A DNA stretch of 64,000 nt from an uncultured Flavobacteriales bacterium (lineage in GTDB: Bacteria; Bacteroidota; Bacteroidia; Flavobacteriales_G; Salibacteraceae): positions 1 through 64,000 of the forward strand of contig CALCCE010000094.1 of assembly GCA_937899835.1 (NCBI GenBank), given 5' to 3'. Position numbers and translations under genes: made by a program. This document shows, one piece after another, positions 1 through 64,000 of this stretch. The number at the start of each line of letters is the position of its first letter. Within the stretch, counting starts at the first letter, position 1. The notes beneath the pieces are model-generated. The model was not told where the DNA came from, made no database searches, and worked only from the letters and a program-made list of their open reading frames with translations.

Positions 1-597
<597 letters not shown>

Positions 598-685
598 GTA
601 TAAATTATGTCCCAAAGGACTAATGTCTACGTTCACAACTCCAAAAGAATTTCTGGTGGATTTGCTATTTCGATGCTTCTCAATC

Positions 686-696
686 TGTCAAAGAAC
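686..696 (-). promoter_or_regulatory. boxA antitermination site of the rRNA leader
   Basis: Reads GTTCTTTGACA on the minus strand, close to the E. coli boxA core (TGCTCTTTAACA) and to the motif normally found in Bacteroidota rRNA leaders. It lies about 90 nt upstream of 16S. A second copy, GTTCTTTAACA, lies at 964-974, and degenerate ones near 744-756 and 846-855. NusB/NusE binding is inferred from the family of sites. Confidence 0.6.
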
Positions 697-784
697 TTCC
701 AACTATATATCGCTTTCCGTTGAAAGCAAGTTGTCTTTTCAGTGTTCTTAAGGAACGTTTTCGCCTCTTTTCAGAAGCGGAGCG

Positions 785-815
785 CAAAGGTAGAAACCTT
801 TTTGTATTCCCCAAA
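785..815 (-). promoter_or_regulatory. rRNA promoter P3 (proximal)
   Basis: On the minus strand TTTG (812-815), 19 bases, then TACCTTTG (785-792). This matches the Bacteroidota housekeeping sigma consensus TTTG-N19-TAnnTTTG exactly. Transcription would begin near 778, giving a leader of about 180 nt before 16S. Confidence 0.8.
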
Positions 816-888
816 CAAAAAAGAAAATTTTTCTCTTCTGCTGTCTGTTAAGAACGTTTTTGGTTGCTTCTTTTTCAGAAGCGGAGCG

Positions 889-919
889 CAAAGGTAAACA
901 CCTTTTATAAACTCACAAG
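889..919 (-). promoter_or_regulatory. rRNA promoter P2 (middle)
   Basis: Minus strand TTG (916-918), 19 bases, TACCTTTG (889-896). The bases after the -7 element repeat those after P3, so P2 and P3 appear to be a tandem duplication. Confidence 0.75.
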
Positions 920-993
920 TGATTCTGAAAAAACTTTTCAGCAACCTTTTGTCTTACCAGTTTTGTTAAAGAACTATCCCCGAAACGGGACGG

Positions 994-1024
994 CAAATGT
1001 AGCACCATTCTTGAGACCCCACAA
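994..1024 (-). promoter_or_regulatory. rRNA promoter P1 (distal)
   Basis: Minus strand TTG (1022-1024), 20 bases, TACATTTG (994-1001). A good boxA-like GTTCTTTAACA follows at 964-974. Sequence around it differs from P2/P3, so this copy is older or independent. Confidence 0.65.
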
Positions 1025-1078
1025 TGGCTTTTGAGCATTTTTTTTCAAAAAAACATCTCAGCATTGCTAAGTGGCTCA

Positions 1079-1786
1079 TTATGGAGAAGATAGCGAAACA
1101 GGAAGTACTTTACCATTGTACACTTCATGCCCTTCCAGCACAAAATGGCCGATGTGTTTTGCCATAGCGGCTGCGCCTAATGGAGCCTCATATCCTGGAA
1201 AAGCTTCCGCCAACATGTCGGTTTGCACGGCTCCTAAGGCCAAACAATTGAAGGATATTCCCTGCTCCCGGTATTCTTCCGCCAGGCATTCGGTCAAACT
1301 TGCCAACGCTGCCTTGCTGGCACTATAGTAGGCAAGGCCAGGAAACTTGGCACTTCCCTGATATCCACCCATGCTACCAATGTTCACTACGTGGCCTTTT
1401 TTCACTTCCTGTAAATAAGGAAGTATTCGGCGTATTAACCGTCCTGGTGCAAGCAGATTGACTTCAAACATCTTTTGAACTTGCGCATCGTTGGTTGCTC
1501 CAAACGGTTGATGCAACAGCATCCCGGCATTGTTGACCAAACGATCTACCCTTCCCCATTCGCTCTTTATAAAAGCAGATACGGCTTCCAAGGCACTATC
1601 GCGGGTAAGGTCTACCGCCAAACAATGAAACACTCCCTCGCCAGATGCCGCATTCAATTCCGCCCTTATCGTTTCCATGGCGTCCCCATTGCGGGACACT
1701 CCTAACACCTGATGCCCCTGAGCAACAAAATAACGAGCGAGTTCGGCTCCAATTCCCCGACTTGCACCGGTTACAATAATGTTCAT
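1079..1786 (-). CDS. SDR family NAD(P)-dependent oxidoreductase
   Basis: A 235-residue classical short-chain dehydrogenase/reductase. The Rossmann cofactor motif TGASRGIG is at residues 6-13, NNAG at 85-88, the catalytic serine near 138, and the active-site pair Tyr154/Lys158 (YSASK). Length fits the classical family, and an intact tetrad suggests an active enzyme. The Arg at position 10 and the basic residue after the second strand (SRN, 31-33) favour NADPH, but this is an inference. The substrate is not evident. It stands alone, divergent from the barrel protein at 1897, with its stop next to the rRNA promoter region. Confidence 0.9.
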   Translation of the reverse strand: MNIIVTGASRGIGAELARYFVAQGHQVLGVSRNGDAMETIRAELNAASGEGVFHCLAVDLTRDSALEAVSAFIKSEWGRVDRLVNNAGMLLHQPFGATNDAQVQKMFEVNLLAPGRLIRRILPYLQEVKKGHVVNIGSMGGYQGSAKFPGLAYYSASKAALASLTECLAEEYREQGISFNCLALGAVQTDMLAEAFPGYEAPLGAAAMAKHIGHFVLEGHEVYNGKVLPVSLSSP

Positions 1787-1896
1787 CCTTTATATTTTGC
1801 TTACAACCTGAGTTAATTGCAAGGCTTACAATGATAGGGAATTGTAATTTTACGCCTGGGCACTAAAAAAGGCCTCCTTCAGTTAATAGCGACACG

Positions 1897-2442
1897 ATGC
1901 ATTGGAACCGGGCCATAACACTCAAATTGCTTACATTTTGGTTGGTAGTGGCCGTGCCCCTTTTTGGCGTGTCTCAAGAGGCCCCTACAACTCCTCAAGT
2001 GCCAAAAGAAAGCCCACTCAAAAAGTTTACTTACGGCGGAGGACTTGGACTCCAGTTTGGCACGGTCACCATTATCAACCTGTCACCCGCTATCGGATAC
2101 CGGGTAACCGATAAAATACTGCCTGGCATCAGCTTTACCTATTCTTACTATAGTGACACCCAATTGGACGTAAGTGCTACCATTTATGGCGGCAGTGTTT
2201 TTGCCAGGTACTATCCCCTCCCCCAATTTTTCGCGCATACTGAATATGAGGTATTGAATGGAGACTGGCTGGCAGAGCAGTCCAGGTTCAATGTAAGAAG
2301 CTTTTTTATTGGCGGTGGCTACAGTTATCGCATTGCGCCAAGGGTGGTTTTCAACTTACTGGGCTTGTGGAACCTCAACGATGGCACCTTTTCGCCGTAT
2401 CAAAATCCGGTTGTTCGGGGCGGGTTTCAAGTAGGAATCTAA
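1897..2442 (+). CDS. Small outer-membrane beta-barrel protein
   Basis: 181 residues with a signal peptide (hydrophobic 8-24, likely cleavage after GVSQ at about 27) followed by a Pro-rich linker and alternating aromatic/hydrophobic strands (for example near 45-60, 65-85, 90-105, 130-160), each ended by Gly or charged turns. It ends in a short strand with C-terminal Gly-Ile. This is the pattern of a small 8-strand barrel of the porin-like OMP type. I do not recognise a named family. The 3' end overlaps the convergent amidase stop by four bases. Confidence 0.7.
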   Translation: MHWNRAITLKLLTFWLVVAVPLFGVSQEAPTTPQVPKESPLKKFTYGGGLGLQFGTVTIINLSPAIGYRVTDKILPGISFTYSYYSDTQLDVSATIYGGSVFARYYPLPQFFAHTEYEVLNGDWLAEQSRFNVRSFFIGGGYSYRIAPRVVFNLLGLWNLNDGTFSPYQNPVVRGGFQVGI

Positions 2443-3281
2443 CTTCGCTTCAAGGTTTCTAAATAGGCAATCATGCCCTCAGCCAACCAATCGGCTACGG
2501 CCTGTCGGTTCTTTTCTACAATAAAGCGCTTTTGATCCAAAGGGTTTCGCAAGTTGCCCAATTCAATATATACCGCCGTTGGGCTGGTTTCCCGGAGCAT
2601 GTGTAAGTCACGCGCCACTACTTTTCCGGTATATCCCCTTCCTTTTTGAAACTTCTGGTACTTGGCACGAATGGTTCTTTGCATGGTCAAGGCCAGCTTT
2701 TTGCCCGATTTGCTACGACTATCGTGGTAAAAAAACATGTCTACCCGCTCTTTGGTGCCCCGGGAGTCTACATGCAGAATGACCGCAATTTGGCGGCTGG
2801 CGGTTGGCTTGCGCTTGCTGTACAGGTTGTTGATGGCGATCACCCGCTGGTCTAAGCGTGGAATTTGTCCCAGCGGAATGGTTTGCTCCTTCCAACAAAC
2901 TTCATCTTTATCGCATTCCAAATAGGGTTGCGACCGAATTCCATCATCGGGGTCCCTTACCACTAAGTAAACGCTGGCATCGTGCGACAATAACCTCCTG
3001 GCCAGCCGCAAGGAGATGTCGTAAGCATATTCATCTTCACACAAGGTATGACCATTCAGCTCGGCTACCGCTCCGGGATCAGGACCACCATGACCACTTA
3101 CCACATAAAATACCACACCGGCCAGGCTACTGTCTACAATGGTCACCTTTTCGTGCTTCTCGCCAAAAATGGGAAAGGTGCGCACGTTCTGCTGGCCAGC
3201 CAGCGGCAACGATACTCCCCATAACAAAATCAGGAGGCTAAGCGAAAGCAAGGGTTTCCATTTGGACAAAACCATGGCCAC
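2439..3281 (-). CDS. N-acetylmuramoyl-L-alanine amidase (Amidase_3)
   Basis: A 280-residue exported amidase that would cleave the bond between N-acetylmuramate and L-alanine in peptidoglycan. A hydrophobic signal segment covers about 9-29. Zn ligands of the Amidase_3 fold can be placed: His64 (SGHGGPDPG), an acidic residue at 82 or 84, His170 (ILHVDSRG) and a catalytic Glu near 240 (YIELGNLRN). The first motif reads SGHGG instead of the usual DPGHGG. ATG codons at residues 1 and 3 are both possible starts. No LysM or SPOR domain is present. Convergent overlap of four bases with the preceding gene. Confidence 0.88.
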   Translation of the reverse strand: MAMVLSKWKPLLSLSLLILLWGVSLPLAGQQNVRTFPIFGEKHEKVTIVDSSLAGVVFYVVSGHGGPDPGAVAELNGHTLCEDEYAYDISLRLARRLLSHDASVYLVVRDPDDGIRSQPYLECDKDEVCWKEQTIPLGQIPRLDQRVIAINNLYSKRKPTASRQIAVILHVDSRGTKERVDMFFYHDSRSKSGKKLALTMQRTIRAKYQKFQKGRGYTGKVVARDLHMLRETSPTAVYIELGNLRNPLDQKRFIVEKNRQAVADWLAEGMIAYLETLKRS

Positions 3282-3365
3282 AAATTTCTAAGGAAAGAAG
3301 GAATGGGCTTGGGGTGTTGCGGATGAGTTTTTTACAACCCATTGTGAAACAACGCTCCAACGCCA

Positions 3366-3971
3366 CTAATTGGAGGCTTGCAAACAGCGGGCCGTTATCC
3401 ATTGGCCTTGCCATGCGCTTTGGGGAATCGGTTTTCCCGCACAGTCGAGGTAATTGCCTTGAGCATCTTTGGCCAATATCCACAACTCCCCCGATTGAAT
3501 GGCCTCAAGGATGCGCTGGTGCAACTCTTGGTGAGTGATCGCTTCGCCCTTGGCGACCAATGCTGCGCCCGCCTGGTTGTTTTTCAAATCCATCTCCATG
3601 GCAGCTCGGTCGTGCCATCCGTCCGATTGGCCTTTGCGGGAAGCACGATGGTTGGCTTTTTCGTGGGCTTTGCCTAAGCTGATGGCTTTGCGAGGACCAA
3701 TTTCCTGCGCCAACCGTGCCATCCACCAGGCATGACGATAAGCATCTACCCTACCGCCCTGCCCGTCTCCATCCAAAACAGGGCTGTTCAACAAGGAATC
3801 GGAGCGGAATCGCGCTTCTTGCGAAATCTTTTGGGCTTTAGCCGCTGCCATAGGGTGCCAACACACCCAGCGCTTTTCGGGCCAACTGAGTTGTTTGAAT
3901 TGCCCCCATTTCCCTTCCTGCGCCAAAAGGCCAATGGGAAAGCACATCAATACTGCTACAAGCCATCGCAT
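3366..3971 (-). CDS. Secreted DUF6973-like protein
   Basis: 201 residues with an N-terminal signal peptide (residues 1-17, ending LLAQ). The central part (about 70-145) has the pattern DAYRHAWWMARLAQEIG, then AHE and MDLKNNQAG, which resembles the DUF6973 family in which Arg-His, His-Glu and Asp-x-x-Asn residues are conserved and may bind metal. I assign the family from memory of this pattern, not from a search. The biological role is unknown. It lies between the amidase and purL on the same strand but with gaps of about 40-85 bases. Confidence 0.65.
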   Translation of the reverse strand: MRWLVAVLMCFPIGLLAQEGKWGQFKQLSWPEKRWVCWHPMAAAKAQKISQEARFRSDSLLNSPVLDGDGQGGRVDAYRHAWWMARLAQEIGPRKAISLGKAHEKANHRASRKGQSDGWHDRAAMEMDLKNNQAGAALVAKGEAITHQELHQRILEAIQSGELWILAKDAQGNYLDCAGKPIPQSAWQGQWITARCLQASN

Positions 3972-4014
3972 GCAGCTAAGATAAGGTGTTTGAAGAGCTT
4001 CTATTCGCTCCAGC

Positions 4015-6240
4015 TCACAAACGAGCCGCTAAAGAGTTGTGGAACCACTCAGCGTAATCCTGAATGTCGCCAAAAGCCTGGTCATCGATCCGAATTTCGC
4101 TTTTGGTTACGTGCCCCAACAAGGTGAATGGAGTACCTGCATTGGCCAACAGGTCGACAAAATCGCCTTCGCGTACCTGATCTACGGTGACCACTACCCG
4201 ACTTTGCGCTTCGCCAAACAAGAAGGCGTCCGGACGCAATTCACTGTCGGTAGTGATGTCGAAGCCAAAACCGGAGGTGAATCCTTTTTCGGCCAAGGTG
4301 ACAAACAAACCACCATCGGCACAATCGTGGGCGGAACGCACTAACCCTGCGGCAATGAGTTGGCGCAGTGAGGCTTGCAGTTGCAATTCTTCGTCCAAAT
4401 CGAAATGAGGAGCCGGTGAGTTGCGTACACCGTGCCAGCCTACCAGGTATTCCGAAGAAGCGATATCGTTTTGCGAACGACCAATCAGGAAGATCAAATC
4501 TCCCTTGCTTTTATAAGGTATAGTGGTGCCCTTCTTTTTGTCGGGTACCAATCCGATCATTCCGATGGTTGGAGTCGGGAAAACCGGTTCCACTTTTCCA
4601 CCGATATTGCTTTGGTTGTAGAAGCTCACATTGCCTCCGGTAACCGGGGTTTGAAACTTGCGACAGGCTTCTCCCATACCTTTAATAGCACCTACAAATT
4701 GCCAGTATACTTCAGGTACATACGGGTTGCCAAAATTGAGGCAGTTGGTAATGGCACTCGGCTCACCACCGGAACAGGAAATGTTGCGTGCCGCCTCTGC
4801 TACTGCAATCGCAGTACCTTGCTCTGGATCGGCGTGCACGTAACGTGCATTGCAATCTACCGTTACGGCCAAGGCTTTGTCGGTGCCCTTCAGGTTGACA
4901 ATGCCGGCATCGGTAGGACCATTGGTCGACATGTTGACGGTGCCTACCATGGAATCGTATTGCTCGGTCACCCATCGCTTAGAAGCGATGTTAGGGTTCT
5001 GCATGAGCGATTCTGCTACCGCACGCAGGTCGGTGGGTTCTTCAATTTGATCGATGGAGAACTTTTTGGCTTCAGCAAAGTAAGCCGGTTCCTTGAATTC
5101 GCGTTCGTATACCGGAGCACCACCACCCAATACTAAGGTATCGGCGGGTACTTCGGCCACCAGGTCGCCGTCCATAAAATAGCGAAGTTGATTGCCTTCG
5201 GTCACTACTCCGATTTCCACACAGTTGAGGTCCCACTTTTCAAAAATGGCATTTACCTCCTCTTCTCGTCCTTTTTTCACCACCACGAGCATCCGCTCCT
5301 GGCTTTCGGAAAGTAGAATTTCGAAAGGCACCATTCCCTCTTGGCGGGTAGGCACTTTGTCCAGTTGGATGTCCATGCCGCATCCGCCTTTGGCCGACAT
5401 TTCGGAAGAAGAACAGGTGATGCCGGCTGCACCCATGTCTTGCATACCGATGATGGCATCGGTTTCAGCGAGTTCCAAAGAGGCTTCCAACAGCAATTTC
5501 TCCTGAAAAGGATCACCTACCTGAACCGATGGCAAATCTTTAGCGGAATCTTCGTTGATATCGTCGGAGGCAAAGGTGGCTCCGTGAATTCCATCTTTTC
5601 CGGTGGAGGAACCCACAATGAAAACGGGGTTGCCCACACCATGTGAAGTGGCGGAAATGGTTTTGTCGGCGTTGCAAATTCCCACCGACATGGCATTCAC
5701 CAAGGGATTGGTATTGTATACTTCGTCGAAGAACACTTCTCCCCCCAACACCGGGATACCAAACGAGTTGCCGTAATCGCCAATGCCTTTCACTACGCCT
5801 TTCACCAACCATTTGGTGCGGTCGAGCTCCAGGTCGCCAAAGCGCAGGCTGTTGAGCTGTGCCACCGGCCGTGCCCCCATGGTAAAAATGTCGCGGTTGA
5901 TTCCTCCCACACCAGTAGCTGCTCCTTGATAGGGCTCGATGGCTGATGGGTGGTTGTGTGACTCAATTTTAAAAGCACAAGCTAAGCCGTCACCAATATC
6001 TACCAGACCGGCATTTTCTTCTCCGGCCTCGGCCAACATGTGTGGTCCTTCTTTTGGAAGGGTTTTTAACCACTTGATAGAATTCTTGTAAGAACAGTGC
6101 TCCGACCACATGACGGAGTAAATGCTCAACTCGGTAAAGTTGGGAGTACGTCCCAAAATGCCTTTGATCTTTTCAAATTCTTCGGGCAAAAGACCGAGTT
6201 TTTTCGCGGTTTCTACGGTTACGGTAGTGTTATCAGCCAT
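4015..6240 (-). CDS. purL: Phosphoribosylformylglycinamidine synthase subunit PurL
   Basis: A 741-residue small-type PurL. It makes formylglycinamidine ribonucleotide from FGAR and ammonia with ATP in step four of purine synthesis. Diagnostic segments are WSEHCSYKNS at 46-54, IESHNHPSA at 92-100 followed by the glycine-rich GAATGVGGI at 107-113, and the duplicated AIRS-like halves with VTGGNVSFYN in the second half. The length is that of the three-subunit type, so separate PurS and PurQ are needed; neither is in this window. A minus-strand -7 element TACATTTG at 6279-6286 would give a 32-nt leader. It appears to be a single-gene unit. Confidence 0.97.
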   Translation of the reverse strand: MADNTTVTVETAKKLGLLPEEFEKIKGILGRTPNFTELSIYSVMWSEHCSYKNSIKWLKTLPKEGPHMLAEAGEENAGLVDIGDGLACAFKIESHNHPSAIEPYQGAATGVGGINRDIFTMGARPVAQLNSLRFGDLELDRTKWLVKGVVKGIGDYGNSFGIPVLGGEVFFDEVYNTNPLVNAMSVGICNADKTISATSHGVGNPVFIVGSSTGKDGIHGATFASDDINEDSAKDLPSVQVGDPFQEKLLLEASLELAETDAIIGMQDMGAAGITCSSSEMSAKGGCGMDIQLDKVPTRQEGMVPFEILLSESQERMLVVVKKGREEEVNAIFEKWDLNCVEIGVVTEGNQLRYFMDGDLVAEVPADTLVLGGGAPVYEREFKEPAYFAEAKKFSIDQIEEPTDLRAVAESLMQNPNIASKRWVTEQYDSMVGTVNMSTNGPTDAGIVNLKGTDKALAVTVDCNARYVHADPEQGTAIAVAEAARNISCSGGEPSAITNCLNFGNPYVPEVYWQFVGAIKGMGEACRKFQTPVTGGNVSFYNQSNIGGKVEPVFPTPTIGMIGLVPDKKKGTTIPYKSKGDLIFLIGRSQNDIASSEYLVGWHGVRNSPAPHFDLDEELQLQASLRQLIAAGLVRSAHDCADGGLFVTLAEKGFTSGFGFDITTDSELRPDAFLFGEAQSRVVVTVDQVREGDFVDLLANAGTPFTLLGHVTKSEIRIDDQAFGDIQDYAEWFHNSLAARL

Positions 6241-6278
6241 GCTTCGCTAAGGTGTAATTACGTTGGAACAACCGGGGG

Positions 6279-6286
6279 CAAATGTA
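6279..6286 (-). promoter_or_regulatory. Candidate -7 element of purL
   Basis: TACATTTG on the minus strand, 38 bases before the ATG. No convincing TTG at the right distance upstream, so only the -7 half is supported. Confidence 0.4.
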
Positions 6287-6385
6287 AGTATCCCAAGCGG
6301 ATAGCCACACGGCACCAAGTCGAAATTTTAGCGGCTGAAAATGCTCCGCTGCTCGGCTCAGAACGGCTATATTTGGTGCCTCTTC

Positions 6386-7702
6386 ATGGGGAGTGTTGTG
6401 GAATATTTATTGGCCATCGGATACACGGTTTTGTTTCTATGGGTCATTCATCGGATGGGGTTCTTTCGCCGGTCGGGCATTTCATTTCGATGGCTGGCCG
6501 GAATTTTCATCCTGAAAATCGCAGCAGGTGTGCTGCTCTCACTGGTGTATACCTTTTACTATCCCGATCGGGCAACCGCGGATGTATTTCGATTTTTCGA
6601 CGATGGCAAAGTCATGTACGAAGCCTTAAAGGATACGCCACAAGATTATTTTCAAATGCTTTTTGGAGTAGACAACGACAATGCCTATTTCTCGGAGCAG
6701 TATTACCAGCGCATGAACAGCTGGATCAGAACCTATGAAACCAACCTTTACAACGATAGCCATACCCTGGTGCGTTTCAATGCTTTGATTCACCTCTTGT
6801 CTTTTGGTTTTTTCCAGGTGCATACCGTAGTCATGTGCTTTCTCTCCTTGCTGGGACTCACTGCACTGTACCGGTCTTTTTCCGGCTGGATGGCCGATCG
6901 GAAGCCGGCTTTACTTCTTGGCGTTTTTGCCTTGCCTTCGGTGGTGTTTTGGGGTTCAGGCGTGCTAAAAGAAGGGTTGCTGTTTTTTGGATTCGGACTA
7001 TTGGTGTACGGAGCCTTGCGGCTAATCGAAACCAAACATTGGAAATACCTGCCGCTGGCCCTGCTTGGAGGAGGCACCTTGCTCATCCTGAAATTTTACA
7101 TTTTATTAGCGCTAATCCCTGGATTGATAGCATACGGTGGGTACACAATGATCAAAAGAGGGCGCCCGTGGATGGTTTATGCCTTGACGTATTTAGGGCT
7201 CACCGTGCTGGTTTTGCTGTTCAACAGCGCCTTTCCACAATATGATATTTTCATTTTACTGGCCCGAAAACAACTCGATTTTTTTGGCCATGCCCAACTC
7301 ACCCAATCGGGAAGCCTACTGGAAGCCACTACTTTGGCGCCCAACCTTTGGGGCTTGGTCCGAAATGCGCCTGAAGCCTTGTATTTTTCCTGGCTTCGGC
7401 CCTTACCTTGGGAGGCAAATTCCCCGCTCATGTGGCCCAACATTGTGGAAAACCTGCTGTTGCTGGGTTTGGCAATTTGGGGAACGGTCCACCTGCGTAA
7501 GCTCAGCCGCACTGCGCAAAACCAGTGGTTGTTTCTGGGTTCCTTTTTCGTGTTGCTGTTTTTATTGGTGGGATGGACAACTCCGGTGATGGGAGCCATT
7601 GTGCGCTACAAAGTACCTGCGCTTCCCTTTTACGCTTTGTTTTTTCTCATGTTGGTTCGTAAAGAACGTCTTCCTAAAATGCTTCAATCTTCGTTGTCAT
7701 GA
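6386..7702 (+). CDS. Polytopic inner-membrane protein of unknown function
   Basis: 438 residues from the ATG at 6386; the frame is open from 6341, but the first 15 residues are polar and the hydrophobic core begins right after the chosen start. I count about ten hydrophobic segments, with one soluble loop of roughly 60 residues early on (DFxxFDDGK...YYQRMNSWIRTYE). The arrangement recalls glycosyltransferase-C or polysaccharide polymerase membrane proteins, where a periplasmic acidic loop follows TM2-3, but no catalytic motif is certain. Its stop overlaps the ATG of the following SDR (ATGA), so the two are translationally coupled. Confidence 0.75.
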   Translation: MGSVVEYLLAIGYTVLFLWVIHRMGFFRRSGISFRWLAGIFILKIAAGVLLSLVYTFYYPDRATADVFRFFDDGKVMYEALKDTPQDYFQMLFGVDNDNAYFSEQYYQRMNSWIRTYETNLYNDSHTLVRFNALIHLLSFGFFQVHTVVMCFLSLLGLTALYRSFSGWMADRKPALLLGVFALPSVVFWGSGVLKEGLLFFGFGLLVYGALRLIETKHWKYLPLALLGGGTLLILKFYILLALIPGLIAYGGYTMIKRGRPWMVYALTYLGLTVLVLLFNSAFPQYDIFILLARKQLDFFGHAQLTQSGSLLEATTLAPNLWGLVRNAPEALYFSWLRPLPWEANSPLMWPNIVENLLLLGLAIWGTVHLRKLSRTAQNQWLFLGSFFVLLFLLVGWTTPVMGAIVRYKVPALPFYALFFLMLVRKERLPKMLQSSLS

Positions 7703-8463
7703 AATCAAAAACTGTTTTAATCACGGGGGCTACGGCCGGAATTGGCGAAGCCTGTGCGCAGGAGTTTGCCCAAAACGGGCACCGGCTAATTCTTACCGGC
7801 CGCCGGGTAGACCGACTGGCACAACTGTCGACCGACCTCCAGGAAAAATTTCAGGTGGATGTACTGGCCTTGGAGTTCGATGTTCGCGACCGGGAGATGA
7901 CCAGTAAGGTGTTGGGAAATTTGCCCGCAGCTTATCAGCACATTGATGTTTTGGTCAACAATGCCGGGCTGGCTGCCGGTATTTCTACGGTAGAAAATGG
8001 CGATCCTGAGGATTGGGACCGCATGATCGATACCAACGTGAAAGGTTTGCTCAACGTTAGCCGGATGATCATTCCAGGCATGAAAGACCGGCAATCGGGC
8101 CATATCATCAACCTGGGTTCCATTGCTGGCAAGCAAACCTACCCCAACGGAAATGTGTACTGCGCTACCAAGCATGCCGTAGAGGCTTTGACAGCTGGCA
8201 TGCGCATTGATTTGTTGCCGTTCAAAATTCGGGTAACCAATGTTTGTCCGGGCGCAGTGGAAACCGAATTTTCGTTGGTGCGCTTCCATGGCGATGCCGA
8301 CAAGGCCAGATCGGTTTACCGGGGTTATACTCCATTAATGGCAAAAGATGTTGCCGAAGTAATTTATTTCGCGGCCTCGCGGCCTCCACATGTTACCCTC
8401 AATGATGTGTTGGTGATGCCCACGGCTCAGGCAGATGCGACCCACTTTCACCGCGAACGCTAA
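7699..8463 (+). CDS. SDR family NAD(P)-dependent oxidoreductase (YdfG-like)
   Basis: A 254-residue classical SDR with TGATAGIG at 9-16, NNAG at 87-90, Ser141 and Tyr154/Lys158 (YCATK). The arrangement ETEFSLVRFHGD after the active site, and the following AKDVAEVIYFAASRP region, match the YdfG/3-hydroxy acid dehydrogenase branch, which oxidises beta-hydroxy acids such as serine or L-allo-threonine with NADP. The substrate is inferred. ATGA overlap with the membrane protein upstream suggests co-translation, although a shared function is not obvious. Confidence 0.88.
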   Translation: MKSKTVLITGATAGIGEACAQEFAQNGHRLILTGRRVDRLAQLSTDLQEKFQVDVLALEFDVRDREMTSKVLGNLPAAYQHIDVLVNNAGLAAGISTVENGDPEDWDRMIDTNVKGLLNVSRMIIPGMKDRQSGHIINLGSIAGKQTYPNGNVYCATKHAVEALTAGMRIDLLPFKIRVTNVCPGAVETEFSLVRFHGDADKARSVYRGYTPLMAKDVAEVIYFAASRPPHVTLNDVLVMPTAQADATHFHRER

Positions 8464-8467
8464 ACGG

Positions 8468-8499
8468 TTTGGCGATTGTTTTCGAATGCTGCTATTTTG
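8468..8499 (+). promoter_or_regulatory. Promoter of the amidohydrolase gene
   Basis: TTTG (8468-8471), 21 bases, TATTTTG (8493-8499). The -7 element is one base shorter than the consensus. Its position means that an ATG in the same frame at 8469 lies in the promoter, which supports the start at 8523. Confidence 0.45.
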
Positions 8500-8522
8500 C
8501 AACGATCAACATTTGTATCCCC

Positions 8523-10151
8523 ATGCGCATTGTCCTGATTTTCATTAGCCTGCTAACCATGTCTACTTCCTGCCTTCAAACCACCCCTGTCGACTTGCTG
8601 GTGCGGAATGCAAAGATTCACAGCATGGACGAAGAAAACACCACTTACCAGGCCATGGCCATTAAGGACGGTAAGGTTGTGGAAATGGGCGCAGAATATG
8701 AAATCCTAAACAAATACACGGCAGAGGAGACCTTCGATGCCCGTACCAAAACGATCTATCCTGGGTTCATCGATGCACACTGCCATTTCTACGGATACGG
8801 TACCAACCTCACAAGAGCCAACTTGTTGGGCACCACCTCTTATGAGGAGGTATTGGAACGCATTGCCAATTACCCGAAAGAATTTCCGAATCAACCTTGG
8901 GTACTGGGCCGCGGCTGGGACCAAAACGATTGGGAAGTCAAAGAATTTCCCGATCGGGCACCATTGGACGAACTGTTTCCCAACATTCCGGTGATGCTGC
9001 ACCGAATTGATGGCCATGCCATCTTGGTGAATGGTAAGGCCCTTGAGATGGCCGGTGTTACGCCTGAAACGGAAGTATCGGGTGGTGAGATTGTGGTCAA
9101 AGACGGCAGGGTTACCGGTGTTTTGATCGACGGTGCCATGGATTTGGTACGCAGCATTGTGCCTGCTCCTACTAAAGAGCAAATGACCCAGGCTTTACTG
9201 CACGCGCAAGAGAAGTGTCTCGCGGTTGGCTTGACCACGGTGAGCGATGCTGGACTTAACAAGGCGGAGGTGGAGCTGATTGAGGAGTTGCACGAATCGG
9301 GTAAACTTCAAATGCGGGTTTATGCCATGCTGAGCGATACGGAGGAAAACCTGGATCATTACGTAGACCGGGGTCCTTATCAAACGGATCGGCTTACGGT
9401 GAAGGCTTTTAAATTCTACGCAGATGGCGCTTTGGGATCGCGTGGAGCTTGTATGTGTTTCCCCTACTCCGATGCTCCCGATCACCACGGCTTCATACTT
9501 CGCGACCGGCAGTACTACAGTCAAATGGCTGATTTGATGAAGCTGTCGGGTTTTCAAATGAACACGCACTGCATTGGAGATTCGGCCAACCGGATGATGC
9601 TCGACATTTACGGAGCGGTACTCAAAAACGAGACCGATCGCCGTTGGCGCATCGAACATGCACAGGTGGTGACCCCAGAGGATATTCCGCGCTTTGGCGA
9701 ATACCGGGTCATTCCATCGGTGCAACCTACTCACGCTACTTCCGACATGTATTGGGCGGAAGAGCGCCTGGGGCCGGATCGGATTAAAACGGCTTATGCC
9801 TATCAGGAGCTGTTGGCTCAAAATAAATTTCTTCCGCTCGGCACAGATTTTCCGGTGGAAGACATTAATCCTATGTTGACCTTTTATGCTGCTGTGGCCC
9901 GTCAAGACCTAAAGGGGTTTCCCGAAGGTGGTTTTCAATCCGAAAATGCTTTGACCCGGGAACAGGCCCTGCGCGGGATGACCATTTGGGCGGCCCTCGC
10001 CAATTTTGAAGAGCAACAAAAGGGCAGCTTGGAGGTGGGCAAAGTAGCCGATTTTGTAGTGCTCAATGTGGATTTGCTCAAGGCGCCCCTCAAGGCTATT
10101 CCTGAAGCTAAAGTGGCGGCAACTTTCATCAACGGTCAACAGGTGTACTGA
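8523..10151 (+). CDS. YtcJ-like amidohydrolase, lipoprotein
   Basis: 542 residues from the ATG at 8523, chosen because the promoter lies across the upstream ATG at 8469 and because a lipoprotein signal begins here (hydrophobic core, then STSC with Cys17). The metal-binding HxH of the amidohydrolase superfamily is His86/His88 (DAHCHF). Further family marks are ADGALGSRGA, HCIGDSAN, RIEHAQ and GTDFPVE near the C-terminus. The Amidohydro_3/YtcJ group includes exo-enzymes acting on amides and cyclic imides of unknown natural substrate. A lipid anchor places it at the outer face of the inner membrane or inner face of the outer membrane. Confidence 0.88.
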   Translation: MRIVLIFISLLTMSTSCLQTTPVDLLVRNAKIHSMDEENTTYQAMAIKDGKVVEMGAEYEILNKYTAEETFDARTKTIYPGFIDAHCHFYGYGTNLTRANLLGTTSYEEVLERIANYPKEFPNQPWVLGRGWDQNDWEVKEFPDRAPLDELFPNIPVMLHRIDGHAILVNGKALEMAGVTPETEVSGGEIVVKDGRVTGVLIDGAMDLVRSIVPAPTKEQMTQALLHAQEKCLAVGLTTVSDAGLNKAEVELIEELHESGKLQMRVYAMLSDTEENLDHYVDRGPYQTDRLTVKAFKFYADGALGSRGACMCFPYSDAPDHHGFILRDRQYYSQMADLMKLSGFQMNTHCIGDSANRMMLDIYGAVLKNETDRRWRIEHAQVVTPEDIPRFGEYRVIPSVQPTHATSDMYWAEERLGPDRIKTAYAYQELLAQNKFLPLGTDFPVEDINPMLTFYAAVARQDLKGFPEGGFQSENALTREQALRGMTIWAALANFEEQQKGSLEVGKVADFVVLNVDLLKAPLKAIPEAKVAATFINGQQVY

Positions 10152-10154
10152 TTC

Positions 10155-10988
10155 ATGCAGCGCCAACACAAAGAGGCCTTAAAAAACAGGCTGCCTTCCT
10201 TCGTTTTTTCGGTCTACCACAGTCTACGAATTCTAATTATTGATATTGGGTATGCGTGGGCCAAGGTGCAGTTGGTGGGAAAAACCGTCACCTGCCCTGT
10301 CTGTGAGCGGTCTTTTCGAGCGTTTCGACCGGGGGGCAAGGGCATCGAAATTTTAAAGCAATACCAAGTGGTTGGCGCTGGCTTTCGCCTCAACAGCATT
10401 TGTCCTCATTGCCGATCGAAAGAACGGGATCGCTTGCTCTGGCTCTACCTCAACGATTACAGTTCGCTGCTGGCCACTCCCATCCGCTTGCTGCACATGG
10501 CGCCCGAAGTAAGCCTGAAACCGGTTTTTCAAAATCACCCCAACGTTGAATACCTCAACGGAGACCTCGACCCTAAGTTGGCCGACCTTGAGTTGGACCT
10601 GACGCAACTCGACTTTCCGGACGAGAGTTTGGATGCTTTGATTTGCAACCATGTGTTGGAGCACATTCCCGACGATCGAAGGGCGATGCGCGAAGTGCTG
10701 CGCGTCTTAAAACCGGGCGGCTGGGCCATTTTGCAGGTGCCTATTGCGCAAAAACTCGACACGACCATTGAAGATCCTGAATTGGAAGATCCGGTGGAAC
10801 GCGAAAAGCGTTTCGGACAATATGATCATGTGCGCATTTATGGAAAGGATTACGGCGAACGCCTGAAAAGTTGCGGCTTTGATTTAACAGTGGTTACCCC
10901 GGAAAGCCTTGTAGCCGAAGAAGGTATCTGGAAATACGCCCTTTTGCGCAAAGAGCATTTGTTCGTTGCCCGAAAGCCGCGTCAATAG
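10155..10988 (+). CDS. Class I SAM-dependent methyltransferase with Zn-ribbon-like N-terminus
   Basis: 277 residues. Two CxxC pairs (Cys47/Cys50 and Cys83/Cys86) flank a short basic segment and would form a zinc knuckle. A Rossmann methyltransferase domain follows: LHMAPE (113-118) as the motif I region, DLDP, then CNHVLEHIPDD (164-174) and LRVLKPGGW (182-190), which are the Methyltransf_11 signatures. The canonical GxGxG is replaced by the MAPE variant seen in glycosyltransferase-associated methyltransferases. Begins four bases after the amidohydrolase stop and overlaps the convergent gene by seven bases. Substrate unknown; cell-surface glycan or lipid methylation is a guess. Confidence 0.82.
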   Translation: MQRQHKEALKNRLPSFVFSVYHSLRILIIDIGYAWAKVQLVGKTVTCPVCERSFRAFRPGGKGIEILKQYQVVGAGFRLNSICPHCRSKERDRLLWLYLNDYSSLLATPIRLLHMAPEVSLKPVFQNHPNVEYLNGDLDPKLADLELDLTQLDFPDESLDALICNHVLEHIPDDRRAMREVLRVLKPGGWAILQVPIAQKLDTTIEDPELEDPVEREKRFGQYDHVRIYGKDYGERLKSCGFDLTVVTPESLVAEEGIWKYALLRKEHLFVARKPRQ

Positions 10989-12553
10989 GTCAACTCACAC
11001 CAGCGTTGCCGGTTATAATCTTTTTCTCCAAACAATAGCACTTCATTGTAGTACAGGCTAATGCCTGCTACCCGAAAGGGGACAAAGCGTTCTTTGTTCT
11101 TAAACAGCAGTTCTTTTCTTTCAATTCCTTTTTCGGTTACCTCTAAAGCAAAGGTGCCGCCGTTTTGGGTGCCCATCAGTACTTTGGAGGGATTAAAATT
11201 GGCCTTATTCTGCTTTTCGGTAATGGCTACGCTGCTTAAAAGTACCACTCCCCAATCGGTTGCCTGTGCTATAATGCCGGACCTGAAGCGCGTGTTGTAG
11301 TCGGTCAATTCCCACCGGTTCCACTTTTCTTCCCAAAGCAAATCTCCAGACTGTAGATCGAAACCCACTACCAGAGCTGGCCCAACAACTATTTTACCGC
11401 TAAGTACGGCCGTAACTTGTTTCCAAAACACCTTAGAGGGCAACAAATAGGACCCAAAACCTCCTTCGTGTTGTACTTCACTTACCACAAAAGCACAGTT
11501 TTGGGAAAACTCAAGGCTTACAATTCGGTAGTTGTTGTGGAATGTACTATTCCGAACCACGCTGGTTCGGTTTTCTCCCTTGATGGCCTGAACACCTGAG
11601 GATTTAAGGCGTTTTTCAGCAGCATCCAATTGTAGCCAGAAATAGCTACCAACTATCGCACTACCGCTTACGGATTCACTAATAAAACCGGCTACCCAAG
11701 GATTTCCGGTTGGGTCAAGCGCCATGTGGGCACTGGTGACGATCCCATCTTCCGGTGAAACTTCCAAAGCATAACCTTCTGATGCTGCTTTGAGGATAAT
11801 CATCATCAGTTTTCGCTTTTGGGGAATGTATTTTTCATCCAAAGGGCCGTCAAGAGATAGTAACGAGAATACTTCTCCTTGCGCATTGATCTCGACCTGA
11901 AGTTGTCCTATCTGAGATTTGGGTGGTTTATTTACCCAACGGTCGCTTTCCTGAAGCATTTTCTCGCCCTGTGTGTCGAACTCTACTTGCGAGAATGCGC
12001 CAATGGTTCCGCCATCTTCCAACCAGCTGATTTCTACCCGGCCTTTTTGATTTTCTTCCAGGCAAAGCCGGTAAACTAACATGTAATCACCCTTTGCTTG
12101 TAACCGAACCTCGTCGAGAAAAATAGAAGGGGATGAATGTTGCTTTTGGAGCTGGGTGACAGGCTTCACCACTCCGGTTTTCACATTGATTTCCCCCAAC
12201 CAAAGTTGCCTTTGCTTTTTTTCCAATAATTGAATCAGGCCCCAAAAACGGTCTTGGTACTTCACTACTTCCATCACCAGCGCACCTTTCATCCCGGACA
12301 CGGTCAAGGCGCGTTGACGAAGCAAGTCGTAGCTCGAACAAGAATATTCCTGAAGATAGCGGGGCCCTCGCTCGTTGTCCGGAGAACCGGTGACCGAGAA
12401 AGAGAGGAACCTTTCATTATCTAACTTAAAACACGCCTTGGGCACCGTATGGTTGGCAGGCTTGTGCGTGACACCAAATTTTACACTTGGAATTTGAGCA
12501 CCTACACTCAAGGAGAGCAAGGCCCCGATCAGGGGAAATGCGATGGATTTCAA
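10982..12553 (-). CDS. Secreted protein of unknown function, probable beta-propeller
   Basis: 523 residues with a signal peptide (1-19, ending SVGAQ). The mature part is beta-rich, with recurring aromatic and Gly-rich turns (for example FWGLIQLL, GDYMLVYRL, GNPWVAGFI, GDLLWEEKWNRWE). The GFDLQSGDLLWEEKW segment resembles a PQQ/WD-like propeller blade, in which a value is compared across repeats. I do not recognise a named family. It is convergent with the methyltransferase and divergent from the acyl-CoA synthetase. Confidence 0.65.
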   Translation of the reverse strand: MKSIAFPLIGALLSLSVGAQIPSVKFGVTHKPANHTVPKACFKLDNERFLSFSVTGSPDNERGPRYLQEYSCSSYDLLRQRALTVSGMKGALVMEVVKYQDRFWGLIQLLEKKQRQLWLGEINVKTGVVKPVTQLQKQHSSPSIFLDEVRLQAKGDYMLVYRLCLEENQKGRVEISWLEDGGTIGAFSQVEFDTQGEKMLQESDRWVNKPPKSQIGQLQVEINAQGEVFSLLSLDGPLDEKYIPQKRKLMMIILKAASEGYALEVSPEDGIVTSAHMALDPTGNPWVAGFISESVSGSAIVGSYFWLQLDAAEKRLKSSGVQAIKGENRTSVVRNSTFHNNYRIVSLEFSQNCAFVVSEVQHEGGFGSYLLPSKVFWKQVTAVLSGKIVVGPALVVGFDLQSGDLLWEEKWNRWELTDYNTRFRSGIIAQATDWGVVLLSSVAITEKQNKANFNPSKVLMGTQNGGTFALEVTEKGIERKELLFKNKERFVPFRVAGISLYYNEVLLFGEKDYNRQRWCELTY

Positions 12554-12715
12554 AATAACTGTTTTGAGAATAATTTGAGCCTCCGTATAACGAAGTATTG
12601 CAAATCAAAATTGCTTCTTACCGCAATGTCCTGGAAAATTACCCCATGCCCTACCACGATCGCAGAAATATTCCTTATTTTGGATTTATCCTTTCCCCTT
12701 TAAACTAACAAAGCA

Positions 12716-14491
12716 ATGAGCATAAAGGTAACGCGCCTTTTCGATGCCCCTTATTTTCAAAAGGAAAACTTTAGGCAAGAAACCGCTCTTGCGGCAAAAA
12801 TTGACGGGCAGTGGATTTCCACCAGTACAGAAGATTGGCTTCGACAGTCCAATGACATGAGTAAAGGATTGTTGAAATTGGGCATCGGTCCGGACGATAA
12901 AGTGGCCTTGATTTCGAACAACCGCCCGGAATGGTGCATTGCCGATACGGCCATTCTACAAATTGGGGCCGTAGATGTGCCCATCTATCCTACCATTTCG
13001 GAGGACGATTACCGGCACATTTTCAACGATGCCGGCATCAAAATTTGTATCGTTTCTGACGAGGAGTTGCTGGGCAAGGTAAAGGCCATTTTTGATGATA
13101 TTCCAACGCTTTCGGCTATCTATACTTTCGATAAAATTGAAGGTGCCCAACACTGGACCGAGATTATGGAGTTGGGAAAAGACGGCGATCAGGCAGAAGT
13201 AGATCGGCTTAAAGATGCGGTGAAAGAAACCGACCTCGCTACGTTGATTTATACCTCGGGCACCACAGGTTTGCCCAAAGGGGTAATGCTCTCCCACCAA
13301 AACATCATGAGCAATGTGTGGGGTTCTGAAAAACGCCTACCGGTTTCCCCGGGCATGCGCTCGTTGAGTTTTCTTCCGGTTTGCCACATCTACGAACGGA
13401 TGCTCATTTACCTCTATGCAGTATCGGGCATCTCCATTTACTTCGCTGAATCGTTGGATACCATTGGCGACAACCTTCGGGAGGTGAAACCACAGGTATT
13501 TAGTGCTGTGCCCCGGTTGCTCGAAAAAGTATACGAGCGAATTATGGCCAAAGGCAATGAGTTGACCGGTATTAAACGCGGATTGTTTTTCTGGGCCATC
13601 AGTCTCGGAGAACAATACAAACCCTTCAAAGCCAATGGTGGTTGGTATGAGTTCAAGCTTTCCATTGCCCGCAAGTTGATCTTCAGCAAATGGCAAGAAG
13701 CCTTAGGAGGCCAAACTTTGGCGGTTTCAAGCGGTAGTGCTGCACTTTCTCCGCGGCTCAACCGGATTTTCATGGCGGCAGGCATTCCGGTAATGGAAGG
13801 ATATGGACTTACCGAAACCTCTCCGGTAGTTTCTGTAAACTGTCAAGAAAACAAGGGCGTACAGATAGGAACTTGTGGGCGTCCATTGCATAATGTAGAG
13901 GTGAAAATTGCCGATGATGGTGAAATTGTAGTGAAGGGTCCTAATGTAATGATGGGCTACTACAACCGTCCCGACCTTACCCGCGAAGTGCTTACCGAAG
14001 ACGGTTGGTTCCATACGGGGGATATTGGCACCCTGGTCGATGGAGAGTTCTTAAAGATTACCGACCGGAAAAAAGAAATTTTTAAAACCTCCGGTGGAAA
14101 ATACATTGCTCCACAGATCATGGAGAATAAATTCAAAGAATCGCGGTTCATCGAGCAAATCATGGTCATTGGTGAAAACCAAAAACACCCTGCGGCATTG
14201 GTGGTTCCCAACTTTGAGTTTGTGCACGCCTGGGCGAAGGAAAAAGGTTTTTCCCTCGCAGACAATGCCGACCTCATTCAAAACGAAAGGGTACAAGCAC
14301 GTGTCTGGAAAGAGGTGGACCGCCTGAACGCTGGTTTCGGGAATTACGAGAAGGTGAAAAAGATCGAACTCTGCCCGGCCGATTGGTCGGTAGATACGGG
14401 TGAACTGACTCCTACGCTGAAGCTAAAGCGGAAAAAGATTTTAGCTAAGTACCAAGCGCTACACGATCGTATTTACGGGGCATCTGTTTGA
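12716..14491 (+). CDS. Long-chain fatty acid--CoA ligase (AMP-forming)
   Basis: A 591-residue ANL-superfamily enzyme activating fatty acids to acyl-CoA through acyl-adenylate. The P-loop YTSGTTGLPKG is at 179-189, the adenine motif GYGLTETSP near 362-370, TGDIG and the hinge TDRKKEIFKTSGGKY near 435-460 with the A10-type lysine late in the sequence. Length and absence of a membrane segment fit the FadD15/long-chain branch common in Bacteroidota. It would supply substrate for the beta-oxidation operon at 46524-51970. It overlaps the convergent DUF2652 gene by 19 bases. Confidence 0.93.
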   Translation: MSIKVTRLFDAPYFQKENFRQETALAAKIDGQWISTSTEDWLRQSNDMSKGLLKLGIGPDDKVALISNNRPEWCIADTAILQIGAVDVPIYPTISEDDYRHIFNDAGIKICIVSDEELLGKVKAIFDDIPTLSAIYTFDKIEGAQHWTEIMELGKDGDQAEVDRLKDAVKETDLATLIYTSGTTGLPKGVMLSHQNIMSNVWGSEKRLPVSPGMRSLSFLPVCHIYERMLIYLYAVSGISIYFAESLDTIGDNLREVKPQVFSAVPRLLEKVYERIMAKGNELTGIKRGLFFWAISLGEQYKPFKANGGWYEFKLSIARKLIFSKWQEALGGQTLAVSSGSAALSPRLNRIFMAAGIPVMEGYGLTETSPVVSVNCQENKGVQIGTCGRPLHNVEVKIADDGEIVVKGPNVMMGYYNRPDLTREVLTEDGWFHTGDIGTLVDGEFLKITDRKKEIFKTSGGKYIAPQIMENKFKESRFIEQIMVIGENQKHPAALVVPNFEFVHAWAKEKGFSLADNADLIQNERVQARVWKEVDRLNAGFGNYEKVKKIELCPADWSVDTGELTPTLKLKRKKILAKYQALHDRIYGASV

Positions 14492-15579
14492 TACTCTTCG
14501 ATGCCCTTTTCTGACTCTGCAAAGCGTTTGAGGCTGTGTAGCGTTTTGGGCATGTTTCGCTTGAGTTGCTTTTGAACCGGCAAAGCCAGTAATTTTCCAA
14601 TCCATGGATAGGGTTTGAGGTGGGCTTCTCCCCGTAATTTGCATTGGTGTTCTGCCAAGGGGGTCACCACAAAATAGTTGGCAAATTGCTGCAACAAAGG
14701 GAATTTATCAACGACCTCTCCATATACCATGTCATCATTATTTGATGCGCCCGAAAGGGTTCTAAAACGTAAGCGGGCAGTGGGAAACACACAGATGTGC
14801 TCCATCCCTGCACGGTTCAGTTGGCCTTTTTCGAATTCTAATTCTTGAGCAGCCTTGTTCCAGAGCATTCGGTAATCCAAATTCGTGAGTAGCTCAAAAA
14901 CGGTACTTGCCGAGCAGTTGATAACCGTTTCGGCCACAATCGGATTGGCTTGCCGTTCTGGCAACGGAGGCGGATCGGGCAAACGAACTTCTGCGTGCAA
15001 ATTGGTCAGTGGAATGTAGGTATACTCCATCTTACCCACATCGCTGTAGGTCGCACTACCACTAAAAGAGGAAGCCCACGAATTGTTCAATGCGCTAGCG
15101 CTGACTTCCTTTGGATCAAAAGCCTGGCTAAAAAGTGCATATTCTCCTCCCTCAATCTCGTTTTTCAGCAGGCGATGGGCCACAATAACCGCTTTGCCGT
15201 GCAGTTTTTTGTGGTTGCGAATTTTAATAAAATCAAACTGGCCAGCGTGGATCACCACTTTTAGCGTAAGCCCCGAAGCATTGCTACAAGCACCACACTG
15301 GCATACCCTGTCTCGATCGTATTGCCTCAAATGAGTATGAAACCGAACGAACAATGTACGCACCTGATCGATGAGTTCTTCGGCGGTGGGTACATCTTCA
15401 AAACGGTAAAACAATACGGCATCTCCTTCAATTTCAGATACCTGCATTTTTAACTGATTGGAAGCAAGTACAAGGTCTAATAACTCAGCAATGATGTGTT
15501 GGCTGTGCTGAATTTCGGTTTGGGTCACAAACTCAGAGAAACCGCTGATGTCGGGAATGAAGAGAAGGGAGTCGGCCAT
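14473..15579 (-). CDS. DUF2652 cyclase-like protein fused to an SRPBCC domain
   Basis: 368 residues. The first 170 match the class III nucleotide-cyclase fold: Asp10 in PDISGF (metal site of cyclases), GDAV with Asp53 (second metal Asp), then HGKAVIVAHR at 127-136, where the usual catalytic Asn is Ile132 but Arg136 is kept. A Cys cluster (Cys93, Cys95, Cys98) sits in an inserted loop and could bind zinc. Residues about 215-350 read as an SRPBCC/START-type hydrophobic-ligand domain (SASTVFELLTNLDYRMLW). DUF2652 has no proven activity. Losing the Asn argues against normal cyclisation. Convergent with the acyl-CoA synthetase. Confidence 0.8.
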   Translation of the reverse strand: MADSLLFIPDISGFSEFVTQTEIQHSQHIIAELLDLVLASNQLKMQVSEIEGDAVLFYRFEDVPTAEELIDQVRTLFVRFHTHLRQYDRDRVCQCGACSNASGLTLKVVIHAGQFDFIKIRNHKKLHGKAVIVAHRLLKNEIEGGEYALFSQAFDPKEVSASALNNSWASSFSGSATYSDVGKMEYTYIPLTNLHAEVRLPDPPPLPERQANPIVAETVINCSASTVFELLTNLDYRMLWNKAAQELEFEKGQLNRAGMEHICVFPTARLRFRTLSGASNNDDMVYGEVVDKFPLLQQFANYFVVTPLAEHQCKLRGEAHLKPYPWIGKLLALPVQKQLKRNMPKTLHSLKRFAESEKGIEEYQTDAP

Positions 15580-15659
15580 GCTGATTCAATGACCAAATTA
15601 GCAAAGAAAGGAGAGCGGGGGAAGACGTAGCGATTGCCAAAAAAGTTAAGAAATGCTAA

Positions 15660-15812
15660 TTATCGCTTGGGACACGATTTGCATTGCTTTTTACCTCGCT
15701 TGTATTTTTTACAGCACTTCTTCTTTTTGCCCTGTGCCAATTCAGACGGAAACAGTTCGGTTTGGCAATCGCAAAAAGAGACATCGGTAAGGTATTCTGC
15801 TTCGAACTTCAC
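15660..15812 (-). CDS. Tiny Lys/Cys-rich protein, GTG start
   Basis: 50 residues. The minus-strand frame begins with GTG at 15812 (an in-frame TGA lies two codons upstream) and ends with TAA at 15660. The C-terminal half is very basic and carries paired cysteines: KKKKCCKKYKRG then KQCKSCPKR. The first half has CDC (Cys14, Cys16). This resembles short Bacteroidota proteins ending in a CC-K-K-Y-K...C-x-x-C-P pattern that I have seen annotated as hypothetical. A zinc knuckle is likely. A TAGATTTG -7-like element lies about 16 bases before the start. Role unknown. Any protein prediction with an ATG-only rule would miss it. Confidence 0.6.
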   Translation of the reverse strand: MKFEAEYLTDVSFCDCQTELFPSELAQGKKKKCCKKYKRGKKQCKSCPKR

Positions 15813-15876
15813 GGATCAATCGTTTCGAACAAATCTAAATAAAAACAGGGGTGCGCAGTTACATCGGTGTAAGTAT

Positions 15877-16596
15877 CTACTTTGATTTCACCTGCTTTAA
15901 CGCACGAACCATGGCCTGCTCCAACTGTGCTTCGGTAGCGTAACCATTGGCCAGCATTTGCACTTGTTCTCCCGTTTGCAACAATACGGCCGGAAAGCCA
16001 CGAACCCCTAAACGGGAAGTCAGTTCAAAATCGGCTTGGGTGCGTTGGCGCATAGCACTCCCCTCAAATTTGTGTTGAAAGGTTTGAGGATCGATGGCCA
16101 GTGCCTTACAAATTTCGAGGTAAGTCTCAATCTGATTGGTATTCTGATTTTTCACATAGAAACACTCCTGCACCTGCTTGAAAAAAGCAAAGGTTTTTTC
16201 GGGTGCCAACTCCCTCACGGTAACCACAGCACGACAAGGGACTTCCGTATCGTAAACAAAGGTGTGGTCTTTCAATAGATCATAAGTGAAGGGTTGTCCG
16301 GTTCTTTCGTGTACCTCTGCCCAATGGTGTTGCAGGAAATTGGTCAGTTCCTCATCCATGGGATCAGTGGTTCCGGGCCTCAGCCCGCCGGCAATGACCA
16401 GCAAAGGATAGTCTTCCTGGTGTTTGTGTGCAAACTTTCCAAGCTCAGCCGAAATGCCCCAACACCAACTGCACATGGGGTCGCCAACGTAAATGATTCG
16501 GTTTTGTGAAGGCATTAAAGGATCATTTGTATCGGTTTGAGGAGTTGCTCCCCCAAAAAGGAGCATTACCATTAATCCTCCCAAAAAATGTTTCAT
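15877..16596 (-). CDS. DsbA-family thiol-disulfide oxidoreductase
   Basis: 239 residues from the ATG at 16596 (a TTG two codons upstream is possible). The signal peptide is residues 1-18. The redox motif CSWC is at Cys42-Cys45 within GDPMCSWCWG, followed by an alpha-helical insertion and the thioredoxin strand with cis-Pro (GVRGFPAVLL, near 202-211). The DPMCSWCWG form belongs to the FrnE-like/2-hydroxychromene isomerase-like DsbA branch. A periplasmic role in disulfide formation or isomerisation is inferred. No partner such as DsbB is nearby. Confidence 0.88.
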   Translation of the reverse strand: MKHFLGGLMVMLLFGGATPQTDTNDPLMPSQNRIIYVGDPMCSWCWGISAELGKFAHKHQEDYPLLVIAGGLRPGTTDPMDEELTNFLQHHWAEVHERTGQPFTYDLLKDHTFVYDTEVPCRAVVTVRELAPEKTFAFFKQVQECFYVKNQNTNQIETYLEICKALAIDPQTFQHKFEGSAMRQRTQADFELTSRLGVRGFPAVLLQTGEQVQMLANGYATEAQLEQAMVRALKQVKSK

Positions 16597-16874
16597 GCTC
16601 AAATGTAGTCAGTTTAATAAGGTCTGCACAGCAGTTAAAATGCCGCTTATTGTAAAGCAATCGCTTGTAGTACAGGAAAGTCAGTTTTTGTTAAAATTTT
16701 ATCCTGAGTGAACATTTCTTTGGTTTAGATTGTCCAGTTTTGCAGTAACGAGCCGTTAACCCCATCACCCGACCAAGCCCAGACCCAAAGGCAACGTCAC
16801 CCTTCGGCAAGTTTATTATTCACTTTCAGATGATCCATTCCATCTGAAGGAAAACAGTAATTCGATGACCCGAA

Positions 16875-17504
16875 ATGTATACTAACGCCCGAAAATCATT
16901 GATCGTAGAAAGCAGTGGCTTTTTACTCAATCACTTCCCCGTCCCTCAATTTAAGCTACAACAAGGTGAAGTGATTGGTCTTAACATTGGCGCTGGCGCC
17001 CACTTTTTTCAACTTGAAAAAGAAATCGTCCACCGCCTTACCGGAGAAATCAAATGCTCTGGTGTGCACCTCCATCAGCGAATGGCCTACGCTGAACCTC
17101 TATTAGAAAGGTGGTACCACCGCATGTTTTTGTCTCAAAAGATCAAAAACTACTGGCTGGAGCAAACTGGATCGAAACTGCACAAGCAACATCCTGTGCT
17201 TTCTGCCCTTCAAATTGAAGCGGACTTGCCCATTGAACGCCTCAATTGGAGTCAACGCAAATGGCTATCACTGTTTGCCCATTTCGAGCAGACTACTACT
17301 GTCATTTTCAACCTTCAAGGTTTAGGACCAAGGGCAGCCGATCAAACCATGTTGAAGGTCCGTGATTTTGTAGATTGTGGAAAGGCCGCCTTTCTAATTG
17401 ACAGCTTTGACGACCAGGCACAGAATTGCGATCGTTTCTATTCGCTGGAAATGTTTCAGCAGCCTTCTTTCAAGCGAGAGCCAGCCTTGTCGCTGGTTTC
17501 GTAA
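16875..17504 (+). CDS. Degenerate ABC-ATPase-like protein, catalytic motifs lost
   Basis: 209 residues. The layout follows an ABC ATPase: QQGEVIGLNIGAGAHFF (29-45) matches the strand and Walker A of GExxGLxGPNGAGKST but lacks the Lys-Ser/Thr; LTGEIKCSG follows at 55-63 as in LTGLIKPTSG; NWSQRKWLSL (124-133) sits where LSGGQ would be; VIFNLQGLGPRAADQ (143-157) matches a Walker B/D-loop in which Asp-Glu became Asn-Leu; IDSFDDQAQNCDRFYSLE (175-192) matches the H-loop region and CDR helix, with Ser177 at the H-loop position. So it keeps the fold but probably not ATP hydrolysis. Role unknown. No transporter gene is next to it. Confidence 0.7.
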   Translation: MYTNARKSLIVESSGFLLNHFPVPQFKLQQGEVIGLNIGAGAHFFQLEKEIVHRLTGEIKCSGVHLHQRMAYAEPLLERWYHRMFLSQKIKNYWLEQTGSKLHKQHPVLSALQIEADLPIERLNWSQRKWLSLFAHFEQTTTVIFNLQGLGPRAADQTMLKVRDFVDCGKAAFLIDSFDDQAQNCDRFYSLEMFQQPSFKREPALSLVS

Positions 17505-17538
17505 GCCTATCATGAGTATTAAGCTGGATCAAACTGCC

Positions 17539-17546
17539 TATTTTTG
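17539..17546 (+). promoter_or_regulatory. -7 element of the GNAT gene
   Basis: TATTTTTG, a full TAnnTTTG match. It overlaps an upstream ATG at 17544, so the translation start must be the ATG at 17565, with a leader of about a dozen bases. Confidence 0.5.
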
Positions 17547-17564
17547 CAGTTCATCCCGCTTTGT

Positions 17565-18092
17565 ATGGCACCGACCTCTATCCGACCCATTGAACTCGCT
17601 GATGCGCCTGGTGTGGCCGGTATCTACAACCATTACATTCGAAATACGGCCACTACGTTTGAAGAGAAAGTCGTTTCCAATCGCGAAATGGAACGGCGAA
17701 TAGCTGATCAACCAGAGTCGCTTCCGTGGTTGGTGGTGGTTGAGGAAGGCCAGGTAGTAGGCTACGCCCTTGCCAGCAACTGGAAATCCCGGTGTGCCTA
17801 CGCCAACTCGGTTGAAAGTTCTATTTACCTGCATCCTCAGCACACGGGCAAGGGTTGGGGAGGCTTGCTCTACCCAGCCCTGCTGAATCAACTGTTTACT
17901 TTGGGGTATCATACCATTATTGGGGGCATTGCGCTACCTAATCCGGCAAGTATTCGACTGCATGAAAAACTCGGCTTCGAAAAGGTGGGCCAGTTTCGGG
18001 AAGTAGGAAATAAATTCAACAGTTGGATCGATGTGGGCTATTGGCAGCTTTTGGTACCCACCAACGAAGGCGTATCTGATTCTTTTTCGTAA
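17565..18092 (+). CDS. GNAT N-acetyltransferase, phosphinothricin acetyltransferase-like
   Basis: 175 residues from the ATG at 17565. The N-terminus (TSIRPIELADAPGVAGIYN) and FEEKVVS are typical of the PAT/Bar/YncA group, and the acetyl-CoA loop QHTGKGWGGLL (near 87-97) is a clear R/Q-x-x-G-x-G/A motif. The C-terminal strand GFEKVGQFREVGNKF and WIDVGYWQL fit the same branch. Such enzymes acetylate amino groups of small molecules such as methionine sulfoximine. Substrate not determined. Confidence 0.88.
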   Translation: MAPTSIRPIELADAPGVAGIYNHYIRNTATTFEEKVVSNREMERRIADQPESLPWLVVVEEGQVVGYALASNWKSRCAYANSVESSIYLHPQHTGKGWGGLLYPALLNQLFTLGYHTIIGGIALPNPASIRLHEKLGFEKVGQFREVGNKFNSWIDVGYWQLLVPTNEGVSDSFS

Positions 18093-18138
18093 GCCATTCA
18101 AGACATGTTGTCAGGGAAAAGAAAGGGTCCCACTTTTG

Positions 18139-18154
18139 CTTAACTTCCGTTAAG
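18139..18154. repeat. Short inverted repeat upstream of the GAF gene
   Basis: CTTAAC, four bases, GTTAAG. It lies about 75 bases before the GAF start. It could be a regulator site or the tail of transcription from the GNAT gene, but lacks a T-run. Confidence 0.3.
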
Positions 18155-18230
18155 AAAATCGGAGAATTTCGGCGGGTTCATAGAATATTCGCACGACTTA
18201 TCCGATCTTTATTAAAGATACACGTGTACC

Positions 18231-20606
18231 ATGGAAGAGCCTATACCTTACACTGAACTCCCTTTTAAATCTGCCTTGAGCTTCGAGCCATTGATTCTTT
18301 TTTGGAAAGAGCGCTTGGAGGCTGCCAACATTGCAGAGCGCTTGTTGGCAGAAAAAGTATTGGAACAATGGAACGAAGCCACTGAGCTTCACGGTGAAAT
18401 TGAAGACCGTTCTGTACTCGCCAAACACGAGTCATTGGTAGAACTGCTGCTCACGGCAGTGGTGGCTCCAGCTTCTGAAGAAAGCGAACTGTTGGCTGTT
18501 TCACCACCTTTTGACATGGTACCCATCAAAAGCTCGCAGGGTTTCATTGACATGCTTTCGTGGGCTACCCAGGATACGCAGTTTTTCAATAATATGAATC
18601 AGGAAGAGCTGTTCAACAAAAAGTTGCTCAACGCCTGCTCTTACATCTTACAAGATCACTATGATATTCATCTGCCGGTAGAACAGGATTTTACCTTTTC
18701 TATCCGGGAACCTGAAACGGGACTCAACCGTTACTTTCAAATTGTTTTCAGCAAACGCTTCTCCGTATCGGTATGCGATGGTGCTCTTCCCAAGTTGACC
18801 GATAATGACATTGAAGCTTTAAAGCAAAACATCAACGACATCGACTTTTGGCTCAAAAAAATTCCATTGAAACGTTTTCGCTTTACTGGAATTATTGCCT
18901 TACGCTTCGTAGAAACTACTGATCAGGAGGTACTTTCTGCCCTCAAAAACGACCTGCTTTCTAAAGACGCGGTGGTCTCCAAAACCAAAATTAAGAGCCT
19001 GGAACAAGGCATCCGGGATTTCCTAAAAATGCCTAACCTCCAAATCGGAGTTGGCTCTTCCAGTGGCAAAATGAACAACTCTTCGTACATGCTGCGCAGG
19101 TTGTGGAACGGATTGGTGCCGCAAGAGGCTATGGTGAAAATCTGTGATCAACTAAACGGCTCCATTTACGAAACGGCGGCTCTAACCGGCCAAATGGTGG
19201 TAGTAGAGGATTTGAAAAAAACCAAAATGCCTTCTATCATCGAGGAGGCACTGATGGAGCAAGGAATTCGCAGCCTAATTATCGCGCCTGTTTTCAACGA
19301 AAAAGAGTTGGTGGGCATGTTGGAATTGGGATGTGTCACCCCTGGTTCGCTTAATCCTATTAAGGCGGCCAAGGTGAAGGAATTGATGCCCCTCTTTTCG
19401 GTGGCGATGAGCCGTAGTGTAGAGGAAATGGAAAACGAGGTGCAGGCGGTGATCAAAAGCAACTACACGGCGATACATCCCACGGTAGAATGGCGCTTTG
19501 AAGAAGCGGCCCTGAAGCGGCTCGATCAAATGTCGGAAGAAGAAAATCCTCCGGTTGAACGCATTATTTTCCCCGAAGTTTACCCACTTTATGGGCTAAC
19601 GGACATTCGCGGGTCATCGGTCCAGCGCAACTCGGCCATTCAAAAAGATTTGATAGAGCACTTGAAGCTGATCAAAAAAGTGATGCAATCGATCCGCCAG
19701 AAAAAGCACTTGCCCATTCTGGAAGAGGTGAGTTATCGCGTAAGCAAACACAATGCTCACCTGAAACAAGGATTGAACTCTGGCGATGAGGTGGTGGTAT
19801 TGGACTTTATCCACAACGAGGTGGAGCCTATGCTCAATCACTTAAAGAGTAGCAATACGGAATTAGCAACTGCCATTAATGGATATTTTAAAAAGCTTGA
19901 TCCGGAATTGGGAACCATTTACCGGCATCGAAAAGCTTATGAGGACAGCATCACCTTGATCAACGATACGGTGTCTGCTTACATCGATGAGGAAGAGGCG
20001 GCAGCTCAGGAAATGTTTCCACACTACTTTGAAAAGTACAAAACAGATGGTGTGGATTACAACATGTATGTGGGCGCCTCTTTGGTCCCGGATCACAAAT
20101 TTGATCCGATCTACCTGCGCAATTTCCGACTGTGGCAACTCATGATGATGGTGGGCGTAAGTCGCTTGACGCACGGTTTGATGGAGCGCCTGCCGGTGCC
20201 GCTGCGTACTACCGAACTCATCCTGGCGTACCATTCCCCGCTTTCCATCCGTTTTCGGCTGGACGAGAAAAAGTTTGATGTAGACGGGGCCTATAACATG
20301 CGCTACGAAATTGTGAAAAAACGTATCGATAAGGCTTACATCAAAAACACGGAAGAACGGGTGACCCAACCCAGTAAAATTGCCATTATCTACAACCAAG
20401 GGGCAGAAGCGCAAGAGTATTTGAAATTCATTGAGTACCTCACCGAAATGCAGTACTTGAAAGAAGGTGTAGAGCAATTGGAACTGGAGCCGCTACAGGG
20501 CGTTACCGGCCTGATGGCATTGCGGGTAGAGGTAAATTTCGAAACCCAGGGACAAGACAACAAAGGATTGGGAGATATCCTCAATTTGATCGAAGAGGCC
20601 GGGTAA
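18231..20606 (+). CDS. Large GAF-domain protein, cytoplasmic
   Basis: 791 residues without signal or membrane segments. Residues about 280-420 form a GAF domain: an N-terminal helix, WNGLVPQEAM, VVVEDLKKTKMPSIIEEALMEQGIRSLIIAPVFNEKELVGMLELG. This sensor domain usually binds small molecules. Flanking parts are helical and acidic (for example LEEVSYRVSKHNAHLKQG and the region near 600-700), without a kinase, cyclase or phosphatase motif that I can see. It looks like the orphan GAF proteins conserved in Bacteroidota. Followed 114 bases later by the QueF-like gene, so the two may form a unit. Confidence 0.75.
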   Translation: MEEPIPYTELPFKSALSFEPLILFWKERLEAANIAERLLAEKVLEQWNEATELHGEIEDRSVLAKHESLVELLLTAVVAPASEESELLAVSPPFDMVPIKSSQGFIDMLSWATQDTQFFNNMNQEELFNKKLLNACSYILQDHYDIHLPVEQDFTFSIREPETGLNRYFQIVFSKRFSVSVCDGALPKLTDNDIEALKQNINDIDFWLKKIPLKRFRFTGIIALRFVETTDQEVLSALKNDLLSKDAVVSKTKIKSLEQGIRDFLKMPNLQIGVGSSSGKMNNSSYMLRRLWNGLVPQEAMVKICDQLNGSIYETAALTGQMVVVEDLKKTKMPSIIEEALMEQGIRSLIIAPVFNEKELVGMLELGCVTPGSLNPIKAAKVKELMPLFSVAMSRSVEEMENEVQAVIKSNYTAIHPTVEWRFEEAALKRLDQMSEEENPPVERIIFPEVYPLYGLTDIRGSSVQRNSAIQKDLIEHLKLIKKVMQSIRQKKHLPILEEVSYRVSKHNAHLKQGLNSGDEVVVLDFIHNEVEPMLNHLKSSNTELATAINGYFKKLDPELGTIYRHRKAYEDSITLINDTVSAYIDEEEAAAQEMFPHYFEKYKTDGVDYNMYVGASLVPDHKFDPIYLRNFRLWQLMMMVGVSRLTHGLMERLPVPLRTTELILAYHSPLSIRFRLDEKKFDVDGAYNMRYEIVKKRIDKAYIKNTEERVTQPSKIAIIYNQGAEAQEYLKFIEYLTEMQYLKEGVEQLELEPLQGVTGLMALRVEVNFETQGQDNKGLGDILNLIEEAG

Positions 20607-20720
20607 TTGGTCTTTGGTTTTTATCGTCTCTTTTTAGGTAGCCTGGTTAGGACTTCTTTTAAGTGAGTTGCTGTATCTTCGCGGTTGGACACAGGTATTA
20701 ATACAAATTGACCGATCGCC

Positions 20721-21164
20721 ATGAGCAATGTAGCAGAAGTAATGCTGTTTGATAAGATTGATGTTTCGTACCTCAAAGCCCTACCGAATCCCGCGAATGG
20801 AGCTTATGAGATCAAGGTAAAAATTCCTGAGTTTACTTTTTTGGGGGTTCGGAAACAACCTGATTTTGCCACCATTTACCTCACGTTTTATCCGAAGAAA
20901 AAGATCATCGAGTTGAAATCGATGAAGGAATACGTGTATCAATTGCGCAACATTGTAGTGTCCTACGAACGCCTCATCAACATCATTTACGAACACTTGC
21001 TGGAAGTCTATGAGCCCGACCGTTTGCGCGTTGTAATGATTTGCAACCCTCGTGGGGGCATCAGTTCCAAACTGACCATCGATTCCGACTGGGGAGCACG
21101 CGGTGGACAAGAGAAGTACAGCGACTGGGGCAACAACCAGGACGTTTGGGAAGTGATGATGTAA
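20721..21164 (+). CDS. QueF-like protein (preQ1 synthase fold) lacking the catalytic cysteine
   Basis: 147 residues. The QueF signature PEFTxxCxxTGQPDFATIY is recognisable as PEFTFLGVRKQPDFATIY at 36-53, followed by ELKSMK at 64-69 and PRGG at 110-113. These are the nucleotide- and NADPH-binding parts of the T-fold. The nucleophilic Cys that forms the thioimide with preQ0 is Gly42, the following segment is one residue shorter, and the catalytic His near 82 is Tyr (SYERL; Glu83 is kept). Asp48, the acid of the motif, is retained. Cys108 is the only Cys and sits next to PRGG. Normal nitrile reduction is therefore unlikely. Not a simple truncation. Confidence 0.72.
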   Translation: MSNVAEVMLFDKIDVSYLKALPNPANGAYEIKVKIPEFTFLGVRKQPDFATIYLTFYPKKKIIELKSMKEYVYQLRNIVVSYERLINIIYEHLLEVYEPDRLRVVMICNPRGGISSKLTIDSDWGARGGQEKYSDWGNNQDVWEVMM

Positions 21165-21212
21165 AGCTTTCGCGCGCTCTTCCTCCACTACTTTTCGCCT
21201 CAACAGATTTTT

Positions 21213-21220
21213 TACCTTTG
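21213..21220 (+). promoter_or_regulatory. Candidate -7 element upstream of the barrel gene
   Basis: TACCTTTG, full consensus, 16 bases before the ATG at 21236. No good TTG at the expected distance. The leader would be about 8-10 bases. Confidence 0.4.
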
Positions 21221-21235
21221 GGTAGACCCATTCCT

Positions 21236-21919
21236 ATGGAACTTCCCTCCACACACCTGACGCCATGTCGGGGCTATATCGATGTGTTTACTCGATGGTG
21301 CCTCATTGGCCTGTTGGTTTCATTCTTTTGCCTCCAAGGTCATAAAGCAGTGAGCCAGGAGGAGGAAGAGGGGTACTACATCTATAATACGCTAAAGGCG
21401 GGTTTTGGACTTCCTTATGGTGGCTTAGGCCTCAACTACGAATTCGGTATTCATCGATATTCTCTCTATGGTGGTTTTGGCTATCGGTGGAGCCGTGGCA
21501 CCATCACCAATCCTGATCCGGCCTTCCCTGATAGTGTGGTGGAAATAAAAATTGACGACAGCTTCAATTACGGAGTCGGTTTACACTACCATTTCATCAA
21601 TTCTCAAAACCCCTTTCAGCCTCGGGTGGGAGTCTATGCCGGATGGGTAGGAAATTACTACGACCGCAGAATCGGCCTTGATGATTACAATCATTCGGTC
21701 TATGGATGGGCATTTACCCTGGGAGCGGAATTTTATACGGGTCCCATCATCGCAGATTTAGACCTCATATTGGTCCCGGCCGGCGACTTTGTGTTCAACC
21801 AGGAGGAGCACCCCTATTACACCCGAACCTTGGTAAAATTATCCGCAGGGGTGGGGATTGACTTGGGAATGATATTCTTCAAGCGAAAGCGAAAACGCTT
21901 TGACATCAACTACCAGTAG
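21236..21919 (+). CDS. Outer-membrane beta-barrel protein
   Basis: 227 residues from the ATG at 21236. The open frame runs back to 21041 inside the QueF-like gene, but the signal segment follows this Met (hydrophobic near 20-32, likely cleavage after AVSQ at about 41). The mature part starts with an acidic EEEEEG stretch, then repeated amphipathic strands with Tyr/Phe/Gly and hairpin turns (YSLYGGFGYRW, FNYGVGLHYHF, VGVYAGWVGNYY, FTLGAEFYTG, AGVGIDLG). It is a typical outer-membrane barrel of the phylum. Close downstream of the QueF-like gene; no family assigned. Confidence 0.7.
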   Translation: MELPSTHLTPCRGYIDVFTRWCLIGLLVSFFCLQGHKAVSQEEEEGYYIYNTLKAGFGLPYGGLGLNYEFGIHRYSLYGGFGYRWSRGTITNPDPAFPDSVVEIKIDDSFNYGVGLHYHFINSQNPFQPRVGVYAGWVGNYYDRRIGLDDYNHSVYGWAFTLGAEFYTGPIIADLDLILVPAGDFVFNQEEHPYYTRTLVKLSAGVGIDLGMIFFKRKRKRFDINYQ

Positions 21920-22084
21920 GCGGCTTTCTTGAAAAATATTAGAGCCGGAACTCCGTTAAAAAACTCACTATGAATTGCTTAACATCCGTACCCCACCGGA
22001 TACCAGGCAATTTTTCAATTTTTTTCTTTCCAAAGTGTATCTTTTGTCTCCATGCAGGTTATGCGGATGTAATCAGTACCCAAG

Positions 22085-22705
22085 ATGATCCGAACTGCAG
22101 AGACAAGTATAACCCCAAATCGTATGGCCGCCCGATCCTCCTACCATCAAAGTCAGGGACAAATTGCCCAGGACAAGGAATGGATTGAGGCGGCTAAATC
22201 CGATCCTGCCCGCTTCGAGCCACTTTACAACAAGTACCACGAAGCTATTTTTCGTTTTGTTTATCAGCGCCTCAACGACCAAGAGCAAGCTTTTGATGTT
22301 ACTTCTCAAGTATTTCTCAAGGCCTTGACCAACTTGCACCGCTATGAATTCAGAGGCTTGCCATTTAGTTCATGGCTTTTCCGAATTGCTATTAGCGAGG
22401 TGAACAAACTTTTTAAACAGAACAAGGCGAAACGTACGGTCAACATCGATAGCCTGCAACTGAAAGGCTTGCTGGAGGAGATGGAATCGGATGAAAACGA
22501 AGACCGGCTGCGCCTGATGATTGATGCCATTGCAGGCCTCAAACCGGAGGAATTGACCTTGGTAGAAATGCGCTTTTTTGAGCAGCGCCCTTTTAAAGAA
22601 ATTGCGGACATCCTGCAATTGTCAGAATCCAATGCCAAGGTGCGGCTGTATCGTATTTTGGAGCGCCTGAGAAAACGCATCACCGCAAAATTGAACCGAG
22701 CATGA
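22085..22705 (+). CDS. ECF-type RNA polymerase sigma factor
   Basis: 206 residues. Sigma region 2 (about 45-110; LYNKYHEAIFRFVYQRL, DVTSQVFLKAL, SSWLFRIAISEVNKLFK) and region 4 (about 150-205; LKPEELTLVEMRFFEQRPFKEIADILQLSESNAKVRLYR) are clear. The linker is short and acidic. It fits an extracytoplasmic-function sigma factor. Met at residue 14 (22124) is an alternative start. Its stop overlaps the ATG of the membrane-anchored gene 22702 (ATGA), and that protein is the likely anti-sigma or sensor, although it lacks a recognised anti-sigma domain. Confidence 0.9.
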   Translation: MIRTAETSITPNRMAARSSYHQSQGQIAQDKEWIEAAKSDPARFEPLYNKYHEAIFRFVYQRLNDQEQAFDVTSQVFLKALTNLHRYEFRGLPFSSWLFRIAISEVNKLFKQNKAKRTVNIDSLQLKGLLEEMESDENEDRLRLMIDAIAGLKPEELTLVEMRFFEQRPFKEIADILQLSESNAKVRLYRILERLRKRITAKLNRA

Positions 22706-24582
22706 CCCAGCATAAACATCCCGTAAACATTGATCGCCCGGAACTAAGTTCTGCGGAGATCGCGAAACGCCGAGATTTCGGTGCGGTAATTGCCGGTCTT
22801 TCTGCTCCGGTGGCCACTGTGCCTTTTTATAAAAAGGGGTGGTTCCTCACCACTTGTGGAGTGACTGCTGTGGCCCTCATGATCGGTGGCGCAGTATGGC
22901 TTACTTCCGCTTCTAATCAAGATCCGATTGAACCGATAGTGGAGTCCGTACCTGGTGAAACAACACCTGACTTGCCGGAACCAACACCCGTGGCCCCGCT
23001 TATTCAACCCGCTTTTGACCACTTGGCCATTGCTCCGGTGTTGCATACTGTGAAAGGCAATGAGGCCCGTACCCTCGAATTCCCAAGCGGCACCAAAGTA
23101 CACTTGCCAGCTAATGCTTTTCTCGATGAGCTGGGCTATCAGGTGGGTGGTGACCTTACGTTTTCCTTCCGCGAGTTTCACGACCCTGCCGACTTTTTAG
23201 TAAGCGGCATTCCGCTCGAATACGATTCGGCGGGCAGCAAACACCGCTTTGCCTCAGCGGGAATGGTGGAAATTACCGCCTCTAAAAATGGAAAGGAACT
23301 GTTTACCAATCCTGAGGCACCAATTGAAGTAGAAATGGTTTCGCCAAAGGGCCACGGCCACTACAACTTGTATTTCCTGGATAAGGAGCAAGCCAACTGG
23401 GTGTCAGAAGGCGAACCTCGGGTGATCAAGTATGCCGAAGCAGTGATGGAAGAGGAGTCTCGAACCAGTGCCCCGGTTGCTGGTGGGGTGCATACCCGCA
23501 CCATGGTTCAGGGAAATCAAATCATCGAAAACAGTGTAGAAATGCTCTTTCCAGATTCGCTTTCCATGGATATAGACGATCCTACGCTGCAACTGCGCGA
23601 TCGCTACCAGAACTATCGATACGAATTGGATGGTGCGCTAAAGGCGCTAAAGGATTATGCTTTGCGGGAACCGATAGAACCTCAACTGATCAGCCCTGAA
23701 TTTTTCAATTTTAACATTGATGTGGATGCCAGGCAATTTCCGGAGTTGGCCAATTTCAAAGATTTGCGCTTCGAAATCAGAGACCCTGATACGCGGTTCT
23801 CTGCGGATTTTTACGAGGTCGTTTGGCAGGCTGCTGAATTGCAATCCAATCGCCCTGAGCCTAATTTCAAGCTCTTTTTAACCAAAGAAAAACGGGTGGA
23901 GGAATTTGTAGTTTATCCGGTTTTCGAAGAGAGTAATCGCAACCTGGCCATGGGGGCTTTTCAAGAAAAAATGGCGGATTACCTCGATCAGGTTCAAGTG
24001 ATGAAGGCTGACATTCAGGCGCTGGAAGAAAAGGTAAGCACCAGCAAAAGCGAACTGAACGAGGCGTTGGATGCCTTTGCGCTGCAACAAAAAGAGCTTC
24101 TTGCCAAAAGAGAAGCTTACCGACAGGAAATGCAACGCAAAGCGGAAGCCGCCCGATTGGCTTATCAAAAAAAGTTGGAGGAACAACGCAGCCAGGTGAA
24201 CAGCAGGAACATGATCTTCGCCTTTCAAGTGACCAACTTTGGCATCTACAATTGCGATCGGGTCATTTCTTCCCCTGGATATGTTCCCGTTAACCCACAG
24301 TTCACGATGAACAACAAACCTTTCCAACCGGCCAATTTTCATCATGTAGACTATACCAACAACAACCTCACCAGCTACTACGGAGTGCAACAATTCAAAA
24401 TTCATCCAAAGGAGAAAAATGTGTTGGTGGTCGTGTTGGAAGACGGGCGCGTGGCTTACTGTTCTCCCGAATCCTTGCAAGGCATTCGTAGGGGGGCCAA
24501 CGCTTTGCCACTCGAAGTTTCTCAAAAGAAGTTCGCCAGTATTTCTGAAGTAAGGCACTTTCTTAATGAATTGGCGATATGA
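22702..24582 (+). CDS. Membrane-anchored periplasmic protein, probable sigma-factor partner
   Basis: 626 residues. A cytoplasmic tail of about 45 residues is followed by one membrane segment (46-69), a Pro-rich stretch (75-105) and a periplasmic part. Residues about 105-230 resemble the ZU5-like beta domain often found in Bacteroidota (LEFPSGTKVHLPANAFLDELG). A long helix, highly charged and coiled-coil-like, spans about 420-500. The topology of short inner tail plus single TM plus sensor is that of anti-sigma factors, and the ATGA overlap with the sigma gene is strong context. The inner tail, however, has no ASD zinc motif. Function inferred only from context. Confidence 0.7.
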   Translation: MTQHKHPVNIDRPELSSAEIAKRRDFGAVIAGLSAPVATVPFYKKGWFLTTCGVTAVALMIGGAVWLTSASNQDPIEPIVESVPGETTPDLPEPTPVAPLIQPAFDHLAIAPVLHTVKGNEARTLEFPSGTKVHLPANAFLDELGYQVGGDLTFSFREFHDPADFLVSGIPLEYDSAGSKHRFASAGMVEITASKNGKELFTNPEAPIEVEMVSPKGHGHYNLYFLDKEQANWVSEGEPRVIKYAEAVMEEESRTSAPVAGGVHTRTMVQGNQIIENSVEMLFPDSLSMDIDDPTLQLRDRYQNYRYELDGALKALKDYALREPIEPQLISPEFFNFNIDVDARQFPELANFKDLRFEIRDPDTRFSADFYEVVWQAAELQSNRPEPNFKLFLTKEKRVEEFVVYPVFEESNRNLAMGAFQEKMADYLDQVQVMKADIQALEEKVSTSKSELNEALDAFALQQKELLAKREAYRQEMQRKAEAARLAYQKKLEEQRSQVNSRNMIFAFQVTNFGIYNCDRVISSPGYVPVNPQFTMNNKPFQPANFHHVDYTNNNLTSYYGVQQFKIHPKEKNVLVVVLEDGRVAYCSPESLQGIRRGANALPLEVSQKKFASISEVRHFLNELAI

Positions 24583-25064
24583 AGATTTCTTTCAACTGGT
24601 GTTTCATTTTCGGCATTGCAAGCGCTTTGCTCTTGTTGAGTGGATGTGGCGCCAATAAAAATATTCCGCAAGCGGGTACGATTTGGGTAGAAAAGTTTGC
24701 TGATGCCTCTGAAAAAGACCTGCTCTACGGCGATTGGGTCTTGGTAAAACGAAAGGTTCGTGGTTTCTGGGGCACATTGCCCATGGAGCCTAGTGACAGA
24801 AGACGCACGCCTAACCTGGAAGACCTCAGTTCTGATTTCCTCGAACTAGCCGCGGTTTCCAACCGGGAAGCACCCCGATGGCAACTTGAACCCAAAGGCG
24901 GACGGTTCATGTTAGAGATTTATGAGATCGCTCCGGCAACCGGTGAAAAAGTTATTTTGCAACGTTTCAAGGTCCTCAAATTGGACAAGGAAAACCTGGT
25001 GTTGAAGCAAAAAAATAGAGGCAAAAGAGTCATCAGTCATTACAAACGACCGGAAATCAAATAG
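24579..25064 (+). CDS. Small lipoprotein of unknown function
   Basis: 161 residues with a lipoprotein signal (hydrophobic 7-20, lipobox LSGC with Cys23). The mature part has WVLVKRKVRGFWGTL and beta-rich segments. Its ATG overlaps the stop of the upstream gene (ATGA), so sigma factor, anchored protein and lipoprotein are one coupled unit. I do not recognise the family. A role in envelope sensing with the sigma pair is an inference from context. Confidence 0.7.
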   Translation: MKISFNWCFIFGIASALLLLSGCGANKNIPQAGTIWVEKFADASEKDLLYGDWVLVKRKVRGFWGTLPMEPSDRRRTPNLEDLSSDFLELAAVSNREAPRWQLEPKGGRFMLEIYEIAPATGEKVILQRFKVLKLDKENLVLKQKNRGKRVISHYKRPEIK

Positions 25065-25110
25065 TTTCTTTCACCTCAATCTTCTCACAATGAAGGTGTA
25101 AAGTTGACGT

Positions 25111-25118
25111 TACTTTTG
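25111..25118 (+). promoter_or_regulatory. Candidate -7 element of the M23-transpeptidase gene
   Basis: TACTTTTG, consensus match, 44 bases before the ATG at 25163. The -33 element is not obvious. Confidence 0.4.
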
Positions 25119-25162
25119 CGGAGGTTGGAATTACAATCTGAAACTTCCAATTTGCACCGCGG

Positions 25163-26347
25163 ATGTTTGTTACGCTACTCCTCTCTGTTTGCATTGGTTT
25201 ACTCGCCTCGGCTGACGCCTCTCCATTCGAACCAGCTTCTACCGATGCCTCTATTCGGGAACAACTTTTTCACCCCTTACTCGCCGATGGTTTCGACTTT
25301 CCGATTGGCAGCCCAAAGGCGACCGGTTATTACACCGACCTAAAGACGGGAATGCAATACGAAGGATGGTACATTGCCACCCAAACCGGAGAGGAATACT
25401 CCCTCGGCCTGCACACGGGGGAAGATTGGAACGGCCGTGGGGGCAGCAACACGGATCTTGGCCAGCCCGTGAGGTCCATTGGTAGAGGCAAAGTCGTGGC
25501 TGCCGACAACTACGGTGCTCCATGGGGCAATGTGGTGATGATTGAGCATTACTACCTCGAAAATGCCACCGTGAAACGGATTTTTTCGCTCTATGCCCAC
25601 TTGGAAGAATTGTTTGTAGACGAATCGGATACCGTAGGAAAACGCCAACAGATCGGTACCATTGGAACGGGTGATGGAGCGTACCTGGCTCACCTGCACT
25701 TGGAAATTCGTAAGGAAAACATGGCCGATTATCCAGTGGACTACTGGCCCAGCGCGGAAGGCAAAGACCGAGAATGGCTCATGGAGCATTACCTTGCCCC
25801 TACTTTTTTCATCAAAAAACACCGGCGACTCCCGGTTCCCTCCACTGCCCAGCATTGTTTGGTGGTTTACAAAAGCGACTATCGTTTGGAACATTGGCAG
25901 TTGGGAGATCGGGTGAACACTTATTCCATAGCCCTCAGTCAAGCACCCCTTGGCCATAAACAGAAAGAGGGCGATCTCCGGCTACCTGAGGGTGCCTACC
26001 ACATCAACCAAAAAAGTCGGGGACCCTTTGAGGGAACTTTTGGGGCTTTTTTCGGTCCTGCATGGATGCGCCTGAGTTATCCTAACCTGTGGGATGCAAA
26101 AGCAGGCCTGGCGAAAGGAACCATTTCACAAGCGGCAGCGGATAAGATTGAAGCAGCATGGAAAGCGGGAAAAATGCCGCCTAAAAACACGGCATTAGGC
26201 GGAGGCATTGGCATCCACGGCTGGGCAGGCGATTGGCCGGAAAAGGAGCGCCATCTAACCTGGGGATGCATCAGCATGCAGAACGAAGACCTGGATGTAT
26301 TTTATGATCAGGTTCCGGTAGGGACCTTGGTGTTTATTTATCCGTAA
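25163..26347 (+). CDS. M23 peptidase fused to an L,D-transpeptidase (YkuD)
   Basis: 394 residues, signal peptide 1-20. The N-terminal half is a LytM/M23 endopeptidase with all zinc residues: His84 and Asp88 (HTGED), His146 (YAHL), His177/His179 (HLHLEI). The C-terminal half is a YkuD domain: LVVYKSDY near 233-240, GIHGWAGDW with His352, and the nucleophile Cys369 in LTWGCI (T-x-G-C). The first domain cuts peptide crossbridges; the second would form 3,3 or lipoprotein-type linkages through a Cys thioester. Both active sites look intact, so one secreted protein may both cut and join peptidoglycan. It stands alone after the sigma-factor unit. Confidence 0.85.
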   Translation: MFVTLLLSVCIGLLASADASPFEPASTDASIREQLFHPLLADGFDFPIGSPKATGYYTDLKTGMQYEGWYIATQTGEEYSLGLHTGEDWNGRGGSNTDLGQPVRSIGRGKVVAADNYGAPWGNVVMIEHYYLENATVKRIFSLYAHLEELFVDESDTVGKRQQIGTIGTGDGAYLAHLHLEIRKENMADYPVDYWPSAEGKDREWLMEHYLAPTFFIKKHRRLPVPSTAQHCLVVYKSDYRLEHWQLGDRVNTYSIALSQAPLGHKQKEGDLRLPEGAYHINQKSRGPFEGTFGAFFGPAWMRLSYPNLWDAKAGLAKGTISQAAADKIEAAWKAGKMPPKNTALGGGIGIHGWAGDWPEKERHLTWGCISMQNEDLDVFYDQVPVGTLVFIYP

Positions 26348-26598
26348 AAAAGCGCATGTGCTCTGAAGAATGACGCTAACCTGTATAGATTTATGCTACA
26401 CCGTTTCAGGAAGAATGCGCCATCAATTAAAAGGGCGACTTTTACCCCTTAGTGCATATTTTAGGGTATAAAAAAAACAAAAGCCCTTGGGTAGGCATCT
26501 TCGCTATACAGATTAAATACAATGCAAAAGAAGGTACTTAGCCAAAGGCGCTATATATCTCAAAAACACAAAAAGAGTCTAATATTTTTATATAATAA

Positions 26599-29500
26599 TT
26601 AAAACAGGAACCCAAATTTCAAGTTGAACAATTCATCAACATCCGAAACACTGTAGGTAGCAGTGACTACCACTACATCCAATGGGCTGAGCCATACGCC
26701 TCCCCCGGTACCGTAGTGCCAAACATCCGAATCTTCGTTTTCGAGCCAAACCCTTCCTACATCGTAATATCCTAATAAACCAACGGTTACCGGCACCACG
26801 TAGGTTTCTAACTTGGCCAACCTGAGTCGTGCTTCTGCATTTTGAAAGAAGATGCTGGTACCCGCAAAGCGGTTTCTACGCAACCCCCTGATTTGTTGAT
26901 GTTCCCCTAAGTTGGCCGTACCGCCAAGGGTGTTGGCCTGATAAAACTCGTATTCGCCAATGTTGGTAGCCGCACCGGTACGAAAAGCAAGGGTGGGCTG
27001 GGTGGGGAGTGAATGTAAGGTGAGGTAAAAACTCAAGGTGGAATGCAGTTTCAGGAAATTGTCTCCGGTTTCTTCCAGGTTTTGCATCCAAGAGGCTAAG
27101 GCTTCAAATCGTATCCCACGGGTGGGGTTTCCGCTTTGATCCACATGATCGTAGCGGTAGCGGGTTTTTCCTCCGAGGTAGTATTTTGGCGTAAAATCAT
27201 CCGCACCAAGATCAGAAAGTGGACTGGAAACAAACCGATCGGGATTCCGCTCCAAATCAAAGTACTGAAACTGTGGTCCCATCACAAATTCATGGCGTTT
27301 GTCGCGACTCATGCGTTTCAACGATTGAAAAAGGTCGATTTGACGCAGCCGGATCCGGTTGAAATCAGTGTCGTCATCGTTGATGGATACCGTTTCGTTG
27401 CCCAATCCAAAATAGTTGGAAACCGAACTTGGAAAAAGTGACTTGCCTTCGGTGAGCAAATCCCAACGGCCAATGGCCCTCCGAAAATCTCCGCGGTAGC
27501 GCAGGTTGAAAGCGCCTGTACCCAAAGCTACATTGGCTTTTAAACTTTGCTCGTATTTGTAAGGTGCCCGTCGAAATCCGTATTTACGCATCTGGAATCC
27601 CCCGCCAATGTACAAACCATCGTCTCGGTTGAATCCAAAGAATGCCAGTGGCCCCATATAGTTGTACACAAACGACCGCCGATCGTAAGCGTTGATTTCA
27701 TCGTCTTTATCGGTTCGGTAATCGCGGGTATCCCCGTTTTCTTCCAAGGTAGTTTTCTTCTTACGATCGTAGACTTTGGTCTTTTTTTGCCATCCTTTCA
27801 CTACGGAGGTATTGATGATCTCATCTTTTCCCTTTCCTCCGATAATCCTTACAATGATGCCTTTTTTCACTTCACCGGAGAGCTCAAAGCGGTCTCCGCC
27901 TCCGAGGCCAAACAGCCTTACCTCACGGGTTTCATTGGTTTTGAACACACGATGGTAGAGCAATTTCCCTTTGCCTCCTTTGCCCTTCATGTCGTATACT
28001 TTCACTACCGTTTCCTCATCGCTGCTCCTGACTACTTCAAAGATTTCGCGCTTGTCGCTTCCTACTACTTCTACTTCCCTGGCGAGGACCTGGTAATAAT
28101 CTCTGGCAAATTTTTGAAGGTTGTCCCTTCTCGATTTCAATTTCGCGATGATGGTTTCTCCCTCCAGGTCAAATGCCGCCTTGGGCAATTGCCGAATCGC
28201 ATTTTCGATGATGGCATCCGTGATGTTTTCCTGCAAATAGCGGGCTTCTGCCAGCCAATCCTCCAGAGAGGGTTCTACTAAAAAGTTACGATCAATGTAG
28301 CGGGCATTGAAGTTCATCCCAGAGATGTCGCGTATATCGTAGTCGAAACTTTGGAATTTGCGGATGCCCCAGGTACGGTTGGCAAGTGAGGGAAGCAGGC
28401 CCCTAAATTTGATGAAGACCTGATCCCGATCGCGTGGTATTGGCCGATAAAGGGTGCTGTCTCCCATTTTGAAACGGGCCCAGCGCCATTGATCTTCGTG
28501 CCGATCCCAATCGTTGAGAAACATATCAAACAAGCGGGAGCGCAACAACCACAGGTCGTCCACTTTGTGGTTGTGGTTTTCGTGAAGCTTTTCGTAAAGA
28601 TCGGGAGAACCGATCAGCTTTTTGGCGTTGCCGAAAGAATCCATGTCCTCCTGGTTGCCTTGAGGACGTTCTTCAAACAAAACGAGCATCCCACCAAAGT
28701 CTTCCTGATATTCTCCCAGCACAGGATCGTTGGGCACTATGACCAAACGCGGGTTGGTGTGATATACCTTGGCCGCATCAGCGAGCGTGGGCACCAAGAC
28801 CGCACCATAGGGATGCGCCATCGAAATTTGGTCTTGTACGATTTCAGCGGCAATGGTTTTGCGCAGTAGTTTAGGGATGGCGTTGATGGGGTATTTTTCA
28901 ATGGATCGAAATACGTATTGCTTGCCATTGCCCGCCGAAAGCCGCAACGACTTGGTTTGCTGCCCACCGCCCTTTTTTATCGGTTTCAAACCTCCATGAA
29001 TGTAGTGGATGTCCAGCACGGGTACGTCAATTGGCGTGGTCCAGGTATCCCGGTAGTGCTCTCCAAAAAACACTCGTTTCATAGCCCCGGCCTTATAGAG
29101 GTTACTTGGTACCACGGTAACTATACTGTCGGCATAAGAACGCGCCTCATAGGTGGATGCAACGGTTGGGCTTGTTTCCACATTTGGATTGGCCTGCTCC
29201 AATTGGTGCCGGTACACTTCTTTTCCTTCTGGATTATTGGGATCGGGCTCCCAAAACACCAGCCATGCCTCACCGTTGGCGTGGTAGCGTATTTCTGCAA
29301 AACCTTTGGCCTCATGTCCAAAAACCGCCGATTTCTTTCGGGCAAGGTGCGATTGTTTGCTTCCAGAGCCACTTACCACCAAATCTAAATTGCCTTCTTC
29401 AAAATATTGAAGGTTGTGATCGTGCCCACTGGCATACACGATAGAACGATCGCCAAAAGCTTCGAGCAAATTGTCGATGTATAGCTGGTAACGCGGATGA

Positions 29501-30360
29501 ATAATGTCTTGAGGATGGCCCAGAAATTTTCGATAATAGGGATAGAGCGACCCCAGGACTGGAAATGGGATCAATAGCTTTTCGTTTACCAGGCGGAGGG
29601 GAAAAAGGTGTTCCTTCAAAGGAAAATGCCCGCCATGTTTACCAAGGCTCTGAATCGGATGATGCGCCACCACTAAAATGCGGTCCTTTCGATGATCCTT
29701 CAACACTTCGTTGAGTTCGGTGATGAACTCCAACTCGGTTTTAATTTCACATCCTTTGGTCTTCCGGTTTTGGTGTCGGGTGAGCCACCATTCTGAATTG
29801 ATCACCAACATTACAACACCATCGGCAAGCGGTACTACTTCCGGGCCAGGGCAACCGCCATTCGGCAAAAAAGTATCGCCTGCCTCCAGGTATTTCTCTA
29901 CGTATTTTTCTTGTCTTAAAACCGCCTCATGGCCACCCCGACCTGATTTATTGTAATCGTGATTGCCGGGAATAAAAACCACCTTTCCAGCATAAGCTTG
30001 CACCGCAGCAAGCTGCGCATCTAAATATTCTTTTGCTTCCAAATAGGTACTGTCTTCCTCATCGGGTAAACCTTTCGGATAAACGTTGTTTCCCAAGAAG
30101 GTCACAGAACTCTCTTTTCCGGCAGCGTCCAGCTTTCGCTTCAACAAATTGAGAATTGGATCAGTACCATCGGTTCGTGGTTGCCCCACGTCCCCAATCA
30201 AAAAAGCCCGGTGCACCAAGGGACTGTTTTCGGCCGCAGGAAGGGTTCTGCTTTCCCATCCCTGGGCTTTTTCCGGGTGGTATAGTGGGTCGGTTGAATG
30301 GCAAGCCACCAACAAAACCGTTAGCAAAACAGCAATACTAATTCGCAAATTCAACTTCAT
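26599..30360 (-). CDS. Metallophosphoesterase - kinase-like - outer-membrane barrel protein
   Basis: 1253 residues. Lipobox LLVAC gives Cys20. Residues about 50-385 are a calcineurin-like phosphoesterase: GDVG (56-59), GNN (90-92; consensus is GD...), GNHDY (132-136), VVAHHPI and SGHDHN. Residues about 470-680 contain QYVFRS, a hinge-like GMLVLFEERP, then LFDMFLNDWDRHEDQW near 607-622 and RDRDQVF, an order that fits atypical kinase folds of the FAM20/PI3K type (catalytic DRH, later metal Asp). The last about 350 residues are beta-strands like the Omp85/BamA barrel, ending in LKFGFLF. Enzyme activity is not shown. Its ATG overlaps the stop of the preceding gene. Confidence 0.75.
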   Translation of the reverse strand: MKLNLRISIAVLLTVLLVACHSTDPLYHPEKAQGWESRTLPAAENSPLVHRAFLIGDVGQPRTDGTDPILNLLKRKLDAAGKESSVTFLGNNVYPKGLPDEEDSTYLEAKEYLDAQLAAVQAYAGKVVFIPGNHDYNKSGRGGHEAVLRQEKYVEKYLEAGDTFLPNGGCPGPEVVPLADGVVMLVINSEWWLTRHQNRKTKGCEIKTELEFITELNEVLKDHRKDRILVVAHHPIQSLGKHGGHFPLKEHLFPLRLVNEKLLIPFPVLGSLYPYYRKFLGHPQDIIHPRYQLYIDNLLEAFGDRSIVYASGHDHNLQYFEEGNLDLVVSGSGSKQSHLARKKSAVFGHEAKGFAEIRYHANGEAWLVFWEPDPNNPEGKEVYRHQLEQANPNVETSPTVASTYEARSYADSIVTVVPSNLYKAGAMKRVFFGEHYRDTWTTPIDVPVLDIHYIHGGLKPIKKGGGQQTKSLRLSAGNGKQYVFRSIEKYPINAIPKLLRKTIAAEIVQDQISMAHPYGAVLVPTLADAAKVYHTNPRLVIVPNDPVLGEYQEDFGGMLVLFEERPQGNQEDMDSFGNAKKLIGSPDLYEKLHENHNHKVDDLWLLRSRLFDMFLNDWDRHEDQWRWARFKMGDSTLYRPIPRDRDQVFIKFRGLLPSLANRTWGIRKFQSFDYDIRDISGMNFNARYIDRNFLVEPSLEDWLAEARYLQENITDAIIENAIRQLPKAAFDLEGETIIAKLKSRRDNLQKFARDYYQVLAREVEVVGSDKREIFEVVRSSDEETVVKVYDMKGKGGKGKLLYHRVFKTNETREVRLFGLGGGDRFELSGEVKKGIIVRIIGGKGKDEIINTSVVKGWQKKTKVYDRKKKTTLEENGDTRDYRTDKDDEINAYDRRSFVYNYMGPLAFFGFNRDDGLYIGGGFQMRKYGFRRAPYKYEQSLKANVALGTGAFNLRYRGDFRRAIGRWDLLTEGKSLFPSSVSNYFGLGNETVSINDDDTDFNRIRLRQIDLFQSLKRMSRDKRHEFVMGPQFQYFDLERNPDRFVSSPLSDLGADDFTPKYYLGGKTRYRYDHVDQSGNPTRGIRFEALASWMQNLEETGDNFLKLHSTLSFYLTLHSLPTQPTLAFRTGAATNIGEYEFYQANTLGGTANLGEHQQIRGLRRNRFAGTSIFFQNAEARLRLAKLETYVVPVTVGLLGYYDVGRVWLENEDSDVWHYGTGGGVWLSPLDVVVVTATYSVSDVDELFNLKFGFLF

Positions 30361-31277
30361 CGATCAACCGGTTGATAAGTAAAACGCAAGAGGTTGGGGC
30401 GGCCTCCTTTTACATGTGCTTCGTTGGAAATGAGCAAGTCTCCATTAGAAAGAAAGGCAATGCCTTCTGGCTGAAGAAAATCTCCCGTTCGCAAGTCTAC
30501 AGCTTCCTTCAGCTGGCCAGCTGCATCCACAACCAACAACAACTTGCCCACACTTGCCAATAAATAATAGTCTCCGGTGATAGGATGGAGCGCAATCCCG
30601 GAAGGCCGAAAGGCGTTCTTCTCATCCCCTGCCAACTGGCGAATATCTTTGATCTTCAGGTCAAAGAAAGGCTCTTTTTTGAGTTTGTCTTTTCCTGGAT
30701 CGTACACAAAAATCGCACGGTGGTCTTTTTTGTTATCGTCTATCCGAGAGTCGCCCTTGCAGGCAATGAGCAAGCGCCCATCAGAAGTTGCAGTCAGGCC
30801 TTCGGTGTCGTTTTCAATGCTTAGTGACGTTTCGATCTTTTTGGCCTCGTTGGCCGCTTCGAGGTCTTTGATCACAAAAAGGTCTCCATCGCTTTGCAAC
30901 ACATACACCTTATTATCGGCGGTGGCAATGCCTTCGTAATCTCCTGATTTGTGAAACTTGATTTTTTCCTGAATTTCTCCCGTTTCAAGGTCGAGCACAT
31001 AGATCAATCCTTTCTCATCTTGAACGGCCAGCAACCGGCCGTCGGGCATCACCGTTAAACCTGAAATCTCAGAAAGCTCGGTACTCAGCGTAAAGTTTTG
31101 AGCAGGTTGATCAATTTGATAGGGAAAGTCAGCTGATACCGTTGGGGCATTGTCTCCCAGCCATTGGCTAACGCTCCACTGAGCACCAAGGGTGATCAAC
31201 GCAAGCAAGGGAATGAGCCACCACCAGCGCAGCAGTGCATTTTTTGAGGAGGATTTAGAACCGGATGTATTTGCCAT
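30357..31277 (-). CDS. SdiA-regulated-like membrane-anchored beta-propeller
   Basis: 306 residues from the ATG at 31277 (an upstream in-frame ATG at 31313 is less likely). A single hydrophobic segment near 17-34 anchors it. The rest is a propeller of short repeats such as LSEISGLTVMPDGRLLAVQDEKG and GIATADNKVYVLQSDG with Asp/Gly turns, and FLQPEGIAFLSNGDLLISNE; this is the SdiA-regulated (PF06977) pattern. Function of the family is unknown. Overlaps the next gene (ATGA), so it is co-translated with the phosphoesterase-barrel protein. Confidence 0.8.
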   Translation of the reverse strand: MANTSGSKSSSKNALLRWWWLIPLLALITLGAQWSVSQWLGDNAPTVSADFPYQIDQPAQNFTLSTELSEISGLTVMPDGRLLAVQDEKGLIYVLDLETGEIQEKIKFHKSGDYEGIATADNKVYVLQSDGDLFVIKDLEAANEAKKIETSLSIENDTEGLTATSDGRLLIACKGDSRIDDNKKDHRAIFVYDPGKDKLKKEPFFDLKIKDIRQLAGDEKNAFRPSGIALHPITGDYYLLASVGKLLLVVDAAGQLKEAVDLRTGDFLQPEGIAFLSNGDLLISNEAHVKGGRPNLLRFTYQPVDR

Positions 31278-31331
31278 GAAAGACTGCCTTCTGACAAATA
31301 TAATCAAACCCAATGTGGGGTCAGTGGCATC

Positions 31332-31961
31332 CTAATAAGCCGTTCCAACCAGGAAAGTAAGGCAATCGGCAACCGCCCACCCATCCGATGTTTTTTGAAG
31401 CAAAAACAATCCTTTTTGGTCGCACAATGGACCACAACGGTAAGTGATTCCAACCACCGCATGCCGACCATCTCGAAACACCAAAGGAACCGAAAAATCG
31501 ATGTATGTTTTTCCATAGCTGGTCTGGAAGCTTCCCCAGGCATCTTCCAAAGAGAACGATTTGCGGTTGACTTCCGAAAAAATCGCTTCTCGGGCATTGT
31601 CGTACCCTTTTAAGTCCCAATTGCCGGGCTGATGCCCCGTCCACGAAAAGGTTTGATTGGCCTCGGCCTGTGTTTTTAAGTGGGCTACTTCCTGCTTGGT
31701 GAAAAGGGTATCCTGTTTCCGGTCTTTTTTGCTCAGTCCAGCTAAATAATCACTCAAACCACTGGGATCCGGATCGGTATCTACGTGTAGTAAAGTCTCT
31801 TTTTTGATTTTGGAAAGAATGATTTCCGCAAACTCGTTTTGAACGGAATCCAAGGCGAGTACCTCCTCTAAAATGGCAATCTTGTTTTCGGTAGAAACCG
31901 ATTGGGAAAGCAACTTGAAACAAGTGCAAAAGAAGAAAAAGAGAAAGACAATTACTTTCAA
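31332..31961 (-). CDS. Secreted protein of unknown function
   Basis: 209 residues with a hydrophobic signal (1-19, LLSQS). The mature region has an acidic start, then a pattern WTGHQPGNWDLKGYDNAREAIFSEVNRKS and a C-terminal segment with YRCGPLCDQKGLFLLQ. Two Cys in CGPLC could bind metal or form a disulfide. I do not recognise a family. Starts 12 bases after the preceding stop, so it shares the operon. Confidence 0.55.
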   Translation of the reverse strand: MKVIVFLFFFFCTCFKLLSQSVSTENKIAILEEVLALDSVQNEFAEIILSKIKKETLLHVDTDPDPSGLSDYLAGLSKKDRKQDTLFTKQEVAHLKTQAEANQTFSWTGHQPGNWDLKGYDNAREAIFSEVNRKSFSLEDAWGSFQTSYGKTYIDFSVPLVFRDGRHAVVGITYRCGPLCDQKGLFLLQKTSDGWAVADCLTFLVGTAY

Positions 31962-31973
31962 AAAGACCTGTAA

Positions 31974-32717
31974 TTAGTCCAACTCGGCAAACACCCGCTC
32001 CAAGATACTGGTTACCCGGTGCAAGGGGTCCAATCTGATTTTCTTTTCTTCTTCAGATACCTTTAGAAAAAGACCGTCTAACGCTCTTCGGGTGGTGTAT
32101 TCGCTCAAGGTATTTTCGGTGATCTTGCTGAACAAAAGCCCGGCACCGGGAAGACCGTTGTAGGTATTGATGAGCGATTGGTAAGAACTTTCTGCGGATA
32201 TACCTAACAGCAGCGGCTTTTTGAGGGATGTTTCAATCTTAGGCAAAAACGTACTTTCTAAACCTGTATAAGTATTGGTTTTCAAAAAACTGGTTGCTGC
32301 GGTATCGGTACCAAATAAAATGGCTACGCCATCTGCAATACTCATGTTGGTGATGGCGTCCACAAAAATGGGCTTGGCTTCTACAGCAGCATCTTCAGCA
32401 GCCCGGTTGATGGACTTGATGGTGTTTTCAACCAAGGCACTTCCACCAGGAATCAAACTTAGGTTGTCAAAAATGACGGAGGCTTCTGGCGGAAGCAGAA
32501 TTTTCACCGCATCGTCAGCATAATATCCATCTACCGCATTGAGTGTCACCACCGAAGTATCGGTACCCACCCTAAGGGCTTCCTTGAGTCCGGAAACGAT
32601 CTCGCTGTTAGAAAGATCATCGTTTGGATCATCGGTATCTTCAGGATCACAAGCAACAAAGAGAACAGCGAAGTTCAAAGCCAGAAAAAGCGCGGAGAAA
32701 GATCGAAGTCGAAACAT
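31974..32717 (-). CDS. DUF4197 lipoprotein
   Basis: 247 residues from the ATG at 32717 with a lipoprotein signal (hydrophobic 5-19, lipobox VAC). The main part shows the DUF4197 pattern: LSNSEIVSGLKEALRVGTD, then ILLPPE, LVENTIKSINRAAEDAA, GVAILFGTDTAATSFLKTNT. Own promoter: TATTTTTG on the minus strand (32761-32768) with TTTG at 32792-32795 (spacing 23). This supports the start and an independent transcript. Function unknown; usually one copy in Bacteroidota. Confidence 0.85.
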   Translation of the reverse strand: MFRLRSFSALFLALNFAVLFVACDPEDTDDPNDDLSNSEIVSGLKEALRVGTDTSVVTLNAVDGYYADDAVKILLPPEASVIFDNLSLIPGGSALVENTIKSINRAAEDAAVEAKPIFVDAITNMSIADGVAILFGTDTAATSFLKTNTYTGLESTFLPKIETSLKKPLLLGISAESSYQSLINTYNGLPGAGLLFSKITENTLSEYTTRRALDGLFLKVSEEEKKIRLDPLHRVTSILERVFAELD

Positions 32718-32806
32718 AACAGTGAGGTGATTGTGTGACGATGTTCTTACAAAGAACAAACAAAAATAATTGAATTTCAGCACTCTTTGCACAAAGTGTG
32801 CCAAGG

Positions 32807-34876
32807 CTAATCTTGCGGTTTTTCTACAAGGTTTTCTAACATATTATAAATGGCTTGTTGAGCCTGAACAGTCGCTTTTTCATTGCGCACGTAGGCATTG
32901 CTTTGTTCCTGATCGATGATCCTTGCTTTCGTATTGTCTTGCAATTGCAGCTGAACGATGTCCTGAATTTCAGATTTCAAAGCCGGATCGTTGATGGGGA
33001 AACCCACCTCTACACGTTTGCTCAGGTTACGGTTCATCCAATCGGCAGAAGCAATGTACATTTCGTCGGCTCCGTTGTGGTGGAACTGATAAATACGGGC
33101 GTGTTCGAGGTAACGGTCTACGATACTTACCACCTCAATGTTGTCACTCAAGCCGGGTATACCGGGTATGAGTCGACAAATGCCACGAATGATGAGTTTC
33201 ACTTCTACTCCTCCCTGGCTGGCTGCGTACAATTTGTTCACCATCTCCTGGTCTTCCAGGCTATTCATCTTCGCAACGATTTGCCCTTTCCCTCCGCTCC
33301 TGACGTTTTCTATTTCACGGTCGATCAGGTCTTCGAAGGTTTCGCGCATTTGAAACGGAGCCACCAACAGTTTTTTGAACTTAGGTGCCAGCTTAAAATC
33401 CATCAAAAACGCAAATACCCGGTCCATGTCTTTGCACAAACCAGCATCACTGGTCAGCAAGGCATGATCTCCGTAGATACGTGCCGTCTTTTCATTAAAA
33501 TTCCCGGTGCCTAAGTAGGCGTAGTGGCGCTTTTTACCTGCTTCTTGCCGGGTGATCAAACAGATCTTAGAATGCACCTTCAAATCGGGATAGCTGTACC
33601 TTACCTTCGCTCCTGCCTGTGCCAATTCGTTGCCCCAAAAAAGGTTCGATTGTTCATCGAACCTGGCCTTGATCTCATCAAACACCTCTACCTTTTTTCC
33701 ATTCTGCGCTGCTCGAATGAGGGCTTTCGCTACTTTGGAATCTGATGCTACCCGATAGAGGGTAATTTTTATGCTGGTTACCGCAGGATCGTCAGCCGCT
33801 TCTTCAATAAATCGGGTAACGTAGTCGTAGCTCTGGTAGGGAAAATGAAGAATGAAGTCTTTTTGGCTCAAAGCCTCAAAAAAACTGGAGAAACGGTCTA
33901 ATTCTGGATGCGCCAACGGCGGTTGGGCGGCATACGTCAACCCGTCACGATCGGGTGCCGGGAACCCGAAATAATCACTAAAATTGTGGTATTTCCCTCC
34001 AGGAATAATTTCGCCGGAGGATAAATTGAGCATCCTCTGAAGGTATTGCTGCTGATTTTCCGGCATTTTTTCATCCACCAGAAAGCGAGAAGGCAAGCCC
34101 GTCAATCGATTGCTCAAACTTTGCTGAATCTTCGACACCAGATCGCCGGTAAACTCATCTTCGATGTACAGCTCAGCATCCCTCGACATTTTTACAGAAT
34201 AGCCAGATTCTACCTCCCGGTCAGGAAAAATCAAGTCGTAGCAGAGCCGCAGCACATCATCCAAGAGGATCACCGTATGGATTTCCTTGTCGGGAATGAC
34301 CAGAAAACGACTGTGTTTATCGGTAGGTAGCGCCATTAAAACATGGGCAGCTGCATTGCCCTCTTTGGGCTTAAGGCGCAGAAAAAGGTAGGCCCGCATG
34401 TTTTCCAAAAACGGCGTTTGCCCCATCTCTTCTACCACATCGTAGCGTAAGATCGGTAGCAGGTGCGCTTCAAAATACTGCCGAACAAAGGCACATTGCG
34501 CTTCCGTCACCTCAGATTCGTTTACAATGCACACCTTTTCCTTTTTCAATGCGGGCAACAGTTGCTGCCTAAAGATGTGCCCAAACTCCTGCTGCTGTTG
34601 ATCTACCCTTCGATAAATCTCAGCCAACAGCTTTTTAGGTGAAAAAGCCAGTTTCTTTTTGCTTTTCTTTTTGAGGCTTTTCAAGCTTCGAACCGAAGCT
34701 ACCCGCACCCGATAAAACTCATCGAGGTTGGAAGAGTAAATCGCTAAAAACTTGAGCCGTTCCAGCAAAGGCACTTTGGGGTCCTTTGCTTCTTGCAAAA
34801 CGCGGTAATTGAACGAGAGCCAACTCAATTCACGGTCGTACAGTGGATTTGGATCAGCGTTCGGTTGAGATTCCAT
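32807..34876 (-). CDS. ppk1: Polyphosphate kinase 1
   Basis: 689 residues, full length for PPK1. It polymerises the gamma-phosphate of ATP into polyphosphate, reversibly. The N-terminal signature YDRELSWLSFNYRVL is at 13-27. The phosphohistidine His lies near 432 in KVHSKICLITR, and DHALLTS near 468; these are the HKD-like motifs of phospholipase D fold. Third gene of the run HD-PycTM, sixA, ppk1, with only 15 bases between sixA and its start. Confidence 0.96.
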   Translation of the reverse strand: MESQPNADPNPLYDRELSWLSFNYRVLQEAKDPKVPLLERLKFLAIYSSNLDEFYRVRVASVRSLKSLKKKSKKKLAFSPKKLLAEIYRRVDQQQQEFGHIFRQQLLPALKKEKVCIVNESEVTEAQCAFVRQYFEAHLLPILRYDVVEEMGQTPFLENMRAYLFLRLKPKEGNAAAHVLMALPTDKHSRFLVIPDKEIHTVILLDDVLRLCYDLIFPDREVESGYSVKMSRDAELYIEDEFTGDLVSKIQQSLSNRLTGLPSRFLVDEKMPENQQQYLQRMLNLSSGEIIPGGKYHNFSDYFGFPAPDRDGLTYAAQPPLAHPELDRFSSFFEALSQKDFILHFPYQSYDYVTRFIEEAADDPAVTSIKITLYRVASDSKVAKALIRAAQNGKKVEVFDEIKARFDEQSNLFWGNELAQAGAKVRYSYPDLKVHSKICLITRQEAGKKRHYAYLGTGNFNEKTARIYGDHALLTSDAGLCKDMDRVFAFLMDFKLAPKFKKLLVAPFQMRETFEDLIDREIENVRSGGKGQIVAKMNSLEDQEMVNKLYAASQGGVEVKLIIRGICRLIPGIPGLSDNIEVVSIVDRYLEHARIYQFHHNGADEMYIASADWMNRNLSKRVEVGFPINDPALKSEIQDIVQLQLQDNTKARIIDQEQSNAYVRNEKATVQAQQAIYNMLENLVEKPQD

Positions 34877-34891
34877 AAAACCGGAAGTTGT

Positions 34892-35389
34892 TTAGGTGAA
34901 GTGTTTTTTGGGATATTCGAACCAATCGAGGGTACCGTGGCCAGGAGCAAGCGCTTTCCATTCCTTGCATGGAAAGGAGATTTGAACAACCCCTGCAGTG
35001 GGTATATTATCAAGGTGGGTATCGGTCAATAAATTGGACAACCAGGTGAACCCCGGATTGTGCCCAAAAAGCATGACCGAATTGATCGTGTAGGGCATCT
35101 TTCGAAGTATGCCCATCAAAATTTGCTCGGAGGCGTGATAAATGCCTGGATCGCGCAACATCTTTTGAGCAGGATAATCCAATGCCGCAGCCACCGTTTG
35201 GGCTGTGGTGAGTGCGCGGTTGGCCGGACTGCTAACGATAAGATCAGGATGGATACCTTTTTCTTTGAGCAACTGGCCCATAAAAGGCGCGTCTCTTTTA
35301 CCGCGTTTATTGAGGGGGCGATCAAAATCTTTCAGGTCCGGATGTTTCCAGCTGGATTTGGCGTGCCGAAAGAGGTATAATGTTTTCAA
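34892..35389 (-). CDS. sixA: SixA-type phosphohistidine phosphatase
   Basis: 165 residues. The RHG-like catalytic motif is RHAKSSW at 8-14 (RHA in place of RHG, as in SixA). LVSSPANRALTTAQT (about 52-66) is the second part, and GHNPG near 110-114 the last catalytic His. SixA in E. coli dephosphorylates histidine phosphocarriers, and its position next to polyphosphate kinase raises the idea of PPK1 phosphohistidine as a target. This is an inference. Confidence 0.9.
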   Translation of the reverse strand: MKTLYLFRHAKSSWKHPDLKDFDRPLNKRGKRDAPFMGQLLKEKGIHPDLIVSSPANRALTTAQTVAAALDYPAQKMLRDPGIYHASEQILMGILRKMPYTINSVMLFGHNPGFTWLSNLLTDTHLDNIPTAGVVQISFPCKEWKALAPGHGTLDWFEYPKKHFT

Positions 35390-35399
35390 CCGGTTTCGC

Positions 35400-36665
35400 T
35401 TAGCTCATGATGAAGGCGGCAGCAAACGAAAGTATGGCCAGCACCAACCCTATCATAAAGGTATTGTAGCAAATGCGCAGATACTTGTATTTCTTATGCA
35501 ATACACGGCCCAAAAAGTAAAGGTCGCGTACCATGGAGCCGTAAAGGTATTCACGGTCTCCCATCACCCGATTCATCCCCCACTCGAAATCGTCAAGGTC
35601 TACCGCATGAAAATTGCCAAAAAACAACAAGTTGGCGCGTTTCTCTTCAATGTCTTCTCGGGTAAAAGTACCCTGAGTAACCTTGGGCCGGGTGCTTAAG
35701 GTGGCAAAAACGACCGACAACACACAAACGACTAAGAGTACCAGGGTTGGGAAAAGCAAAAACTGGCGGTCTTCCAGTTGCGGTACCAGTGAGGAGACCA
35801 CAATAGAAATGATGATCGCATTGATGGACAACATGATGTTGGCCTTGTTATCGGCTATGGCACTGAGCTGAATGTGGTTGCGGGAAGTCGTACGAAACAT
35901 GGTTTCGATGCCCCGCTCGGGAATTTGTTCCTTGATGAACTTCCGCTTTAAAAACTTGATGTCTTTCTCAGAAAGGGCTTCTAAATCGTTGATGTCGATG
36001 CCCTTGGGCTTCTTCTTTTTCTTTTTTTTCTCCTTGGCCACGATGGCCACTTCAGTGGACGGATCCAATTCGGCCAGTTGTTCCTGCAAAGCGTTGAGGT
36101 TCACTGCGCGCTGAGGCGCAAGTGTTTCACGGGCATAATCTGTGAAATAGCGGTGGGTACCTAAAAAGAAAATGTTGGTACGGAGCCAATCTTCATTGTT
36201 GAAGTTTTGGTCCAGCACCTGCTTCCACTCCTTGCGCAAAGCGTCATTTAAAGCATCGTAATGTGGACTACCTAAATTGTGTAAATCCGCATCACACAAA
36301 ACTTGCTCCCGCACGTGTTTCGGATTTTGCGGCATTCGGGTGGCCTCAATACAATCCAGCACCTGAGTCATTTGGGGCTCTGGAACGCCTTCATTTTTCA
36401 GGAAAGTCTCCGCTATCTCTTTGCTGTAGGTTTCGTGATCGCGGTAACTTTCGATGTATCCGGAGTCGTGGAAATAAGCTGCTATATCAACAATCTCCTG
36501 ATCTTCAGCCGAAAGGCCTACACCTTGCCCAATGGTGCGGCAGTGTTCTACCGTATCCAAGGTGTGTTGAAGGTTGTGGTACGTCAACTCATCAGACAAT
36601 TTTTCTTGAAACAGCGCAGTGATGTGTTCACATGCCCGGTCTCTCAACACAGAACTTTCATTCAT
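35400..36665 (-). CDS. HD-domain protein with C-terminal Pycsar-type transmembrane domain
   Basis: 421 residues from the ATG at 36665; the upstream extension to 36722 is hydrophobic but poorly placed. The HD phosphohydrolase domain (about 1-180) has His30 and His34 (HNLQH), His66-Asp67 (FHDSGY) and DADLHN near 124. A Lys-rich linker follows (seven Lys). The C-terminal part, RTTSRNHIQLSAIADNKANIM followed by three membrane helices, is the PycTM/DUF5706 domain of the Pycsar effector. In Pycsar it binds cyclic nucleotides. No cyclase is adjacent. First gene of a run with sixA and ppk1 (10- and 15-base gaps), which points to a housekeeping signalling role. Confidence 0.85.
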   Translation of the reverse strand: MNESSVLRDRACEHITALFQEKLSDELTYHNLQHTLDTVEHCRTIGQGVGLSAEDQEIVDIAAYFHDSGYIESYRDHETYSKEIAETFLKNEGVPEPQMTQVLDCIEATRMPQNPKHVREQVLCDADLHNLGSPHYDALNDALRKEWKQVLDQNFNNEDWLRTNIFFLGTHRYFTDYARETLAPQRAVNLNALQEQLAELDPSTEVAIVAKEKKKKKKKPKGIDINDLEALSEKDIKFLKRKFIKEQIPERGIETMFRTTSRNHIQLSAIADNKANIMLSINAIIISIVVSSLVPQLEDRQFLLFPTLVLLVVCVLSVVFATLSTRPKVTQGTFTREDIEEKRANLLFFGNFHAVDLDDFEWGMNRVMGDREYLYGSMVRDLYFLGRVLHKKYKYLRICYNTFMIGLVLAILSFAAAFIMS

Positions 36666-36940
36666 AAGCAATAAATACCCTCTCAGGAATCGACCGAAAA
36701 ATAACCAATTTTGTAAGAACATCAGGCACTTAGCCTTTCAGGCTATCGGCTTCCTAGCCAAATGTTAATTTAGGGTCGCCACCCATGACCAACTTATATC
36801 AAACGATTCTCAATTGGAGTAATTTTATGCCTTCTTGAGCGTTTGCCAATCGGCCCATCAGCGGTAGGACCGAAAACCCTAATTTTACACTGGAATACGA
36901 TACTTTTAGTTCAAGCTTTTCCAATCTGTCTCCTACTATT

Positions 36941-37972
36941 TTGAAGTTTAGTTTTCCTTCTCTCGGTGGTATTTTGTGCCTCTTTCTGCTTGCGAGCTTC
37001 ACCGGCTTGAAGGCACAAATAGAGCCTATCAACTGCAGCGACACCTCGTTCTGTGTTCCGGGGGTGATTGGAATGCCACGCTCCAAGGGCTTGGTTTTTC
37101 TACGGGAACAGGTGCTGGACTACGGCATTCGGTCCAATTCGAAGGAAGTAGGCCTCGCCAATGGTTCGGGAGAAGTCCGCAAAAACCGCCGGTATCGCTT
37201 CAAATTGAGAGCACCTTTGGTGATGCGCAGGAACATTAAAGTGGCTTTGGGTTTTGATTATTATGTAGAAGAGTACCGCTTCGATGACCTAAACCAGGTA
37301 GACTATCCACTTTACCTAAGCTTGGAAGACAAATCTTTGAAGAGTATCGGAAGTACCCTCTACATTGTGAAACCATTCCGGGGCAACCGGTACTTTCTCT
37401 TTCGGGGCAACGGCAGCTTGAATGGAGATTACGGCACTAGCGATCTCCCCACCGCTGACTTTCTGCGATTTTCCCTTTCACCACTCTATGGCATCAAACG
37501 CAACGAAAGGGTAAGCTATGCATTTGGAGCAGCCTTCAGTTATACCTTTGGCCGACCGGTGGTTTACCCGGTTTTTGCCTACAACAAAACCTGGAACAAC
37601 CGATGGGGAGTAGAAGCACTCTTGCCAGCCAGGGTTTGGCTACGGTATACTTACAACGACCGTAACCTGGTTTACGCCAAGGTAGGATTTGCCGGTGCCA
37701 GCTACAACGTGCAATTGCAAGATTCTACGCTGCTTTCGAGAGAATCACTGCACCTGGAAAAATCAGAGCTTCGATATTTACTGACCTACGAAAGAGAGAT
37801 CTACGATTTTTTATGGATGGGCCTGGAAGCAGGATGGCGTTCCAACCTCGAGTTTAGCCTAACCGACGTACGTGGGACACAACGGGACCTGTTGATTGAT
37901 AACCGACTCAATCACGCTTTCATGTTCAACTTTAGCATCTTCATCGTTCCACCCAGAAGCATGTTGGAATAA
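36941..37972 (+). CDS. DUF6268-like outer-membrane beta-barrel protein, TTG start
   Basis: 343 residues with TTG as first codon (no ATG or GTG in frame before the signal). Signal peptide 1-25 (LKAQ). The mature part is beta-rich with many aromatic strands (VALGFDYYVEEYRF, YFLFRGNGSL, SYAFGAAFSYTFG, VWLRYTYNDRNL, LGLEAGWRS-type segments). The pattern resembles DUF6268 barrels, but I am not certain. Alone between the HD-PycTM start (divergent) and the receiver gene (convergent). Confidence 0.65.
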   Translation: MKFSFPSLGGILCLFLLASFTGLKAQIEPINCSDTSFCVPGVIGMPRSKGLVFLREQVLDYGIRSNSKEVGLANGSGEVRKNRRYRFKLRAPLVMRRNIKVALGFDYYVEEYRFDDLNQVDYPLYLSLEDKSLKSIGSTLYIVKPFRGNRYFLFRGNGSLNGDYGTSDLPTADFLRFSLSPLYGIKRNERVSYAFGAAFSYTFGRPVVYPVFAYNKTWNNRWGVEALLPARVWLRYTYNDRNLVYAKVGFAGASYNVQLQDSTLLSRESLHLEKSELRYLLTYEREIYDFLWMGLEAGWRSNLEFSLTDVRGTQRDLLIDNRLNHAFMFNFSIFIVPPRSMLE

Positions 37973-37979
37973 AAAGAAA

Positions 37980-38399
37980 TTAGCTGAGGGAAGGGCTGAA
38001 AAATTCTCCCTGAATCTCCTCTACCAACTCTAAGGTGATGGGCTTGTATTTGTAAGCCGATACCAAAGGATGGTTGTCTGCCTTGCGCACATCTTCAGGG
38101 AACACCGAAGAGGAGAAAACAATGATTACCGGTTCTTTTGCCCGATCTCCTAAAAGTTTTTCCAGCTCGGTAAGAAATTCCCAACCACTCATGAGTGGCA
38201 TATTGAGGTCCAGGAAAATGAGGCTCGGTAGATTTTCCGAGCGCTGATTTTCTGGTTGACGTAGAAAATTTAGTGCGTCTACGGCAGTTCCAAATTGCGA
38301 AAGTCGGGTTTGTGGATTGTATTTATCAAGGACGCGCTTTCCGATGAAGTTGTTTACATCATCGTCATCGATCATCATTACGTGTTGAATGGCAGTCAT
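37980..38399 (-). CDS. Single-domain response regulator (receiver)
   Basis: 139 residues. Acidic pocket Asp11-Asp14 (IDDDDVN), phosphoacceptor Asp64 (FLDLNMP), Ser/Thr switch in VFSSSV and Lys in KYKP near 118. No output domain, so it passes phosphate or binds a partner. Starts 10 bases after the kinase stop and is its obvious partner. Confidence 0.9.
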   Translation of the reverse strand: MTAIQHVMMIDDDDVNNFIGKRVLDKYNPQTRLSQFGTAVDALNFLRQPENQRSENLPSLIFLDLNMPLMSGWEFLTELEKLLGDRAKEPVIIVFSSSVFPEDVRKADNHPLVSAYKYKPITLELVEEIQGEFFSPSLS

Positions 38400-38409
38400 T
38401 AGGGCTTGG

Positions 38410-41400
38410 TTATCGGCTTTCCTGGTGCATTTTTCCTTCCTTCAAAAATACGTTAAAAGTAGTGCCTTTTCCCAGTTCACTGTCTACTTCAATTTTTCCA
38501 CCGAGGGCATCTACCTGAGACTTAATGATGTAGAGACCCAAACCTTTTCCTTCCACGTGGTTGTGAAAGCGTTTATATAGCCCAAAAAGGTCGTCTCCAT
38601 GCTTCCGCAAGTCCATTCCCAACCCATTGTCGCGAACACTCAAGCGAAAAAAGCCACGCTCTCGGCGAGAGGTAATTCGAATGGTCGGTGACCGTTCCGG
38701 TGAACGGTATTTGATGGCATTGGTCAACAAATTGAGCACAATGCTTTCCAAATGACTTTTGGGATAGGTAAGCTCAGGAGCCTCAGAGAAATCGGCGATC
38801 ACTTTGGTCGCTGCCCGGTTCATTTGATCGGAAATACTGGCTTCTACCCTACTGATGAGGCTGGACAAGTTGATCCGCTCACTTTGCCCCTGGCTGGTAT
38901 GCTTCACTGCCACCACCTGAATAAGGTCTTCGAGCGTAGCACTCAATTGATTGACTGAAAGCTCCAGCTTATCAATGATCAAAGGATTGTCCGAATCCAT
39001 CGGATTATCCTTGTTATAGAGCATCAAAAGGCTTTTCAGATTCACCACCGGAGCACGCAGGTTGTGCGAAGTGATGTAGGCAAATTGATTCAATTCTGCA
39101 TTGGACCGCAGCAATTCATCGGTCAATTGACGCAATTCTTCTTCCGCGTTTTTACGGTCGGTGATGTCTTTTACCTGAGCAATCACAAAAGAAGGCTCTC
39201 CGGCAAACTCGCGCACTAATGAACAGCTGAGCAGCCCAGTAATGGTGTATCCTTTTTTATGACGATAGCGTTTTTCGAGGTGGTAAGAATTGATTTCTCC
39301 ATTGATGAGCTGTCGAAATAATCCTAAGTTCTCGTCCAAATCCTCCGATACGGTGATGTCGGCAAATTTCATCTCCTTCAGCTCATGCACCTCATAACCG
39401 ATCATGCGAGCAAACGCTGTGTTGATCTGGTACATTCTTCCATCCTTATCGGCGAGAATCATCCCTACTGAAGCGTTTTCGAAGGCACTTTTGAATTTAT
39501 CTTCACTTTCCTGTAAAGCCTGCTCCGCCAATTTGCGTTCGGTAATATCCAGATGCGTTCCGGTTACCCGCAGCGGATTGCCTTTGCGGTCCCATTTGGT
39601 CACTTTACCGCGGTCGAGGATCCATTTCCAGGTACCATCCTTGGTACGCATGCGGTGCTCCGACTCATAATAAGCCGTATCGCCCGACAAATGACGGTCC
39701 AGTTCCCCCATAATGAGCGGCTTATCGTCGGGATGCATTACTTTGTCCCAGTTGTTTACGGTTGGCTCGATATCGCGCAGGCTGTAACCCAACATCTCCG
39801 CCCATCGGCGGTTATAAGTCATGGTACCCGTGGGCACATCCCAGTCCCAAAGCCCCAAGTTGCCTCCTTCTAAAGCAAGGTCTACCCGCTCCAGGCTTTC
39901 GGCCAACTGATCTTCCATTTGCACCCGGACAATTTTATTGGCGGCCAGAGAGGCAATGGTTGAAAGCACCCGCAGGTGATCTTCGTTGAAAAAGTTTTTC
40001 TCTTCGTGCTCCGAGTCAATTACCCCGAGCAGTTCTCCTTCGTAAATGATGGGTACCGTAATTTCAGATAAGCGCAGTTCCTCATCGATCACGTATCGCG
40101 CATCCAGGGTAGTATCAGAAACTATTTCGGCTTTTTTAGAGATTGCTACATGCCCTACAATGCCTTTGCCGACGGGCAGGTTCATTCCACCAATCAATCG
40201 ATTGTCTTGATCGCGCTTTTTACCAAAGCCGGCTTTTTGAACCAACATGTCCGATTTACGGTCCAACAAGTAAATGACACAATCGGTAAAATCGAGGTTG
40301 CTGATGCAGTTGTGCGTAAGGTCATTGAGGATATCGTGGAGGGTATTTTTTCCGAGCAATGAGGTAGCGAAATAGTTGATGATCCGCTGATAGCGCTCGC
40401 TCTTGATCATCTGTTCCTCAGCGTTTCTTTGCGCACTGATGTCCTCTACCGTACCTACAAAACCAGAAAATCCATTGGGATTGTGGTTTACCACCGGCGA
40501 AACATGCAGCCTCAGCCAAAGGGGTTGATTCCTGTTTTTGTCGACATAGGAAAAGCTACCCGTATAATTGCCACCCAATTCGATGCTATTGCGCCACTCG
40601 GGCAGCCAGGATTTTCCTTGCCCATTAAACAAGTGGTTTTTCAATCCAGTATCCAACAAATCGTTTCGGTTCAATTGAATGATGGATTCAAACCGCCGGT
40701 TGACAAACAGGCAACGACCTTCTTCGTTCACTACAAATACCCCCAAGGAAACCGCATTGGTAAGCTCTTGAAAAGGAAGTGCCGCCGAAGCTTTATCTGC
40801 CGGAATGACTACTTTCTCCAACTGAAGTCGTACCAAACCATTAATCGCCACCTGCACCAGATTACTCAGCAGGCTTTCCGGCAATTGATTGGTAGGCTGC
40901 GTTCCGAGGCATTTTTCAAAACCAACGACCCCAACGGGCTGGTTTTGCATCATAATAGGATACAGCAGCAACGACTCTACCTGTTGGTTTTTCAAATAGG
41001 TAAGCTCAGGACCTTCCTGTTGAGGAAACAGCTTTTGAGTAGAAATGCTAAAGCGCTTGCCGTCTTTTAGTTGTTGGCTTAGCCAAGGCAAGTCTTCATG
41101 GATTTCAAGGTTTTCCAATTCAGTAAGAACGGAAGGCACGTTTTCTTGCGTCCATTCATAACATTGGGTCACTTTGCCGGTGGGACCTTCAAAATGCACA
41201 ATGTAACCGCGATCAAAACCGGAGGATTTGCCCAGGATATCAATCAATCCTTGACAAACTGGAGCGGTATCCCCTTGTCGACTGATTTCGATACGTTGGT
41301 TGAGTTCCGCTATCCAATTAGAAATGTCTGCTACTGACGGATCGTAAGTTGTTTTGGTTCCTGAGGAGAGCGGCTTTAGAAAGACACATCCTCCGGCAAT

Positions 41401-41724
41401 GCTGCCATTACCGTTAATGATGGGAGAAAAACGGGTCTCGAACAGGCGGTCAGGCTTAGTGACATCAACCGAATACAGCTTTCCGTGAGAAATAGTGGTT
41501 TCCCCTTGCAGGGCAGATTTTAAAAGGTTTTGCTCACCTTCTTCAGAGAATTCAGGAAGTAACTCAAACAAATTTTGACCTAAACAGACTTCTCGCTGTT
41601 TAGAAAATAATTGTTCCATAACCGAATTCCATTCAGTAACCTGAAAATCATGGTTATAGGCAAGAATACCGCCATCAAAATTCTCTGATGCGAATGGCAG
41701 AGGTTCAAGACTTGAACTGTTCAT
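38410..41724 (-). CDS. Soluble PAS/GAF multi-sensor histidine kinase
   Basis: 1104 residues with no membrane segment. Domain order by eye: PAS (about 15-125), GAF (150-300), PAS (315-440), GAF (455-600), PAS (612-735), PAS (745-865), HisKA with phospho-His near 886 (ITSHNLRAP), HATPase_c (about 985-1095; NAIKY, DNGLGMD, GLGLYI). The SHNLRAPV form of the H-box belongs to a Bacteroidota group. It is a cytosolic sensor that passes phosphate to the receiver next to it. Ligand not identifiable. Confidence 0.88.
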   Translation of the reverse strand: MNSSSLEPLPFASENFDGGILAYNHDFQVTEWNSVMEQLFSKQREVCLGQNLFELLPEFSEEGEQNLLKSALQGETTISHGKLYSVDVTKPDRLFETRFSPIINGNGSIAGGCVFLKPLSSGTKTTYDPSVADISNWIAELNQRIEISRQGDTAPVCQGLIDILGKSSGFDRGYIVHFEGPTGKVTQCYEWTQENVPSVLTELENLEIHEDLPWLSQQLKDGKRFSISTQKLFPQQEGPELTYLKNQQVESLLLYPIMMQNQPVGVVGFEKCLGTQPTNQLPESLLSNLVQVAINGLVRLQLEKVVIPADKASAALPFQELTNAVSLGVFVVNEEGRCLFVNRRFESIIQLNRNDLLDTGLKNHLFNGQGKSWLPEWRNSIELGGNYTGSFSYVDKNRNQPLWLRLHVSPVVNHNPNGFSGFVGTVEDISAQRNAEEQMIKSERYQRIINYFATSLLGKNTLHDILNDLTHNCISNLDFTDCVIYLLDRKSDMLVQKAGFGKKRDQDNRLIGGMNLPVGKGIVGHVAISKKAEIVSDTTLDARYVIDEELRLSEITVPIIYEGELLGVIDSEHEEKNFFNEDHLRVLSTIASLAANKIVRVQMEDQLAESLERVDLALEGGNLGLWDWDVPTGTMTYNRRWAEMLGYSLRDIEPTVNNWDKVMHPDDKPLIMGELDRHLSGDTAYYESEHRMRTKDGTWKWILDRGKVTKWDRKGNPLRVTGTHLDITERKLAEQALQESEDKFKSAFENASVGMILADKDGRMYQINTAFARMIGYEVHELKEMKFADITVSEDLDENLGLFRQLINGEINSYHLEKRYRHKKGYTITGLLSCSLVREFAGEPSFVIAQVKDITDRKNAEEELRQLTDELLRSNAELNQFAYITSHNLRAPVVNLKSLLMLYNKDNPMDSDNPLIIDKLELSVNQLSATLEDLIQVVAVKHTSQGQSERINLSSLISRVEASISDQMNRAATKVIADFSEAPELTYPKSHLESIVLNLLTNAIKYRSPERSPTIRITSRRERGFFRLSVRDNGLGMDLRKHGDDLFGLYKRFHNHVEGKGLGLYIIKSQVDALGGKIEVDSELGKGTTFNVFLKEGKMHQESR

Positions 41725-41999
41725 AGAGCCACAGAATCACGAGTATGAGCCTTCTCGTAGTGTCCTAATATAGAAAGTTTTGCTTAATGGATACACGAAT
41801 CTGAAGATAACAAATAGGTCAGGCATCAGTATTACTTAAATTGAACCCTAAATGTTACGGAAAGTTCAAAACAAAGCATTGTCGTTCAGTTTGACAGTCT
41901 CAGCCGAAAACAAAACACAATTCATAAACATCACCTCCGCACAAAACTGGCTGATTAGGTTCAAAAACGTAATTTCCCGACCCACAAAAGAGCACATTA

Positions 42000-43019
42000 T
42001 TGGATTCTGTTACACAAGTTGTACTCGGTGCTGCAGTTGGTGAAGTAGCGCTTGGAAAAAAAATAGGCAACAAAGCTTTGCTTTGGGGCGCCATCGGAGG
42101 TACCATCCCCGATCTTGATGTCATCGCACAATTTGTGGTGGGTATCGTAGAAAGTTCCAAATTTCACCGCAGTGCTACCCATAGCATTCTCTTTTGCATA
42201 GTGATGGCTCCGGTGTTGGGGGCCTTGGTGAGTCGCCTTTACCCCAAAGCTTCTGCGAACTGGCGCGAATGGTCCTGGTTATTTTTTCTCGCTCTTTTTA
42301 CCCATCCACTTCTGGATTGTTTTACCACCTGGGGTACACAGCTTTTCTGGCCCTTCACCGACTATCAGGTTGCCTTTAAAACCATATTTGTGATCGATCC
42401 TGGCTATACCCTGCCAATGCTCGTTGCTTTGATTGCCATTCTGTTCATCCGGCGAACTTCTCCGCTCAGGAAACGGGTAAATGTTGTGGGTATGGTACTG
42501 AGTCACCTGTACCTTACCGTGACCTTGGTGAATAAATGGATGGTTAACGAGGCCTTCAAACAATCCTACACGGCACAAGGCATTCAGGTGGAGCGTTTCG
42601 AAACCAAGCCAACGCCCATTAACAATGTCTTATGGTCGGGCACTTTGGAAACAGAGGATCACTATTACATTGGCTTTTATTCGTTGCTCGACAGTGAGAT
42701 TGACATCCCTTATAAACGTTTTGCTAAAAACCACGAATTGTTATCGCCTTACGTAGAGCAAGACCAGCGCCTGCAAACCCTGCTGGGGCTAAGCACCGGT
42801 TACTACACCGTGGTTAAAACCGATTTTGGTTTCATCATCAACGACCTGCGGTTTGGTCAGGCCAAAGGCTGGAATTCCGACGATGGCGAATTCGTTTTTG
42901 CTTACAACTACTATCCACCTGAAGGCGATGTCCCCTCGCGATTTGAAAAGCGCCCTCCACAAATGGAAGATGGAAAAGAGTTGCTGAAACAGATTTTTGA
43001 GCGGGCTTTCAGGGGATGA
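42000..43019 (+). CDS. YdjM-like membrane-bound metal-dependent hydrolase
   Basis: 339 residues starting with TTG. N-terminal pattern MDSVTQVVLGAAVGEV, PDLDV (35-39) and HRSATHS (56-62) with THPLLDCFTTWG are the YdjM/LexA-binding membrane hydrolase family (DUF457) His/Asp residues, which sit on or in four or more membrane helices. The C-terminal half (about 190-339) is a soluble domain unique to the longer bacterial relatives. Reaction unknown; members are linked to the SOS response in E. coli. Confidence 0.82.
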   Translation: MDSVTQVVLGAAVGEVALGKKIGNKALLWGAIGGTIPDLDVIAQFVVGIVESSKFHRSATHSILFCIVMAPVLGALVSRLYPKASANWREWSWLFFLALFTHPLLDCFTTWGTQLFWPFTDYQVAFKTIFVIDPGYTLPMLVALIAILFIRRTSPLRKRVNVVGMVLSHLYLTVTLVNKWMVNEAFKQSYTAQGIQVERFETKPTPINNVLWSGTLETEDHYYIGFYSLLDSEIDIPYKRFAKNHELLSPYVEQDQRLQTLLGLSTGYYTVVKTDFGFIINDLRFGQAKGWNSDDGEFVFAYNYYPPEGDVPSRFEKRPPQMEDGKELLKQIFERAFRG

Positions 43020-43125
43020 GTTCTTTTCTTGGTTGAGGGAATAAGTTTACTTTTAGGCCCACTTGAAAAGGTTTCCCCACTTCCTTTTCCGTGCATGGAA
43101 TTGACTTCACACCGATTTTCCCCGG

Positions 43126-45168
43126 ATGCGTATTTTTTTGGTCGTTTGTTTTCTATCGTTGTTAGCGGAGGTGGCTACTGCCAATGAGGACAGAAGTCCA
43201 GGGAGCATACGTCAGAAGTGGCACCAATCCGCCGACAAAGATTCACTTGCCTTGTTTCAGTCGTTGGGACTATTTTTTGCAGATTCAGTACAATTTGATT
43301 CCGCCAGGTATTGGTTTCGACGTGCCGAATATTTTTCCTTGCGCAACGAACAACCCGCACGCGCTTCCATTGCCTTGAAAAAGCAGGGCTCCTATTATCT
43401 CCAACAGGGCTACACCGATTCCGCTCAAGCTACTTTCACGCGGGCATTGGCCCTCGATCGTACCCTTGATAAGCCGACCCTATTGGCAGCTAGCCTCAAC
43501 AACATTGGCCTGATTTATTACTACAACGGCGACTACAGGGCTGGTGCCCGCTATGTGCAAGAAAGCCGGCAACTCTACCGTGAATTGGGCAACGACTCGT
43601 TGTTGGCCATTAGCCTGCTCAATTTGGGCATCGAATACAAGCGGATGGGTTACCTGGATATTGCCTCCGCCGAACTGGAAGAAGGCCTCAAGGTAATTGG
43701 CGCGTCTGGCAAAGACCTTATTCGTGCTTATTTGCTCAATACTTTGGCCAATACCCGACGGTCACAGGGCGATCCCAGCACCGCACTTCCGTTACACCGG
43801 CAAGCGCTCAAAATTCGAATACGCCTGGGCAAAAAACCACCCATTGCGAATTCTTATAACAATCTTGGCAATACCTTTCTCGACCTGGAAGAGTTGGACT
43901 CGGCACAAGCTTACCTCAACAAGGCTTTGGTTTTGAAACAGGCAATTGGCAACCCGAGATCGGAGGCAAGTACCCAGCGCAATTTGGGCAGGGTGGCCAT
44001 GAAATTGAGCGAATGGAACGTTGCCGAAAGCCGATTTCAGCAAGCACTCCAACTCAGCTTAACGGGTAAAAACACCAGTGGAGCCGCCGAATCCGCCAAT
44101 TTTTTGGCCGAACTCTACCAACAAACCCGGCAATACGAGCTGCTGGATTCTGTGCTGCGGTTGGGAGAACAATGGGCAGAATCCTCAGGGGACGGTGATG
44201 TTTGGTTGGCCAACCTGGAACTGCAAAAAGCTCGACAGCAAGACCAAGGCAATTTAAAGCAAGCACTGATGTTGGGAGAACGCTATTTAGTGATTCGCGA
44301 CAGCTTAAAGGGAAAAGGTGATCAGCGAGCACTGGGCGAAGTGATTATCGCCTACGAAAATGCCCGTGATCAATACGAAAAAGATTTGCTGATCCGCGAC
44401 CGCAAGCGGGCCATTGCCGGAGGGATTGCGGTCATATTGATTCTTTCTGTTTTCTTCTACTTGCGCAACCGGTACAAGCAAAAAGCACTAAAAGTGTTGC
44501 AAGGAAAAAATCAGGAGATCGAAGCGCGCAACCATCAAATTGAACTGCTTTTCAGGGAACTTAACCACCGGGTAAAAAACAATTTGATGGTCATTTCCAG
44601 CTTGTTGAAACTCCAGGCCCGACAACTCACCGATGAGGGTGCCCGATCTGCCATTCAGGAAAGCAGAAACCGGGTAGAAGCCATGGGGCTCATTCATCAA
44701 AAGTTGTATCAAAATGCTCAAATTTCCCACATTCGACTTTCGGATTACCTTCGAAAACTGGTGCCCAACTTGCTGGCTTCTTATGGGTTTTCTACCCAAT
44801 CGGTCGATCTCGAAATGGAAATCGCTGACATGGTAATTACCGTCGATACGGCGGTGCCGCTGGGTCTTGTTGTCAATGAATTGGTGAGCAATGCTTTTAA
44901 ATACGCATACAAAAATGTAGATGCTCCTTGGCTAAAGGTGAGTCTTCAACCGCAGGGGGAACAATTGGAGCTGCTGGTACAAGACAATGGGCCGGGCTTG
45001 CCCGAAGAATTCAACAACCGTCGTGAGGGTTCTTTCGGATTGAAACTTGTTCACTCCCTAACTCGTCAAATGCGGGGAAAACTCACCATTAGCAACCGTC
45101 CGGGAGCCTGTTTTCAACTCCTTGTACAAGACACTCCCAAAAACGCCAACAAACCATCGGATGGATAA
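43126..45168 (+). CDS. TPR-containing HisKA_2 sensor histidine kinase
   Basis: 680 residues. Signal peptide 1-19. Periplasmic TPR repeats fill about 35-420 (SAQATFTRALALD, YNNLGNTFLDLEELDSA, and similar). One membrane segment lies about 429-447. The HisKA_2 H-box is NHRVKNNLMVI with His near 481, and the HATPase domain has NELVSNAFKYA and DNGPGLP. The kinase overlaps its regulator by eight bases. Confidence 0.9.
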   Translation: MRIFLVVCFLSLLAEVATANEDRSPGSIRQKWHQSADKDSLALFQSLGLFFADSVQFDSARYWFRRAEYFSLRNEQPARASIALKKQGSYYLQQGYTDSAQATFTRALALDRTLDKPTLLAASLNNIGLIYYYNGDYRAGARYVQESRQLYRELGNDSLLAISLLNLGIEYKRMGYLDIASAELEEGLKVIGASGKDLIRAYLLNTLANTRRSQGDPSTALPLHRQALKIRIRLGKKPPIANSYNNLGNTFLDLEELDSAQAYLNKALVLKQAIGNPRSEASTQRNLGRVAMKLSEWNVAESRFQQALQLSLTGKNTSGAAESANFLAELYQQTRQYELLDSVLRLGEQWAESSGDGDVWLANLELQKARQQDQGNLKQALMLGERYLVIRDSLKGKGDQRALGEVIIAYENARDQYEKDLLIRDRKRAIAGGIAVILILSVFFYLRNRYKQKALKVLQGKNQEIEARNHQIELLFRELNHRVKNNLMVISSLLKLQARQLTDEGARSAIQESRNRVEAMGLIHQKLYQNAQISHIRLSDYLRKLVPNLLASYGFSTQSVDLEMEIADMVITVDTAVPLGLVVNELVSNAFKYAYKNVDAPWLKVSLQPQGEQLELLVQDNGPGLPEEFNNRREGSFGLKLVHSLTRQMRGKLTISNRPGACFQLLVQDTPKNANKPSDG

Positions 45169-45928
45169 AATCAATGTATTGATATTGGAGGATGAAATCA
45201 TTGTGGCCGAAACATTGGCTTCTGACCTGGAAAGCCTCGGCTACAACGTAACCGATATTGTAGACAACGGACCCGATGCCCTCGCCTCGGTAGAGCGGCA
45301 AATGCCCGACATTGCACTGCTCGATGTACAGGTAATCGGAGACTGGGACGGCATCGAAACCGCCTCCCGCATTGTGGCCCATCAATCGATTCCCATCATT
45401 TACCTCACCGCACACGCCGACAGTCAAACCGTGAGCCGCGCCAGAGCCACACATCCTGCTGCCTTTTTAGTGAAGCCCTACAACGACCGGGAATTGCCCA
45501 TTGCGATGGAGTTGGCCTTGGATGAGTTTCGAAAGAAAGAGGATGGCAGTAGTCCCTCCACATCCGAAACAACTACTACCCACGAAGAAACTCCGAGCGG
45601 ACTTCCCTTTCAACTCAATGACGTTGTATTCATCAAAGCAGGAGCAGGTCGCAAAAAAATAAAGCTGACCGATATTCTTTGGGTAGATGGTAGTAACAAT
45701 TACGTGGAACTCCACACCCTGAGCGGACGCTTTGTGCTTTCCCACACATTGAAGGTATTTCTCGAAACCATTAACCTGCCACAATTGGTCCGTATCCACA
45801 AATCGCATGCGGTGAATCTCGATCGCATCGACAACGTAAGTGCCGATAAAGTAATGGTGGGGGATCACCCCATTCCGATTGGCCGCACCTACCGCGATCA
45901 TTTGATGAAGCACCTGCGATTGCTGTAA
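45161..45928 (+). CDS. LytTR-family response regulator
   Basis: 255 residues from the ATG at 45161. Receiver: acidic pair 11-12 (EDE), phospho-Asp55 (ALLDVQ), Lys in VKPYN near 106. A Ser/Thr/Glu linker (about 125-150) precedes the LytTR DNA-binding domain (about 155-255; VDGSNNYVELHT, RIHKSHAVNL, IPIGRTYRD). It overlaps the upstream kinase by 8 bases, so the pair is translationally coupled. It would bind direct repeats upstream of unknown targets. Confidence 0.9.
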   Translation: MDKINVLILEDEIIVAETLASDLESLGYNVTDIVDNGPDALASVERQMPDIALLDVQVIGDWDGIETASRIVAHQSIPIIYLTAHADSQTVSRARATHPAAFLVKPYNDRELPIAMELALDEFRKKEDGSSPSTSETTTTHEETPSGLPFQLNDVVFIKAGAGRKKIKLTDILWVDGSNNYVELHTLSGRFVLSHTLKVFLETINLPQLVRIHKSHAVNLDRIDNVSADKVMVGDHPIPIGRTYRDHLMKHLRLL

Positions 45929-45996
45929 AAAAGAAGGGTAAAGTCTTCTCTCCCCTTCCATGATCTCGCTTACATTCTAATTTTCAAAATCTGCAA

Positions 45997-46020
45997 AAAT
46001 GTTATGCATGCATAACATTT
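45997..46020. promoter_or_regulatory. Perfect 24-bp palindrome, likely MarR operator
   Basis: AAATGTTATGCA followed directly by its exact reverse complement. It lies 27-50 bases before the marR ATG and covers the region of the -33 element of the TATATTTG promoter. Perfect even palindromes of about 20-24 bp are normal MarR sites, so auto-repression and control of the fad genes is likely. Confidence 0.75.
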
Positions 46021-46026
46021 CTTTTT

Positions 46027-46034
46027 TATATTTG
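46027..46034 (+). promoter_or_regulatory. -7 element of marR and the fad operon
   Basis: TATATTTG, exact TAnnTTTG. The ATG is 12 bases downstream of it. The GGAGGAG at 46034-46040 could serve as a Shine-Dalgarno, unusual in this phylum. Confidence 0.6.
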
Positions 46035-46046
46035 GAGGAGCAGCCT

Positions 46047-46496
46047 ATGAAACAGCAAAAAACAGTAGACTTTCACATCCGTTGGGCGTGGCAAAGAATC
46101 TCTCGCTTGTACAACAACGAAGCGATGAAAAATGGATTCACCATGTCTATTGGATATGTGCTGCTCAACATCGATACACAAACCGGTACTCCCTCCACCA
46201 AGTTGGGCCCTAAGATGGGCATGGAACCACGCAGCTTGACGCGCACCCTGAAGTCCATGGAGGAGATGGGCCTTATCGAACGCAGACCCGACCCGGATGA
46301 TCGCCGGTTGGTACGGGTCTTTCTTACCAACCTGGGCAAGGCCAAACGCAAGGTTAGCAGGGAAACGGTGATTCGATTTAACGAATCGCTTCAAGGCCAG
46401 ATCGAGCCCCAGAAACTCTCCGTTTTTTTCGAGGTAATCGAACACTTCAATCACCTGTTAGATACAGATTCACTCCTTAAGGAGAAAACCACATAA
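46047..46496 (+). CDS. MarR-family transcriptional regulator
   Basis: 149 residues from the ATG at 46047. The frame is open from 45999, but that ATG is inside the palindrome. Winged helix at about 45-110: PSTKLGPKMGMEPRSLTRTLKSMEEMGLIERRPDPDDRRLVRVFLT, with the wing DPDDRR. The dimer helices flank it. First gene of the beta-oxidation unit, 27 bases before fadN-like. Ligand expected to be acyl-CoA or a fatty acid, by analogy. Confidence 0.93.
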   Translation: MKQQKTVDFHIRWAWQRISRLYNNEAMKNGFTMSIGYVLLNIDTQTGTPSTKLGPKMGMEPRSLTRTLKSMEEMGLIERRPDPDDRRLVRVFLTNLGKAKRKVSRETVIRFNESLQGQIEPQKLSVFFEVIEHFNHLLDTDSLLKEKTT

Positions 46497-46523
46497 ACGA
46501 ACTACTACACATTATAGAAGCGC

Positions 46524-48932
46524 ATGAAACGAACCATTGAGAAAGTCGCCGTCCTCGGATCTGGCGTCATGGGCTCCCGCATTGCCTGCCACTTTGCCAA
46601 TGTAGGCATAGAGGTCTTGTTGCTCGACATTGTTCCACGCGAACTCAACGACAAGGAAAAGGCAGCTCAACTTACCCTCGAGCATCCCAAGGTCAGGAAC
46701 CGAATTGTGGACGATGCCCTCAAATCTGCACTCAAGTCTAATCCATCACCCATCTACCGCAAATCGATGGCCAACCGGATTACTACCGGAAACCTCGAAG
46801 ATGATCTGGCCCAATTGAGCGGCTGTGATTGGATCATTGAAGTAGTTATCGAAAACTTGGAAATCAAGCAATCGCTGTTTGAAAAGGTGGAGCAGCACCG
46901 CAAACCAGGCACTTTAATTTCTTCCAATACCTCCGGAATTCCCATCGGAATGATGTTGAAAGGGCGCAGCGAAGATTTTCAAAAGCATTTCTGTGGAACA
47001 CACTTTTTCAACCCTCCACGCTATCTGCGACTACTTGAGGTCATTCCCACTCCTAAAACTGATCCCGAAGTAGTGGATTTCCACATGGAGTTTGGGAGTC
47101 AATTTCTGGGTAAGTCTACCGTGCTCTGTAAAGACACCCCTGCATTTATTGCTAATCGGGTAGGTGTTTATTCAATTATGGCGCTGTTTCATCAAGTGAA
47201 GGAAATGGGCCTGACCATAGATGAAGTGGATAAACTTACCGGCCCCGTTTTGGGAAGGCCTAAATCGGCCACCTTCAGAACCTGTGACGTTGTAGGGCTC
47301 GACACCTTGGTCAAAGTGGCGGGTGGTTTGGAAGCAAACCTTCCCAATGATGAAGCCCATCACCTGTTTGCGGTGCCTGAGTACATCACCAAAATGGTGG
47401 AAAACAATTGGCTGGGAAGCAAAACAAAACAAGGTTTTTACAAAAAGGTGAAAGGAGAAAATGGCAAGAGTCAAATCCTCAGCCTGAACCTGGAAACCCT
47501 CGAATACGAGCCCAAGAAAAAAGTAAAGTTTGCTACCCTCGAAGCTGCCAAACCCATCGACGATCTAAACGATCGAACCAAAGCACTCTTTGCAGGGAAA
47601 GACAAAGCCGGAGAATTCTACCGGAAGTTTTTTGCCGGCCTGTTTCAATACGTCACCAATCGGATTCCCGAGATTTCAGACGACCTCTACAAAATCGACG
47701 ATGCCCTCAAAGCTGGTTTCGGCTGGGAATTGGGTCCGTTTGAAACCATGGATGCCGTAGGCTTAGAAAAAGCCATTGGCTTAATGGAAGCAGCCAACGT
47801 GAGACCTGCAGAATGGGTGTACGAAATGAAAGCTGCCGGAGTGGAGTCCTTTTACCGGGTGCACGCTGGTAAGCGAGAATACTATGACATCGCTCAAAAA
47901 TCCTATCAGGTAATTCCGGGGCAAGACGGCTTGTTGAGCCTCAGCAACCTGCGTTCGGAAGAGCACGTGGTCTGGAAAAATTCAGGTACCACCATTACCG
48001 ATCTGGGAGACGGCATCCTCAACCTCGAGTTCCACACGAAGATGAACACCATCGGCAGTGAGGTGATCCAAGGCATCAACAAGGCATTGGACCTGGCCGA
48101 GGAAAGTTACCGGGGACTGGTGCTCTACAACGAAGGGCAGAATTTCTCTGCCGGAGCCAACGTAGGCTTGATGTTTATGATGGCGGTGGAACAAGAATAC
48201 GATGAGTTAGAATTTGCAGTAAAGGCCTTCCAAAACACAACGATGCGACTGCGCTACTCTTCCATTCCGGTAGTAGTTGCTCCGCACGGACTTACCCTCG
48301 GCGGGGGAACAGAAATCTGTTTGCACGCCGATAAGGTCATCTGCCATGCCGAAACCTACATGGGACTGGTAGAATTTGGGGTGGGTCTCATTCCTGGCGG
48401 TGGAGGCACCAAAGAGTTTGCCCTCCGCGCTTCGGACGAATACGAAGAAGGCGGCATTCGCACCAACGTGCTTCGCAATCGTTTCTTAACGGTGGGTCAG
48501 GCCAAGGTTTCTACCTCTGGACCAGAAGCCTTTGAGCTGGGCTATTTGCGCGAAGGTAAAGACGAATGGATCGTTTCCCGCGATCATCAACTGGCTTATG
48601 CCAAAGAAGCGGCCATCAAACTGGCGGAAAAGGGATATCAAAAACCGTTGGAACGCAAAGACATCACGGTATTGGGGCAAGAAGGTTTGGGCATTGTATA
48701 CGCCGGGGCCAACTCTATGCTGGCCGGTAATTACATTTCGCAGCACGATCAACTGATTTCGCAAAAACTCGGCTTTGTGCTATGTGGAGGAGACTTGTCT
48801 TCCAACACCAAAGTTTCGGAGCAGTTTCTCCTGAAACTCGAACGCAGAAAGTTTGTAGAGCTCTGTACGGAGCGCAAAACCTTGGAACGGATGCAAAGCC
48901 TGCTCACTACCGGTAAAATTTTAAGAAACTAA
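46524..48932 (+). CDS. 3-hydroxyacyl-CoA dehydrogenase/enoyl-CoA hydratase (FadN-type)
   Basis: 802 residues. N-terminal NAD-binding domain with GSGVMG (12-17), HFFNPPRY near 157-164 and CKDTPAFIANR near 195. C-terminal crotonase domain about 500-700: EGQNFSAGANVG, GGGTEICLHADKV, GVGLIPGGGGTKE. The order dehydrogenase then hydratase is that of FadN, opposite to E. coli FadB. Performs steps two and three of beta-oxidation. Forms one unit with the thiolase 45 bases downstream. Confidence 0.94.
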   Translation: MKRTIEKVAVLGSGVMGSRIACHFANVGIEVLLLDIVPRELNDKEKAAQLTLEHPKVRNRIVDDALKSALKSNPSPIYRKSMANRITTGNLEDDLAQLSGCDWIIEVVIENLEIKQSLFEKVEQHRKPGTLISSNTSGIPIGMMLKGRSEDFQKHFCGTHFFNPPRYLRLLEVIPTPKTDPEVVDFHMEFGSQFLGKSTVLCKDTPAFIANRVGVYSIMALFHQVKEMGLTIDEVDKLTGPVLGRPKSATFRTCDVVGLDTLVKVAGGLEANLPNDEAHHLFAVPEYITKMVENNWLGSKTKQGFYKKVKGENGKSQILSLNLETLEYEPKKKVKFATLEAAKPIDDLNDRTKALFAGKDKAGEFYRKFFAGLFQYVTNRIPEISDDLYKIDDALKAGFGWELGPFETMDAVGLEKAIGLMEAANVRPAEWVYEMKAAGVESFYRVHAGKREYYDIAQKSYQVIPGQDGLLSLSNLRSEEHVVWKNSGTTITDLGDGILNLEFHTKMNTIGSEVIQGINKALDLAEESYRGLVLYNEGQNFSAGANVGLMFMMAVEQEYDELEFAVKAFQNTTMRLRYSSIPVVVAPHGLTLGGGTEICLHADKVICHAETYMGLVEFGVGLIPGGGGTKEFALRASDEYEEGGIRTNVLRNRFLTVGQAKVSTSGPEAFELGYLREGKDEWIVSRDHQLAYAKEAAIKLAEKGYQKPLERKDITVLGQEGLGIVYAGANSMLAGNYISQHDQLISQKLGFVLCGGDLSSNTKVSEQFLLKLERRKFVELCTERKTLERMQSLLTTGKILRN

Positions 48933-48977
48933 TTGAATCAATCAGGCAGAGTTTGCTCTGCTAAAAATTATACAACT

Positions 48978-50156
48978 ATGGACGCCTATATTGTTGCCGC
49001 CAAACGCTCCGCGGTCGGGAAAGCTCCCCGGGGTGTTTTTCGCTTTACCCGGCCCGATGACCTCGGTGCTAAAGTGATGAAGGGAATGCTGGATACGCTT
49101 CCCAACCTCGAAAAAGATCGAATCGACGATGTGATCGTTGGCAATGCTACTCCCGAGGCCGAACAGGGCCTCAACCTGGGTCGCATGATCTCACTGATGG
49201 GCCTGGACACGGTAAAAGTGCCGGGGATGACCGTGAACCGCTACTGTGCTTCGGGTTTGGAAACCATCGCTATTGCGGCTGCTAAAATTCACGCCGGCAT
49301 GGCCGATTGCATTGTGGCTGGTGGTGTGGAATGCATGTCGCCCATTCCGTTTGGTGGATGGCGCATTGTGCCCAATTCGAATGTGGCCTTAGCACATCCC
49401 GACTGGTATTGGGGCATGGGCCTCACCGCTGAAGCGGTGGCTCGGGAATACAACGTGAGCCGTGAAGACCAGGATGCTTTTGCATTGCAATCCAATCAAA
49501 GAGCGGTGGCTGCCATTAAAGAAGGTCGTTTCAAAGACAGCATCGTTCCCATTGATGTGGAGGAAGTTTACCTGGACGGCAACGAAAAACGACAAACCCG
49601 GAGCTACAAAGTAGATACGGACGAAGGACCGCGCGCGGATACCTCTTTAGAAAAGATGGCTCGATTGCGTCCGGTTTTTGATGCAAAAGGATCGGTCACT
49701 GCGGCCAATGCCTCACAAACTTCTGATGGTGCAGCCTTCGTAGTAGTGATGTCGGAAAAGATGGTAAAAGAACTCAACCTGGAGCCTATTGCCCGCTTCG
49801 TGTCACACGGTGTGGCGGGTGTTGCGCCCCGCATTATGGGCATTGGCCCGGTAGATGCGGTGCCCAAAGCAGTTGCCAAGGCAGGATTGGCCGTGAAAGA
49901 CATTGAGCAGTTTGAGCTCAACGAGGCTTTTGCTTCCCAGTCTTTGGCGGTGATCCGCGAACTGGGACTCGACCCGGAAATTGTGAACGTGAATGGCGGA
50001 GCTATCGCCCTGGGCCATCCGTTGGGATGCACCGGAGCGAAACTTTCCGTGCAATTGTTTGATGAAATGCGCAGGCGCAAACAGAAATACGGCGTTGTAA
50101 CGATGTGTGTAGGCACTGGACAAGGCGCTGCTGGAGTATATGAATTGTTGAATTAA
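48978..50156 (+). CDS. Acetyl-CoA acyltransferase (3-ketoacyl-CoA thiolase)
   Basis: 392 residues from the ATG at 48978; a TTG at 48933 lies in the same frame but ATG gives the usual N-terminus (MDAYIVAAKRSAVG). Nucleophile Cys90 (RYCASG), GHPLGCTGAK with His near 349, and the second Cys near 378 (CVGTGQG). Cleaves 3-ketoacyl-CoA with CoA to acetyl-CoA. Operon partner of the multi-enzyme gene. Confidence 0.95.
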   Translation: MDAYIVAAKRSAVGKAPRGVFRFTRPDDLGAKVMKGMLDTLPNLEKDRIDDVIVGNATPEAEQGLNLGRMISLMGLDTVKVPGMTVNRYCASGLETIAIAAAKIHAGMADCIVAGGVECMSPIPFGGWRIVPNSNVALAHPDWYWGMGLTAEAVAREYNVSREDQDAFALQSNQRAVAAIKEGRFKDSIVPIDVEEVYLDGNEKRQTRSYKVDTDEGPRADTSLEKMARLRPVFDAKGSVTAANASQTSDGAAFVVVMSEKMVKELNLEPIARFVSHGVAGVAPRIMGIGPVDAVPKAVAKAGLAVKDIEQFELNEAFASQSLAVIRELGLDPEIVNVNGGAIALGHPLGCTGAKLSVQLFDEMRRRKQKYGVVTMCVGTGQGAAGVYELLN

Positions 50157-50170
50157 GCCACCGAAAAACC

Positions 50171-51970
50171 ATGGAAACCACAACTGCAACTCAGAAAGCT
50201 GCCCTCAAAGGTGGCGAATTCCTGGTCCGGGAATCCCGGGCGGAAGACATTTTCACTCCCGATGAGTGGAATGAAGAACAACAAATGATTGCGGCTACTT
50301 GCCGTGAATTTTTGGAACAAGAAGTTTTTCCCAACCTCGAACGCATCGACGATATGGAACCGGGCCTGATGCCCTCTTTGCTCGAGAAAGCGGGTGAATT
50401 GGGTATCCTGGGCATTTCGATTCCTGAAGAATACGGTGGATTTGGTAAAGATTTTACTACCGGAATGCTCACCACCGAAGTCACCGGAGCCGGGCACTCT
50501 TTTGCCGTGGCTTTGGCTGCACACACCGGTATTGGCACGTTGCCCATCCTCTATTACGGCAACGAGGAGCAAAAACAGAAATACGTTCCCAAGTTGTCCT
50601 CAGGAGAATGGAAAGGCTGCTACTGCCTCACCGAACCTGGATCGGGATCGGATGCCAACTCCGGTAAAACCAAAGCTACCTTAACCGAAGACGGCAAGCA
50701 TTACATCATCAACGGGCAAAAGATGTGGATCACCAACGGTGGTTTTGCGGATGTGTTCACGGTGTTTGCGAAGATCGACGACGATGAAAACCTCAGCGCT
50801 TTCATCGTAGAGAAAGATTATGAGGGCATTTCGCTCAACCCGGAAGAAAAGAAAATGGGCATCAAGGGCTCCTCTACCCGTCAGGTGTTCTTCAACAACT
50901 GTAAAGTACCAGTAGAGAACTTATTGAGTGAGCGCCAGCAAGGTTTTAAGATTGCGTTGAACATCCTTAACCTTGGGCGGATCAAATTGGCCGGTGCCGC
51001 CTTGGGCGGTTGTAAGGAAGCCATTTCCCAATCGATCAATTACGCCAACGAGCGCGAACAATTCGGGCGTTCGATCGCCAAGTACGGTGCCATTAAATAC
51101 AAACTTGCCGAGCAGGCCATTCGCACTTATGTGATGGAAACGGCCACCTACCGTTGCAGCCAAAATGTGGAAGATGCCATTGCCGATCTAATTGCCAACG
51201 GCATGGACAAAAACAAAGCCATTTTGAAAGGCGTAGAGCAATACGCTGCGGAGGCTGGTTTGTTGAAAGTATTTGGTTCAGAAGTGCTCGACTATGTGGT
51301 AGACGAAGGAGTACAAATCTTTGGCGGTATGGGCTACTCGGCCGAAGCACCAATGGATCGTGCTTACCGTGATGCCCGAATCAACCGCATTTTTGAAGGC
51401 ACCAACGAGATCAACCGCATGTTGATTGTAGACATGATGCTCAAAAAAGCCATGCGCGGAGAACTTGACTTGATGGGACCCGCTCAGAAAGTAGCTGCCG
51501 AACTGATGTCGATTCCAGATTTTGGCGATGATGACGATGCCCCTTTTGCCGCTGAGAAAAAGTTGGTGGCCAACTTTAAGAAGGCCGTTTTGATGGTGGC
51601 TGGCTCTGCTGCGCAAAAGCTCATGATGACCCTGGCCAAAGAGCAGGAAATCTTGATCAACCTGGCCGACATGCTCATTGATGTGTATGCCAGCGAGTCG
51701 ATCTTGCTGCGGGCTGAGAAGCTTTATAACCTCAAAGGAGAAGCTGCCGCAGCCAATGCAATGGACATCATGAAGGTTTACCTTTACGATGCGGCCGATC
51801 GCATCCACAAGTCGGGCAAAGATGGCATCAACGCGTTCCAGGATGGAGACGAGCAACGTATGATGTTGATGGGCCTCAAGCGTTTTACCAAAACTGGCCC
51901 CTTGAATACCAAGGAAATTCGCCGAAGAATTGCCGATCGTTTGATCGAAGCCAATAAATACGCCTTTTAA
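50171..51970 (+). CDS. Acyl-CoA dehydrogenase (FadE-type)
   Basis: 599 residues, long for the family like B. subtilis FadE and VLCAD. FAD motifs: CYCLTEPGSGSDA and WITNGGFADVFTVFAK; substrate part RKIAKYGAIKYKLAEQ-like helix; catalytic Glu near 408 in FEGTNEINR; a C-terminal extension of about 160 residues. First step of beta-oxidation. An electron-transfer flavoprotein is needed but not in the window. Last gene of the unit before the terminator at 52000. Confidence 0.94.
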   Translation: METTTATQKAALKGGEFLVRESRAEDIFTPDEWNEEQQMIAATCREFLEQEVFPNLERIDDMEPGLMPSLLEKAGELGILGISIPEEYGGFGKDFTTGMLTTEVTGAGHSFAVALAAHTGIGTLPILYYGNEEQKQKYVPKLSSGEWKGCYCLTEPGSGSDANSGKTKATLTEDGKHYIINGQKMWITNGGFADVFTVFAKIDDDENLSAFIVEKDYEGISLNPEEKKMGIKGSSTRQVFFNNCKVPVENLLSERQQGFKIALNILNLGRIKLAGAALGGCKEAISQSINYANEREQFGRSIAKYGAIKYKLAEQAIRTYVMETATYRCSQNVEDAIADLIANGMDKNKAILKGVEQYAAEAGLLKVFGSEVLDYVVDEGVQIFGGMGYSAEAPMDRAYRDARINRIFEGTNEINRMLIVDMMLKKAMRGELDLMGPAQKVAAELMSIPDFGDDDDAPFAAEKKLVANFKKAVLMVAGSAAQKLMMTLAKEQEILINLADMLIDVYASESILLRAEKLYNLKGEAAAANAMDIMKVYLYDAADRIHKSGKDGINAFQDGDEQRMMLMGLKRFTKTGPLNTKEIRRRIADRLIEANKYAF

Positions 51971-51999
51971 TCGAAGTCGTTTCGATTGAAAAAAATACC

Positions 52000-52040
52000 A
52001 AGGCCCATCGGGAATTTTTTCCTGATGGGCCTTTCTTTTT
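52000..52040 (+). terminator. Rho-independent terminator after the fad operon
   Basis: AAGGCCCATC (52000-52009) pairs with GATGGGCCTT (52024-52033) around a T-rich loop, followed by TTCTTTTT. About 30 bases after the acyl-CoA dehydrogenase stop. Confidence 0.9.
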
Positions 52041-52129
52041 AATGGCCATTGGCCCCCTTACCAGTCGCTAATTTCTACTGGTTTATTTTCAATTCTGCAC
52101 TATCAGAAAGCCTTTGGCAGCTACTTTGC

Positions 52130-52137
52130 TACCTTTG
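52130..52137 (+). promoter_or_regulatory. Candidate -7 element, nearly leaderless
   Basis: TACCTTTG only five bases before the ATG at 52143. A second TACTTTG lies just upstream (52122-52128). Transcription from 52130 would begin about at the start codon. Confidence 0.4.
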
Positions 52138-52142
52138 ATCCC

Positions 52143-53018
52143 ATGCGTTGGTTGCTACTTTGGATCTTTTTTCTTTTTTGGTGCCCTGCCCATGCACAAC
52201 AAGGGTCTGAGGTTTACCTCATTCCGGTAAGCGGTTCAGGCGCTGATCTTCAATTGGGTGAAGCAATCAACATCTCACAACGACCGGGCTATGACAACCA
52301 ACCGTGGTTTAGCCCTGATGGACAACAGGTGATATTCAGTTCCTTACGCGATGGCCAAGCCGATTTGTACGCTTACTCAATCGCTAAAAAGAAGCTTCGA
52401 GCGATTACGCAAACGCCTACCAGCGAATTTTCTCCCCGCATCACACCCGACGGCCAACACCTGAGTTGCATCGTAGTAGAACCCGATTCTACCCAACGGA
52501 TTTGGCAAATGCCCTGGAAACCGTCAGGAGGCCCAATTCAAAAATTAGAATTAGCAGCTCCACACCTTCGGCGGTTGGGCTATTACGCCTGGATAGATCA
52601 GCAACACCTCGCACTTTTTGTGATCACTGAACCCTTTTCCCTGCAAGTGGCAACCGCCAATGCTCCTACCCCCAAAGTGGTGACTGCCCCCATCGGCCGG
52701 TGCGTACTTCCTGTTCCGGATGAACCTGCGGCTTCTTTCGTTGACAAACGCGACTCCAACAGCTGGGTCATCAAAAAATATAGGGCAGATCGACCACTTC
52801 GCGACCTCATTCCTGCCCTCGACCAACAAGAAGACTTTTGCTGGACCTCTGAGGGTGGCCTATTGATGTTCAATAAAAACGGAGTCCTGCATTACTATCA
52901 CCCCAAACACCACCGCCAATGGCAACCCATTGGGGCCACGGGCTTAGGCGCTAACCTGAGCCGTTTAAGCTTTGACCCTCAAGGCAAATACCTGGCCGTG
53001 GTGGTAGCCGAAGAATAA
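52143..53018 (+). CDS. Secreted PD40/TolB-like beta-propeller protein
   Basis: 291 residues, signal peptide 1-19 (PAHAQ). Early repeats show the PD40 pattern: QPWFSPDGQQVIFSSLRDGQADLYAYS and SPRITPDGQHLSCIV. Later blades are less regular. Ends one base before the GNAT gene, so the two are co-transcribed. Role unknown; TolB-like propellers bind peptides or proteins. Confidence 0.78.
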   Translation: MRWLLLWIFFLFWCPAHAQQGSEVYLIPVSGSGADLQLGEAINISQRPGYDNQPWFSPDGQQVIFSSLRDGQADLYAYSIAKKKLRAITQTPTSEFSPRITPDGQHLSCIVVEPDSTQRIWQMPWKPSGGPIQKLELAAPHLRRLGYYAWIDQQHLALFVITEPFSLQVATANAPTPKVVTAPIGRCVLPVPDEPAASFVDKRDSNSWVIKKYRADRPLRDLIPALDQQEDFCWTSEGGLLMFNKNGVLHYYHPKHHRQWQPIGATGLGANLSRLSFDPQGKYLAVVVAEE

Positions 53019-53019
53019 C

Positions 53020-53469
53020 ATGCCTACTTCCCCCATTCCCACAGACCGTTTTCTCATCAGCACCGCTCCTGAGCGATTAGATATTCCTTATTTGTTGGAA
53101 TACCTCCGCGCCTCCTACTGGGCCAAAGACTTAAACCTGGAACGCTTCGAAACCTCGGTCGCCAACTCGTTGTGTTTCGGAGTGTATGAAGGCACAAAGC
53201 AGGTAGGCTTTGCGAGGGTGGTTACCGATCGCGCCACCTTTGGTTACGTTGCCGATGTTTTTATTGACGACCACTACCGGGGTTTGGGTCTTGGCAATTG
53301 GCTGATGGAATGCATTCAAAACCATCCTGATTTAACTGCGGTACGTAAGCTCTTGTTGCAAACCTTAGATGCCCATTCATTTTACCAAAAGTTAGGATTT
53401 GAGGCACTTTCGAAGCCAGAAATGTTGCTGGAATGGATTCCGGAGGCGTCCCGAAAAAATAGCTTATAA
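53020..53469 (+). CDS. GNAT family N-acetyltransferase
   Basis: 149 residues. The acetyl-CoA loop YRGLGLGNWLM (near 87-97) is the R/Q-x-x-G-x-G pattern, preceded by DVFIDDHYRG. Helix 2 and the DAHSFYQKLGFEAL block are typical. Substrate unknown. Likely the same transcript as the PD40 gene; ends at a bidirectional hairpin. Confidence 0.9.
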   Translation: MPTSPIPTDRFLISTAPERLDIPYLLEYLRASYWAKDLNLERFETSVANSLCFGVYEGTKQVGFARVVTDRATFGYVADVFIDDHYRGLGLGNWLMECIQNHPDLTAVRKLLLQTLDAHSFYQKLGFEALSKPEMLLEWIPEASRKNSL

Positions 53470-53470
53470 C

Positions 53471-53497
53471 AAAAAAGCCCGCTCTTTCGAACGGGCT
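53471..53497. terminator. Bidirectional terminator between convergent genes
   Basis: AGCCCG (53476-53481), 10-base loop, CGGGCT (53492-53497), flanked by AAAAAA on the left, which makes a U-run on the minus strand. On the plus strand the tail is CTTTG, weaker. Mainly serves the minus-strand gene 53538-55994. Confidence 0.75.
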
Positions 53498-53502
53498 CTT
53501 TG

Positions 53503-53519
53503 TGCAGTTGCAAACTGCA
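53503..53519. repeat. Second hairpin next to the terminator
   Basis: TGCAGTT, three bases, AACTGCA: a perfect 7-bp stem directly after the terminator hairpin. No T-run. Purpose unknown. Confidence 0.5.
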
Positions 53520-53537
53520 AATCTGTTTTGGGACAGG

Positions 53538-55994
53538 TTAGCTAGCCTCTAGCACCCCCATGGATGCAATGACTTCAAGGTTAAAGTTGTCTTTAGCTTG
53601 CATAAAGGAAATTCGCGGGTTTTGTTCTGCTCCAAATTTCCTTTTCTCCACATCAGCAGAGAAGCCAAGTTGTACGGACTTCACGTTCAGCTCCCGGGCA
53701 CGAAGCATCACGCGATACAAAGCTTGTTTGTACAGTTTGTGCGACTCCAGGTAATCGTAATCCATTCCGATGATCATCGGATGGTAACCATTCTCGGTAC
53801 GATAACACCACAAAGCTGCTAAGGGCAAGGCTTCTTCGCGGGAATCATGTTCCGGTTTCAGGTTGATTACCAAGAACTCCCAATTGTCGAACTCCGACAT
53901 CTTTTGCAAAATATCCACTGGATAATCGTAGAAGTTGAGTCCAAAGTTCCGTCGTTTCACATTGAGGAACAGCTGGTAGTAATAGTCGGCTTCGGAAGCA
54001 GTAATCTGGTTTTTGATGTCTACATCAAACAAATGTTCGAACCGCAGCACTTCTTTTTTCAAGTTTTTGCGGGCATTAGCAGACGCGCCTTCCAGGTACT
54101 GATCGAAGGTATCCCATTCCATATCTGAAACCACATTGGCATTGGGCATGTCGATTTTCAAGAATCCCTTTTCCAGGAAATAATCTTTCAAATCAGTGTC
54201 GTTAGCATCAAAATCGCCAATCACCAATGATCTTGCTTCTGACAAATCCTGTTGACCACCTACCGCATCGAACAGCTCATTGAGCACCTCACGCCACTTG
54301 GAGTAACTACGGTCAATGTAGAGGTGTTCTCCCAGTGAAATCATCGATCCTCCGATAAATGATTTGGAGGCCAGGTAATAAGGATCGGACTTCCGACGGT
54401 TTTCAATCTGTGCCGAAATGGAAGGCAAGGCTACAAAGTCGTCTTTGAAAATTCCTGCGGTGAAGAAAGTGGCACACCTTACTTTGCCTGCCTTGTCGCG
54501 AACGAGGTAATAGTGAAAATCCCAGTTTTCTTCTGGTTTGTCATTTCCTGAAAAGGCCGTTTCCATGAAACGCATCCCTTCCCAGTCGAACACGCCTCGG
54601 TCGGCCATAGCAGTGTTCCAGGTAGCGGCATCTACTTCTTGAATGCTTCGAAAATGCTCAATCTGGTGTTGAGCCGCCGGGCTCAAATCAGCCACCACTG
54701 GCTCTTCTACTTTAATGGTAGCCGCTTCTTCTTTGAGTGAAAGGTTGAAGGCTTTGCGCACTTGATTTTCAGTACGACCTTCATCTTGTAGCGCACGAGG
54801 AAAATGGAATACCATCGCATCGATCAGGGTCCGAATGTCTTCCTTGGTATGGTCCCGGGTAAGTCCGAAACGAATTCCGGTGTGTTTTACTGGCACCATT
54901 GGAAAAAAGGAGGCATTGATGTAAATGCCATCATCCATAAGGCGTTTCACCATGTTGTAACCTACTCCGGGCTGTCCCATACCTACAAAGAAAATGGGGG
55001 TAGACGGGTTAGATACTACCGGTAGTCCCGACTTCTCCAATTGCCGGTTGGTGTACTTCACCAAGGTGCGCAAGTCGTGCTGCAGCTTGTAGATCTCATC
55101 ACTGTTGTGAATTTGGGCAGAAGCCATACAGGCACCAATATCTCCAGGTGAAAGCGGTAGGGAGTAACTCAAAGGCCCTCCAAATACTTTTACTTTTCGA
55201 TACCACTCTTCGTTGGGAAAGACTGCAATGCCACCGTGAACGCCAAATCCTTTCGCCATTGTGGTCACCAGCATCATTTTGGGGTGCAGGCCGATTTCAC
55301 CAAAAACGTATCCTGTTCCATTGGGACCCGCCCAACTCACGCCGTGGGCATCGTCTACGTAAAGGTAAAGTTGTGGGTGCTTGTCGAGCAGGTCCACCAG
55401 GTCATGTGCTGGCAAAGCATCGCCAAACATAGAGTAAACTCCATCGGCCATGTACCAGATTTTCTTGTGTTTCGAGGACAATTTTGTGACCATCCTATCC
55501 AGCATTTCCAAATTGCTGTGGCGGATCATTTCAATAGTTACTCCACGTTGCCGTTGAAGCTGAGCAGCGGTTTGCATGCTAAAATGTGCTTGTTGATCGA
55601 GAATAATTGCGTCCTCCCGATCTACCAGCGAAGGCAATAAAGAAATGTGGGCAGCAGAGGTTCTGGAATAAACCAATGCAGGGTGACCAAACATTTTTGA
55701 TACCGCTTCTTCCAATTCTGCCAAAATATTGGTCAGAATGTAGGTTCTGGACATTACCGATTGAGTGCCGTACTCTTGAATGTACTGGATGGCTTGCTCT
55801 TTGAGCCGTGGGTCGTGCTCTAAAGCAAGGTAGCTCAAGGATCCGAAATTCAATCGATCCTGATCCCCCACCTCAATTTTACGACCAGTCACTGCTCCCT
55901 TGCCAGTGGTCAGGTGAACTATCCCCCGATCCTTGGCATTGGTGAACATCGTATCGATCGTGTCCAAATGATTGTTATGGTTAATTTTTGCCAT
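53538..55994 (-). CDS. Alpha-oxoamine synthase fused to an acyltransferase (GNAT/BioF2-like)
   Basis: 818 residues. The first about 400 are a PLP enzyme of the oxoamine synthase family (KBL, BioF, SPT): DQQAHFS (133-139), VDDAHGVSWAGPNGTG (213-228) with Asp214 and His217, and the PLP Lys248 in TTMAKGFG. After a linker (about 400-440) comes an acyltransferase part (about 440-815) with VLRFEHLFDVDI, YYQLFLNVKRRNFGLNFYD and HKLYKQALYRVMLRARE, similar to Acetyltransf_6/FemAB-like. It would condense an amino acid with an acyl thioester and then N-acylate the product, as in sphingolipid or sulfonolipid synthesis. That pathway is an inference. Confidence 0.85.
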   Translation of the reverse strand: MAKINHNNHLDTIDTMFTNAKDRGIVHLTTGKGAVTGRKIEVGDQDRLNFGSLSYLALEHDPRLKEQAIQYIQEYGTQSVMSRTYILTNILAELEEAVSKMFGHPALVYSRTSAAHISLLPSLVDREDAIILDQQAHFSMQTAAQLQRQRGVTIEMIRHSNLEMLDRMVTKLSSKHKKIWYMADGVYSMFGDALPAHDLVDLLDKHPQLYLYVDDAHGVSWAGPNGTGYVFGEIGLHPKMMLVTTMAKGFGVHGGIAVFPNEEWYRKVKVFGGPLSYSLPLSPGDIGACMASAQIHNSDEIYKLQHDLRTLVKYTNRQLEKSGLPVVSNPSTPIFFVGMGQPGVGYNMVKRLMDDGIYINASFFPMVPVKHTGIRFGLTRDHTKEDIRTLIDAMVFHFPRALQDEGRTENQVRKAFNLSLKEEAATIKVEEPVVADLSPAAQHQIEHFRSIQEVDAATWNTAMADRGVFDWEGMRFMETAFSGNDKPEENWDFHYYLVRDKAGKVRCATFFTAGIFKDDFVALPSISAQIENRRKSDPYYLASKSFIGGSMISLGEHLYIDRSYSKWREVLNELFDAVGGQQDLSEARSLVIGDFDANDTDLKDYFLEKGFLKIDMPNANVVSDMEWDTFDQYLEGASANARKNLKKEVLRFEHLFDVDIKNQITASEADYYYQLFLNVKRRNFGLNFYDYPVDILQKMSEFDNWEFLVINLKPEHDSREEALPLAALWCYRTENGYHPMIIGMDYDYLESHKLYKQALYRVMLRARELNVKSVQLGFSADVEKRKFGAEQNPRISFMQAKDNFNLEVIASMGVLEAS

Positions 55995-56583
55995 AGAAAT
56001 ACTGTTGAGTTTTGTAGTAGCGTATTAATACGCACTGGTTATAGGTTATGGCAGAAGAACTGGGCCCGAGTCTTCTAAACGCGGCAATACTAAGGGATTA
56101 AGAAACTTTTCAGAAAAATTGTTCTTAAAGTTTCTCACATATTTCTGTTCAAGATATGAGTTATCAACACTGTATCTAAAAAACTGTATTACAGATACTT
56201 AAATAAAAAAAACAGGATCAACAGTCGTAATTCGACACTCACCCGTATTTATACTTGTTAAGAACTCGAAAATTGTAGTACCTTGACAAAACACAATCTA
56301 ACCTTCGTTTCTTTGGTGGAAGTAAAATTTGGTTCTATGCCGCATGAGTAGCGAAACAATTGTCACTTGGCCTGTCTTAAGCATTGAAAATAGACGCTAG
56401 CCAATATGGTTGACAAAAACTTATGGATTCGCTAAATTGTAGCTGGATAATTAGAGATAAGCTCACCCAATCATTTTTCAATTGCCTCATTTGACTAATG
56501 ACCCATTGGTCAAATTGAAGAATAAGTGCCTCTGAGTTGAACAAATCGCTAGAGGAAGAAACGACGTACCAAACGCATGTGCT
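55995..56583. other. Gene-free intergenic region, AT-rich
   Basis: 589 bases with a perfect palindrome at 56020-56033, then an AT-rich part (about 56100-56350) with poly-A and no credible frame. A minus-strand frame of 103 codons overlaps the next gene and has no support. I see no clear promoter for either side beyond the palindrome. Confidence 0.6.
56020..56033. promoter_or_regulatory. 14-bp perfect palindrome upstream of the oxoamine synthase gene
   Basis: GCGTATTAATACGC, 26-39 bases before the ATG at 55994 (minus strand). Position and symmetry suggest an operator for a dimeric regulator. No second copy noticed in the window. Confidence 0.45.
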
Positions 56584-56988
56584 ATGCAATATGAAAGCGA
56601 AAACGAATATGTAAAGATCTGGGTGGACAAAGGCATACTTAATGGTGTCTACAAGGTCCGTGATGTAGATCTGGGAATTGCTCAACAATGTGTTGACTTT
56701 CGTTTAGAACGTACCGATTTCAGGCCCTTTCCCTGTTACATTGAAATGGGCTCCATCAAAACCATGACCAAAGAAGCAAGGGATCATTTTGCTTCGGAGC
56801 GCGGCTACAGTGGAATTGTAGCTTGTGCGCTTTTGGTAGATTCTTCCATCAACCGCCTTATCGGCAACTTTTTTCTGCGGATTTCTAAGCCCAAGGCGCC
56901 TACCCGATTGTTTACCGACAAATCAAAAGCCATTACTTGGGTCACACAGTTTGTGACGGCGGAGCACCAAATGGCCCATAATTCGTAA
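56584..56988 (+). CDS. DUF7793-like (STAS-related) protein
   Basis: 134 residues. Alternating beta strands and helices: YIEMGSIKTMTKEARDHFAS (about 56-75), VACALLVDSSINRLIGNFFL, PTRLFTDKSKAITWV. This resembles the DUF7793/STAS-like proteins seen near signalling genes in Bacteroidota, where the KEARDFLAS and NFF...KP...PTRLF blocks are conserved. A role as a partner-switch or signalling adaptor is a guess. A histidine kinase gene follows 98 bases later. Confidence 0.65.
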   Translation: MQYESENEYVKIWVDKGILNGVYKVRDVDLGIAQQCVDFRLERTDFRPFPCYIEMGSIKTMTKEARDHFASERGYSGIVACALLVDSSINRLIGNFFLRISKPKAPTRLFTDKSKAITWVTQFVTAEHQMAHNS

Positions 56989-57086
56989 AGATTTCCATCA
57001 GGTTTACCTTAAAAATTTTCAAGTCTGATAACTTTGGAGCATTTGTCCCGTATGTGAGGATGCAATAGTCTACCACTGTTACTGAA

Positions 57087-58346
57087 TTGAGCCAATTGAA
57101 CGAGATAGAACGGATCAACCGGCTGTTGCTACAGCTGGCGTCCGGTAATTTTTCGTACCGCGAGGAAGTCCTCCATGAAAACAATCATCTGGAGGGCATT
57201 ATCACCGGGATCAACATGCTGGCGGAGGAGCTTGAATCCTCTACGGTTTCCCACGACTACCTCAACAGCATTTTTAAAGGGGTTGTGGACATGTTGGTGG
57301 TGCTTAATTCTGATAACACCATTCGCCAAATCAACGAAGCGGTAACCAAGGAACTGGGCTATTCACCCGAAGACCTTATTGGCCAACCTTTTGTTTCGCT
57401 TTTTAGCGAAATAGACCCCATAGCCTTGCATACCTCCAACGAAAGCCTTTATGAAAAGGGGGTTTGCTACAATGTAGAGGCGACTTTTAAAACCAAGGAG
57501 GGGAAATCTATTCCGGTTTCGTTTTCCTCCTCCCTGCTCTACAACAACGATCAGCACATCAACGGGACCCTCTACATCGCCAAAAATATTTCTAAGCTCA
57601 AAAAAGTGGAGCGCGACCTTAAGGTTATCAACCACGAGCTAAAAACTTTTGTCTACAAAGCTTCTCACGATTTAAAAGGTCCCATCGCTTCTATTTTGGG
57701 GCTCACGAATGTGGCAGGGCTCGAAATTGAAGATGCGGCAGACGGTGAGATTAGAGGCATTGCAAAAGAATACCTGGGCCTTATTCAAGACAGTGCTTCG
57801 ATGATGAACAGCATTTTGCTCAATTTGATCGACATCACCTACCTGAAACAGGCAAGGATGAAGATTGAACCCATTGATTTTGAAGACCTGATTCGCTCCA
57901 TTTATAACAGTTTGCGTTTTGTGAAGGAGTTTCAAAAAGTAGAGTTACGCCTGAACATTCAACCGGAGATTCAATTTCACAGCGATATTAAAGTGGTCAA
58001 GTCTATTTTGCAGAACCTGCTTGAAAATGGACTCAAATACCACCGGAACGAAATTCGAGAACCCTGGGTAGCCATTGATGTGCAACAAACCAAAGCTGGT
58101 GTGTTTTTACAAGTGAAAGACAACGGCATCGGAATTCCTAAAGAAGTACAAGGGCAGATTTTCGAAATGTTTTTTCGTGCCTCCAACAAGTCTGCCGGAA
58201 CAGGCCTTGGACTGTATATTGTGAAGAATGCAGTAGAACAGATCAACGGAAATATTCAACTTTTCAGTCAGCCATCGGGTACAACATTTAAAATAGATTT
58301 ACCATCTTTGATTAGAACTGAGGTGGAAATCCATCCCAGCGCGTAA
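57087..58346 (+). CDS. PAS-domain histidine kinase, TTG start
   Basis: 419 residues from TTG at 57087 (in-frame TAG at 57066). A short N-terminal helical part (about 10-55) resembles a HAMP-like segment without membrane helices. PAS at about 60-175 (SIFKGVVDMLVVLNSDNTIRQINE, YSPEDLIGQPF). H-box with His near 194 (YKASHDLKGPIASIL). HATPase_c at about 295-405 (NLLENGLKY, DNGIGIP, GLGLYI). Cytosolic. Receiver gene starts 12 bases later. Confidence 0.88.
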   Translation: MSQLNEIERINRLLLQLASGNFSYREEVLHENNHLEGIITGINMLAEELESSTVSHDYLNSIFKGVVDMLVVLNSDNTIRQINEAVTKELGYSPEDLIGQPFVSLFSEIDPIALHTSNESLYEKGVCYNVEATFKTKEGKSIPVSFSSSLLYNNDQHINGTLYIAKNISKLKKVERDLKVINHELKTFVYKASHDLKGPIASILGLTNVAGLEIEDAADGEIRGIAKEYLGLIQDSASMMNSILLNLIDITYLKQARMKIEPIDFEDLIRSIYNSLRFVKEFQKVELRLNIQPEIQFHSDIKVVKSILQNLLENGLKYHRNEIREPWVAIDVQQTKAGVFLQVKDNGIGIPKEVQGQIFEMFFRASNKSAGTGLGLYIVKNAVEQINGNIQLFSQPSGTTFKIDLPSLIRTEVEIHPSA

Positions 58347-58358
58347 CCCGAACTAACC

Positions 58359-58781
58359 TTGAGCGCACCCCCCGAACGTTCTCGCTTCAAAACCGTTTTG
58401 TTGGTTGATGACAGCCGATTCGATAACCTTGTACACGAACGGCTCATCATCCGCTCAGGTCTTTGTGAGCACCTGGAAGTATATCCCAATGGTAAATTGG
58501 CTATTGATGCTTTGGCTGATCCTAACCATGAAAATGCCCACCAATTGGCCGAAACCGATCTTATTTTACTGGACATCAACATGCCGATCCTGGATGGTTT
58601 TGGCTTTTTAAAACGGTTTCCTGAATTGACTCCTACATTAACTCAGCGAGTTAATGTGGTCATTCTCACTTCTTATATTAACCTGGAAGACAAACGCCGG
58701 TCCTCTGAATCTCCTTTTGTGGCCGGTTATATCAACAAGCCTCTAACCGAGGACAAATTAGCTGAATTGGCTGATTTGTAG
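58359..58781 (+). CDS. Single-domain response regulator, TTG start
   Basis: 140 residues from TTG at 58359. Acidic pair Asp17-Asp18 (VDDSR), phosphoacceptor Asp72 (LLDINMP), Thr in VILTSY and Lys in INKPL near 128. No output domain. Partner of the kinase just upstream. Confidence 0.88.
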   Translation: MSAPPERSRFKTVLLVDDSRFDNLVHERLIIRSGLCEHLEVYPNGKLAIDALADPNHENAHQLAETDLILLDINMPILDGFGFLKRFPELTPTLTQRVNVVILTSYINLEDKRRSSESPFVAGYINKPLTEDKLAELADL

Positions 58782-58794
58782 GCAAAAAAAGGGA

Positions 58795-58827
58795 TTGAAG
58801 CTTATCCTTTTCAATTCGCTACCTTTG
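58795..58827 (+). promoter_or_regulatory. Promoter of the DEAD-box gene
   Basis: TTG (58795-58797), 22 bases, TACCTTTG (58820-58827). Transcription would begin near 58834 and give a leader of about 17 bases before the TTG start. Confidence 0.55.
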
Positions 58828-58850
58828 GCCACACTAGAAAATGGAATGAA

Positions 58851-60281
58851 TTGAAGTTTACCGATTTCCCGCTTGACTCAGAGGTGTTAGAGTCAGTCCT
58901 TAGCATGGGATTTGAAAATGCTACCCCAATCCAGGAACAAGCAATTCCTGTTATTCTCGAAAACAAAGATCTTATTGGTTGTGCGCAGACGGGCACAGGC
59001 AAAACTGCTGCTTTTCTAATTCCGCTTATTCAGAAGCTACGCAACACGCCAGGCAATAAGATCAAAGCTTTGGTGATTGTTCCTACCCGAGAACTAGCCA
59101 TACAGATCGACCAGGCAATGGACGGGTTGAGCTATTTTACCGGAGTGAGTTCTTTTCCAGTGTATGGCGGTGGACAAGGGGATGTTTTTAGCGACCAGAA
59201 AAAAGCCATCATTCAGGGGGCCGACTTGTTGATTGCTACACCGGGACGCTTGCTTGCACACATCAAATTGGGTTATGTAGACTTTAGCAGCCTCAATACC
59301 TTGATACTCGATGAGGCGGATCGGATGCTGGACATGGGCTTTTTCCCCGATATCAAAACCATTACTGAAAAATTGCCCGAAGAACGGCAATCGCTGATGT
59401 TTTCGGCCACTATGGCTTCAGAAATTCGGAAACTTTCCAACCAGATACTCAAAGAACCGGAACAAATCAACCTCGCCATTGCCAAGCCTGCGGAGGGCAT
59501 TACTCAACGTTGTTTCTTGGTATACGATGGCAAAAAGATTGCCTTGCTGGAACACTTGTTGGCGGAAGAAGAAGTACAAAACATGCTGATTTTCGCTTCG
59601 CGGAAAACTTCGGTAGATACCATTGTTCGTTCTCTGCAGCGAAAAAACTACGATGCTCGAAGCATCCACTCCGGCAAATCACAGGACGAGCGGAACGAAA
59701 CGTTGAGGGCCTTTAGAAATGGACACGTCAAAATTTTGGTGGCCACCGATATTCTTTCTCGGGGCATCGACATTGAAGGCTTGAGCCACGTGGTCAACTA
59801 CGATATTCCCGACGATGCAGCCGATTACGTGCACCGCATCGGGCGTACTGCCCGGGCCGATGCCACAGGAATGGCTATTTCTTTCATCAACGAAGACGAT
59901 CAATTCAAAATTTCCAACATTGAGGCCTTGATCGAAAAGGAACTGGAAAAGGAGAAAACACCCGGATCGATTGGAGAAAGCCCGGAATACGATCCCAACC
60001 GAAGGCCTTCGCGCGGACGCGGTCGTGGCCGTGGCCGAGGTCATGGAGGTGGTGGCGGCAGAGGACGGTCACACGGTGGCGGAAAAGGCCAGCGTCACCA
60101 GGGCAACCGTAACCGCAACAAAGACCGTAACGCTTCGGCAAAACCCGGTGGGGATACGCAAAATAACAATCAAGGAGGCTCCTCTTCCAACAAGAAAAAG
60201 AAACGTCCTTTCAGAAGGAAAAAGAAAGGCGGAGGTTCCAATGGAAATGCTGCTCCACCTTCCTCCCAGGGGAAAGAGTAA
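58851..60281 (+). CDS. DEAD-box RNA helicase, TTG start
   Basis: 476 residues; TTG at 58851 is the only usable start, because the ATGs at 58841 and 58846 meet stops at once. Q motif TPIQEQAI (25-32), Walker A AQTGTGKT (45-52), PTREL (78-82), DEAD (154-157), SAT near 184-186, HRIGRTAR near 331. The tail (about 385-476) is Gly/Arg/Asn/Lys-rich with RGRGRGRG repeats that bind RNA. Fits RhlE-like helicases for ribosome assembly or cold adaptation. Confidence 0.95.
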   Translation: MKFTDFPLDSEVLESVLSMGFENATPIQEQAIPVILENKDLIGCAQTGTGKTAAFLIPLIQKLRNTPGNKIKALVIVPTRELAIQIDQAMDGLSYFTGVSSFPVYGGGQGDVFSDQKKAIIQGADLLIATPGRLLAHIKLGYVDFSSLNTLILDEADRMLDMGFFPDIKTITEKLPEERQSLMFSATMASEIRKLSNQILKEPEQINLAIAKPAEGITQRCFLVYDGKKIALLEHLLAEEEVQNMLIFASRKTSVDTIVRSLQRKNYDARSIHSGKSQDERNETLRAFRNGHVKILVATDILSRGIDIEGLSHVVNYDIPDDAADYVHRIGRTARADATGMAISFINEDDQFKISNIEALIEKELEKEKTPGSIGESPEYDPNRRPSRGRGRGRGRGHGGGGGRGRSHGGGKGQRHQGNRNRNKDRNASAKPGGDTQNNNQGGSSSNKKKKRPFRRKKKGGGSNGNAAPPSSQGKE

Positions 60282-60321
60282 CTTTTAGCACTGATGTAAC
60301 ATTTGGAGGGGCTTCGCGTCA

Positions 60322-60338
60322 CACAAACAATGTTTGTG
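60322..60338. repeat. Inverted repeat between helicase and peptidase genes
   Basis: CACAAAC, three bases, GTTTGTG: perfect 7-bp arms. No T-run, so a terminator is doubtful; it may be an operator for the peptidase gene 40 bases downstream. Confidence 0.4.
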
Positions 60339-60378
60339 AGTGAATTTCGTTCCTTGGATGCCCTCTAACCTCTCCCTC

Positions 60379-63300
60379 ATGATTCGACTGCTGCTATTGG
60401 CAACCGGCCTGTTGTTGTGCTTCGCCCTTACTGCCCAAGATTTCGATGCTCCTAAAGCCACTACTGTTCCTTACTACGACACGCTCTTTGGTGAGGTGTT
60501 TCCCGATCCTTACCGGTGGATAACCAACAAGGAAGACCCGGAGGTGATGAACTATCTTTACGCTGAAAATGCGTATGCGGACCGTACCTTACAATCAACG
60601 GAAATCCTGCAAAAAAACCTCTATGAGGAAATAAAAGGCTATTCGCGGGAACGCTTTTCGTCACTGCCTACCAGGCGCGACAGTTTTTATTACTACAACC
60701 GGTACGACAAGCACTCGAACTACCCGATTATCGCGCGCAAAAAAGACAGCCTGACTGCCGAGGAAGAAATTGTGCTTGATGGAAACAAACTGGCAAAGGG
60801 TCAATCTTATTTCGTTCTGCAATTTGTGTCGGTCAGCTTTGACCATCAGTTGGTGGCCTACGGGCGCAACCAATACGGCGGAGATGCTGGTGACTTGCGC
60901 ATCAAAGACATTGTGGGCGACAGCTTACTCCCCGACAAGATACCTGGTGTTGGTGGCGTGGTTTGGGCCAAAGACAACAAGACTTTGTTCTATATTTTCG
61001 AAGACCCCAAAACCAAACGTGCCAACCGTATTTTTAGGCACCGCATTGGCACTCCGAAAGAAGCGGATGTATTGGTTTATGAGGAAAAGCGACCGGGGTA
61101 TTTTCCCTCCATTGGCCTGTCAGATTCGCGAGACTACATTTTGTTGATGTCCAGCAGTTTCGTAGACAGCAAGGTATGGGTGTTGCCTTCCGATCAACCG
61201 GAAGCTGCTTTTCAGCCTTTTGGCAACAAACTGCCTAAGGCCATGTATCAGTTAGACCATACGGCTGGCAACGAATGGACTTTACTCACCGACTTCAAGG
61301 CGCCTAACTATCGGGTAGTGCGGCTGACTTCACTCCAACAACCGACTGAAGATTGGAAAAATATTGTGACCGTACACGACAGTTCTTTTTTGCAGGATTT
61401 TCGAATGCTGAAGGATTACCAAATCACCCATATACTGGAGAAAGGCACACCGGTGATGCGAGTGCTCAATCGCAGCAACGATTCGAGCTTTGTACTTCCT
61501 TTTCCTGATGGGCCCTTCTCAGTGAGCCTGTTGGGTTCTTCCGATTATCAGGACAGCGTTATCCGCTACAGCTATACTTCGATGGTAGTACCGAGTCAGG
61601 TGCACGAATACAACCTCCGCACCGGGCACGACACCATCATCCGAAAAACCGAAGTGAAAGGCTACAAGGCCCGCAACTTTGAGAGTAAAAGGGTGTGGGC
61701 ACCCTCGCGAGACGGCAAACGGATTGCGGTGGACTTGCTGTATAAAAAAGGGTTCAAACCCAACGGAAGTCACCCTGTGATGATGAACGCCTACGGCAGC
61801 TACGGCAACAACATAGACCCCAGTTTCACGGTGAGTCGCCTGGGCTACCTCGAACGCGGTTTTGTAATCGCTATACCCCACGTGCGGGGCGAAAGCTTTT
61901 TGGGTGTTGGCTGGCACGATGACGGAAAGTTGCTTAATAAGCAGAATACGTTTAATGATGTAGTGGATGCTACCGAGTACCTTATCGCTCAAGGGTATGC
62001 CGATCCCTCTCGGATCGCCTTGCAAGGGGGAAGTGCCGGAGGGTTATTGGTGGGAGCGGTGATCAACGACCGGCCCGACCTCTACTGTGCTGCCATTGCC
62101 AATGCGCCTTTTGTAGATGTGTTTTTCGACATGCACGACGAGGATTGGCCCAACATTGTGGCCCATTACGATGAAATTGGAAATCCGAAAATTCGGGAAT
62201 ACCACGACTACCTGTTGTCTTACTGCCCTTATCACAACTTGAAAGCACAGGATTATCCACACGTGCTGGTAACCAACGGCCTCAACGACAGTCGGGTACC
62301 CTATTGGGCCCCGGCCAAATGGGTAGCCAAGATGCGCACCTTGAAAACCGATTCGAACTTGTTGTTGCTCAAGACCGATATGTCGGGAGGGCATTTTGGT
62401 GCTTCTGGTCGCTACGAGCGTTGGAAGGAAACGGCCCAGGAAATGGCCTTTGTTTTTCAGGCGATGGGCATTCGTGAAAACTACCTGGTGGTCAGCGGAA
62501 AAGTGTTGGATGTCAACAAGGAGCCTTTGCCTTACGTAAATGTGTTTTTGGAAGGTTCTACCAAGGGCACGACCACCAACTACGATGGAGAATTTGCGCT
62601 TGAAGTAAAAGAGGATAAGCTGAATGACCTGGTGTTGCAATATGTGGGCTACGAAAAAAAGTCATTGCCTTTGTCCATCGACATGGAACTCACGGGCCTG
62701 GAGATCACTTTGGAGTCGGAAGATATTCAGCTGCCCCAATTCACCGTTTCGGCGAAGGCCAAAGACCCGGCGTATGGTATCATCAAAAACGCCATTGCCC
62801 GTCGGAAATACTACCTGGACCAGGTAGGTGCTTATTCTACCGACCTATATATGAAAGGAGCCACCCGACTGAATGAGATACCCGATAAACTGCCTCCGTT
62901 TTTAAGTGTAGAAGATCTGCCGGATTCCAACGACCTTGGCTTGATCTACCTTTCTGAGTCGGTTACCCGACTGCACAACCGAAAACCAACGGATAGAAAA
63001 GAGGAAATGATCGCTTCCAAAGTAGCCGGGCAAAGCGCTGGATTTAGCTGGAACCGGGCCTCGGATGTCTTGTTCAATTTCTACGAAAACCGGATTAAGC
63101 TGCGCGATGTTTCGGAGCGGGATTTTGTATCGCCTATTTCGTCGGGAGCCTTACTGTACTACAAGTATTCTTTGGTGGGCACTTTCCGTGAAAACGGCAA
63201 GACCATCAATAAGATCAAGGTCCTTCCACGCAGGAAAAGTGATCCTATTTTCCATGGACACATCTACATTGTAGAAGACGACTGGAACATTCACAGCCTG

Positions 63301-64000
63301 GATGTTTTTCTCACGAAAGATGCGCAAATCGAGTTTGTGGATACCATTCATATTGCTCAGGCTTACCTCGAAATGCAAGACAGTATTTGGATGCCTTTCT
63401 CCCTGAAAATCAGTTATGAATACAAGGTGTTTGGTTTCGATGCCACTTATCGGGCAATGGGTGTATTTTCCAACTACCGCATTAACCGCAGTTTCCCGGA
63501 GAAGTTTTTTAGAAACGAAATTTTCCGAATCGAGCGCGGAGCCAACCGCAAGGACAGCAACTATTGGGAAGTGGAACGCCCTTTGATCCTCACCGAAGAG
63601 GAGGTTTCCAGTTACCGTAGGAGCGATAGCCTGGAGCTACTTCAAAAATCTCCCGAATACCGCGACAGCGTTGATGCTCAGAGCAACCGCATTACGCTGG
63701 GCAAAGTGTTTTTGTCAGGCTATGATCATACCAACTCCATCGACAGCATTTATTGGGGCACCAACTCACTACTGGGTGCCTTGCAATACAACAATGTTGA
63801 AGGTGGAGTACTCAACGTGAAACCCTGGTTCTTCAAATGGCGCAAAGATGGATTCACCCGCTACAATGGCGCTTTTCGATACGGCGAAGCCAGTGAAAAA
63901 GCCTATGGAAAACTGCGGTGGCAACGGCAATTCAGCAATTTTAGTAAAGCACGATTGTCCATTACTGGTGGCCATTACATAGAACAAATAAACGGCGATC
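60379..64000 (+). CDS. S9A prolyl oligopeptidase fused to carboxypeptidase-regulatory and DUF5686 domains (partial, 3' end outside)
   Basis: One open frame of 1207 codons, no stop in the window. Signal peptide 1-20 (ALTAQ). Residues about 25-440 form the oligopeptidase B-like propeller (PDPYRWI; ARKKD; the Arg/Asp rich strands). The alpha/beta-hydrolase part has Ser552 (GGSAGG), Asp637 (NDSRVPYW) and His672 (GGHFG): an intact S9A triad. Directly after AMGIRENYLVV (695-705), without a new signal peptide, comes the carboxypeptidase regulatory-like domain (SGKVLDVNKEPLPYVNVFL, about 706-785), then DUF5686 (YGIIKNAIARRKYYLDQ, from about 799). DUF5686 is an outer-membrane beta-barrel family. An exported peptidase tethered to the outer membrane is the natural reading. 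Confidence 0.88.
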   Translation, partial: MIRLLLLATGLLLCFALTAQDFDAPKATTVPYYDTLFGEVFPDPYRWITNKEDPEVMNYLYAENAYADRTLQSTEILQKNLYEEIKGYSRERFSSLPTRRDSFYYYNRYDKHSNYPIIARKKDSLTAEEEIVLDGNKLAKGQSYFVLQFVSVSFDHQLVAYGRNQYGGDAGDLRIKDIVGDSLLPDKIPGVGGVVWAKDNKTLFYIFEDPKTKRANRIFRHRIGTPKEADVLVYEEKRPGYFPSIGLSDSRDYILLMSSSFVDSKVWVLPSDQPEAAFQPFGNKLPKAMYQLDHTAGNEWTLLTDFKAPNYRVVRLTSLQQPTEDWKNIVTVHDSSFLQDFRMLKDYQITHILEKGTPVMRVLNRSNDSSFVLPFPDGPFSVSLLGSSDYQDSVIRYSYTSMVVPSQVHEYNLRTGHDTIIRKTEVKGYKARNFESKRVWAPSRDGKRIAVDLLYKKGFKPNGSHPVMMNAYGSYGNNIDPSFTVSRLGYLERGFVIAIPHVRGESFLGVGWHDDGKLLNKQNTFNDVVDATEYLIAQGYADPSRIALQGGSAGGLLVGAVINDRPDLYCAAIANAPFVDVFFDMHDEDWPNIVAHYDEIGNPKIREYHDYLLSYCPYHNLKAQDYPHVLVTNGLNDSRVPYWAPAKWVAKMRTLKTDSNLLLLKTDMSGGHFGASGRYERWKETAQEMAFVFQAMGIRENYLVVSGKVLDVNKEPLPYVNVFLEGSTKGTTTNYDGEFALEVKEDKLNDLVLQYVGYEKKSLPLSIDMELTGLEITLESEDIQLPQFTVSAKAKDPAYGIIKNAIARRKYYLDQVGAYSTDLYMKGATRLNEIPDKLPPFLSVEDLPDSNDLGLIYLSESVTRLHNRKPTDRKEEMIASKVAGQSAGFSWNRASDVLFNFYENRIKLRDVSERDFVSPISSGALLYYKYSLVGTFRENGKTINKIKVLPRRKSDPIFHGHIYIVEDDWNIHSLDVFLTKDAQIEFVDTIHIAQAYLEMQDSIWMPFSLKISYEYKVFGFDATYRAMGVFSNYRINRSFPEKFFRNEIFRIERGANRKDSNYWEVERPLILTEEEVSSYRRSDSLELLQKSPEYRDSVDAQSNRITLGKVFLSGYDHTNSIDSIYWGTNSLLGALQYNNVEGGVLNVKPWFFKWRKDGFTRYNGAFRYGEASEKAYGKLRWQRQFSNFSKARLSITGGHYIEQINGD

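Follow-up and report, generated by a model that had tools for sequence, protein, structure and literature searches.

What can a relative of the nitrile reductase QueF do without its catalytic cysteine? The question is posed by a gene in the window (the whole 64,000-nt stretch of DNA analysed, from an uncultured Flavobacteriales bacterium), which a first-pass annotation had read as a single QueF homologue that had lost this residue. The gene and the residues discussed below lie at the following window positions.

20721..21164, + strand: gene for a Cys-less QueF-fold protein, a proposed T-fold methylene-tetrahydrofolate reductase (ATG to TAA, 147 aa)
20844..20846, + strand: codon of Gly42, which adjoins the site of the absent catalytic Cys (Gly in 120/120 family members)
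20862..20864, + strand: Asp48, counterpart of QueF Asp62 and candidate general acid (120/120; Asp62 is QueF-defining in the excerpted text of PMC5372742)
20910..20933, + strand: QueF motif E64-L-K-S-M-K-E-Y71, NADPH-binding in QueF (E64 and K69 in 120/120; motif as given in the excerpt of PMC5372742)
20961..20972, + strand: S81-Y82-E83-R84, in which E83 is the counterpart of the substrate-anchoring Glu97 of QueF (119/120, the remaining one being X; role of Glu97 from the excerpt of PMC5372742) and Ser81, Tyr82 and Arg84 are family-specific (120/120 each)
21042..21044, + strand: Cys108, a variable position (91 Cys and 29 Phe of 120)
21051..21059, + strand: R111-G-G113, common to QueF (120/120)
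21072..21092, + strand: L118-T-I-D-S-D-W124, a family signature (not in the canonical QueF rows of the alignment)

A conserved Cys-less family on the QueF fold

The window protein scored 66.8 bits against PF14489 (QueF; cut-off 27.3) and 87.3 bits against TIGR03139 (QueF-II, NCBIfam ‘preQ(1) synthase’; cut-off 86.9), and because the latter score lies 0.4 bits above its cut-off, an automatic pipeline would probably misname the gene queF or ‘preQ(1) synthase’. PF14489 was the sole Pfam match at E up to 1, PF02219 (MetF) was not matched, the score against TIGR00063 (FolE) was 12.4 bits (cut-off 181.6), and the closest PDB relative by sequence was B. subtilis QueF (E 2e-17). In the loop PEFTFLGVRKQPDFA (PEFTFLG-VRKQPDFA, against PEFTSLCPxTGQPDFA in canonical QueF), the Cys column is empty and is followed by Gly42, leaving the loop one residue shorter, and the canonical F-H-E has become S-Y-E, with Tyr82 in place of the His and Glu83 retained. 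The QueF motif, E(S/L)K(S/A)hK(L/Y)(Y/F/W), is fitted at 7/8 positions; position 7 is E, where family members mostly have Q, E, L or H, and the Glu of the motif (Glu78 in QueF) is retained in 120/120.

Alignment of 120 distinct family members upheld what the first-pass annotation had noted about individual residues, namely the missing Cys with its shortened loop, the exchange of the later His for Tyr, and the retention of Asp48, the ELKS motif and RGG. The catalytic Cys was present in 0/120 members and Gly42 in 120/120, so that its absence from the window gene is neither chance nor a sequencing oddity; the annotation’s further point that thioimide chemistry is impossible is supported. Gly42, Asp48, Glu64, Lys69, Arg76, Ser81, Tyr82, Arg84, RGG and LTIDSDW were invariant or near-invariant over the 120, 38 columns were invariant among 46 diverse members, and dN/dS had a median of 0.04 and a maximum of 0.13 (34 close pairs of family members). 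Two of the annotation’s ideas did not survive: Cys108 is not a replacement nucleophile, because it is not conserved, and the protein is no isolated homologue that shed its Cys but one of an entire family, in which the pocket is invariant and family-specific.

A TIGR03139 search of 149 Bacteroidia genomes returned the Cys-less type in eight (G000, G007, G022, G023, G033, G064, G065 and G071) and canonical Cys-type QueF in ten; the other matches were weak (<36 bits) and were taken as GTP cyclohydrolase I, the five used in the tree being motif-checked. In this quick tree, a branch with SH-aLRT 98 separated the 46 Cys-less rows from 17 canonical QueF and 5 FolE sequences. A scan of GTDB contigs recovered 130 relatives, of which the best 80 were kept as bacterial loci; by record title, these best 80 came from Bacteroidota, Gammaproteobacteria (among them Pleionea and Aliikangiella), Deltaproteobacteria, Halanaerobiales and others. 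The family gene was also found on 47 viral contigs of IMG/VR. By alignment and tree, the Cys-less proteins are thus a conserved family that forms one clade apart from QueF and occurs in several bacterial phyla and in viruses.

An AF2 model of the window protein, built with 46 family sequences (pLDDT 87.3, pTM 0.83), matched best the C55A variant of B. subtilis QueF with preQ0 (Z 15.7, rmsd 3.2, 131 aligned), with Z 15.3 for the thioimide form of the same enzyme and with FolE and QueF-L as the next matches (Z about 13). The expectation that the fold would be kept was thereby borne out, the ligand-anchoring Glu included, and we regard the family, on sequence and modelled fold, as T-fold relatives of QueF. 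GTP cyclohydrolase I (FolE), an enzyme with a zinc site, shares the T-fold and pterin chemistry (Z up to 13.2), but in structural alignment is 10–18% identical to the window-protein model. The archaeosine synthase QueF-L (5JYX, Z 13.1) has the same fold and already shows that a relative of QueF can take on a new reaction, although, according to the excerpted text of PMC5485725, it retains its Cys (Cys21) and the thioimide, which the Cys-less family does not. Unimodular QueF (B. subtilis type, 4F8B/4FGC; TIGR03139) is closest, with the T-fold, ~35% identity in structural alignment, a QueF motif that fits at 7/8 positions, the Glu97 and Asp62 counterparts and RGG in common; the family differs from it in the missing Cys, the His-to-Tyr exchange, the shorter loop, the new SYER and LTIDSDW signatures, and a gene context of methionine rather than queuosine. 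The published definition of QueF, as it stands in the excerpt of PMC5372742, requires Cys55, Asp62, Glu97 and the QueF motif all together; because the Cys55 counterpart is absent, the window protein is not a QueF under this definition.

Methionine genes, riboswitches and the distribution of MetF

At the best 80 of 130 bacterial loci, the neighbours up to two genes away from the family gene were MetH (25 loci), CGS/HSD/MetX (9), MetE (1), ThyX (10), riboflavin synthase (8), RlmD/MnmH (11) and ferritin (5), with nothing recognised at 11 (Pfam and NCBIfam served to identify examples of each neighbour except ferritin, which was recognised by eye). In Cytophagales and Crocinitomix the family gene sits between the homocysteine and pterin/B12 halves of metH and often overlaps the first half by a few bases, and in one operon (L047) the order is metH-N, family gene, metH-C, metF. 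SAM riboswitches were found 5′ of these gene groups at 14/25 loci scanned (11/11 loci chosen for methionine neighbours and 3/14 in a mixed choice). A different arrangement was seen at L108 (3497–9000), where one of two cobalamin riboswitches precedes nrdD and the family gene and the other precedes metE; the B12-independent RNR and methionine synthase there are, to judge from this layout, apparently under joint control with the family gene. In Marinoscillum (L050, 10142–11074, − strand), a second, distant MetF-like ORF (phmmer 3.9e-8) adjoins the metF of a metH operon.

The window gene itself has no methionine-gene neighbour, and no riboswitch was found around it with Rfam at the gathering threshold (window positions 17000–26000). 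On its 5′ side lies a 791-aa ORF (18231–20606) whose end has a terminator-like site and which by eye appears sensor-like with a GAF-like stretch, and on its 3′ side an ORF running to 21919. Elsewhere in the same genome (G000), another contig (L211) carries a SAM riboswitch followed by metH-N, with the S-methyl_trans domain, and metH-C, with Pterin_bind, B12 and activation domains. Because this MetH is of the folate type, the genome, as read from its gene content, needs 5-methyl-THF; the search for MetF (PF02219) gave no candidate even at its first pass. In G244, a genome of the same family as G000, a SAM riboswitch precedes a split metH with the Cys-less gene between its halves, and the MetF match is weak.

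The folate pool is connected with the methyl cycle by methylene-THF reductase, whose substrate is also that of ThyX; MetF (PF02219) was therefore searched for in genomes with and without the family gene. The 41 carrier genomes of a first test consisted of seven of the eight from the 149-genome search (G064 omitted) and 34 distinct genomes from the 80 bacterial loci, hand-picked for taxonomic spread before MetF was examined; the 19 non-carriers were also hand-picked. MetF was present in 25/41 carriers and 18/19 non-carriers, hence lacking in 16/41 vs 1/19 (P-value 0.006, a weaker contrast than in the wider test below), and was present in none of the seven Bacteroidia carriers from the 149-genome search; MetF-less carriers included genomes recorded as Gammaproteobacteria, Cyclobacteriaceae and others. 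A MetF-less carrier that is in culture is Crocinitomix algicola. The family need not replace MetF, because 25/41 carriers keep a PF02219 protein, some of them in the same operon (L047).

A wider test covered 386 Bacteroidia genomes with a completeness of 90% or more (G000–G148 and G184–G420; the 41- and 386-genome sets overlap, G207, G362 and G033 equalling G169, G163 and G156, respectively, by matching contigs). Among these, 12 were carriers, and MetF was found in 356, MetH in 350 and the MetE N-domain in 39 (some weak), with 12 genomes having MetE only (excluding G348, a weak match at 4e-7). MetF was not found in 10/12 carriers (G000, G007, G022, G023, G033, G064, G065, G071, G199 and G207) vs 20/374 non-carriers (Fisher P-value 1e-10), in 10/12 vs 6/350 when only genomes with MetH or MetE were considered (P-value 5e-14), and in 9/10 vs 3/66 when counted by family (P-value 1.5e-8), although these P-values overstate independence because the genomes are related, and negatives for MetF, MetH and MetE were counted by eye, by elimination from the positives, and families by hand. 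All 12 carriers had a methionine synthase (MetE only in G007), and the two that kept MetF were G244 (9.8e-25) and G362. As a control, all ten genomes with canonical Cys-type QueF in the 149-genome set had MetF, and thus canonical QueF showed no such link.

Of the 20 MetF-less non-carriers, 14 had no methionine synthase by these models, and six (G140, G225, G247, G299, G321 and G414) had a synthase with neither MetF nor the family gene; some of these six may be assembly gaps, because relatives of several have MetF. Three genomes of one genus (G053, G225 and G247) have MetH and no Cys-less gene, with MetF absent or weak (5.9e-8 in G053), so that a further route to 5-methyl-THF, or gaps, are possible there.

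A proposed methylene-tetrahydrofolate reductase and competing readings

We consider it likely that the window protein, on its QueF/T-fold, reduces 5,10-methylene-tetrahydrofolate with NADPH and without a flavin, and so stands in for the non-homologous MetF as the supplier of 5-methyl-THF to methionine synthase. The basis in sequence and genomics is a Cys-less clade with the NADPH motif, the Glu and the Asp, its methionine and one-carbon neighbours, SAM-riboswitch operons, and the association with metF loss; of the first-pass suggestions, a pterin-like ligand and another T-fold reaction fit best. Several points count against the proposal: the conserved pocket is also compatible with other pterins or deazapurines, many carriers keep MetF and co-occurrence is no proof of activity, six genomes have a synthase with neither protein, the window gene and a number of bacterial and viral loci have no telling neighbour, and a QueE-like gene lies close to one viral member (L225). 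The proposed reaction and metabolic place are those of MetF/MTHFR, which differs in being a (beta-alpha)8 barrel with FAD (excerpt of PMC11094777), whereas the window protein matches the QueF Pfam alone. Mycobacterial flavin-free Mfr, as described in the same excerpt, is a precedent for direct reduction of methylene-THF by NAD(P)H via a 5-iminium ion, but it too is a (beta-alpha)8 barrel and not a T-fold.

In known methylene-tetrahydropterin reductases, including flavin-free Mfr, N10 is protonated, a 5-iminium ion forms and hydride passes to the exocyclic carbon (Gehl 2024, PMC11094777, excerpted text). In the Cys-less family, Glu83 would hold the pterin ring in the way that Glu97 of QueF holds preQ0, Asp48 or a different residue of the pocket would act as the acid that opens the imidazolidine of methylene-THF to give the 5-iminium ion, and NADPH, bound by the kept motif, would deliver hydride to the exocyclic carbon; by ring geometry, this carbon on pterin N5 would occupy the place of the C7-attached carbon that QueF reduces. 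The thioimide Cys would not be required, because the group to be reduced is an iminium from the outset rather than a nitrile; on our rationale this Cys would be superfluous and would only trap the acceptor.

We also favour, if with rather less assurance, a broader view in which this T-fold, flavin-free class of methylene-THF reductase arose independently, by derivation from a nitrile reductase that lost its nucleophile, and repeatedly displaced MetF in bacteria, while phages carry it alongside metK and SAH hydrolase as part of a phage-borne methyl cycle. Should the activity be shown, the family would be a new methylene-THF reductase class, so that this reaction would be known on two folds, the (beta-alpha)8 barrel and the T-fold, and an enzyme would be seen to have acquired a reaction through loss of a catalytic residue; it would also explain where 5-methyl-THF comes from in genomes with a folate-dependent methionine synthase and no MetF, put right the ‘preQ(1) synthase’ labels assigned automatically, and offer a reason for the presence of the family gene in some phages that have metK and SAH hydrolase. 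In the open literature (closed-access papers lie outside this coverage), we found no paper joining QueF and methylenetetrahydrofolate reductase and none on the QueF catalytic cysteine in Bacteroidetes, and papers on QueF with methionine synthase and MetH do not, by their titles and abstract starts, address this link; among the matches listed for QueF with methyltetrahydrofolate, the papers looked off topic.

Fold, motif and neighbourhood would equally fit another NADPH-dependent pterin or folate reductase that works for the methionine cycle and for ThyX, such as a dihydrofolate reductase or a quinonoid 5-methyl-dihydrofolate reductase repairing oxidised methyl-folate, and DHFR (PF00186) was indeed not found in four tested deltaproteobacterial-type genomes with an adjoining ThyX (G154, G158, G160 and G162). 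We nonetheless judge such a role unlikely, with DHFR present in 35/41 carriers and a repair function leaving the absence of MetF unexplained. Substitution for DHFR as a general role is rejected, because those 35 carriers, the window’s own genome among them, have DHFR.

Less probable still is a role without catalysis, in which the protein would bind 5-methyl-THF or a purine and assist or regulate methionine synthase. The position between the metH halves in Cytophagales, often overlapping the first, would suit such a partner, but the family gene also occurs beside MetE and on phages with MetK/SAHH, the NADPH motif is retained, and MetF-less genomes would be left without a source of methyl-THF.

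We attach even less weight to a deazaguanine enzyme, whether a preQ0 reductase working without Cys or through Cys108, or one with a related reaction. Several findings point that way: the TIGR03139 score lies barely above its cut-off, Tgt was present in 41/41 carriers, three carriers (G154, G158 and G162) have QueC without canonical QueF, a QueE-like gene (PHROG 2076, below the NCBIfam QueE cut-offs) lies near one viral member (L225), and on viral contig L118 a two-domain QueF (2944–3879) lies directly 5′ of the Cys-less gene (3983–4414), although this pairing may equally reflect two proteins with different jobs. Against them, 13/41 carriers also have canonical two-domain QueF, QueC above cut-off was not found in 25/41 carriers, and Cys108 is replaced by Phe in 29/120 members. 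Moreover, single-query phmmer detected neither QueC nor Tgt nor FolE in 141 loci (80 bacterial, 47 viral and 14 SAHH-derived; for FolE the set lacked a positive control), though QueC adjoins canonical QueF in L002–L005. In the window’s own genome, the search for a normal queF that the first-pass annotation had proposed found none besides the window gene, and Tgt was present with QueC not found. On balance, the family is not for queuosine.

A decaying, functionless queF, which loss of the catalytic residue would suggest if this copy were viewed alone, has next to no probability and is refuted by conservation, given a Cys loss common to all 120 distinct members, the 38 columns that never vary across 46 diverse members and the low dN/dS (median 0.04, at most 0.13).

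Family genes on viral contigs

Among the 47 viral loci, MetK/SAHH lay nearby in 6 and MetE in 1, and 17 had no telling neighbour. A pattern scan that used a single MetF from Bacteroidota as query gave no relative on viral contigs, and phmmer with the same single query gave none in 47 + 14 viral loci, though it recovered the bacterial MetF control loci. Isolate phages (INPHARED) held only distant relatives (9/50,697 records, 38.6–42.0% identity over part of the query); DpdL, reportedly a 7-carboxy-7-deazaguanine decarboxylase, was considered for the phage copies and not supported.

A contig found via its SAH hydrolase (L225, 2277–6556) carries a more distant member (151.9 bits), a second lineage, directly between MetK and SAHH in the contiguous order MetK, family gene, SAHH. 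Just 5′ of metK on this contig lies the QueE-like radical-SAM gene mentioned above (172.8 bits), which could indicate a deazaguanine link or a role in DNA modification. On another contig the order is MetK, DUF2452, family gene, MetE (L152, 3453–3899). The DUF2452 protein (PF10504, checked for L119) was a frequent viral neighbour (L116–L120, L122–L124, L153 and L155), and it may belong to the same pathway as the family gene.

Follow-up and report, generated by a model that had tools for sequence, protein, structure and literature searches.

One open frame joins a peptidase to a complete DUF5686 protein

The window (the whole 64,000-nucleotide stretch of DNA analysed here) ends inside a long open frame that appears to join an S9A peptidase to a DUF5686 protein, raising the question of whether such a joint protein is real and, if so, what its peptidase cleaves and on which side of which membrane. 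No stop interrupts the frame between 60340/60379 and the end of the window, which cuts the gene. The contig (C94, 105,089 b) runs on beyond that point, and reading it further gave one open frame encoding 1505 amino acids, from the ATG at 60379 to a stop codon at window-equivalent 64896; translation might also begin at another ATG of this frame, at 60358. A reading made earlier from the sequence alone (hereafter the sequence-only reading) had proposed a signal peptide, an S9A peptidase with an intact Ser/Asp/His triad, and a regulatory-like domain leading into DUF5686, all in a single frame. The full-length gene bears this out, with the Pfam domains in that order:

60379..64000, continuing to 64896 equivalent (L003:380-4897), + strand: fusion gene, 1505 aa
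60379..60438, + strand: signal-peptide-like N-terminus MIRLLLLATGLLLCFALTAQ, without a good lipobox, read by eye
60466..61647, + strand: Peptidase_S9_N beta-propeller, residues 30-423 (Pfam, 4e-88)
61822..62469, + strand: Peptidase_S9 catalytic domain, residues 482-697 (Pfam, 4e-58), with Ser552, Asp637 and His672, and His596 at the S1 position
62470..62490, + strand: junction, residues 698-704, where the peptidase end passes directly into CarbopepD_reg; gapless in four fusions
62491..62748, + strand: CarbopepD_reg_2, residues 705-790 (Pfam, 3e-17)
62779..64000, + strand: DUF5686, residues 801 to the end, the presumed barrel part extending off the window (Pfam, 5e-132)

By eye, MIRLLLLATGLLLCFALTAQ followed by D resembles a type I signal. 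The part of DUF5686 inside the window scores 442 bits against a gathering cut-off of 39.2, and beyond position 64000 the domain is completed, ending in ...QFRLGLDLGF at 64893. DUF5686 proteins usually have their own signal peptide directly before CarbopepD_reg, as the sequence-only reading had stated, and every stand-alone one with a complete N-terminus proved signal-like by eye. In the fusion the peptidase occupies that place; no second signal peptide was found at the junction (...AMGIRENYLVVSGKV...), and no sharp break in GC or GC3 was found there. The statement that S9A peptidases are usually stand-alone also held, the other S9A relatives in the genomes examined being separate genes.

A DEAD-box helicase gene precedes the fusion on its strand, and a converging TPR/PD40 gene lies 7 bases beyond the fusion stop; no operon partners of the fusion are therefore obvious, and these neighbours offer no functional hint. 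The converging gene (L003:4904-7087) and the next on that opposite strand (L003:7196-10444) lie side by side and are related; both have TPR and PD40 repeats, and the latter also has an OmpA domain, a T9SS PorE-like organisation.

The fusion is rare yet conserved

An even draw of genomes from the class yielded three, all of another order (G125, G089 and G317), that match the window's protein across the junction at 51-55% identity. Their frames are 1518, 1517 and 1098 codons long, respectively, that of G317 being cut by a contig end, and the DUF5686 profile (PF18939) is complete, 1-669, in the G125 and G089 fusions. The alignment of the four fusions is gapless at the junction ('MGIRENYLVVSGKV' and equivalents). 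Identity of the window's protein to the others is 48-53% in the catalytic domain, 27-31% in the propeller and 35-38% in the barrel. That two normally separate genes were joined by assembly error or loss of a stop codon, which the sequence-only reading had already thought a poor explanation, would fit the presence of the fusion in just one of the 42 genomes of the window's order; it is nevertheless extremely improbable, and is ruled out by the same gapless junction in these three independent assemblies, two of them with a GC content of 0.34-0.37 versus 0.48 here, and by DUF5686 parts that form one clade. We conclude that the fusion is a real protein, rare yet conserved.

In G294, a fourth genome of the order to which G125 belongs, a DUF5686 fragment falls in this clade and runs off a contig end. 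Its downstream neighbours are those of G125 (an aldehyde dehydrogenase, an FAD-dependent oxidoreductase and a UbiE-like methyltransferase), and this DUF5686 is probably also fused. Gene order beside the fusion is thus partly common to G125 and G317 upstream and to G125 and G294 downstream, indicating that the fusion was inherited within their order. In G125 and G317, dapF and the fusion are separated by a conserved small gene of about 171-173 codons (L068:6829-7347, L070:3300-3812); Pfam gave no match for the copy in G125.

Elsewhere the fusion was scarce. Within the window's family (35 genomes) and order, only its own genome has it. With the top three candidates per genome scored, there was no fusion-level match in 398 genomes of the family that holds the nearest stand-alone DUF5686 proteins, a set with no positive-control genome, and no further fusion in a draw from the phylum or a second draw from the class. 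Adjacent but separate OpB (oligopeptidase B) and DUF5686 genes were not seen in the genomes whose coordinates were compared, where the matches were either widely separated or on separate contigs.

In the tree of DUF5686 sequences, those of the fusions group in a single clade (SH-aLRT 98); closest to them among stand-alone proteins are those of Saprospiraceae, which have signal peptides of their own. In a free tree of the S9 parts, the window copy sits on a long branch (1.17-1.27), beside rather than within the other fusions; a single clade of fusion S9 parts was not rejected (p-AU 0.36). One fusion event is the simplest reading of these trees. Contamination of the genome bin was rejected, the tetranucleotide composition of the contig matching that of the genome's other contigs. 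Since composition matches the fusion's own genome, and GC content (0.48-0.49) differs from that of two fusion-bearing relatives (0.34-0.37), recent transfer of the fusion is unlikely. The patchy spread may reflect old transfer or many losses.

An oligopeptidase B-type peptidase with a probably altered specificity

The sequence-only reading had called the peptidase a prolyl oligopeptidase, which did not hold. Residues 24-693 score 498 bits against OpB of Serratia proteamaculans (SpOpB), compared with about 235 against prolyl endopeptidases (POP), and the window's S9 part groups with OpB, not POP, in the tree. By descent, as judged from score and tree, the peptidase belongs to the OpB subfamily. 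OpB enzymes are normally specific for Arg/Lys, a specificity that is not to be assumed here. P1 specificity of SpOpB is set by E576, to which the basic P1 residue binds (PMC9917282). This S1 glutamate is His596 in the window copy only: it is kept in all other OpB rows of the alignment, including the three other fusions and three proteins with the reverse domain order (described below), and POP rows have Trp at this position. Counting the S1 position, the window copy departs from all other rows at 19 sites that are otherwise invariant; any other of the 39 OpB rows has three such changes at most. A remodelled loop accompanies Glu596His. The triad is intact, with Ser552, Asp637 and His672 aligning with S532, D617 and H652 of SpOpB, as are the pocket residues Tyr472, Phe578 and Val640. 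Loss of the S1 glutamate and changes at 18 other invariant sites suggest that the specificity of the window copy is probably altered, and we infer that it no longer prefers Arg/Lys. The same genome encodes a second, canonical stand-alone OpB on another contig (L004:6229-8469, G000:C306), which has a lipoprotein-like N-terminus and adjoins a TonB-dependent receptor-like gene.

Loss of activity is a serious rival to altered specificity. The S9 domain in the window's genome might be decaying, or repurposed for a non-peptidase role, with selection acting on the DUF5686 part; the 19 unique changes, the S1 substitution with its remodelled loop, the long branch and the presence of a canonical OpB in the same genome are all consistent with this. 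By contrast, the triad and the Tyr472/Phe578/Val640 pocket are intact, the frame is maintained across 700 codons, and the catalytic domain resembles the other fusions more closely than does the propeller or the barrel. On balance, we consider such decay or repurposing unlikely.

Predicted anchoring at the outer membrane

The explanation that we favour, with moderate confidence, is that an OpB-type peptidase is exported and covalently tethered at the outer membrane through a barrel, cleaving peptides on the periplasmic side. The N-terminal signal peptide would export the protein, the C-terminal DUF5686 segment would fold to a beta-barrel in the outer membrane, and the CarbopepD_reg domain, the DUF5686 N-terminal domain and the peptidase would remain facing the periplasm, with the peptidase cleaving short peptides near the barrel. 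The C-terminal residue is F in the window, G125 and G089 fusions, and amphipathic strands number 5.2 per 100 residues in the C-terminal part versus 3.9 in the rest, a weak contrast. An AlphaFold model of a stand-alone DUF5686 protein (L039, with L040 and the window part) had a pLDDT of 33.6, too low for a fold search, and a search of solved structures with the DUF5686 part as query matched the CarbopepD_reg domain of a SusC homologue alone.

A different arrangement, in which the barrel would serve to display the peptidase at the cell surface, in the manner of type V secretion, for the digestion of extracellular peptides, seems quite unlikely. Type Vd autotransporters (patatin-like) consist of a signal peptide, an enzyme, a small periplasmic domain and a C-terminal barrel, an order that the fusion would resemble. 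However, CarbopepD_reg and the DUF5686 N-terminal domain normally come before the barrel with no passenger present, and Pfam gave no POTRA or Omp85 match. The peptidase is probably on the periplasmic face. The sequence-only reading had likewise placed it on the inner face of the outer membrane, and had suggested that it may trim peptides at a barrel or process a client of the barrel. Tethering of OpB is likely not new in this lineage: by eye, the N-terminus looks like that of a lipoprotein in roughly 20 of the 37 stand-alone OpB relatives and is signal-like, with no convincing lipobox, in the fusions, suggesting that the fusion replaced a predicted lipid anchor with a barrel anchor.

Peptidase and DUF5686 module also occur in reverse order

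Among the long S9 frames checked, three proteins have the reverse order, with CarbopepD_reg_2, a middle domain and an OpB-like S9 peptidase, without a barrel:

L035:2774-6370 (G000:C281), in the same genome as the window
L036:6209-9694 (G025, C35), in a related genome
L037:4357-7746 (G025, C79), in that related genome

All have a signal-like N-terminus. Their middle domain has no Pfam name and matches the N-terminal part of DUF5686 (hhalign 95.7%, E 9e-9); reversed and eight shuffled controls gave less than 1%. Two of the three genes lie beside thiopeptide/lanthipeptide-type dehydratase genes, one of them also with a peptide-export ABC transporter gene, and the products of these two might be leader peptidases. 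Given the homology of the middle domain to the DUF5686 N-terminal part, OpB and the DUF5686 periplasmic module were apparently joined at least two times, in both orders. Where two domains have been fused more than once, they often act together, and on this ground a role of DUF5686 in handling peptides is a fair hypothesis. A broader proposal, which we put forward only tentatively and regard as doubtful, is that the two are functional partners: DUF5686 would handle peptides at the outer membrane, which OpB would trim or degrade, and their fusions, in either order and with or without the barrel, would have arisen independently. If true, this would be the first functional handle on DUF5686; against it, several genomes (G036, G043 and others) have DUF5686 without any close OpB.

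Comparison with known systems

To our knowledge, DUF5686 is a Bacteroidota family without known function, and we found no papers naming it in the literature searched. PG0534 of P. gingivalis, predicted to be an outer-membrane barrel of 92 kDa, is required for T9SS function (PMC5445135); we liken it to DUF5686 by size and predicted location alone, and its membership of the family is a guess from size. Stand-alone DUF5686 proteins from Saprospiraceae MAGs (L039, L040) share CarbopepD_reg_2 and a complete DUF5686 domain with the fusion, at about 38% identity, and differ from it in their length of about 825-833 aa, their own signal peptide and the lack of a peptidase. In the reverse-order proteins, unlike the window's, the peptidase is C-terminal and there is no barrel. 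SpOpB (PDB 7ne4/7ywp) has the same propeller and alpha/beta-hydrolase, the same triad, and equivalents of the window's pocket residues in Tyr455, Phe558 and Val620; the window's protein differs in its signal peptide, its fusion to DUF5686 and the replacement of S1 Glu576 by His, and its 498 bits lie far below the NCBIfam OpB equivalog cut-off of 1313. With this fusion, S9A peptidases, mostly stand-alone in the genomes examined, gain a form that is likely anchored at the outer membrane, with the specificity pocket changed in this species. The conserved enzyme fusion and the reverse-order joining provide a testable lead for DUF5686, namely peptide processing at the outer membrane. Both families were already known; their fusion is real, rare and conserved.
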